In this document: positions 1 to 25,314 of the stretch, piece after piece
How the letters are laid out: every line of letters begins with the position of its first letter
Numbering within the stretch: position 1 is the stretch's first letter
Virus record (IMG/VR): IMGVR_UViG_3300042884_000120
Location: 1 to 25,314 of that record
DNA: 25,314 bases
Reading direction: 5' to 3' (one strand)
Source of the DNA: a virus
The notes under the pieces: model-generated
What the model was told of the DNA's origin: nothing
Database searches by the model: none
The model's input: only the letters and a program-made list of their open reading frames with translations
Position numbers and translations under genes: made by a program

Positions 1-596
1 TTATTGATTAGGTAGTCTTGTGCAATCTTATAGAGTGCTAATGCCTTTGCTGACTTTTCAATGTACTGCACAGAACTATTGATGGCTGGCAATACCGTTG
101 ACTCATCAAACTTGTAATGCGCCCAAATGTCATCGGCATAAGCCCACTGCATTGAGTCAATCTTGCGCCCTTGATCGATTGTGTGATAGCCTACCGTATG
201 GCTTGCATAAGGCTTGCCAAGTGCTACCAACTCATCCATCATTGGCTTAATGTCTTTTAGTGCCACAGCATCTACATCAAGATAAACATTCTTGTCGTAT
301 GGAAGGTAATCGTAAAGATGCACCTTCGCCTTTGCTGGATCTAACTTCCTGTTGGTGTATAAGTGATCGTGATCAATCTCAATAAAGCTATCAATCACCT
401 CATAAAGATCACCGCAATACTTGTCTGCGTCCTTTCTTGATTCGATCAAGCAAGTGATCTGAATATCTTTATTGAATCGCTTAATTGAATAAGCTAAGTT
501 GTAGGCTGCCCAATAATATTGAGGTCTACCAAACGCCATAAGCACCACCCCAATCGAGGCAGTGCTTTGGCTTTGTGGTTGTGTTGCCTCTGTCAT
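1..596 (-). CDS. Glycosyltransferase-like protein (3' end outside window)
   Basis: The frame is open from ATG at 596 to the left edge: 198 complete codons and no stop, so the C-terminus is missing. The N-terminal half has the layout of a GT-A type nucleotide-sugar transferase. After a polar start of about 13 residues comes a hydrophobic strand (IGVVLMAFG), then a helix (WAAYNLAYSIKRF). At about residues 106-116 comes YLDVDAVALKDI, a DxD-type motif of the kind that binds metal and nucleotide-sugar in GT8-like enzymes. The start overlaps the stop of the upstream tail gene by one base (TAATG), so the two are translationally coupled. Its place at the end of the tail operon suggests glycosylation of a virion protein or of a host surface glycan; that role is inference. 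The fold class is fairly sure, the substrate unknown. Confidence 0.72.
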   Translation of the reverse strand, partial: MTEATQPQSQSTASIGVVLMAFGRPQYYWAAYNLAYSIKRFNKDIQITCLIESRKDADKYCGDLYEVIDSFIEIDHDHLYTNRKLDPAKAKVHLYDYLPYDKNVYLDVDAVALKDIKPMMDELVALGKPYASHTVGYHTIDQGRKIDSMQWAYADDIWAHYKFDESTVLPAINSSVQYIEKSAKALALYKIAQDYLIN

Positions 597-1135
597 TATC
601 CGAAGATGCCAGCAGGTGCAGGATACTGTGAAGGGATGTTTTTATCTCTCCACGAAAAAGTTACCTCATAACGCTGAAGTTCGTTGTTCTGCTCAGGTAT
701 AATGAAGTTAGCCGATGAAGTGATACCAACATTAGGGTTGATATAAACAACAGTTCCTGAATCGCAAAGGAATGCTAAGATCCAAGAGATTCGTCTATTG
801 TTGACATCATTCCAGAAGGTGTTATTCTCATCAGTTACGTTAGCATCGTAAAGCGTGGCAGTACGATCCTCGTTGATTCTGATTGGTGTTCCGCAGCCGA
901 TAGGCGAGTCAACGGTAACTGGTGAGCCAGCAGGAAGAGCGAAGCGAATATCCTCAATTAGCTTGGCAGTGCCAGCATCAATTAAGGCTTGTACTTCAAC
1001 GCTATCTGAAGGATCAACTAATTCCGTTCCACACGCTCCGACCAAAATTGCTGACACTCCGCCTAACTTGTAATCGTTACAGTTGACAAGATTGTGATCC
1101 AGCAAAGAGGAATCGCAATATGATACGCATCCCAT
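596..1135 (-). CDS. Putative virion (tail) structural protein
   Basis: This 179-aa protein has a Cys-rich start (MGCVSYCDSS, with further Cys at about 16-18 and 35), an all-beta look, no signal peptide and no membrane segment. I do not recognise a named family. The composition (many Asn, Thr, Asp and Ile) and the position right after the tail or baseplate genes suggest a structural protein, possibly a tail-tube or tail-tip component. It is the first gene after a 91-bp gap that contains a TAAATTTG box, so it may have its own promoter. It is coupled to the downstream glycosyltransferase by a TAATG overlap, which makes it a candidate substrate for that enzyme, although nothing in the sequence proves this. 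Confidence 0.6.
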   Translation of the reverse strand: MGCVSYCDSSLLDHNLVNCNDYKLGGVSAILVGACGTELVDPSDSVEVQALIDAGTAKLIEDIRFALPAGSPVTVDSPIGCGTPIRINEDRTATLYDANVTDENNTFWNDVNNRRISWILAFLCDSGTVVYINPNVGITSSANFIIPEQNNELQRYEVTFSWRDKNIPSQYPAPAGIFG

Positions 1136-1213
1136 AGTTTTGTAGAGTTTATTGTTCGTTAATGCCGATTCAATAGGATGGCATCAGAAGTCCTACGTCT
1201 ATGATGATGATTG

Positions 1214-1221
1214 CAAATTTA
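1214..1221 (-). promoter_or_regulatory. Candidate -7 box (TAAATTTG)
   Basis: The minus strand reads TAAATTTG, a match to the Bacteroidota -7 consensus TAnnTTTG, in the 91-bp gap before the gene at 1135. I see no good -33 TTG at the spacing used elsewhere in the window. The leader would be about 75 nt. The same string GTAAATTTGCA occurs before the gene at 21101. Confidence 0.35.
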
Positions 1222-1226
1222 CAAAA

Positions 1227-2861
1227 TTATTCTTGAAATAGGTTGATGAGGTCTTGCGTAATGATTCGATTATCATCTTGGTAAAGCAAGAATGGCTCAT
1301 CCAAATTAAGGATCGATGGCAAGCAGTCAGCATCCACACCAACACAAACTGTCTTGCGAACTATGCCCGTCTTGCGGTATAGATCAATGCTAAGAGTTCC
1401 GAGATCATCGGCATCGTTGTACTCGATCTCAGGGAAGTCTGCCTCAGCAGGGAAGTGCGTTTCACCGTTAACGTATAAGTTATCGAAGTACACCAAGATC
1501 GATAAGAAGTCAAGCACATACTCAGGCAATCTGCCAAAGAAATAGGTGTGTCTTTTCCTGCGATCAACATAAGATGCGTGCCACCTTCCAGAAGCATAAC
1601 GGAATAGATCTGCATCGGTATCGTATTGCGCTTGGTATCTTCTACCTTCCAATCTGATTGATGGCAGGAATGATGAGCCATAGAAAGCAAAGCCAAATTG
1701 ATTCTCGCCATTGCAGCCTTCTAACTTAAAGTAATCGCATCCGCTATATTCGCCAACTGAGATCACATCACTGTAACGGTCATAGTTAACCGATGTGTAG
1801 ATTGCCCGTAGTGTTACCTTGCTGATCTCGATAAGCGATGGTGTGCCTCCAAACTGTACGCCAAATAAGCTAATATTGCCTGATGATGTTGGAGTGAATA
1901 CAATAGTTGTAACGCCTGCCGTTGTAATAAATGAACCATATCCATTACCGTCAACAACAAGACGCAGCCTTGCGTTGCTAATGGCATCCACAGTTATCTC
2001 AATAGAATACTCAACACCCTCGCATACTTCCGTAACTGATTCAAGATAGGCACTCTCGCCACTGCCCAATTCGATGCTGGCTAAGTTTGGATCGATCACC
2101 CAATTCGTTGTTCCTGTGCCAAGCACTGAACTCCAACTCGGCACTCCTGATCTTGTTGCATTGAAGTAAGGGTTAGCGATAAAGTATTGACCGCATAAGT
2201 TCGTACAATACTCAGCAATGGCTAACCGATAGCACCCCGCTGATAGTGCAACATCAACCATCGAGAAGCCAGCAGTCAGATACTGATCGATGGTCGTGAT
2301 CGTTGGATCAATCCTTGCGACTACTGTATTGACATCATCAGCATCTACCACGCCTAAGAACAAGCCACCATTCGGAATGCCGACCAAGCTAATAAACACA
2401 AAGCTACCAATAAAGGTATTTCCCGTTATTGTTACATTTATGCTGCTATTGGTCAGTAGGTGAATGGTGTCGAAGTAAAGTGTATGAGTTCCTGCTGCTG
2501 TAATGTTTTGGCTTGATGCTCCCGTTACATTGACATTCAATATACCAATTATATCAGGTACTTCAATTATAACCCTGATCACACCGTACATATCCTGCGG
2601 ATAGAAGTTCTGGCTAAAGAAGCCAGTTGGATCTGCTGCCGTTGATGTTATGGTAGATCCGCTTTCCTCCCAAGCCTGCACAGTTATAGCACCGCCATAA
2701 GTTCCTGAATCATTGCAAGGAGTCGATTCGATCTGGAAGAATATCTCATCATCAAAATCGACAAGTTGCTTGAAGCCATCACCTCCGCATCCGCAGTCGG
2801 TTGATAGTTCTGCCGATGGCTTAAATACTATTGGCTGATTAGGTATGGAGTTGTAACTCAT
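1227..2861 (-). CDS. Tail/baseplate protein with carbohydrate-binding-like domain
   Basis: This 544-aa beta-rich protein lies directly downstream of the gene ending at 2858, with an ATGA overlap, so it belongs to the tail operon. The N-terminus (about 1-60) contains CGCGG and a short acidic segment. The middle (roughly 230-355) looks like a jelly-roll carbohydrate-binding module: it opens NPYFN, has GTTNW, a CEGVEYSIEITVD strand, LRLVVDGNG, and ends with IEISKVTLRAI. The last third has an R-rich stretch (about 405-445) and ends on a DDNRIITQDLINLF segment. A distal tail or baseplate protein that touches host glycans fits the order tape measure, large tail protein, this gene. The family is not named with certainty. 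Confidence 0.65.
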   Translation of the reverse strand: MSYNSIPNQPIVFKPSAELSTDCGCGGDGFKQLVDFDDEIFFQIESTPCNDSGTYGGAITVQAWEESGSTITSTAADPTGFFSQNFYPQDMYGVIRVIIEVPDIIGILNVNVTGASSQNITAAGTHTLYFDTIHLLTNSSINVTITGNTFIGSFVFISLVGIPNGGLFLGVVDADDVNTVVARIDPTITTIDQYLTAGFSMVDVALSAGCYRLAIAEYCTNLCGQYFIANPYFNATRSGVPSWSSVLGTGTTNWVIDPNLASIELGSGESAYLESVTEVCEGVEYSIEITVDAISNARLRLVVDGNGYGSFITTAGVTTIVFTPTSSGNISLFGVQFGGTPSLIEISKVTLRAIYTSVNYDRYSDVISVGEYSGCDYFKLEGCNGENQFGFAFYGSSFLPSIRLEGRRYQAQYDTDADLFRYASGRWHASYVDRRKRHTYFFGRLPEYVLDFLSILVYFDNLYVNGETHFPAEADFPEIEYNDADDLGTLSIDLYRKTGIVRKTVCVGVDADCLPSILNLDEPFLLYQDDNRIITQDLINLFQE

Positions 2862-4849
2862 CGCAGAATCTCGTTAGACTTTAGTACAAATTTAGCATTT
2901 TGCCTTATAACAGATTGAACTTCCATCGTTTTAATATAGCCATCAATTACCGCCAATGAATCCTCTGTGCGCCCTAACTCAATCGGTGATGATGTTTGAT
3001 TGATGATCGATGTGATCTCATTCATTGATAGTGGTCGCTCAAACTCATAAAGGAATGTTCTAAAATCTTCAGTGTTGACCGCTTCAAGTTCTTCAGCAAT
3101 CAAAGGAATGCCAGATCCCTGAAAGAATGTTACTTCGCCTCCAAAGTCTTTAGCAATATCTATCTCTATGCCTGTGCCATTAAATACTTTTGCCGACATA
3201 TCGGCTACAACCCTATCGCCTTGATTGGCAATAAAAGAGCAAGTAACAGTCATAAGCGAAAATGAACTATACAACTGAGCCACTAATGCACCATTGTAGC
3301 TATTGATTACATTCTCTTGAGAATCAAGATGTCGAATGATTGCAAAGTTATCCACTGTGCCAACTGGAGTGCCACTAACTCCTGCCCTAATTAACTGAAG
3401 CGAAAAAGTGTATTCTCCAGTGTATGGTATAACATATCTCGATAGATTAAAGTTGTTACCGTTATCAGTAACCTCATCATTAAACTCAATGAAATCGCCA
3501 TTGAATCCACTGAATGTGGTAAAGTCTGTATCGTTTGCTTCAAATGTCTGCAAAGGACTTAGAAACATCTGCGCCCTAAAGTCTGTCAATGTAGGATCGA
3601 ATGGTTCTTCTAAGAATGAGAACAACGAACTTGGGTAACCATTGAGCCATCTTGCTGACACCTCATCATTAGTAAAGCCCCCGTTAAAAACATCCTGACC
3701 AATCGCATAAGGATCATAACGCTTTGCTTCAAAGTATGGTGTAACTCCTCCAAAGTAGATCACTTGCAGAATCACATTGGCAAGGTCGTGCGATTCATTA
3801 TTAAACCGAACAATATCTTCGATCACATTGGTATCAAAGATAATCTCTGAAGCCTCAACATTTAGGATATTTGAAGTGTTGCACTCGCCCGTAAATCCAA
3901 ATCGTTCCTTTCTAAATCCTCTGAATGGTGTCTGAGTAAATGACAATGATTGCGGTGGATCGTTCTGCGAGTTTGATTCATTAGCCTCCAGCACAGGACT
4001 GTTGCCAAATTGCACCGCTGCATAAATCTTCTGAGTGTCGAACCTAAAGTCAATGTCAGGCTGATCGATTAGCGATGCTGATTGATTTAACTGATAGAAG
4101 TATTCAATCGGCTCAATCCTTATCACTGGTCTATTGTTTGCCTGCTTAAAGAAGCCAATGCCCAAATTATATTTAGCCCGAAGATCTCTGTATAGCTGCT
4201 CAAAGGTTACAACGATCTCAATGTCTTGGTTAGTTCTGATTGATCTGCCATTGGTGATGCAGACAATATCGGCATCATCAGGCTCTGCAAAAAAGAAGTC
4301 AGAAGCAAAGTCTACCAAGTTGTCGCTCATACAACTAACAAGGTGAGTCAACGCATCAAACACTGTAACTCCTCTGCCTGCATCAAATGTTCCGATAGGG
4401 CTTGCAGGATTAAACAACTTGATTAGCCTTCTTGCTGGTGGAACTATTGGCTCAAGGTTCTTGGTTACTACACAACTAAGTGAGAATGGAATGCCTTTGT
4501 TGTTGTTTATCTTAGTTGAGAATGATTCGTCATAAAGTTTGGTCTTGACTCTGCATTTGTCTAAATCAAAAACCGTTTCAGTAACTACGATGTAGCCATC
4601 CACCAATCGCTCCCAAGAGTTTTGACATCTGTACTGAACTTGGACATTAACTAATTGACAGAATGTGCGATCAACTACCTTATCGAATAGGTACTGATAA
4701 GCAGTGCCATCAAAGAACAGATCGTTATTAAATGATACAATCCTCGATCCTATCGAATCATCTTCTGCGACACTAAAGCCGAAGTCTTGTGGATTTAATG
4801 GCTGCCCCCGATCAATACCATCGATCAGGAATTTAATCTCTATTGCCAT
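2858..4849 (-). CDS. Large tail-tip/baseplate protein
   Basis: This 663-aa protein is encoded immediately after the tape measure, the usual place of distal-tail and tail-associated proteins in siphophages. It starts MAIEIKFLIDG and overlaps the tape measure gene by 10 bp. Residues 1-130 look like a beta-sandwich hub domain (SRIVSFNNDLFF, WERLVDGYIVV). The middle is mixed alpha/beta. At about 455-585 there is a beta-sandwich segment (YVIPYTGEYTFSLQL) reminiscent of C1q/TNF-like trimerising modules. There is no signal peptide or membrane segment. The protein probably anchors the receptor-binding parts to the tail tip; this is inferred from position and fold appearance, not from a recognised catalytic motif. 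Confidence 0.68.
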   Translation of the reverse strand: MAIEIKFLIDGIDRGQPLNPQDFGFSVAEDDSIGSRIVSFNNDLFFDGTAYQYLFDKVVDRTFCQLVNVQVQYRCQNSWERLVDGYIVVTETVFDLDKCRVKTKLYDESFSTKINNNKGIPFSLSCVVTKNLEPIVPPARRLIKLFNPASPIGTFDAGRGVTVFDALTHLVSCMSDNLVDFASDFFFAEPDDADIVCITNGRSIRTNQDIEIVVTFEQLYRDLRAKYNLGIGFFKQANNRPVIRIEPIEYFYQLNQSASLIDQPDIDFRFDTQKIYAAVQFGNSPVLEANESNSQNDPPQSLSFTQTPFRGFRKERFGFTGECNTSNILNVEASEIIFDTNVIEDIVRFNNESHDLANVILQVIYFGGVTPYFEAKRYDPYAIGQDVFNGGFTNDEVSARWLNGYPSSLFSFLEEPFDPTLTDFRAQMFLSPLQTFEANDTDFTTFSGFNGDFIEFNDEVTDNGNNFNLSRYVIPYTGEYTFSLQLIRAGVSGTPVGTVDNFAIIRHLDSQENVINSYNGALVAQLYSSFSLMTVTCSFIANQGDRVVADMSAKVFNGTGIEIDIAKDFGGEVTFFQGSGIPLIAEELEAVNTEDFRTFLYEFERPLSMNEITSIINQTSSPIELGRTEDSLAVIDGYIKTMEVQSVIRQNAKFVLKSNEILR

Positions 4850-7137
4850 AAGTATCTTGAATCTGATGAGTTGATATTCACCACAGTCGACTTGCCTTTC
4901 AAATCTTTGCGAAGCCCTTTGATCTCTCGCTCCATTGACTTGCTGTTGAGCGATGCGTTAACCGTTACGTTTGCACCTCTGTTCTTGGCAGCGAAGTCCA
5001 TCAATGCAGGGCGTACATATCGCTCATCCACATACTTCTTGAATGCTGCTGATGATCTGTTCATTGCATCAAGAGCATCACGATGGCGTGCCACTGATGA
5101 TTTGTTAACTACGAACTCACCCTTCTCTGCTTCAATCATTGTACCTCCAGCCTCGTGGCTTCTGCCTCCTACAACACCACCCTTCTTGAACTTAGGGATT
5201 GGAGTTGCTGCAATTAATGCGATCTGTGCTGCTCCAGTTGCAGCAGCAAAGGCAATCAATAATGGATTAGGACTTGCTTTTGCAATTGCTGTTGCTGTTG
5301 CAATAATGGCTTGAAATAATGACAATGCCTTTTCTGCTTTGGCTTGCTTAGTTCTTTCGGCTGCAATTCTTTGTTGCGCCCTAAATTGAGCAGCCTCTCG
5401 TTGTCTGATCTTGCTATTTTCTAAGTCAGTTGTTTGGTTTATAGCTTCAATCTCTTTATCTCTAACCAATGCAATTTCTGCAATTCTATTCTCAGATAAT
5501 TGCTTTTGAAGGTTCAAAATGTTACTTAAGGCATTCAATGTTTGATTAGCTATTTCAAGCGCATCATCAATTGTTTGCTCCGTTGTCTTCTTTCGCTCTG
5601 CTCTGATAGCTGCCTGTGTTTCAGCATTAATCTTTTCGATTGCCGTTGCTTCTTCTTGTTGATCTTGTATTGAATCAATAGCCTGCAACTTCCTTGCCTC
5701 GCCCTCTAACCGAATCTGCTCAAGCCTTTTATCAAGAGTATTCTGACCATTGATGATGGCTGTGTCATTTACATTTTGAAGTATTGCAATTTGTGTAGCA
5801 GCAGATTGAACTCTGATTTTATTTAATTCTGCAAGTTTCTTTTGTTCTTCTTCTGAAAGTTTTATTGTTCCAGTAAATCTTTTACTTTCGATCTTTTCAA
5901 TCTCTGCAACAGTCTTACGTCTATTTTCAATCCTTAATACATTGATTGCATTTTCTCTATCAAGAATTTCCTGCTGTAATATAAATCGCTCCTGCTCAAT
6001 ATCAAATGTATCACGCAATACACTCCTAATCAATGTTTCATTTTTATTGATAAGATCTAACTTTCGTTTAGCAGAATCTAAAAACAACTTTTCTTTTTCG
6101 ATTTCAAGTTTAGTGGTGTCTTTGTTTAATGCCTCAGCCAATGCTATTTCTCTATTGATAGCGTTCTCTCTTGAAACTAATCTACGATTCTCATTTGCAA
6201 TTATCTGATCTATCAAGCCCTTATTCTTTTGAACTTGCTTTTCATCACCGATCAAACTCTGCACTTTCTCAATACCTTCAATCAATAACTTGAAGGGTGT
6301 TAACACACTATTGATAATAGCCTTTCCAATCTGAGCAAATCCATTCTCAGGCTTTGAATTTTGAAAGTCGCTAAATGCTTTCTTAACCTTATCAAAATTC
6401 TGAACCAATGCTACCAAGCCCAACACCAACAAGCCAACTCCAGTAGCCGCCAATGCTATCCTAAAGGCTTTCATAGCTCCCGTTGATGTACCTACAACAA
6501 CAGCATAAGCCGCTTGTGCCTGAGTTGTTAAAAGTGTTTTGATCCTGCTCTCTTCAAGCAAGAGGTTAGCAATCTGCTGAACTCCATTAGCGATGGCTGT
6601 GGCTGCTTGAACTTTAAGCAATGCCTTTTGTAGATCTTCTGATTCATCACCAAATAAAGCAGCCGCCCCTTGCGCCACTTCAAAGCCAGCAGCAAGACCT
6701 TGTGTGGCTTCTACTGCTGCATCGAACTTGAATGTATCGGATGCAAGGTTTGATACTCTTGCTCTGGTATCTCCTACCTGATCTTCAAGCCTTGCCGCTT
6801 CAAGTGTTAACTGCCGAAACTGAGCAGTTCCACCTTTGCCTGCTACTTCAAGTTGAGATAGTTCGTTCTTTAAAGATCTTAATTGACCAGTTAAAGTCTT
6901 GCCTTTCTTATTAAGGTTATCGAATGCGGTGTTCTGGTCGGCAAGTGCTTTCTTAACTTCATTGCCTGAGAATGCTGCTGCGATGCTTTTGCCTGCACTC
7001 TTATAGGCATTGGCTACTTCCTTAGAACTCGTTTGCGCTGATGCAACAACGGCATCGTTGGCTTTATTAACTTCATTAACTGTTGCCTTCAGGCTCGTTG
7101 CCTCGGCTTCGTATATGATTTCAACCTTTGCTGCCAT
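4840..7137 (-). CDS. Tail tape measure protein
   Basis: This 765-aa protein sets tail length and is carried inside the tail tube. It has the typical build: a long Ala/Lys/Glu/Gln-rich helical N-terminus (about 1-200), a strongly hydrophobic segment (about 226-247, IALAATGVGLLVLGLVALV), a long coiled coil (about 290-600), and a second hydrophobic Ala-rich stretch (about 610-660). The C-terminus has the KFKKGGVVGG...HEAGGTMIEAEKGEFVVNKS motif that recurs in tape measures of many phages. At roughly 0.15 nm per residue it would span about 115 nm, which is an estimate. It overlaps the small upstream ORF by 17 bp and the downstream tail-tip gene by 10 bp. It is the longest complete gene in the window. 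Confidence 0.93.
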   Translation of the reverse strand: MAAKVEIIYEAEATSLKATVNEVNKANDAVVASAQTSSKEVANAYKSAGKSIAAAFSGNEVKKALADQNTAFDNLNKKGKTLTGQLRSLKNELSQLEVAGKGGTAQFRQLTLEAARLEDQVGDTRARVSNLASDTFKFDAAVEATQGLAAGFEVAQGAAALFGDESEDLQKALLKVQAATAIANGVQQIANLLLEESRIKTLLTTQAQAAYAVVVGTSTGAMKAFRIALAATGVGLLVLGLVALVQNFDKVKKAFSDFQNSKPENGFAQIGKAIINSVLTPFKLLIEGIEKVQSLIGDEKQVQKNKGLIDQIIANENRRLVSRENAINREIALAEALNKDTTKLEIEKEKLFLDSAKRKLDLINKNETLIRSVLRDTFDIEQERFILQQEILDRENAINVLRIENRRKTVAEIEKIESKRFTGTIKLSEEEQKKLAELNKIRVQSAATQIAILQNVNDTAIINGQNTLDKRLEQIRLEGEARKLQAIDSIQDQQEEATAIEKINAETQAAIRAERKKTTEQTIDDALEIANQTLNALSNILNLQKQLSENRIAEIALVRDKEIEAINQTTDLENSKIRQREAAQFRAQQRIAAERTKQAKAEKALSLFQAIIATATAIAKASPNPLLIAFAAATGAAQIALIAATPIPKFKKGGVVGGRSHEAGGTMIEAEKGEFVVNKSSVARHRDALDAMNRSSAAFKKYVDERYVRPALMDFAAKNRGANVTVNASLNSKSMEREIKGLRKDLKGKSTVVNINSSDSRYLWQ

Positions 7138-7240
7138 TGTTTTGAGCCTTTATTTGAGCCTCAAATTTAAGCAAATAAGTTAACACATCCGATCTCATTA
7201 ACTCATTGAACTCGGAGATTGATCCGCCTGCCAATACCAT
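7121..7240 (-). CDS. Small pre-tape-measure ORF (coupled, or -1 frame extension of chaperone)
   Basis: A short reading frame between the chaperone-like gene and the tape measure. Read from ATG at 7240 it gives 39 aa, MVLAGGSISEFNELMRSDVL..., resembling the distal segment made by frameshifting in other phage tail-assembly chaperones (a GG-x-I-x-E-x-x-ELM helix followed by an aromatic/acidic helix). ATG 7240 overlaps the upstream stop as TGATG. An AGGGAG sequence six bases upstream could serve as a Shine-Dalgarno, so coupled re-initiation is the simplest reading. The same frame is the -1 frame of the upstream gene and stays open back to about 7449, so a fusion made by -1 frameshifting is also possible. 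Its stop lies inside the tape-measure start region (17-bp overlap). Confidence 0.55.
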   Translation of the reverse strand: MVLAGGSISEFNELMRSDVLTYLLKFEAQIKAQNNGSKG

Positions 7241-7887
7241 CACTTGCTCCCTGAAGATGTCGGTTGTTCTCTTAGCCCTGCTTTGCGGTGAGAACTCAGT
7301 TGGCGTAACGCCTCTTGTAGTTTGCGAACTTCGTGCGTGTTGTACTCCCAAAGCGTTTGAAATTCGTCCGCTGAAATATTGAATAAGGGCATCAGCGGCT
7401 CGATACCCAGATTGTAAAAAAAATCGTGCGCCCCTCCATTGCTCAATTCCTCAAACAAGGTTAACTTCTGTTGATGGATGTCAGGGTTAATCTCGGCAGG
7501 GTTCTCATCTGATCTGATGATCCAAGTCGCTGCGATGTTTAACAACAGATCACGATGGATCACAGTGTTCTGCCTCTCTCTGATAACGTGAATGTATGCT
7601 CCCATCAATGCTGCCGTCTTAGGGTTAGCCAAGCCTGCTGATAGTGCCTTTTCCATTTCAGTGAGTATCTTCTCCATCTCTGATCCACTTAACCCACTGC
7701 TCAACCTTTCCATCAGGCTCATCGACATTGCGAACCTCTCCAATGGCATATTTACTTCTTTCGGGAATCGGTAGTAAGTATGCTGCCCTTTCTTAAATAC
7801 CTCAACTAAGTTGTATGTTGACTTGTGATTGTTACTGCGCAAAAATATTGATCGCAGTCGATCTGCGAATCTTTTGGATGATTTCAT
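7240..7887 (-). CDS. Putative tail assembly chaperone (pre-tape-measure protein)
   Basis: This 215-aa, mostly helical soluble protein sits just upstream of the tape measure, the fixed position of tail-assembly chaperones that coat the tape measure during tail building. It begins with a beta motif (NLVEVFKKGQHTYYRFP, about 26-42) and continues with helices. Residues 155-195 (HDFFYNLGIEPLMPLF...SADEFQTLWEYN) look like the conserved end of Bacteroidota phage proteins at this position. I chose ATG 7887 although it overlaps the previous gene by 56 bp, because the next ATG (7749) would remove the N-terminal beta motif. A T8 run at codons for Phe-Phe (7418-7425) is a perfect T TTT TTT slippery heptamer, and the -1 frame is open beyond it. 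Confidence 0.68.
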   Translation of the reverse strand: MKSSKRFADRLRSIFLRSNNHKSTYNLVEVFKKGQHTYYRFPKEVNMPLERFAMSMSLMERLSSGLSGSEMEKILTEMEKALSAGLANPKTAALMGAYIHVIRERQNTVIHRDLLLNIAATWIIRSDENPAEINPDIHQQKLTLFEELSNGGAHDFFYNLGIEPLMPLFNISADEFQTLWEYNTHEVRKLQEALRQLSSHRKAGLREQPTSSGSK

Positions 7888-8080
7888 CTAATGAGTTATT
7901 TGTTTTGATTTCAGAATTGTCCTTCAAGATCACCACCGTTCCACCTTCATCGTCCGCCTCGAAGCAATGGCTGATAAAGTCAACATTGACAATCGTATCG
8001 GCTACCTTTCGATTCACGCCAAGCACCTCATCAATCTCGTTGCTGTGATATACTGCTGAAACGATGATGAAGCCAGTCAT
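7832..8080 (-). CDS. Small FlbD-like protein
   Basis: This 82-aa protein begins MTGFIIVSAVY. The pattern of an N-terminal strand, then NVDFI, then a TVVILKDNSEI strand and a closing SLDEIIQKI helix resembles the small FlbD-like proteins frequent in phages of Bacteroidota. Their function in phages is unknown. An in-frame ATG at 8107 would add nine residues and overlap the upstream gene by 22 bp. I prefer 8080 because an AGGTGG precedes it at suitable spacing, it follows the upstream stop by five bases, and the fold starts there. The 3' end overlaps the chaperone-like gene by 56 bp. Confidence 0.62.
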   Translation of the reverse strand: MTGFIIVSAVYHSNEIDEVLGVNRKVADTIVNVDFISHCFEADDEGGTVVILKDNSEIKTNNSLDEIIQKIRRSTAINIFAQ

Positions 8081-8085
8081 GTGAT

Positions 8086-8295
8086 CTACCACCTTTGCAC
8101 TGGACATTCGGCATCAGGCACTCTTGTTTTGGCAGGCAGGAAGCATCCACACTCCTTGCAAGTGTTGGTTAGCTTCTGATGATATGGGCAAACCACGCAC
8201 TCCATCATCCGCTTCCTTGATAGCTTTCTGCTTGCCTTAGTATCGAAGCACCACAGCATCCAGCCGTGAAGGATCATCTTGATCTTCTTTAACAT
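8086..8295 (-). CDS. Small zinc-ribbon-like Cys-rich protein
   Basis: This 69-aa basic protein has CVVC at 33-36, CKECGCF at 46-52 and a terminal CPVQRW (Cys64). The spacing C-x2-C-x9-C-x2-C suggests one bound zinc. Short proteins ending in CGCF...K...CP...W are common in Bacteroidota phage structural operons, usually without known function. The start overlaps the upstream stop by seven bases. Zinc binding is inferred from Cys spacing. Confidence 0.65.
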   Translation of the reverse strand: MLKKIKMILHGWMLWCFDTKASRKLSRKRMMECVVCPYHQKLTNTCKECGCFLPAKTRVPDAECPVQRW

Positions 8296-8639
8296 TCTAT
8301 GCAGTCGATTAGGTTAATCACTCCAATATCTTCAGCATCGGCATTGCTGTTCACTACCGAGAAGGTGATGCAAGTGTATTCAACCTCGCAGATGGTGAAC
8401 ACCTCACAGCCTCTTAGGCTGATCGTATAGCCTTGCAGTGGATCGATCTTCGCACCGACAATGGTAAGCATTCCATCTTCATCTGATTCGCTGCCGTAGA
8501 AGGTTTGAATCTTGCCCGTTGCATTGTGCTTGATGTCTACCACATAAGTAGCATCGGCAGGCACTACTCCGAAGGTGATCCCCTCGTTACAGTAGTCTAC
8601 AATTATTCCAGAATCAAAGCAAGGAGAACACACGCTCAT
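8289..8639 (-). CDS. Small beta-rich protein following terminase
   Basis: This 116-aa protein follows the large terminase. I place the start at ATG 8639, which forms an ATGA overlap with the terminase stop; an upstream non-ATG start at 8681 lies wholly within terminase coding sequence. The protein has paired cysteines (MSVCSPC) and an Ig-like all-beta appearance (ATYVVDIKHNATGKIQTF, GYTISLRG) and ends DCIEC. It may be a virion decoration or adaptor protein, but no family was recognised. It occupies the place where a portal gene would be expected. Confidence 0.55.
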   Translation of the reverse strand: MSVCSPCFDSGIIVDYCNEGITFGVVPADATYVVDIKHNATGKIQTFYGSESDEDGMLTIVGAKIDPLQGYTISLRGCEVFTICEVEYTCITFSVVNSNADAEDIGVINLIDCIEC

Positions 8640-9954
8640 AAGTATCGCTTTAGTATTGCGTTTACAAAGTAACGAAAACAATCTAAAAAGTCGGCTCGCT
8701 CTGCGATGTTTTTACGATTGCTTTTTATGATGCCACCATTGGCATCGCATTGCACTTGCTTGGCATCGAATACAAAGCCCTTGCAGCGTTTGGAGTTGGC
8801 ACGAATATCCAACCGCCTTAGTGCTGCGTTACAATCGATCCTGCTGTTGTAGTGGGTAGGGTTTGCAGGAATCATAAACTGAGAATCGGATAACCTCAAC
8901 CTCCGCTTGATCTGAGTATAGGCAGATGAGTTATCTCGCTGCTGCACTGTGCCACCCTTTCCCATTGCATCGCCCGTTATCCTGATCAAGCCCATCGGAA
9001 TGCTCAGTGCTTCCACTGCATCGCAGAAAGCATCAACGCTGCCCTTGTCGATCTTGATCTCATCCACCACTATCGCACCCCTGCCCACTTGCTGGATGAC
9101 CAAAGCACATAACGGGTTAATGTTGAAATCGACTGAAACGAACACTGGCAAGTTAGGATTGAGTTGGATGCTATCATCGATGTGCCTGTCATCGTTCCAC
9201 TCATACAAGAACGGGTTAGCCACATCATCGGCAATGTCCCAATCGCCCTCAACGAATCTTTGGTATTGGATCGGAGGTAGTTCCTTCAGCGATTCAAGGT
9301 ACTCGATAGGGATGTATGGGTTGTCAGTAATCTTCGATGGGATGTAACTCCATCGGTCTGGCAAGGTGTTGCTGCGATACTTCTCATAGATGATTGTCTT
9401 AACCCAATTGTTCGATGGGTTGCAAGTTGCCAAGCAAACGATGGGAGGCTTGCCCTGTGCCTTATTCCAACTGCCGATCCTTTCCTGCACCTTGTAGAAG
9501 GTTGGCTCTTGCAGTTCGTTGACTTCATCCAGCCCAGCACCGTTAACTTCCAAGCCCCTGAATCGATTGAGTTCTTTATCATCGTCATAACTCTCAGCCA
9601 TAAAGATCAACTCGCTGCCGTTAATAAACTCAACGACCTGAGTTTCCCGATTCCAAGACTTGACATATTTTTCAATGCCCTCAGAAAGAATTGAAGTGAA
9701 CGATGGAAATGTTGTCCGCTTTAGATCAGGCAGGCTCTTGCGTATAATTACCCATCGGCTGCGAGGGTATTGCAAAGCCAAGTAAGTGAATGTCATCAGC
9801 AGCCAATAAGTTTTGCCACCACGTTAATCTTGCCCCCTCGCATTGCTGGGAGGGGCTAACCTCGTATAGCACCACCGAAAACAACCACTCGGTAGTTTCC
9901 GTTGATAGCCATATCGTAGGCTTTAGTTTGTGTTGGCGTTAGAGTAAAGTTCAT
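8636..9954 (-). CDS. terL: Terminase large subunit, interrupted in the P-loop by 41 nt
   Basis: ATPase-nuclease that packages phage DNA into the procapsid. The gene is in two pieces: 9954-9859 (32 codons, ending FGGAIRG on GGT, followed at once by TAG) and 9817-8636 (393 aa). Joined, they give 425 aa with an intact Walker A, FGGAIRGGKT, at residues 26-35. Walker B is GAGLDE (Asp129, Glu130) and the coupling motif is TCNPS (163-167). The nuclease acidic residues are Asp262 (VSVDFN), Asp315 (TGDA) and Asp408/411 near the C-terminus. Nothing else looks degraded. Neither piece alone has a complete P-loop: translation from ATG 9796 lacks the Walker lysine. An in-frame TAA at 9824-9826 blocks any upstream extension of the second piece. 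Joining by ribosome bypassing is the leading idea. The start lies 12 bp after the small subunit stop, and the end overlaps the next gene as ATGA. Confidence 0.9.
9818..9858 (-). other. 41-nt interruption of terL with hairpin (candidate translational bypass gap)
   Basis: On the minus strand the gap starts with TAG (9858-9856), directly after the GGT codon 9861-9859. It contains the hairpin CCCCTC (9855-9850) / GAGGGG (9839-9834) with a 10-nt loop, then TAA in the resuming frame (9826-9824), and ends with CGT GGT. GGT 9820-9818 matches the take-off codon, and the next codon GGC resumes terminase as GKTYW. Both edges carry ACG[A/T]GGT, an imperfect 7-nt direct repeat. At 41 nt the gap is far too small for a group I or II intron or an intein. 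It matches the T4 gene 60 pattern (glycine take-off codon, immediate UAG, gap hairpin, identical landing codon) in arrangement, not in sequence. Confidence 0.75.
9834..9855 (-). repeat. GC-rich inverted repeat inside the terL gap
   Basis: There are six perfect pairs (CCCCTC/GAGGGG) around the loop CCAGCAATGC. An alternative register pairs GCCCC (starting with the G of the TAG stop) with GGGGC and bulges one G. A hairpin just 3' of a take-off codon is what stimulates bypassing in T4 gene 60. The AGGGGG on the 3' arm could also base-pair with the 16S rRNA 3' end upstream of the landing codon. Confidence 0.7.
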
Positions 9955-9966
9955 AGTTTCAATTTT

Positions 9967-10404
9967 TTATTCATCGGCTTTGTCTTTTATCTCTGTGCGG
10001 ATGATCACCAAAGGCTCGGTGGTGTTGATTGTGCTTTCACCGTTGTTGCTCCATCTACCTCGCTGCCTATTCGATAGCCAGTGCTTCGCTGCTGCGGTGT
10101 CCGATGGTAGCTGCTTGTGAAGTTTAACGATCTCGCCATCCTTAGTAACTGCCTCCTCCACTATCGTAACTCCTAACGCTCGCTCATACATCGACCTTGC
10201 TACTTTGGCATCTGCATCCTCCTTCCCACGCATTAATGACTCTAAAAAGGTGGGATGGTCGTGCTTCCAATTATTGATTGTTGCCTCGCAAATCTCAAAT
10301 GCTGCTGCTATCTGCACATCACTAAGCCCAAGCAATGCGAGATTGAATGCTCTCTCATCGTGATCAGGTGTGTAGTCTGTTGGTCTGCCTAACTTCTTTT
10401 TCAT
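9967..10404 (-). CDS. terS: Terminase small subunit
   Basis: This 145-aa DNA-recognition subunit recruits the packaging motor. The N-terminus has the usual GRPTDYTPDHDERAFNLALLG followed by a helix-turn-helix (LSDVQIAAAFEICEATINNWKHDHP, about 31-55). Next comes the FLESLMRGKEDADAKVARSMYERALG helix and then LPSDTAAAKHWLSNRQRGRW (about 99-118), a combination typical of small terminases. It directly precedes the large subunit and overlaps the small upstream gene as ATGA, so the three are one unit. Confidence 0.9.
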   Translation of the reverse strand: MKKKLGRPTDYTPDHDERAFNLALLGLSDVQIAAAFEICEATINNWKHDHPTFLESLMRGKEDADAKVARSMYERALGVTIVEEAVTKDGEIVKLHKQLPSDTAAAKHWLSNRQRGRWSNNGESTINTTEPLVIIRTEIKDKADE

Positions 10405-10541
10405 TTTGCTCTTGCTTTGCGATACTTGTCTGCTTCCGCATAGGCGATGGCAACTGCTTGATCTTGATTGTAGCCTTCGCTTATTAGCTTGCGGATGTTC
10501 ATCTGAATTATCTGATCTGAATCCCCTTGAAATAATGGCAT
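10401..10541 (-). CDS. Small protein upstream of terS
   Basis: This 46-aa protein (ATG 10541, TGA 10403-10401) begins MPLFQGDSDQIIQMNIRKLI, continues ISEGYNQDQAVAIAYAEADK and ends KYRKARAK. Very small helical basic proteins of the type MP-x-I-x-G... with a Q-A-x-AIAxxxA segment are widespread near phage terminase genes; their function is unknown. It is coupled to terS by an ATGA overlap. Confidence 0.68.
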   Translation of the reverse strand: MPLFQGDSDQIIQMNIRKLISEGYNQDQAVAIAYAEADKYRKARAK

Positions 10542-10560
10542 AGCTTTAATGTTTATTGAC

Positions 10561-10932
10561 CTACAAAGATATTAAACTATCTACAAACTCTGATTCTCTT
10601 AGCTTGTTGATGTTCTGCCCGATGTCAACCATCTTCTTATACTGCGATGGATAGATGACAAGCCGTCTGAGTTTACCTTCAATGTACGCCATTGTGGTAT
10701 AGATCTCATTCCCATCCCGATCTTCTGCATTGACTAAGATGCCGAAGTTATATTGTGGCTGATCGGTTGGCATAATTACCTTGTTGGTATTGATAAACAT
10801 CTTAAGGTCTTTATGCGTTACCGCCACCGCTACATCATATTCCCAACTTGCTCGACTGAGATAACCGAAGTAGAAGTAGTTACCTTCCATCATTGCATCA
10901 ATGAAGATGCCTGCCCTGATTCTGATTGTCAT
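10561..10932 (-). CDS. Hypothetical protein
   Basis: A 123-aa protein starting MTIRIRAGIFIDAMM. I take ATG 10932, two bases after the upstream stop, in preference to TTG 10938. It is mixed alpha/beta, with YFYFGYLSR and RLVIYPSQYKKM segments, and has no recognised domain, signal or membrane segment. It is part of the run of accessory genes between replication and packaging. Confidence 0.55.
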   Translation of the reverse strand: MTIRIRAGIFIDAMMEGNYFYFGYLSRASWEYDVAVAVTHKDLKMFINTNKVIMPTDQPQYNFGILVNAEDRDGNEIYTTMAYIEGKLRRLVIYPSQYKKMVDIGQNINKLRESEFVDSLISL

Positions 10933-10934
10933 CT

Positions 10935-11291
10935 TCAAACAAGATATTTAACTGATCTGAATGCCATCACATTGCTCTGGTTATACAAGTCGATGCAGTA
11001 TTCAATCACTGCCGTTATGCTCATCATAAATGCCTCCTCTGGCGTGTCTGCTCCGTAGGCTTCATCCTTCGGCAGCCAAGTGTTATCTGATACTACTTCG
11101 CCCTCCCTGATGAAGATACCATTGAGCAGAGTGCTGTTGCCCAAGTATGGCTCTGTTGTAAATTCAAGATCGAACTCCTCACGCAGGAATGCACGCAGAC
11201 AATCTTTGCCATTGTAGCCGATCTCTTTTAGTTTGCTCATCTCGTCATCGGTGAGCAGTAAATTAAGTTGGTTGCTGTTTAACTGTTTCAT
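10935..11291 (-). CDS. Hypothetical protein
   Basis: A 118-aa acidic protein that starts with a helical MKQLNSNQLNLLLTDDEMSKLKEIGYNGKD-type region. It has a central acidic strand region (FDLEFTTEPYLG) and the segment NTWLPKDEAYGADTPEEAF, followed by a helix. No family was recognised. The start overlaps the upstream gene as ATGA and ATG 10932 follows its stop by two bases, so it is translationally linked to both neighbours. Confidence 0.58.
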   Translation of the reverse strand: MKQLNSNQLNLLLTDDEMSKLKEIGYNGKDCLRAFLREEFDLEFTTEPYLGNSTLLNGIFIREGEVVSDNTWLPKDEAYGADTPEEAFMMSITAVIEYCIDLYNQSNVMAFRSVKYLV

Positions 11292-11500
11292 TGTTCAGGT
11301 TGCTCGGTGAATGTATAAGTGTAGTATTGTTCTCCAAGTTCAAGTCCATCAAGTGCGCCTTCGTTAAAGGTTTCTATTAGATGATACTTCTCCATTTCTT
11401 TGGCTTGGTCGAACAAGTCCAAAAAGTACGGACCAATTTCGCTGCTTAGTTTTTTGCTGATGGCTTCTTGCAACCACTCAACTGCTGTCTGCTTGCTCAT
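11288..11500 (-). CDS. Small acidic phage protein (TAVEWL type)
   Basis: A 70-aa protein starting MSKQTAVEWLQEAI. It continues with DLFDQAKEMEK and FNEGALDGL and ends with a GEQYYTYTF motif. Proteins with TAVEWL...QAKEME...EQYY are frequent in Bacteroidota phages and have no assigned function. Two bases separate it from the upstream gene, and it overlaps the downstream one as ATGA. Confidence 0.65.
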   Translation of the reverse strand: MSKQTAVEWLQEAISKKLSSEIGPYFLDLFDQAKEMEKYHLIETFNEGALDGLELGEQYYTYTFTEQPEQ

Positions 11501-11502
11501 TG

Positions 11503-11886
11503 TTAGAATTGTGAATAGGTGTCGATGCGCTTCTTAACGGTGTCGATGAATCGCTCCATCATTGCCGAATAGTAACTATTAAAATCTGAATGACCTTCTT
11601 TGTTCGCTTCAAACAGCACGTACAAGGCTGCTCTCAATCTTTGGCTCGGTGTCTTGCTGCCCATCTCCGCTGCATCGATCTTCATTGCTTCAAGTAGCTG
11701 CTCATCGTTGTAGTTGAACTGCTCGCCCTTGAATGCCATCACTCCTACACCGCCCATCCAATGATTTATAAGTTCGGTCATTTGCTCTGGTGAAAGTTCC
11801 TGAGTGCCGATGCTGATCTTGATGGTCTTATCTCGCCTCGTTGCCACCGATTCGATGGCGCAAGGTATTGTCATTAACTTTGTCAT
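11503..11886 (-). CDS. Conserved phage hypothetical (TPSQRLRAALYVL type)
   Basis: This 127-aa, mostly helical protein carries KTPSQRLRAALYVLFEANKEG at about 78-98 and a closing helix YYSAMMERFIDTVKKRID. The TPSQRLR...LYVL signature is common in small proteins of phages and prophages whose function is unknown. ATG 11886 gives a 59-bp overlap with the upstream gene; a second Met at position 5 would shorten this little. No membrane segment or signal is present. Confidence 0.65.
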   Translation of the reverse strand: MTKLMTIPCAIESVATRRDKTIKISIGTQELSPEQMTELINHWMGGVGVMAFKGEQFNYNDEQLLEAMKIDAAEMGSKTPSQRLRAALYVLFEANKEGHSDFNSYYSAMMERFIDTVKKRIDTYSQF

Positions 11887-12055
11887 TTTGCTGCTGCTGT
11901 ATTACGTTCATTAGGTACTTCTTCACTATCTCCCTGATGGCTTGCTTATGGCTGGCAGGCACTCTAAATGTAATGTTCTCGGTCTGCTCTCCATACTTCG
12001 ACTTCGTGCCTGCATTCGCCCTGTAACCGCCCCTTGCTTTTTTACTGACTTCCAT
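11828..12055 (-). CDS. Small ribbon-helix-helix-like DNA-binding protein
   Basis: A 75-aa protein starting MEVSKKARGGYRANAGTKSK. It has the GGYRxNAGxKxKYGE lead-in, followed by ITFRVPASHKQAIREIVKKYL, a strand-helix pattern like MetJ/Arc-type RHH proteins. A TATCTTTG -7 box ends only four bases before ATG 12055, so this gene is probably translated from a leaderless or near-leaderless message. It heads the accessory operon towards terS and could be its regulator; that role is inference. Confidence 0.6.
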   Translation of the reverse strand: MEVSKKARGGYRANAGTKSKYGEQTENITFRVPASHKQAIREIVKKYLMNVIQQQQNDKVNDNTLRHRIGGNEAR

Positions 12056-12059
12056 TGCA

Positions 12060-12067
12060 CAAAGATA
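12060..12067 (-). promoter_or_regulatory. -7 box TATCTTTG, four bases from the start codon
   Basis: The minus strand reads TATCTTTG, followed by TGCA and then ATG at 12055. A TTG sits 25 bases upstream, at 12092, in an AATCAAA-containing context similar to the promoters before 12431 and 19514. With Bacteroidota start points a few bases after this box, the message would begin at or next to the ATG. Confidence 0.55.
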
Positions 12068-12097
12068 GTGATTATTTGATTGTGTATTGCAAGTTAG

Positions 12098-12262
12098 TTA
12101 AAGTCCTGATATTTTATAAGAAAAAAGTTGATTCGCTTTTGATCTATTATAGCCGAATACATTAGCATAATACTTTTCGGCTTCTTTGAATGATTCAAAG
12201 CGGTTAGTCGTTACGTGAATCAACCCGTAGCGACCAACCTTGTAGAGATTAAATAAAGCCAT
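12098..12262 (-). CDS. Small hypothetical protein
   Basis: A 54-aa basic, aromatic-rich protein beginning MALFNLYKVGRYGLIHV and ending QLFSYKISGL. It starts inside the end of the previous gene (14-bp overlap), the usual arrangement here. It fills what would otherwise be a 193-bp gap. The FKEAEKYY helix after two short strands suggests a small folded protein; no family was recognised. Confidence 0.6.
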   Translation of the reverse strand: MALFNLYKVGRYGLIHVTTNRFESFKEAEKYYANVFGYNRSKANQLFSYKISGL

Positions 12263-12431
12263 TAGACAAACCTTGTTTTAATTCTTGAATCTTTGACTGA
12301 TAAAGTTCGATCTTGTGAGTATATCTAAGATCTTCTGAGATATTCATTTCTCTTGCAATAAGTGTTTGCAACTTAACGATTTCAGAATTGATTTCGATTG
12401 CGATTTCTGGAGTGATTGTGATTGAGATCAT
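12249..12431 (-). CDS. Small coiled-coil hypothetical protein
   Basis: A 60-aa protein from ATG 12431, MISITITPEIA. It is largely a helical hairpin (INSEIVKLQTLIAREM, then IELYQSKIQELKQGL). The frame stays open upstream to 12497, but that stretch is the 73-nt promoter-leader shared with the gene at 19514, so I reject the longer start. The gene is expressed from that promoter. Function unknown. Confidence 0.65.
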   Translation of the reverse strand: MISITITPEIAIEINSEIVKLQTLIAREMNISEDLRYTHKIELYQSKIQELKQGLSNGFI

Positions 12432-12501
12432 AGCTTGAATAGGTTTGAATTGTGAATTATTGTTCAGCAAATATAGAAACCTTTTTTGATTCTGCAATAC
12501 A
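12429..12501 (-). promoter_or_regulatory. Promoter and leader, copy A of a 73-nt module
   Basis: The minus strand has TTG at 12497-12495, 22 bases from there to TATATTTG (12475-12468), then a leader of about 37 nt. The leader ends CAATTCAAACCTATTCAAGC directly before ATG 12431. The same 73-nt arrangement, without gaps, lies before ATG 19514. Conservation includes the -33 region (GCAGAATCAAAA) and the last 20-plus bases of the leader. Confidence 0.8.
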
Positions 12502-12516
12502 TAATCAAATTATTTT

Positions 12517-12696
12517 TTATTTATTTTTTTTAACGCCAAACACCAGAGCATTGATGATCCCATCCCGATCTCTGCTGGCTGCAAGTTTCGGGAAGTGATA
12601 GATAAGTTCTTCATCGGTTAATTGATTGAGTTTAACTAATAACATCAGGCTCTTTGGAGTTACCTCAACAGATTGGTCAGAATGGATTATCGTCAT
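12517..12696 (-). CDS. Small hypothetical protein after the helicase gene
   Basis: A 59-aa protein beginning MTIIHSDQSVEVTPKSLMLL. It contains VKLNQLTDEELIYHFPKL and ends in a lysine-rich LVFGVKKNK. The start lies 20 bp inside the end of the helicase gene. It may be a small accessory factor of the replication module, but nothing in the sequence gives a function. Confidence 0.6.
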   Translation of the reverse strand: MTIIHSDQSVEVTPKSLMLLVKLNQLTDEELIYHFPKLAASRDRDGIINALVFGVKKNK

Positions 12697-14080
12697 TGAA
12701 TTGATTTGATTGGAAGTTAAATGCAGTTGATTCGATTGCCACTGGAAGGTAGGAACTCATCGGCTCTTGATTGGCATCGTAGAAGTTGGTGATGGTTTCG
12801 TTATTCCTGAACTCCACAGTTCCGGTAGATCCCTGCCGATGCTTTTCAAATAAGTAGAATGTTTCGTTGGTGTATGGCTTGCCATCATCGTTGGATAAGT
12901 TGTAGTATGATGGTCGATAAACAAAGCACACAGTATCGGCATCCTGCTCCAATGATCCTGATTCTCTCAGGTCGGATAGCATCGGCTTCTTATCTGCCCT
13001 TTGCTCAACTTGTCGATTAAGTTGGCACAGTGCAATGATTGGGATGGCAAGTTCTTTCTGTGCTGCCTTTAGCGTTCTGCTGATCTCTGCTACTTCTGCC
13101 TCCCGATTGCCACCCCTGAAGCCTTCCAATGTCATCAACTGCAAGTAGTCGATTATTACCCACTTACACAGCCCCTTTCTGACTTGCTGCCTAATTACCC
13201 TGATGGCTTCGTGAACTCCGCATCTTGGCTTGTCGTAGATGGTGAATGGCATCTTTTCAACTTCACCAATGGTCGATTCAAAAACGTGAAGTTCTGGTTG
13301 GTTAAGGCTGCCATCCCTTAATCTTTTGGAGTCGATGCTGCCCGTTGCATTTTGCAGGATCAATCGCTGACAAAGTTGTGAAGGGTTCATTTCAAGGTTG
13401 AAGTAGATCCCTGCTTCTTTGGATTGGATGCCGTGAAACAATGCCAGTGCAGTCTTGCCCATCGATGGTCTGCCTGCCAAGATGATAAACTCAGGCTGCC
13501 ATCCACCCGTAAATCTATTGAGTGCAGTAAGCCCTGTGTTCACTCCGCTTGTCTTGCCTTGTCGATTTAGTTCCTGCCGTCTGAAGTATGCCTCCCGTTC
13601 GTCCTTGACAAGATCGGCAGTGGTGATGATATTGGAAACGGTCATACCGGTATCCATAAGTTCGTTAAGTCGCTTGACCATCTCCGATGCTGTAACCTCT
13701 GCATCGTGCCGATCATAAAGACCTATTGACTCCTCAGTGATTATCTGATGTATTTGAGATTTAAGGTAGGTATTTCTAAGTTCAAGAAGGATGGCTTCGT
13801 GAGGCTCAAAGAATCCTGATGTGATCTTGTCAAGTGATTTGCTGATTGTGATTATATCGGCAGTGTCCAGAACTTTGGCGATCTTATTCTCTTGATTAAG
13901 GAAGGTGATGTCGATTGGTTGTTTCTTTTGGTTGAGAGATTTGATGATGTCAAATGCTTTCTTGTATCTGTCATTGGTGAAGTATTCACTTTTTAGTTGA
14001 ACGATGATCTCGTCCTTGTGCTGGTTGGAAGATAGCAAGATGGCGATCATCTTCTCTTCAAGTTCTTGGGATGTTATCAT
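12677..14080 (-). CDS. dnaB: Replicative DNA helicase (DnaB type)
   Basis: A 467-aa hexameric 5'-3' helicase for phage replication. The N-terminal helical domain (about 1-145) is followed by a RecA-like ATPase core. This has TGLTALNRFTGGWQP, Walker A GRPSMGKT (203-210) and the YFNLEM segment. Walker B is WVIIDYLQLM (Asp311), then CQLNRQVEQR (352-361) and LSDLRESGSLEQDAD (368-382), all hallmarks of DnaB. The length is normal. The start overlaps the upstream replication protein as ATGA, as expected for a loader or initiator and helicase pair. Confidence 0.95.
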   Translation of the reverse strand: MITSQELEEKMIAILLSSNQHKDEIIVQLKSEYFTNDRYKKAFDIIKSLNQKKQPIDITFLNQENKIAKVLDTADIITISKSLDKITSGFFEPHEAILLELRNTYLKSQIHQIITEESIGLYDRHDAEVTASEMVKRLNELMDTGMTVSNIITTADLVKDEREAYFRRQELNRQGKTSGVNTGLTALNRFTGGWQPEFIILAGRPSMGKTALALFHGIQSKEAGIYFNLEMNPSQLCQRLILQNATGSIDSKRLRDGSLNQPELHVFESTIGEVEKMPFTIYDKPRCGVHEAIRVIRQQVRKGLCKWVIIDYLQLMTLEGFRGGNREAEVAEISRTLKAAQKELAIPIIALCQLNRQVEQRADKKPMLSDLRESGSLEQDADTVCFVYRPSYYNLSNDDGKPYTNETFYLFEKHRQGSTGTVEFRNNETITNFYDANQEPMSSYLPVAIESTAFNFQSNQFNDDNPF

Positions 14081-14844
14081 TTGTAATGCTCTGTTGATGA
14101 TCTACTAAATTGGATTTGTTGAGGTTTGGAGTTGGCAGATTGGCTCTTTCGATCCCACACTATGCCGATCCAATTATTCATAACTGGCTCTTGCAGGAGT
14201 TCTATTGCCTTGCCTTTATCTGCCCCACACTCTTTTCTAATTTTGGAAGATAGAAGTATTATAGCGTTTTTAGTTGCAGGTTTTTTGATTGTGATGCGAT
14301 GCTTAAGATAATCATTGAAGGCTTTGTTGACTTCAGGATCTTTGAATATTGATAGCTGATCTACTTCATTAGGCTTTTTGAATTGGTAGCTCATCTCAAG
14401 TCTATCGAAATTGAAGGTCGGTATTGATTCGATAGAATCATTAATGTCTTTTATATCTTCTATGTCTTTACTGTCTTTAATAGTCTTATGAATATGGGAT
14501 GTGCTTTGGTACTGCTTAGGTACTTGCTTTGGTACTGCTTTGGTATTTGCTTTGGTATTTTTTACCAACCCAATTACATTAGCAGTGTATTGATTTGAAC
14601 TTGGTTTTATCATCTCAACAAGACCAAATTCGACAAGTTGATCTAAATGCTTTTTGTATGTTTTGTAATTTCCAATTCCAACACAATTCATTATCTGAGT
14701 TGATGTGATGGTGAATGTTTCTTTCCAGTGCAGATCGTTTGCAAGTCGTAAAAGATAGAAGTACATCCCCGCCAATGTCGGGCTGTGTTTATCTGAATTG
14801 GTATCTGCCCAATTCCAATAAAAAGCAAAGTATTCAAACATCAT
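14077..14844 (-). CDS. Winged-helix replication initiator/helicase loader-like protein
   Basis: This 255-aa protein is encoded directly before and overlapping the helicase gene. The N-terminus (about 1-95) looks like a winged helix (MMFEYFAFYWNWAD, ...STQIMNCVGIGNYKTYKKHLDQLVEFGLVEMI). It is followed by a low-complexity linker with NTKA and VPKQ tandem repeats and a KD/ED-rich stretch. A C-terminal helical domain (about 160-240, containing NAIILLSSKI and NNWIGIVWDR) resembles DnaD/DnaT-type helicase-loading domains. I chose ATG 14844, 10 bases after the GGGA, in preference to TTG 14853. It is the first gene after the structured RNA at 14856-14969 and may be controlled by it. Confidence 0.75.
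   Translation of the reverse strand: MMFEYFAFYWNWADTNSDKHSPTLAGMYFYLLRLANDLHWKETFTITSTQIMNCVGIGNYKTYKKHLDQLVEFGLVEMIKPSSNQYTANVIGLVKNTKANTKAVPKQVPKQYQSTSHIHKTIKDSKDIEDIKDINDSIESIPTFNFDRLEMSYQFKKPNEVDQLSIFKDPEVNKAFNDYLKHRITIKKPATKNAIILLSSKIRKECGADKGKAIELLQEPVMNNWIGIVWDRKSQSANSKPQQIQFSRSSTEHYK
14505..14566 (-). repeat. Short tandem repeats in the linker of the replication protein
   Basis: Repeats of about 10-13 bp of the type tgctttggtac (+ strand) encode NTKA, NTKA, VPKQ, VPKQ in a flexible linker. Such repeats can change in copy number by slippage without breaking the fold on either side. Confidence 0.6.
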
Positions 14845-14855
14845 AATTCCCAAAC

Positions 14856-14969
14856 AAAAAGCCCCTTACAAGCTGCGGTCGAAGCGGATCAACAGAATCA
14901 ACTGTCTTTCCTCGCAGCCCGTAAAGGGCGATAAATTTCTTTTTAATTCAGGCTTCGACCTCTGAACTT
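14856..14969 (-). ncRNA. Structured leader or small RNA with kissing hairpins and U tract
   Basis: A TATCTTTG box (14973-14980) would start an RNA of about 110 nt. Hairpin 1: AGTTCAG (14968-14962) pairs with CTGAATT (14951-14945), enclosing a 10-nt loop. Hairpin 2: a continuous 17-bp helix, 14929-14913 with 14877-14861, including three G-U pairs, encloses a 35-nt loop with a small ACAG/CTGT hairpin. Loop 1 bases 14959-14952 (GTCGAAGC) are perfectly complementary to loop 2 bases 14885-14878 (GCTTCGAC), giving an 8-bp loop-loop pairing. TTTTTGTTTG follows hairpin 2, so it could end transcription. Two readings are open: a self-contained small RNA, or an attenuator or riboswitch-like leader of the gene at 14844. 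I could not match it to a known RNA class. Confidence 0.65.
14861..14929 (-). terminator. Terminator-like hairpin with U tract
   Basis: The 17-bp helix of hairpin 2 is followed on the minus strand by TTTTTG at 14860-14855. The large 35-nt loop is unusual for a plain terminator. It may stop transcripts from the promoter at 14973-14980 and from the genes at 15607-14998, conditionally or fully. Confidence 0.5.
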
Positions 14970-14972
14970 TTA

Positions 14973-14980
14973 CAAAGATA
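14973..14980 (-). promoter_or_regulatory. -7 box TATCTTTG upstream of the structured RNA
   Basis: The minus strand reads TATCTTTG, in an AT-rich stretch between the gene ending at 14998 and the structured RNA. A TTTA rather than TTG lies at the 22-base spacing. A related TATCTTTTG lies 40 bp upstream within a repeated 15-nt AT tract (14974-14988 and 15014-15028). Confidence 0.5.
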
Positions 14981-14997
14981 AAAAAATAAGAACAATC

Positions 14998-15285
14998 CTA
15001 AAAGTGATTTTCAAAAGATAAAAAAATAGAATGCGATCCGCAAATTCTTAAGTGATCTAACTCATCTTCGTCCAAATTATGATCGCCAACTGGCTCAATC
15101 AAAAATCTTATATCAACAGGATAAGGAGGCTTGTCATCGACTTCAATGTAATAACCAAGTATTCTGACCAAGATAGGACCAGCTAATTGAAGTCCAAGTT
15201 CTCCTTCTTCATCTTGGCTGTGATAAATACATTCTAAGCCAATAACTTCTTCAACACTACAATAGTTAAGATCCATTTTCTTCAT
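14998..15285 (-). CDS. Hypothetical acidic protein
   Basis: A 95-aa acidic protein starting MKKMDLNYCSVEEVIGLECIY. I chose ATG 15285, which gives a 20-bp overlap with the upstream gene; the ATG at 15321 would overlap by 56 bp. Strands such as AGPILVRILGYYIEVDD and DIRFLIEP suggest a small beta-rich fold. No motif was recognised. Its end runs into the repeated AT tract before the structured RNA. Confidence 0.55.
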   Translation of the reverse strand: MKKMDLNYCSVEEVIGLECIYHSQDEEGELGLQLAGPILVRILGYYIEVDDKPPYPVDIRFLIEPVGDHNLDEDELDHLRICGSHSIFLSFENHF

Positions 15286-15607
15286 CGTTTTTAATTGATT
15301 GAATAACGCATTCACAGACATACATTACATACTCAAAGAAGTCTAATTCATCCTTGAACTTAAACTCTTCATCGTGCTGGAATACATTGTCTTTAATTCC
15401 CTTGTAAGTATTTGAAAGGTAGTTCCAAATAAATCTCATTGCTTGACCGTCTTGTATTCCTTCAATAGCCATCTCAGTCTTTTTAGTAAACTCATACTGC
15501 CTAAGGATCAAGTCTTGAATGTAGTTTTTTAAGTCGCTATCATTCTTAACAGCAATGATTTTTAGTTCCTTAACGATCTCGTCTGGAATGTCAATTATCT
15601 TTTTCAT
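15266..15607 (-). CDS. Ribbon-helix-helix-type protein with C-terminal extension
   Basis: This 113-aa protein opens MKKIIDIPDEIVKELKIIAVK and continues NDSDLKNYIQDLILRQYE, the strand-helix-helix layout of Arc/CopG-type RHH DNA-binding proteins (about 1-40). The rest is an acidic helical region of unknown role. It is the first gene after a good promoter, whose -7 box lies inside an inverted repeat (15624-15649), so autoregulation is plausible. RHH proteins often repress their own operons, here presumably this gene and 14998-15285. Confidence 0.6.
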   Translation of the reverse strand: MKKIIDIPDEIVKELKIIAVKNDSDLKNYIQDLILRQYEFTKKTEMAIEGIQDGQAMRFIWNYLSNTYKGIKDNVFQHDEEFKFKDELDFFEYVMYVCECVIQSIKNDEENGS

Positions 15608-15623
15608 CTTGTTTTTTTTCTTG

Positions 15624-15653
15624 CGAATATACGATATATCTTGTATATCTCAA
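15624..15653 (-). promoter_or_regulatory. Promoter with overlapping inverted repeat (possible operator)
   Basis: The minus strand has TTG at 15653-15651 and TATATTCG at 15631-15624 with exactly the same 22-base spacing as the two 73-nt promoters. GATATAC and GTATATT flank an AAGATATATC core, forming an inverted repeat over the -7 box. It lies just before the RHH gene. Confidence 0.6.
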
Positions 15654-15892
15654 TAGCAACTAACCGTAGTTTTCACAGTTACTTTTTTGCCATTCAATGT
15701 TGTACTTGTCGTGCCTTCCATTCCGACCTTAAATGCCTTGACATCTCGGTTGGTCATTCCGCACTTTTCTATTCTGGTCATTTGCGTTTGCGATTCAAAG
15801 CCAGTGGTCGTTGTTGTTACCCTGCAATCGTAGCACTTTCTACAACTTGATAGAGAGGCAAGCAGGATGAGAATTGATAGGGTTGTTTTCAT
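15650..15892 (-). CDS. Small lipoprotein
   Basis: An 80-aa protein with a short signal peptide (MKTTLSILILLASLSSC) and lipobox LSSC, so Cys17 would be lipidated. The mature part begins CRKCYDCRVTTTTT and has further Cys at about 44 and 79. Small secreted lipoproteins with KCYxC are common in Bacteroidota. Encoded in the middle of phage replication genes, it may act at the cell surface, for example in superinfection exclusion; that is inference. It overlaps the nuclease gene at its start as ATGA. Confidence 0.72.
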   Translation of the reverse strand: MKTTLSILILLASLSSCRKCYDCRVTTTTTGFESQTQMTRIEKCGMTNRDVKAFKVGMEGTTSTTLNGKKVTVKTTVSCY

Positions 15893-16287
15893 AGTTCGTT
15901 TTTTATGTACTTGTCAATGATCATTAAACTCTCGTGTATTCCGATTGCGAAGGTCGCATAGTATCCAGCAGCGGAAAGCATCTTCAGGATATTCTGCTGC
16001 CGTTCAAGGTGTTCATCCATCAGCAGGCTGCCATCCTTCTTAAACACCTTCTTCCCTTCCAACTTGATCTCTAAGTACAGCCCTGCATACTTGCCATTGG
16101 GATAGGCAATGAATAAATCAGGATAGCCGACAAAGCCATTCATTGACTTATGTAATCTGCCCTGCCCGATGGTCATCTTCATTCCTGCTGCGAAGTCAAA
16201 GCGATAGACAATGTTAGGATGTTGCAGTGCCATCAACTTAGAGATGCTAATGTAGATGTCGGACTCTCGCCTTTTACGTAGTTTCAT
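15889..16287 (-). CDS. VRR-NUC domain nuclease
   Basis: This 132-aa single-domain protein belongs to the VRR-NUC branch of the PD-(D/E)XK nucleases. The motif order fits: GYPDLFIAYPNGK with Asp57, then YLEIKLEG with Glu73 and Lys75, then HLERQQNILKMLSAAGYYATFAIG with Gln97/98. Phage-encoded stand-alone VRR-NUC proteins are thought to cut branched DNA during replication or recombination, as Holliday-junction resolvase-like enzymes. It overlaps the upstream HTH gene by 14 bp and the downstream lipoprotein by 4 bp. Confidence 0.88.
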   Translation of the reverse strand: MKLRKRRESDIYISISKLMALQHPNIVYRFDFAAGMKMTIGQGRLHKSMNGFVGYPDLFIAYPNGKYAGLYLEIKLEGKKVFKKDGSLLMDEHLERQQNILKMLSAAGYYATFAIGIHESLMIIDKYIKNEL

Positions 16288-16540
16288 TCTTTGCTTTTTT
16301 AAGTCCTTTATTCCAAGCCCGTTGCCCTGCCTTGAATCTTGTCGGGATGCCTGCCTGCATCAGTCGATTGCCATAAGTATCTCGCTTGTACTTAAGATCC
16401 TTTTTAACGCCTCGTAAGTTGGCAATCTGATAAACAGCACAGCAAGTCAATCCTAATGCGTTAGCGATCTCCTTAGTGGGCATATTGGCATAGTGATTCA
16501 ACACAAAGCTAACAACCGCATCACAGTGCTTGGCTCTCAT
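16274..16540 (-). CDS. Small HTH protein with WNKG tail
   Basis: An 88-aa protein. Residues 8-45 form a helix-turn-helix (NMPTKEIANALGLTCCAVYQIANLRG). The C-terminus has FKAGQRAWNKGLKK, a motif often found next to HNH endonuclease domains and in small phage HTH proteins. No HNH residues follow, so this is either a complete small DNA-binding protein or the N-terminal remnant of a homing-type nuclease. It overlaps the exonuclease gene as ATGA. Confidence 0.6.
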   Translation of the reverse strand: MRAKHCDAVVSFVLNHYANMPTKEIANALGLTCCAVYQIANLRGVKKDLKYKRDTYGNRLMQAGIPTRFKAGQRAWNKGLKKAKNETT

Positions 16541-17130
16541 CGTCTGGAATAATCACCATCGAACTGCTCGATGAAGTTAATGATCAACTCCTTTGCACTA
16601 TCGATCTCGTCCTGATTGTGGCGATAAAGAAATAGATCAGCAAACTTGCCCGACTTCTTCACCTTTGGAGTTACGCCAATGTAGTAGAAGCACTTAGGAT
16701 CTGTACCCATCAGAATCGAATACCATACCGCTTGAATGTGGTTGGCGTGCTTAATCATATCGGCAGCAAATGCCTCAATGCTCTTGGCTGATGTGGTCTT
16801 GATGTCTGCAAGGATCTTCTGCTGATCCCAATTCATATCGATGGCACACTTGCCTTGAACTGTCTTGCCTCCGATAACCACATCAGACACCACCACTTGC
16901 TCCTTGATCGACTCCTCAAACATCGTAGCCAATAGTGGCACTTCCTGAAAGGCATCATAGACATTCTTTGCAGCACCATTCATCTGATCGACTTCGGTTT
17001 CTAAAAGATCAAAGTGAAAGTTAGCCCCCTTGTCGAGGGCATTCTTTGCATAGCTGATATCGCCTGTGTAGAATCGTTTGATTCTGCTGGCTGAGATTGC
17101 AGGATACTTGATAAATTCTTCTCTTGTCAT
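16537..17130 (-). CDS. PD-(D/E)XK exonuclease (RecB-like)
   Basis: This 197-aa protein has MTREEFIKYPAISASRIKRF at the N-terminus and an FHFDLLE motif (about 38-44). The core is GKCAIDMNW...ILADIKTTSAKSIEAF, with catalytic Asp98 and Asp109-Ile-Lys111, followed by HIQAVWYSILMG with Gln133. This is the layout of phage RecB-like exonucleases that resect dsDNA ends for recombination. ATG 17130 is preferred over 17145 because GGAGGAG precedes it and it forms a TGATG overlap with the upstream stop. It acts near an OB-fold ssDNA-binding-like gene and a VRR-NUC nuclease. Confidence 0.85.
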   Translation of the reverse strand: MTREEFIKYPAISASRIKRFYTGDISYAKNALDKGANFHFDLLETEVDQMNGAAKNVYDAFQEVPLLATMFEESIKEQVVVSDVVIGGKTVQGKCAIDMNWDQQKILADIKTTSAKSIEAFAADMIKHANHIQAVWYSILMGTDPKCFYYIGVTPKVKKSGKFADLFLYRHNQDEIDSAKELIINFIEQFDGDYSRR

Positions 17131-17531
17131 CAGATCTCCTCCCACCCTTCTGTTCTTCTCATAACCTTGTAGCCTGCTGCCTTGATCTTGGTGATCATCT
17201 GCTCGATGCTCATAACTCCGTAGATTGGCTTCTCGATCTTAACTGGTGCTTCGATCTTTTCGGTCTGTTGCTTATCAAGATCAATTTGAAGTTGTGCCAT
17301 TTTAGAAATTACGGTTTTAGCTAATGCAGCGAATGATTCCTTGCTAAATCTTTGAAGCCTGTTTGATAGATTGCTAAACAAACTATTACTGTAACCAGCC
17401 TGAGTTGATAGCTTTTCTTTGCTAAGCCCCGTTGTCAATCGTCTTGTTTCAATAAATTCCACTAATTGATCGTGCTTTAGTGGTGTCCAATCGTAGCGAT
17501 CATCGAATTCGCTGTTTGAATTTGCTGTCAT
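17130..17531 (-). CDS. XRE-like HTH protein
   Basis: A 133-aa protein. Residues about 20-75 (HDQLVEFIETRRLTTGLS, EKLSTQAGYSNSLFSNLSNR, FSKESFAALAKTV) resemble an XRE-type helix-turn-helix domain. A coiled linker follows (LQIDLDKQQTEKIE), then a C-terminal segment MSIEQMITKIKAAGYKVMRR that recurs in phage regulatory and accessory proteins. It is coupled to the exonuclease by TGATG. It could be a transcription regulator of the replication module; there is no proof of a CI-like role. Confidence 0.55.
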   Translation of the reverse strand: MTANSNSEFDDRYDWTPLKHDQLVEFIETRRLTTGLSKEKLSTQAGYSNSLFSNLSNRLQRFSKESFAALAKTVISKMAQLQIDLDKQQTEKIEAPVKIEKPIYGVMSIEQMITKIKAAGYKVMRRTEGWEEI

Positions 17532-17543
17532 TTTTTTAAGATA

Positions 17544-18209
17544 TTAAACTGTTTGAGTTTTAATTGCTACTACATTGATTCCTGCGATGTGCTTCAATCC
17601 TACCATCTCCATCGCCTTTGGCAAGTGTCTGAGAAGATCCTCTTGGCGCAAGTGATTGGTGGCGAATAAGACATTGATGATCTTAAGCCAATCAACATCG
17701 CCATCGACTTCTGCCTTGTAGACTGTTCTGATGTTCTTGGTCTTTGGCATATCGACTGAACTTACATAAAGATCATCGACCATATTCGCCAGTGCATCCA
17801 TCTCCTTGAAGTGGCTCTTTAATGACATTGATTCTTGGATGATCTTCTCTTGCGCTTGCTTATGCTCTTGCTCAACTTGCTCGTGGTACTCCAGCATTTT
17901 GGCTTTGGCTGATGTAATGAATTGGCTCAGTGGATCTGTGGTCTGCTTTTCGAGGCTGATCAATTCCTTCTTGAAGTGATCAACTGGCGCAGTGATTTCC
18001 TTACGTGCTGACTCAACGATCTTGATGGCATCATTCACTTGCTTGATGGCTGCTGCCATACTGTTGTACTCGCTCACGTTCTTAACGCTGTTGGCTTCTC
18101 CTGCCACGCTGTTGCGCTCAATGAGTGCCTGTGCGTTTAATATCTCGGTTGAGTTTATCGATTGATATATCTTCTCAACGGGAATGCTTATCTTTGCGAT
18201 GCTGTTCAT
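17544..18209 (-). CDS. Coiled-coil protein in the recombination cluster
   Basis: A 221-aa protein from ATG 18209 (MNSIAKISIPVEKIYQS). A longer start at 18455 would overlap the upstream gene and encode non-protein-like Ser/Arg sequence. It is highly helical (NSMAAAIKQVNDAIKIVESARKEI..., EQVEQEHKQAQEKIIQES), with a PVDHFKKELISLEKQ segment. The position between the OB-fold protein and the exonuclease suggests a role in recombination, possibly as partner of the exonuclease, but no annealase motif is visible. A strong inverted repeat precedes it. Confidence 0.6.
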   Translation of the reverse strand: MNSIAKISIPVEKIYQSINSTEILNAQALIERNSVAGEANSVKNVSEYNSMAAAIKQVNDAIKIVESARKEITAPVDHFKKELISLEKQTTDPLSQFITSAKAKMLEYHEQVEQEHKQAQEKIIQESMSLKSHFKEMDALANMVDDLYVSSVDMPKTKNIRTVYKAEVDGDVDWLKIINVLFATNHLRQEDLLRHLPKAMEMVGLKHIAGINVVAIKTQTV

Positions 18210-18225
18210 GTTTATTAGGTTAGAG

Positions 18226-18260
18226 ATCGGCAGGGAGTTCGTTCGCCCTGCCGATTTTTT
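18226..18260 (+). terminator. Perfect 10-bp hairpin followed by T run on the + strand
   Basis: ATCGGCAGGG and CCCTGCCGAT enclose a 10-nt loop and are followed on the + strand by TTTTTG. On the + strand this is a textbook intrinsic terminator, although no + gene is known here. On the minus strand it is a hairpin in the leader of the gene starting at 18209, without a U tract. Confidence 0.65.
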
Positions 18261-18267
18261 GTTTAAG

Positions 18268-18930
18268 TTAAAAAGGGAATTTCTCTTTAGATGTGTTGAA
18301 TAGATCATCAAGATCATCTGCGCCATCATCAAACGGTGAAGCCTGCTGTGGCTTTGTCCACTTGGTTGATTCCTGACTGATCCGCTGTAACCACTCATCT
18401 GATTTCTTAATATCCTCCTGCATAAAGTCAGGCAGCAATGAGAAAACCATCTCATCGTGTTCAGTCGTATCGTAGCACATTGGAGTGTTAATCGCTGGAG
18501 GGCATTGCATTCCTTTCGGCATTGGTGCGATGCTCATAATGTTTGCATACGTTCGATCTTCTTTGCCATTGTGAACGATGTTAAGCATACAAGGAAGTGA
18601 TATAAGATTAAAGATGTCGAAGTCTGCTGCTTGCTTGTCGGTCATCTTCTTGCCGAACCAAGATTCAATGAACTTGCGAAGCGATGACTTCTCACCCATA
18701 CTTAGGTTGAACACTGTCTTTACATAGAATGGCTGCTCGCCTTTCTCCTCGTTGAAAACTGCCAACTCCATCGGCAGTTCAAACATAAACTGAATCTTGC
18801 GCTTTCTGTTCTGCCACTTCTCATCGAAGGTAGTACCCTTGTCAATGATCTGATAGCATCGTCCGATGTGAGTGCCAGTAGGTGCAAGTTGTTTTGATGC
18901 GGATGCTCCGCTGTTAACAGGTGCTTTCAT
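18268..18930 (-). CDS. Phage ssDNA-binding-like OB-fold protein
   Basis: A 220-aa protein. The opening SASKQLAPTGTHIGRCYQIIDKGTTFDEKWQNRKRKIQFMFELP and FNLSMGEKSSLRKFIESWFGK are typical of a widespread phage family proposed to bind single-stranded DNA. The C-terminal 25 residues are acidic (SPFDDGADDLDDLF) and the protein ends KFPF, reminiscent of the acidic, Phe-ending tips of SSB proteins that dock repair partners. The binding role is known from family context and not shown here. It belongs with the exonuclease and coiled-coil genes downstream. Confidence 0.72.
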   Translation of the reverse strand: MKAPVNSGASASKQLAPTGTHIGRCYQIIDKGTTFDEKWQNRKRKIQFMFELPMELAVFNEEKGEQPFYVKTVFNLSMGEKSSLRKFIESWFGKKMTDKQAADFDIFNLISLPCMLNIVHNGKEDRTYANIMSIAPMPKGMQCPPAINTPMCYDTTEHDEMVFSLLPDFMQEDIKKSDEWLQRISQESTKWTKPQQASPFDDGADDLDDLFNTSKEKFPF

Positions 18931-18955
18931 TTCTGAAATATTAAAGGTTTAAGGA

Positions 18956-19246
18956 TTACGCTTGTAAAGATTCTATTACTGATTCGTGCATAGTGTCAAC
19001 TGCTGCACAGTAGGCTTGGTGATACTCCTCAATCGAGCAAGATTCAAACAGCCTAATATCGGCAGGCACACCATAGGTTAACTCCTTGTGAAATTGCCTT
19101 GGCAGTGCTGATGCATTGCTGTCGCATCTGGTCATTAGACCTTTTCTGCATCCGTCATTGATTACGATTGTGAGCATCCCTGCGAGGTGATCGTAGTGAA
19201 AGAACTCGGTTGATTCGATGTTTCTGAAAAGTGTTTTTGCTGTCAT
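18956..19246 (-). CDS. Hypothetical protein
   Basis: A 96-aa protein starting MTAKTLFRNIESTEFFHYDH. It contains a strand (GMLTIVINDGC), a short basic segment and a C-terminal helix (SIEEYHQAYCAAVDTMHESVIESL). The family is not recognised. A GGGCAG/CTGCCC hairpin sits in its upstream gap. Confidence 0.5.
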   Translation of the reverse strand: MTAKTLFRNIESTEFFHYDHLAGMLTIVINDGCRKGLMTRCDSNASALPRQFHKELTYGVPADIRLFESCSIEEYHQAYCAAVDTMHESVIESLQA

Positions 19247-19277
19247 TGTTTTAAGTTGTAAAAGGGTGGGAAAATAT

Positions 19278-19296
19278 GGGCAGGGGTTAGCTGCCC
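19278..19296 (-). terminator. Hairpin with weak U tract between 19305 and 19246
   Basis: GGGCAG and CTGCCC pair around a 7-nt loop. On the minus strand ATATTTTCCC follows, a weak terminator. It may partly end the transcript from the promoter at 19512-19584 or act as a leader hairpin for the gene at 19246. Confidence 0.4.
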
Positions 19297-19304
19297 GATT
19301 GAGT

Positions 19305-19514
19305 TTAGTTAATTTTGCCGTTTGCTTTTGCCCATTCTAAGCACTTACTGCAAACCATTGATTCATCTTCTAAGTAGTTTTTAATGAACTCTGCTGTCTT
19401 AACTACGTGCGTGCCTTTAGCATTTCTGAAGATGTGTCTGCCACATTGCATTCTTGAAGGGTGTAACTTGTTGTTACCGAGGCTTGCGAATAAATGTGAT
19501 TTGTAATTTGTCAT
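19305..19514 (-). CDS. Small Cys-containing protein
   Basis: A 69-aa basic protein from ATG 19514, MTNYKSHLFASLGNNKL. It has Cys-x2-His (MQCGRH, about 22-26) and CSKCLEWA near the C-terminus, which may form one zinc site. The open frame continues upstream to 19595, but that part is the duplicated promoter-leader and is not counted. Function unknown; probably an early gene, being first after that promoter. Confidence 0.62.
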   Translation of the reverse strand: MTNYKSHLFASLGNNKLHPSRMQCGRHIFRNAKGTHVVKTAEFIKNYLEDESMVCSKCLEWAKANGKIN

Positions 19515-19584
19515 GGCTTGAATAGGTTTGAATTGTTCGTTTTGGTTTGACAAATGTAGAACCTTATTTTGATTCTGCAATACA
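19512..19584 (-). promoter_or_regulatory. Promoter and leader, copy B of a 73-nt module
   Basis: The minus strand has TTG at 19580-19578 and TACATTTG at 19558-19551 with 22-base spacing. The leader ends CAATTCAAACCTATTCAAGC before ATG 19514. It is colinear with copy A at 12429-12501 over 73 bases. The two genes behind the copies are unrelated, so conservation is of the control region. Confidence 0.8.
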
Positions 19585-19663
19585 CAAACAAACAAAATAA
19601 CAAACTACCAGCGTTAATTTGCATAACTCGCTGATAATCAATTCAATTAATTTCAATCTATTT

Positions 19664-20332
19664 TTATGGTGCTGCCAATTTAACTGCCGTAATTCCGAGC
19701 AATGCTCCAAATCCTATCTTGGCTGCTGTGGTCTGATACCACTTTTTATCTTGCCGAATAACTACGTTACGCATACCCGTCAAGTTGATGTTTGGGTTAT
19801 CGACACCGATCCGCACAACGGGATCTGTTCTTTTTAGAATCTTTGAAATAAAGCCCTCTCGCAGCGTATCTCCGATAGCGACAGTATAAGATGCAGGAAT
19901 GATTAAAGAATCTATCTGAATGAAGCCTAAGCGGTTAATTCGCCCTCCTATCTCTAACCATCTTTCTATCTTGTGAAAGGTTCGTGGAAGTTTGATGTGC
20001 GGAAAGCTATCGACATACACCACCTCGCCCACCTTGAACTCTGTTTTGTAGACAGTCTTAGTCTTATACTCAATGGCTTGGCTGACTTCTGCCATCTCCA
20101 TCTTCTCCTTCAGCGCATCCACAGCCCGTTCAGATTGATTGATCTGCAATGCCTGAGTAAAGATAACAAGCGAATCATCGGTTATCCTTTTGGTGAAGAT
20201 TTGATTCTCCTCAATTAAATATTGCTTATCGCCTTTCAGTTCTTTAATGGTGGCACAACTACGCCCCAGCATCAGGACCAGAATAGTGATGATTGAAAGC
20301 GATACGATCAGGTGAGTGTTAGATGGCTTCAT
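19664..20332 (-). CDS. Membrane-anchored coiled-coil protein (spanin-like)
   Basis: A 222-aa protein. Residues about 7-25 form one N-terminal membrane helix (LIVSLSIITILVLMLGRSC), followed by a coiled coil (about 30-90) and a beta-rich region with KTVYKTEFKVGEVVYVDSFPH. The C-terminus is hydrophobic (AAKIGFGALLGITAVKLAA). This build is common in Bacteroidota phages close to holin and lysozyme genes and would fit a lysis accessory or spanin-like protein, but the lipoprotein partner of a two-component spanin is not seen next to it. It overlaps the upstream gene by 14 bp. Confidence 0.6.
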   Translation of the reverse strand: MKPSNTHLIVSLSIITILVLMLGRSCATIKELKGDKQYLIEENQIFTKRITDDSLVIFTQALQINQSERAVDALKEKMEMAEVSQAIEYKTKTVYKTEFKVGEVVYVDSFPHIKLPRTFHKIERWLEIGGRINRLGFIQIDSLIIPASYTVAIGDTLREGFISKILKRTDPVVRIGVDNPNINLTGMRNVVIRQDKKWYQTTAAKIGFGALLGITAVKLAAP

Positions 20333-20522
20333 TGTGCAGGAGTTGAATGATTTGATTTAGTCTCATAAAGCTACTTGACTTATCCCGAAGATTATCATTG
20401 AGGATATTCACCACCACTGAGAATGGCATCTCTTTCTCTCTTACATAACTGGCTAACACTCTAACAAGTCTATCATCACATTCCTGATCACTTAGAGGCA
20501 AAGTATTAACCGATTCAAGCAT
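20319..20522 (-). CDS. Small hypothetical protein
   Basis: A 67-aa protein from ATG 20522, MLESVNTLPLSDQECDDRLV; a TTG at 20528 is the less likely start. Helical and acidic at the start, it ends FMRLNQIIQLLHNEAI. It lies between the PAS-HisKA gene (12 bp before) and the spanin-like gene. It may interact with the PAS-HisKA protein because of the tight arrangement; no family was recognised. Confidence 0.5.
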   Translation of the reverse strand: MLESVNTLPLSDQECDDRLVRVLASYVREKEMPFSVVVNILNDNLRDKSSSFMRLNQIIQLLHNEAI

Positions 20523-20534
20523 ACCCAAATGTAG

Positions 20535-21101
20535 TTAAATTTGTCGAGTCAACTTCTTGACAAGCAACCTTATTGATTCATCAAGCTTCTTAACGCTGTC
20601 GGCAATCATCTCCATTATCGCAGATCGTTCTGATTCCGTTGCCTCCTTATGCTCCATTAACATATCAACCAAGCCACCAATGGAAGTCAATGGCTGGCGT
20701 AGTTCGTGCGAGATCATAAAGCGGAACTCCTCAATCAGCACCTTCTGCCGTTCGTGTTCGTGGGCAGTGATGCTGGTAACATCCACGCAAGGGATGCCGA
20801 TGAAATGAAGTGAATCTAAGATGTAGTAAACATTCCACATATTGTAACGCTCAGAGCCGATCTTCTGCTTGGAACGCACATAAACCCGTTGAGGATCTGG
20901 TGGTCTTGATTTGGATCTGTTAATAGTTGCTAAGAAATCATCCCTATCGCTGTCATTGGATGCAATGTCGAGGATGTTCTTTGGCTTGATATGGCTGCTA
21001 TATTCTTTGAAAAGTTCATTACTTGTCAGTATCAACCCTTCAGAATCGGCTATAACGTAGAATAAATCTATTGAAGATTCAAGAATGTGCAGAGATGCCA
21101 T
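20535..21101 (-). CDS. PAS-HisKA protein lacking the kinase ATPase domain
   Basis: A 188-aa protein built like the front half of a sensor histidine kinase. Residues about 10-115 look like a PAS domain (FYVIADSEGLILTSNELF ... YYILDSLHFIGIPCVDVT). A linker helix follows (HEHERQKVLIEEFRFMI), then the HisKA H-box SHELRQPLTSIGGL with the phosphorylatable His132, and the second DHp helix to the end (SVKKLDESIRLLVKKL). It stops exactly where a HATPase_c domain would begin, with no N, G1 or G2 box, and the stop is clean. It could not autophosphorylate but could dimerise with, or take phosphate from, host two-component proteins; that is inference. A TAAATTTG box lies four bases before ATG 21101. Confidence 0.85.
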   Translation of the reverse strand: MASLHILESSIDLFYVIADSEGLILTSNELFKEYSSHIKPKNILDIASNDSDRDDFLATINRSKSRPPDPQRVYVRSKQKIGSERYNMWNVYYILDSLHFIGIPCVDVTSITAHEHERQKVLIEEFRFMISHELRQPLTSIGGLVDMLMEHKEATESERSAIMEMIADSVKKLDESIRLLVKKLTRQI

Positions 21102-21105
21102 ACTG

Positions 21106-21113
21106 CAAATTTA
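21106..21113 (-). promoter_or_regulatory. -7 box TAAATTTG, four bases from the start codon
   Basis: The minus strand reads TAAATTTG, then CAGT and ATG 21101. There is no clear -33 TTG at 22 bases. The four-base distance equals that before ATG 12055, which suggests leaderless transcription of the PAS-HisKA gene. Confidence 0.4.
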
Positions 21114-21128
21114 CGGCAAATGAATCAC

Positions 21129-21527
21129 CTATGCGATCTCCTTGCGGATATTATCCACTAAAGACTTCCAAGCCCCTTGACTTGAAATAAGATATTGAAC
21201 GGTGATAAACATCGTAAACGCAAGGACGATACCGTTGATTGGTATATCTAAATTCATAGGCATTGGCTCATTCTTTTGGTTTGATCTTACATCGACAAAG
21301 GTCAACGGCTCTGCTTTAACTGAGGTGATCAATGATATGTTACAAGGTTGGATAGAATCGAATGCAGTTAGCTGTGGCTTGATCGCTGGCGCATTGACCT
21401 CCAACACCTCAACAGAAGTGATAGGCGTATCAACTACGGCAAGAGTTCCAACCGATACGGCTGTATCAATGTGGATCACTCTTGAACTAACTTTGTATGT
21501 CGTATCTCTAATCACTTGCTGCTTCAT
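21129..21527 (-). CDS. Membrane protein in the lysis region
   Basis: A 132-aa protein from ATG 21527, MKQQVIRDTTYKVSSRVIHI. That start overlaps the holin-like gene by 20 bp, less than the ATG at 21560. The first 85 residues are beta-rich and Val/Thr-rich. Near the C-terminus is one membrane helix (INGIVLAFTMFITVQYLI, about 98-115), followed by a short basic amphipathic tail. The tail-anchored layout and the position next to holin and lysozyme suggest a lysis accessory role; no family was recognised. Confidence 0.55.
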   Translation of the reverse strand: MKQQVIRDTTYKVSSRVIHIDTAVSVGTLAVVDTPITSVEVLEVNAPAIKPQLTAFDSIQPCNISLITSVKAEPLTFVDVRSNQKNEPMPMNLDIPINGIVLAFTMFITVQYLISSQGAWKSLVDNIRKEIA

Positions 21528-21717
21528 CGCTCTTAGCTTTTGGAATGTACCCTGCTGCAATCAACGCAGCCACTATCGCTGCCATTGTTTCGGTTGATAT
21601 GACCTTAAAGATCAATAAGTAAATCGACACCAAGATCATCAGCGAGCCGATGGTTGAACGCCAGTGCTTGATGATGATGTTGAATATCTTTTTTGACTTA
21701 GTAATCCTTGCTGCCAT
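21508..21717 (-). CDS. Holin-like small membrane protein
   Basis: A 69-aa protein with a basic N-terminus (MAARITKSKKIFNIIIKHW), two hydrophobic segments (about 22-39, IGSLMILVSIYLLIFKVI, and about 43-56, TMAAIVAALIAAGY) and a charged tail ending SDEAASD. The size and topology fit phage holins that permeabilise the inner membrane for the lysozyme, which is encoded 46 bp upstream. Short two-helix proteins can have other roles, so the call rests on context. Confidence 0.65.
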   Translation of the reverse strand: MAARITKSKKIFNIIIKHWRSTIGSLMILVSIYLLIFKVISTETMAAIVAALIAAGYIPKAKSDEAASD

Positions 21718-21763
21718 AGTTCAATTTACGAAATGCAGCAGATGAAGTTCCGCTAATAACCGG

Positions 21764-22222
21764 TTAAACTTTACAAGGTGTGAAGTATAACTTCGCCTCC
21801 GCTGCCCTTCTTGTGGTCAGCCCTTGCAGAACTTTGCCCCCTGCCTTATTCCAGCGCATAAACTCATCGGCAATGCTTGGATCGTTTGAGTTGACCTTTG
21901 CCTTGCGTACCAATGTTGATCGCCCGAATGCAGAGCCACCAATATTATAGCAGAGGCTCACCAACGCATCGAATTGATATTGATTGAGGTTTGGCAGGCT
22001 CTTGTTTACAACCGATTCAAATGGCTCTAAAGTAGCAAGAAGCAGTTGAGTTGCCATTGCCTCATTGACCAACTTCTCACCCATCAACACCTTGCGCCCA
22101 TCAGGATAGCGAGTGCTGCCATAGCCAATCGTTGCCACAGAAGCAGGGCATAGATAACTCGATAGCCTTAAGCCCTCGTAAGCCTTGATGATCTTCAAGC
22201 CGTTGATGGATGTTGAGCGCAT
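21764..22222 (-). CDS. Endolysin, GH24 lysozyme
   Basis: A 152-aa muramidase of the T4/P22 lysozyme family that cuts peptidoglycan at lysis. The catalytic pattern Glu-8aa-Cys-5aa-Thr is present: Glu16 (KAYEGLRL), Cys25 and Thr31 (ATIGYG). The family allows Asp or Cys at the second place. ALVSLCYNIGGSAFGRSTLVRK and GLTTRRAAEAKLY are also typical. There is no signal peptide, so export depends on a holin. The start overlaps the stop of the upstream fibre-associated gene by one base (TAATG). Confidence 0.94.
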   Translation of the reverse strand: MRSTSINGLKIIKAYEGLRLSSYLCPASVATIGYGSTRYPDGRKVLMGEKLVNEAMATQLLLATLEPFESVVNKSLPNLNQYQFDALVSLCYNIGGSAFGRSTLVRKAKVNSNDPSIADEFMRWNKAGGKVLQGLTTRRAAEAKLYFTPCKV

Positions 22223-22725
22223 TAGATGATCACATATTGGAGGATGGCTTGTAGGAATTGAAATGATACGCCATTAGTTAATGATACAACTTGCATTTCA
22301 ATTTGATTTCCTGCAACATCTGCTGAGATAGCATAAGCTTGAAACTCACCATCACCAATGCCATTATAAGAAATAATACCAAAGGCATCTTTACCATTTG
22401 AAAAATTTGATGCAATAGGCAAATCTAATGTAAACTGCGCAGTAGATTCGGCAGCATCCATATCAACTTGAAAAAACAATGAGCAAGTTACAACACTGCC
22501 AACACGAGAATAGTTACCACGTAATGGTGTAACTATTGGATTCGTGCCTCCTGTATTTGTAGGTGTTGGACTCCAATCACCACTTTCGATGTCGGGAATA
22601 CCGCCCACAATATCCTCAACAGCAATCTGCTTAGAGGTGTTCGTTGAGGTGTCAACAATATACATCACATCATCAGGTGCTGCTGCGCCTAATACGGGAA
22701 GATCGGTAACTTTAATGCCTGCCAT
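22222..22725 (-). CDS. Tail fibre-associated protein
   Basis: A 167-aa protein. The N-terminus MAGIKVTDLPVLGAAAPDDVMYIVDTSTNTSKQIAVEDI is of a type found at the start of many Bacteroidota tail fibre and appendage proteins. The rest is all-beta (WSPTPTNTGGTNP, VTCSLFFQVDM, GIISYNGIGDGEF) and ends in a hydrophobic LQAILQYVII. It is probably a short fibre or fibre tip. It is coupled to the lysozyme gene by TAATG. A TAATTTTG box precedes it. Confidence 0.68.
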   Translation of the reverse strand: MAGIKVTDLPVLGAAAPDDVMYIVDTSTNTSKQIAVEDIVGGIPDIESGDWSPTPTNTGGTNPIVTPLRGNYSRVGSVVTCSLFFQVDMDAAESTAQFTLDLPIASNFSNGKDAFGIISYNGIGDGEFQAYAISADVAGNQIEMQVVSLTNGVSFQFLQAILQYVII

Positions 22726-22742
22726 AGTGCTTTAGTTTTTTA

Positions 22743-22750
22743 CAAAATTA
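22743..22750 (-). promoter_or_regulatory. Candidate -7 box (TAATTTTG)
   Basis: The minus strand reads TAATTTTG about 17 bases before ATG 22725, at the end of the preceding gene. It matches TAnnTTTG but lacks a clear -33 element. It could drive the fibre-associated and lysozyme genes. Confidence 0.35.
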
Positions 22751-22972
22751 CAAAGAATTAATCAAGGCAAGCGAATCAACTGAATTGCTAAACGCCAAGC
22801 CATTAAAAGTGAACTGCCCAACATTGATCAAGATAACACCTTGATCAGTTGGAATATGAATCGATTGATCATCGACAATCTCAATCTCATCTCGCTGATA
22901 CTCGGCAGAAAACAAGCCGATTACTGATGACGAATAGCTTAGTTGTGTTGATGTGATTGTTATGTCGATCAT
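22748..22972 (-). CDS. Small hypothetical protein after the tail fibre
   Basis: A 74-aa acidic beta-rich protein starting MIDITITSTQLSYSSSVIGL, with DEIEIVDDQSIHIPTDQGVI and a C-terminal LINSL. The start overlaps the tail fibre stop as ATGA. Such small proteins are often fibre chaperones or accessory virion proteins; the function is not shown here. Confidence 0.55.
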   Translation of the reverse strand: MIDITITSTQLSYSSSVIGLFSAEYQRDEIEIVDDQSIHIPTDQGVILINVGQFTFNGLAFSNSVDSLALINSL

Positions 22973-25314
22973 TTGATTGTTATTTCGTAGTATGATAAAA
23001 CAGTTGAATCGGCTGCTGATCCATTCTGAATTGCGAAGATAAGATATTGGTTAACCGTCCAATCAATATTAGAATTTGTTAATGATGCTTGAACTACTAA
23101 GGCATCATTTTGAACACTTGTAGCAATAGCTTGTAGCGTTTGTGTTACCGTTGCGCTTTTCACAATCGCATTTCTGTCAATGGCTTGATAGGTTTGGTTG
23201 ATGTTATTTGTCGATGATGTCATCAACAATGTTGGTGCTGGAGTTACGATTGAATCGGCAGTGTTTGCATAAATTCGCAAACCCATAAACCCTGCACCAC
23301 CAGTCTTGCCCAATCTACACTTAAAGTTAATGATCGAGCCAACTGTTACAGTATTAGCAGGAATCAGCACACCTACCACTCTGTTGTTATTGGTGTTGCC
23401 TGTTACTGCCGTTTGATCTGTTGTGCTTTTATAAAGCAATGGCAAACTCGGAAAGGTTGCAAGCGATCCATCGCCTCGCACATACTGAGAAGTCGTGCCT
23501 GATGGGGTGTTAAATTTTCCATTAAAGGTTGACCAATCGGTACTACTCAAAGCCCCTCTATTGGCTGCTGATGCAGTTGGTAGGTTAAAGGTGTGAGTGC
23601 TGCTTGCTGAACTTATAGCGAAGTCCGTACCCGAAGTTCCAACTGCCAAGTTCTGCACTTGCTCTGTCAAGCCGTTCAATGCGTTAAGCCCTGTGGTGAA
23701 TGTTGTGATTACTTGGCAAAGGTTATTGTCCTCAGTATGCAGCGTAATGCTACGCCCCGATGTAGTTACGAAAATGCGTACTGCGAGCCTATCAGTTGCA
23801 GCCAATACTGTCGAAGGTACTGCAAGCGCACTAACATACAAATCTACCACCGTGCCGCCCGTAATAGCTTCGGGGTTTGTAGAGCCTGATGAGATAAGCG
23901 TAAAGGTTGCGCCATCGTACTTGTACAGCTCCATGTAAAAGCTCGGATTGCCGCCGCCACTTGATGCGTTAAAGTAGGTTTCAAAGTTCCAATTTCCTGA
24001 AGGGATTGCCAATAGATTTGGATCGCCTGCATCCGTTATGAATTGCGCAATGTAGCCATTGCCTTGCGCATTTGTGCGTGTCAAGTTCGTACCACCTCCA
24101 AGCACTGGAGTGCGGCTCATTTGAAAGTAAGCATTGCCTCCAATCGTGCCTTGACTTATTGAGCCATTGAGGTAATAGTTAACCGATGCGCCACCACCAC
24201 CGCCCAAAGGAAAATTAGCCAAAGAGCCATCCCCTCGAACGTACTGGCTTACAACTCCGTTTGCTGTTATGTCAACGCTTGGAGTAGTGGTTGAGTTAGG
24301 TACGTTAACGCTAAAGGCTGGATTTGTCGGGTTCGGCACAGTTGCCGCAACCGATGTAACAGTACCCGTTGGAATTGTCGGGAATGGTTGAGGTGCGCCC
24401 GTTCCATCAAGATAGTCCGTATTCGTTCCCGTTGGAACATCGAACTTGCCGTTAAAAGTTGACCAATCAGCACTATCTAAATATCCATCAGCCGATGCCG
24501 TTGCTTGCGGTATTGCAATATCAGGATTTCCACCGCCCGAAGATGTTAATGGTGCTGTTGCCGTTACTGATTCAACAATAGTAGAAGGTAAAACGGGGAT
24601 CGTTGGTTTATTCAGGATCTCAGCCACTCCACTTACAGCATTCCAATCAGAGTTTACTTGTGCTGCTGGAATGGTTGGCTTATTCAAGATCTGATTGTTG
24701 CCACTTGATGAGTTCCAATCTGATGGCTGTTGCACAGTCGGAAAGCCTGCACCTAAATTAACCCAATACGTTGCATTAGTTGGAAGGATCGAATCATTGG
24801 CAGCAATGCAACGATAGACATTTCCAAGATACCAAACGATATTACCAACCGCATAAGCGTTACCCGTAGCAGCCAAGTGATCTGTGGTAAATGGTAAGGC
24901 AATCAAAGAACCACCACCTCCACCGCCACCAATGGCTATCAGTGGATCTTCTGGCGTACCGTTTCCGATGATAGTAATGCCATCAACAGCAACCTCAGTC
25001 AAGCAAGGTGTGCAAGGCAAGAAGTCAGGTAGTGGAATATCGCCAGTGGCACAAGTATCGTAGCAGCCATCCTCAGATGAAGTCAGCACGTTAACATCAA
25101 TATCAATGCTCACGCAAGCCCACTCATAATTCGCAGTCAGGCTCTTGATCTCGTTAACGTAACCGTTCGGCACTACCTCATAAGCCACCACTCCGATGGC
25201 TGTCTTGAATTGCGGATCTGATCCTGACACCAAGCGAAGAACTCTCGATGCGATCCAATCCTGAGCATCGGCAGAATCACAAGGCAGATGATCCTTTCTA
25301 ACCACCGCATAAGC
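22969..25314 (-). CDS. Tail fibre protein (5' end outside window)
   Basis: The frame is open through the right edge: 781 codons visible, and no start needed at GTG 25305 because coding continues upstream. At about residues 145-185 is a CBM5/12-like segment (YAVGNIVWYLGNVYRCIAAN...PTNATYWVNLG). Then come two SDWN...ILNKPTIP repeats, two DWSTFNGKF repeats and two SQYVRGDGSLA-FP repeats, all typical of modular Bacteroidota phage fibres. Gly-rich linkers (GGGGGGG, GGGGG) separate modules. The C-terminal part is a beta-sandwich of about 140 residues ending LSYYEITIK. It probably binds host surface polysaccharide. Repeats allow module exchange. Confidence 0.85.
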   Translation of the reverse strand, partial: AYAVVRKDHLPCDSADAQDWIASRVLRLVSGSDPQFKTAIGVVAYEVVPNGYVNEIKSLTANYEWACVSIDIDVNVLTSSEDGCYDTCATGDIPLPDFLPCTPCLTEVAVDGITIIGNGTPEDPLIAIGGGGGGGSLIALPFTTDHLAATGNAYAVGNIVWYLGNVYRCIAANDSILPTNATYWVNLGAGFPTVQQPSDWNSSSGNNQILNKPTIPAAQVNSDWNAVSGVAEILNKPTIPVLPSTIVESVTATAPLTSSGGGNPDIAIPQATASADGYLDSADWSTFNGKFDVPTGTNTDYLDGTGAPQPFPTIPTGTVTSVAATVPNPTNPAFSVNVPNSTTTPSVDITANGVVSQYVRGDGSLANFPLGGGGGASVNYYLNGSISQGTIGGNAYFQMSRTPVLGGGTNLTRTNAQGNGYIAQFITDAGDPNLLAIPSGNWNFETYFNASSGGGNPSFYMELYKYDGATFTLISSGSTNPEAITGGTVVDLYVSALAVPSTVLAATDRLAVRIFVTTSGRSITLHTEDNNLCQVITTFTTGLNALNGLTEQVQNLAVGTSGTDFAISSASSTHTFNLPTASAANRGALSSTDWSTFNGKFNTPSGTTSQYVRGDGSLATFPSLPLLYKSTTDQTAVTGNTNNNRVVGVLIPANTVTVGSIINFKCRLGKTGGAGFMGLRIYANTADSIVTPAPTLLMTSSTNNINQTYQAIDRNAIVKSATVTQTLQAIATSVQNDALVVQASLTNSNIDWTVNQYLIFAIQNGSAADSTVLSYYEITIK

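Follow-up and report, generated by a model that had tools for sequence, protein, structure and literature searches.

The window – the whole stretch of viral DNA analyzed here, 25,314 nucleotides in length – carries on its minus strand a gene for the terminase large subunit (terL) that is split by a short gap. The reading frame opened by the ATG at 9954-9952 reads MNFTLTPTQTKAYDMAINGNYRVVVFGGAIRG and runs into the stop TAG at 9858-9856; the remaining part of the gene (GKTYWLL...) resumes with GGT at 9820-9818 and GGC at 9817-9815 (GGT GGC AAA ACT) and ends at 8636. The original prediction had described this split, with a GGT directly followed by TAG and a resuming GGT GGC AAA ACT, and its coordinates were all confirmed on the minus strand, as were the stops in both frames: TAG 9858-9856 in the leaving frame and TAA 9826-9824 in the resuming frame. 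It also holds that a skip of 41 nt rebuilds GGAIRGGKT: without the gap, the joined protein has 425 aa and matches its uninterrupted relatives in length and Walker A motif, and these relatives, as was expected of homologous terminases, read GGAIRGGKT without a gap. The features of the locus are as follows:

9862..9954, minus strand: terL ORF1, 31 codons, MNFTLTPTQTKAYDMAINGNYRVVVFGGAIR, the last codon being the proposed take-off CGA; its codons are under purifying selection in interrupted alleles
9866..9912, minus strand: 5' stem-loop of 8+9 bp, immediately 5' of the take-off codon and corresponding to the 5'SL in T4 gene 60
9862..9864, minus strand: take-off codon CGA (Arg31), invariant across interrupted alleles
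9821..9861, minus strand: putatively bypassed gap of 41 nt, composed of a 6-nt linker, hairpin, tail and landing codon
9856..9858, minus strand: UAG stop in the leaving frame, gap codon 2
9834..9855, minus strand: gap hairpin CCCCUCCCA-GCAA-UGCGAGGGG, up to 9 bp with a GNRA-type tetraloop, based on covariation
9824..9826, minus strand: UAA stop, immediately 5' of the landing codon and in its frame
9821..9823, minus strand: landing codon CGU (in the family CGA, CGU or CGC)
8636..9820, minus strand: terL ORF2 (GGKTYWLLMTF...), the remaining terminase large subunit (Terminase_3, PF04466), stop codon included
9967..10404, minus strand: gene upstream of terL, by its position probably the terminase small subunit (terS)

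The gap hairpin of the window contains one C.C mismatch. Part of the gene at 9967..10404 shares ~70% DNA identity with the terS of Riemerella phages; a Pfam match was not found for this gene. No tRNA genes were detected in the window or in ten loci. Elsewhere, positions 12428-12509 and 19511-19592 form an 82-nt direct repeat (82% identical), within which two small ORFs begin; their N-termini are alike (...FKPIQAM), and these are perhaps duplicated leaders.

Recurrence and common layout of the insert

A terminase search of IMG/VR returned 80 relatives, most of them intact, with roughly twelve that share the interruption site of the window; pattern scans of IMG/VR raised the interrupted set to 47 contigs besides the window. 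Throughout this set, the gap lies at the identical position of terL and is 39, 40 or 41 nt long. The scans yielded 25 distinct inserts, a same-site recurrence that is far beyond chance. Nine more contigs go with ATACGAGGTTAGCCCC, and the motif is absent in them. Scan matches with a supposed 52-nt gap were rejected as uninterrupted genes with a chance ATACGA upstream.

All 25 distinct inserts share one observed anatomy, i.e. CGA - N6 - CCCC N5 GNAA N5 GGGG - tail - CGA/CGU/CGC - GGN GGN AAR. Conservation at the two ends is just as directly observed: the take-off ATA CGA is invariant in interrupted alleles, even in scans that did not require it, while several Ile and Arg codons are in use at this position in uninterrupted alleles. 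Only CGA, CGU and CGC serve as landing codon, also when the scan left this codon free, and identity with the take-off CGA is found in only part of the interrupted alleles. The missing CGG is weak evidence alone, because CGG is absent at this position in uninterrupted alleles, too. Since the CGA...CGN design is common to every insert, a hop would lead from Arg-CGA to Arg-CGN and not from GGU to GGU. The GGT-to-GGT hop envisaged in the original prediction must thus be abandoned: 22 of the 25 distinct inserts do not start with a Gly codon, and with only three that do, CGA (9864-9862) to CGT (9823-9821) is the supported pair. In the window itself, both readings yield the same 41-nt skip.

The two coding parts of interrupted terL are out of frame or blocked by a stop, and jointly they encode one conserved protein. 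A leaving-frame stop lies inside the gap in every distinct insert (at codon 1 in seven, codon 2 in six and codon 8 in 12), and in 12 of them, window included, TAA directly precedes the landing codon. Moreover, the three insert lengths place ORF2 in all three frames. Because no fixed frame relation exists and a leaving-frame stop is always present, neither programmed frameshifting nor stop readthrough could serve all inserts, and both were rejected; skipping from CGA to CGN, as judged from the common layout, can serve all of them.

A generic hairpin scan of IMG/VR for the same element in other genes gave only unrelated chance matches outside terL, and the three matches from a scan of genome_contigs are all attributable to chance. 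In the classes of L069, L070 and L077, no stop blocks the landing frame and an ATG arises through the insert (CGATGG), from which a 408-aa terminase with an altered N-terminus would be possible. The phages are uncultured and their hosts are probably Bacteroidota. The search for cultured relatives gave only distant terminases and, for terS, a weak resemblance to the DNA of Riemerella phages; hence, the host is not fixed.

Selection and RNA structure

Selection was observed on both sides of the gap. Downstream of it, pN/pS is 0.059 in interrupted terL and 0.087 in uninterrupted terL; within interrupted alleles, the first eight codons past the landing codon have a pN of 0.02 and a pS of 0.53, and the 31 codons before take-off a pN of 0.033 and a pS of 0.168. 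This terL is the only terminase in 12 out of 12 interrupted phage records (the window and others of ~34-38 kb). As far as substitution patterns can tell, the interrupted terL is a working gene.

The GC-rich hairpin that the original prediction placed in the gap is present at 9855-9834, and covariation was observed in it; its folding energy, however, lends no support, since the gap of the window folded alone is not better than shuffled sequences (z 0.19). Support for this hairpin is covariation, not folding energy. It begins 6 nt past the take-off codon and consists of 9 bp capped by a GNAA tetraloop; 98.7% of its cells are paired, both sides have changed at four pairs, and the covariation score is 0.501 versus 0.209 after shuffling (0 of 500). 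Among the 225 cells, 180 are Watson-Crick, 42 are G.U and none is A.C, which identifies the constrained strand as the mRNA (sense) strand.

A second helix, the 5' stem-loop of 17 bp (8+9), was found with RNAalifold and ends one base before the take-off codon. Its cells are paired to 97.1% in 34 distinct interrupted alleles, but only to 53.3% in 72 uninterrupted ones; random synonymous codons reach 78.8 +/- 1.3%, with a maximum of 82.2%. In the window, the stem-loop folds at -22.3 kcal/mol (z -4.98). A pair of loci with near-identical N-termini illustrates the difference, with -21.4 kcal/mol for the interrupted L118 versus -6.8 kcal/mol for the uninterrupted L117. The pairing of ATGGC with GCYAT in this stem-loop can also account for the DMA encoded by interrupted alleles in place of the DQA, DLA or NQA of others. 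Apart from one helix of 3 bp, the extended fold contained no further conserved helix.

One locus departs from this pattern. In L044/L131 (one contig; L044:4818-4982), an insert of 39 nt follows a native N-terminus, and both the standard 5' stem-loop and the endonuclease gene described below are missing. A different stem is predicted there (-23.4 kcal/mol), and gapless kin reach -20.2 kcal/mol. L044 is an exception to the 5' stem-loop rule and counts against the interpretation that we prefer; at the same time, it represents a natural test of whether the 5' stem-loop is needed.

Homing endonuclease and patchy distribution

Linkage to an endonuclease gene was observed in 28 out of 52 interrupted loci, where a NUMOD4-HNH gene abuts terL, versus none out of 85 uninterrupted ones. 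Only loci with enough upstream sequence were counted, and some of them lie on a common contig, which reduces the number of independent cases; as the loci are related and the cassettes co-inherited, these counts do not stand for independent events. The endonuclease gene is located between the end of terS and terL, is intact (~175 aa) and evolves under purifying selection (pN/pS ~0.2). Its product possesses NUMOD4 and HNH_3 domains, and the closest PDB chain is I-HmuI 1U3E. When IMG/VR was scanned with the endonuclease alone, all 20 close homologs with a readable far side were situated 71 nt before the ATACGA of an interrupted terL. From this arrangement we infer a cassette consisting of the endonuclease gene, codons 1-31 of terL (which contain the 5' stem-loop) and the gap.

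The observed distribution is patchy: in the tree, terL genes with and without the interruption are intermingled, with 16 changes, of which at least eight are forced by well-supported branches. Near-identical pairs with and without the insert occur (L019/L020, L039/L044), and the homology breakpoints observed in such pairs often fall in the interval from the terS end up to the landing codon. A conversion tract of this extent would explain the common N-termini of interrupted alleles. The gap is kept without the endonuclease in the window, L001, L020 and others. Remnants of the endonuclease were looked for in 22 loci without it: none was found in the window, and only N-terminal matches of 36 aa in three loci. 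Going by this layout, the window derives from a full cassette of which the gap was retained while the endonuclease was lost.

Other HNH genes were seen near terminases as well. In L252:2716-5203 and L253, a terminase-like ORF without the N-terminal P-loop part directly follows the gene for a distant NUMOD/HNH protein (42% identity), and an int-alpA RNA (RF02996) lies 5' of it. In L257 and L258, from unrelated phages, other HNH genes are directly beside the genes for the small and large terminase subunits, so that homing may repeatedly target terminase loci.

Interpretation and comparison with known systems

We consider it very probable that the gap is a scar, bypassed by ribosomes, which a mobile homing cassette has left in terL. 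Ribosome bypassing, as originally predicted, is thus supported by sequence evidence, yet it is not proved, because neither RNA nor protein data exist. According to this model, ribosomes would translate 31 codons up to CGA, where the peptidyl-tRNA-Arg would detach from the mRNA; a slide of 39-41 nt without translation would be aided by the 5' stem-loop, which folds in the wake of the ribosome, and by the GNRA-capped hairpin in front of it. The tRNA would re-pair on CGA, CGU or CGC, and decoding would resume at GGN GGN AAR to give GGAIRGGKT; the hop and its efficiency remain inferences. CGA is read by tRNA-Arg-ICG via a weak I.A pair, and CGA, CGU and CGC are the codons of this tRNA. A review mentions I.A apposition as well as a frameshift site with CGA (PMC5009743). 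That a single tRNA with the anticodon ICG reads both take-off and landing codons is our inference. The cassette, in turn, would spread by homing into uninterrupted terL alleles, and the P-loop DNA, once split by the gap, presumably no longer contains an intact endonuclease site; both cleavage by the endonuclease and the resulting immunity are inferred.

The main rival is removal at the RNA level: the insert could be an unprecedentedly small mobile intron, excised from the mRNA at CGA|...CGN|GG by an unknown enzyme or by self-cleavage, so that no bypass takes place. Homing endonucleases often accompany introns, the ends of the junction are direct repeats (CGA...CGN) and the RNA structure is conserved, all of which would suit such an origin. 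A length of 39-41 nt is nevertheless far below that of any self-splicing intron we know of, no Rfam match was obtained in the window or in five interrupted loci, and to our knowledge no splicing-endonuclease route exists in bacteria. Excision alone would also leave the invariant CGA, the landing codons of the same tRNA and the T4-like 5' stem-loop unexplained, and we regard it as improbable. Group I and group II introns in particular were rejected owing to the insert length and the lack of an Rfam match to a catalytic core. It is more doubtful still that ORF2 arises from re-initiation or from a start codon within the insert, which would result in a shortened or split terminase. The inserts of the L069/L070 class do create an in-frame ATG (MVAPCRNVRGKDYRGGKT...), and most 39-nt variants contain an in-frame GTG; but in the 12 of 25 distinct inserts with TAA right before the landing codon, that of the window included, no start lies ahead of GGKT, and the P-loop lysine could therefore not be made. 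Purifying selection on both ORF1 and the first codons of ORF2 is also at odds with re-initiation.

Two further explanations seem to us the least credible, and equally so. Stops in both frames give these genes a broken look, as would be expected if the assembly were wrong, or if the phages were defective and the gene inactivated. The gap, however, recurs at the same place in 47 other contigs from many metagenomes and is thus no assembly error, a pN/pS of 0.06 and a covarying structure do not fit a dead gene, and phage records of ~35 kb contain a single terL copy; recurrence and purifying selection already contradict this explanation. Alternatively, slippage at short repeats could delete the insert and maintain a sub-population with an intact gene, and near-identical phages with and without it, e.g. 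L019/L020, may be read as the two states of such a switch. Yet the constraint acts on the sense-strand RNA (42 G.U and no A.C cells), and the allele differences span the upstream cassette, beyond the insert.

If the bypass interpretation is correct, the terL family represents a second, independent case beside T4 gene 60, the only well-established phage bypass since 1988. Its 25 distinct natural variants would let evolution reveal how codon choice, gap length and stem-loops govern bypassing, and a homing endonuclease plus a bypassed scar would be a repeated route for selfish DNA into the active site of an essential gene. For these phages, it also means that terL, a marker gene, is overlooked or cut short by gene callers. 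As to novelty, which the original prediction claimed, we found no report of an interrupted-terL bypass family in the open literature (subscription papers and bioRxiv were outside the scope), but a terminase bypass is not without precedent: for the terminase of Streptomyces phage Hau3, bypassing has been suggested on other grounds (PMC5009743). Both terminase genes are thought to require bypassing; the gap in Hau3 is much shorter, is tied to UUA decoding and is not described as a mobile insert (PMC5009743). The prediction of a bypass in the window, moreover, did not yet include the upstream stem-loop, the homing endonuclease or the family-wide distribution.

The byp elements in the mitochondria of Magnusiomyces are likewise short ribosome-bypassed inserts described as mobile, but they occupy 81 positions in one mitochondrial genome and are apparently context-independent (PMC5009743), whereas the terL element is phage-borne, has one fixed site and brings its own upstream stem-loop. 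A covariance model run over the collected loci detected the element exactly once in each interrupted locus and at no other place in these loci, and identity with byp elements was rejected on this basis. I-HmuI of phage SPO1 (PDB 1U3E) belongs to the same HNH homing endonuclease family as the cassette endonuclease; I-HmuI resides inside a group I intron, while the cassette endonuclease is free-standing and no intron was detected.

The closest parallel is T4. Programmed translational bypassing in gene 60 is said to go back to Huang (1988), and Bonocora et al. (2011, PNAS; cited in PMC8300805) reportedly treat this bypass together with the homing endonuclease mobA. In gene 60, directional sliding is promoted by two structures that appear in the rear of the moving ribosome, a 5'SL and a take-off stem-loop (PMC11194080, PMC5009743), and the bypass is apparently unique even among T4 relatives (PMC3014915). 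As with mobA and gene 60, a homing endonuclease gene adjoins the gene with the putatively bypassed insert, though here it is of the NUMOD4-HNH_3 type. The 5' stem-loop upstream of take-off, the gap hairpin with its stabilizing tetraloop and the leaving-frame stop are common to both systems. In T4, this stop directly follows take-off, which is true of only seven of the 25 distinct terL inserts, and ORF1 comprises 46 codons in T4 but 31 in terL, where no KKYK-like nascent-peptide motif was seen. The terL hairpin is distinguished by its start 6 nt after the take-off codon. The affected site is the P-loop of terL instead of a topoisomerase subunit, the proposed hop leads from Arg CGA to CGN rather than from Gly GGA to GGA, and in contrast to gene 60 the terL gaps come in dozens of natural variants whose lengths cover all three frames.

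Follow-up and report, generated by a model that had tools for sequence, protein, structure and literature searches.

In lambda, nutR-tR1 stands before cII-O-P, and its terminator is read through ahead of O, which comes with iterons and a helicase partner. The CI RNA of P4 is a separate, processed RNA that acts in trans. In the pistol ribozyme, the loop of a 5' hairpin forms base pairs with a strand located between two stacked helices. T4-like phages carry promoter-early stem-loop cassettes (PeSL), which are dispersed and present in many copies. The put RNA of HK022 acts in cis, is made soon after an early promoter, and sets the reach of the polymerase into the early genes (PMC9378689).

Here, we describe a structured RNA, a putative leader, in the window, the whole 25,314-nt stretch of viral DNA that was analysed (IMG/VR record IMGVR_UViG_3300042884_000120). 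The closest systems in working are HK022 put, lambda nutR-tR1, and the P4 immunity RNA, and the nearest topology is that of pistol; none of them is a family match. Like put, the leader would be a cis-acting phage RNA close to a promoter, with an effect on polymerase readthrough into early genes. Put suppresses termination without a terminator of its own, whereas the leader has a terminator within its fold and a covarying 8-bp pseudoknot. We know of no sequence relation between the two. Lambda nutR-tR1 shares with the leader a terminator ahead of an O-like initiator with in-gene iterons and a helicase partner, but the fold differs, and no N-like protein is known for the leader. The P4 CI RNA and the leader both involve RNA pairing ahead of a replication operon, together with premature termination; the former pairs in trans, however, and the latter within one RNA. 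Pistol has the same loop-strand topology, but the partner strand of the leader is on the opposite (3') side, and the leader matches no Rfam model and has no known cleavage site. PeSL and the leader both combine a promoter with a stem-loop between exchangeable genes, whereas the leader is single-copy and located at the replication operon.

The minus strand carries every element, exactly to the base where the preliminary description had placed them, in the order TATCTTTG box, P1 hairpin, A-rich linker, 17-bp hairpin, TTTTT, and then the ATG at 14844 (Table 1). Its base pair and loop counts for the two hairpins are also correct. The fold energy is −44.4 kcal/mol, compared with −27.8 kcal/mol in shuffles (z = −4.6), and 0 of 200 dinucleotide shuffles match the stability of the native fold. 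The fold in the window is confirmed as a real and conserved RNA structure. The 5' end of the RNA is predicted near 14966-14969, without transcript data.

Table 1. Features of the RNA and of the replication operon in the window.
Feature	Position	Strand	Description
Promoter box TATCTTTG	14973..14980	-	Bacteroidota-type -7 box, TAnnTTTG
P1 hairpin	14945..14968	-	stem 14968-14962 / 14951-14945, 7 bp; 10-nt loop 14961-14952
Pseudoknot strand 1, GTCGAAGC	14952..14959	-	P1 loop
Linker, A-rich, single-stranded	14930..14944	-	separates P1 from terminator hairpin
Terminator hairpin P3	14861..14929	-	14929-14913 with 14877-14861, 17 bp, 35-nt interior
Alternative local hairpin GCCC-TTTAC-GGGC	14917..14929	-	predicted within P3 5' strand; would be mutually exclusive with P3
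Lone unpaired A	14912..14912	-	P3/P4 junction; invariant in seed alignment
Apical helix P4	14886..14911	-	GGA/TCC, then GACAG/CTGTT; inside hairpin 2
Pseudoknot strand 2, GCTTCGAC	14878..14885	-	8-nt bulge, P4-P3 junction
T-tract	14856..14860	-	3' of P3; intrinsic terminator
DnaD/lambda O-like replication initiator	14077..14844	-	first operon gene; ATG 14844 or 14841; called ORF starts TTG 14853
About 5 tandem 11-bp repeats (TGCTTTGGTAC)	14502..14557		inside initiator gene; candidate iteron origin
DnaB-like replicative helicase	12677..14080	-	operon gene

With the downstream initiator protein as the query, 13 viral loci were found, and the same RNA, with differing loop octamers, is found upstream of these 13 initiators. 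The loci came from the protein only, and no search pattern demanded matching octamer strands. Further copies were added through exact-pattern scans; a loose scan pattern gave mostly chance matches. The covariance search that the preliminary description had proposed was run with a model of 32 sequences from which the pseudoknot was left out. This model matches 112 places (99 + 13) at approximately 110 IMG/VR loci, with 111 full-length copies (76 distinct sequences) and one that ends at a contig end. Three loci (L309, L315, and L319) were rejected as false matches in which the downstream hairpin is absent. The most divergent copy (L318, 2644-2758) scores 66.8 bits although it is outside the seed; its long stem is largely recoded and its pseudoknot retained, and its phage has another DnaB and another initiator.

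Compensatory changes are seen in P1, P3, P4, and the pseudoknot. In these helices together, 97.3% of cells are paired (99.5% in P1 over the 32 sequences, and 97.7% in P3, where 10 of 16 pairs show two-sided changes), and two-sided-change cells number 136 as opposed to 37 in shuffles. Few of the unpaired positions are invariant. Compared with a relative (L307), the window has 1 change in 97 RNA backbone positions (approximately 1%) and 17% change in the flanking coding DNA, so the RNA is more strongly constrained than its protein-coding neighbours.

The P1 loop octamer GTCGAAGC (14959-14952) is exactly complementary to GCTTCGAC (14885-14878). For loops of 10 and 35 nt, the estimated probability that some 8-nt stretch matches by chance through Watson-Crick pairing is about 84/65536 (0.13%), in line with the earlier view that such complementarity is unlikely by chance; a chance origin is untenable because the pairing is conserved in relatives. 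The contact had been called a kissing loop. The 8-bp pairing stands, but the loop-loop geometry does not: the second strand is the entire 8-nt bulge joining P4 and P3, with the single unpaired A opposite. Since the partner is exactly this bulge in the folded interior of hairpin 2, the contact is a loop-bulge pseudoknot and not a loop-loop kiss. It is unusual for a folded terminator to have a pseudoknot built into it. The octamers pair by perfect Watson-Crick complementarity in 111 of 111 full-length copies, so homologues do keep the loop complementarity. There are 16 distinct octamers and no G-U or mismatched intermediates, and within the 32-sequence seed, two-sided changes occur in 6 of the 8 pseudoknot pairs and one-sided changes in none.

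The RNA family is previously undescribed, absent from Rfam, and strongly covarying. No Rfam 15 family matches the window or eight diverse relatives at or above its gathering threshold, and only chance-level matches (E > 1) were returned. Among phage GenBank records, nothing matches the RNA at the DNA level, and neither DnaB nor terminase points to a close relative. The covariance model has no match in 395 Bacteroidota genomes; initiator relatives occur in 4 of 296 Bacteroidota genomes, and the RNA is absent at the loci examined. No description of this RNA was found in the literature at the level of titles and abstracts. The family places a structured RNA where the DNA replication of phages is controlled, in a group of hosts for which little is known about RNA regulation of phages.

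Of the 76 distinct upstream contexts, 75 contain TAnnTTWG or TAnnTTT, in most cases 2-4 nt ahead of the RNA. TAnnTTTG boxes are in excess in the window (35 observed, 20.6 expected), which fits a Bacteroidota host. At the other end, at least 7 T are present within the 10 nt spanning the RNA end in 107 of 111 copies; the T-tracts of L294 and L318 are weak. The non-pseudoknot helices contain 63 G-U cells and 3 A-C cells, and this large excess of G-U identifies the folded strand as the one transcribed toward the replication genes. The layout of an attenuator leader is present, with promoter, leader, and terminator hairpin plus U-tract before the first gene. In contexts with a called ORF, the next start codon is 3-15 nt past the model end, leaving no space for a second promoter. 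The earlier proposal, in which a structured RNA carries its own promoter and terminator and serves as a small RNA or a tertiary-folded attenuator, is supported; relatives retain both the promoter box and the replication-operon setting.

The RNA heads the replication operon in every copy with enough flanking sequence. The usual order is a DnaD/lambda O-like initiator and then DnaB. A methyltransferase comes first in L317/L370, followed by initiator and DnaB; another gene comes first in L318/L371, followed by a different initiator and DnaB; and an HNH nuclease comes first in L316, followed by a helicase and a large protein that, from its sequence, looks like a VapE-type primase-helicase. In 105 of 107 loci, tandem repeats lie on the downstream side of the RNA, often with an 11-bp period but with other units too, and they sit inside most initiator genes. 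The origin of lambda is within the O gene, and the relatives likewise have repeats inside the initiator gene; the iteron-like repeats are inferred to be a candidate replication origin. The initiators behind the RNA swap N-terminal domains (MFxYF..., MxxRDTCIFYRSM..., MRKSFILY...) and have a common C-terminal part, even after near-identical RNAs.

Genes upstream of the RNA also vary, and different genes flank near-identical RNAs on both sides. A small lipoprotein-like Cys-rich ORF (window 15650-15892) recurs immediately upstream of the RNA in approximately 28 relatives. Of 48 virus records, 47 carry a single copy, and a dispersed repeat cassette was rejected on this basis. The remaining record, of 52 kb, has two copies (L364, 2216-2323, and L330, 3499-3608) that differ in octamer and backbone, one of them flanked by a VRR-nuclease-like gene and an initiator-DnaB pair. 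This record is perhaps two phages joined in assembly.

We consider it probable that the RNA is the 5' leader of the replication operon and a transcription attenuator in cis, possibly also a translational block. The argument for this is that the T-tract is too close to the start codon for a promoter to lie between them, so replication transcripts should have to pass the terminator. RNA polymerase would start at the TAnnTTTG promoter, and P1 would be made at once. Next would come the hairpin-prone strand, P4, the 8 nt that dock into the loop of P1, the 3' half of the long stem, and the U's, in this order. If the long stem forms, the outcome would be a terminated, pseudoknotted RNA of approximately 110 nt, or a first start codon lying against the stem, which is near enough to impede the ribosome. 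If the 5' strand is kept in its small hairpin, or a factor acts on the pseudoknot, polymerase would read through into the initiator and the helicase, also carrying transcription over the iterons in the initiator gene. The leader may also release the ~110-nt RNA.

Such regulated readthrough is an inference, as is the use of the two hairpins as a switch. Of the 76 distinct copies, 75 have a predicted local hairpin in the P3 5' strand, at approximately −4 to −9.5 kcal/mol, and its register shifts between lineages. These predictions suggest that it would compete with the terminator and offer a switch; the competition itself has not been shown. The signal is inferred more likely to be a phage protein or a trans RNA than a metabolite. 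Several points count against the attenuator. The pseudoknot is compatible with both conformers, leaving its role in a switch unexplained, and there are no transcript, termination, or expression data. The scarcity of invariant unpaired positions leaves no obvious ligand pocket, a few copies have weak T-tracts, and the octamer turns over more than expected for a purely internal pairing.

The same promoter, compact fold, and terminator would also serve a stand-alone phage small RNA with trans targets among host or phage RNAs and an incidental location, and the occurrence of near-identical RNAs with different genes on either side fits this idea. A free small RNA, however, needs neither a start codon 3-15 nt away without space for its own promoter nor a replication-operon location retained even in the distant phage L318, and we regard this reading as rather unlikely. 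Two further readings turn on the kind of molecule and ligand. A single-stranded DNA structure of the replication origin, such as a priming or strand-opening site, would suit the adjoining initiator, helicase, and iteron-like repeats, but G-U is tolerated in a strand-specific manner, and the promoter box before and the T-tract after the fold run in the same direction. It is highly improbable, and a DNA-only structure was rejected for its failure to explain the strand asymmetry. A metabolite riboswitch whose expression platform is a terminator is just as improbable. Known riboswitches do have a pseudoknotted 5' domain preceding a terminator, but here the pseudoknot partner is within the terminator, few unpaired bases are invariant, no Rfam match exists, and the downstream genes serve replication and not metabolism.

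The turnover of the octamer bears on the remaining alternatives to the cis attenuator. Changes were counted on a tree of the RNA from which the pseudoknot columns had been excluded. Of the octamer positions, four vary, and each of these changed 9-16 times, with equal counts on the partner strand, compared with approximately 6.5 changes per column in the linker and 2.4-3.1 in P1 and P3; octamer-type changes on this backbone tree total 27. RNA pairs with only one other difference may carry different octamers. This turnover is fast for purely internal pairing because each change needs two mutations, and its excess over the unpaired linker hints at an RNA specificity code, in which lineage-specific, self-complementary octamers are pressed to differ and recognition of their own kind in trans gates replication. 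If this were true, related phages would exert copy control or superinfection exclusion through octamer recognition. The mean octamer change rate is above that of the rest of the RNA, yet below that of flanking coding DNA, and such a code was therefore not taken as the main reading; we hold it to be quite unlikely and do not claim diversifying selection on the octamer as proven. In a related, very doubtful scheme, the P1 loop pairs in trans with the bulge of an RNA with the same octamer and sets copy number or superinfection immunity. Antisense loops act in this manner in plasmid control and in satellite phage P4 immunity, and the 16 octamers, their frequent changes, and the presence of different octamers on near-identical backbones are in keeping with it. 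However, intramolecular pairing is retained and should outcompete intermolecular pairing, and template switching between the two inverted 8-mers could also yield concerted change. An antisense TAnnTTTG just downstream occurs in 3 of 75 loci, not above control places; with no promoter enrichment, an antisense counter-transcript was rejected. The frequent paired changes raise a testable question, namely whether RNA loops serve phages as a self/non-self signal.

Elsewhere in the window, positions 20535-21101 encode a 188-aa protein that appears to combine the phosphoacceptor motif of a histidine kinase (SHELRQPL) with a PAS region. It has no space for an ATPase domain and matches a PHROG annotated as 'kinase'.
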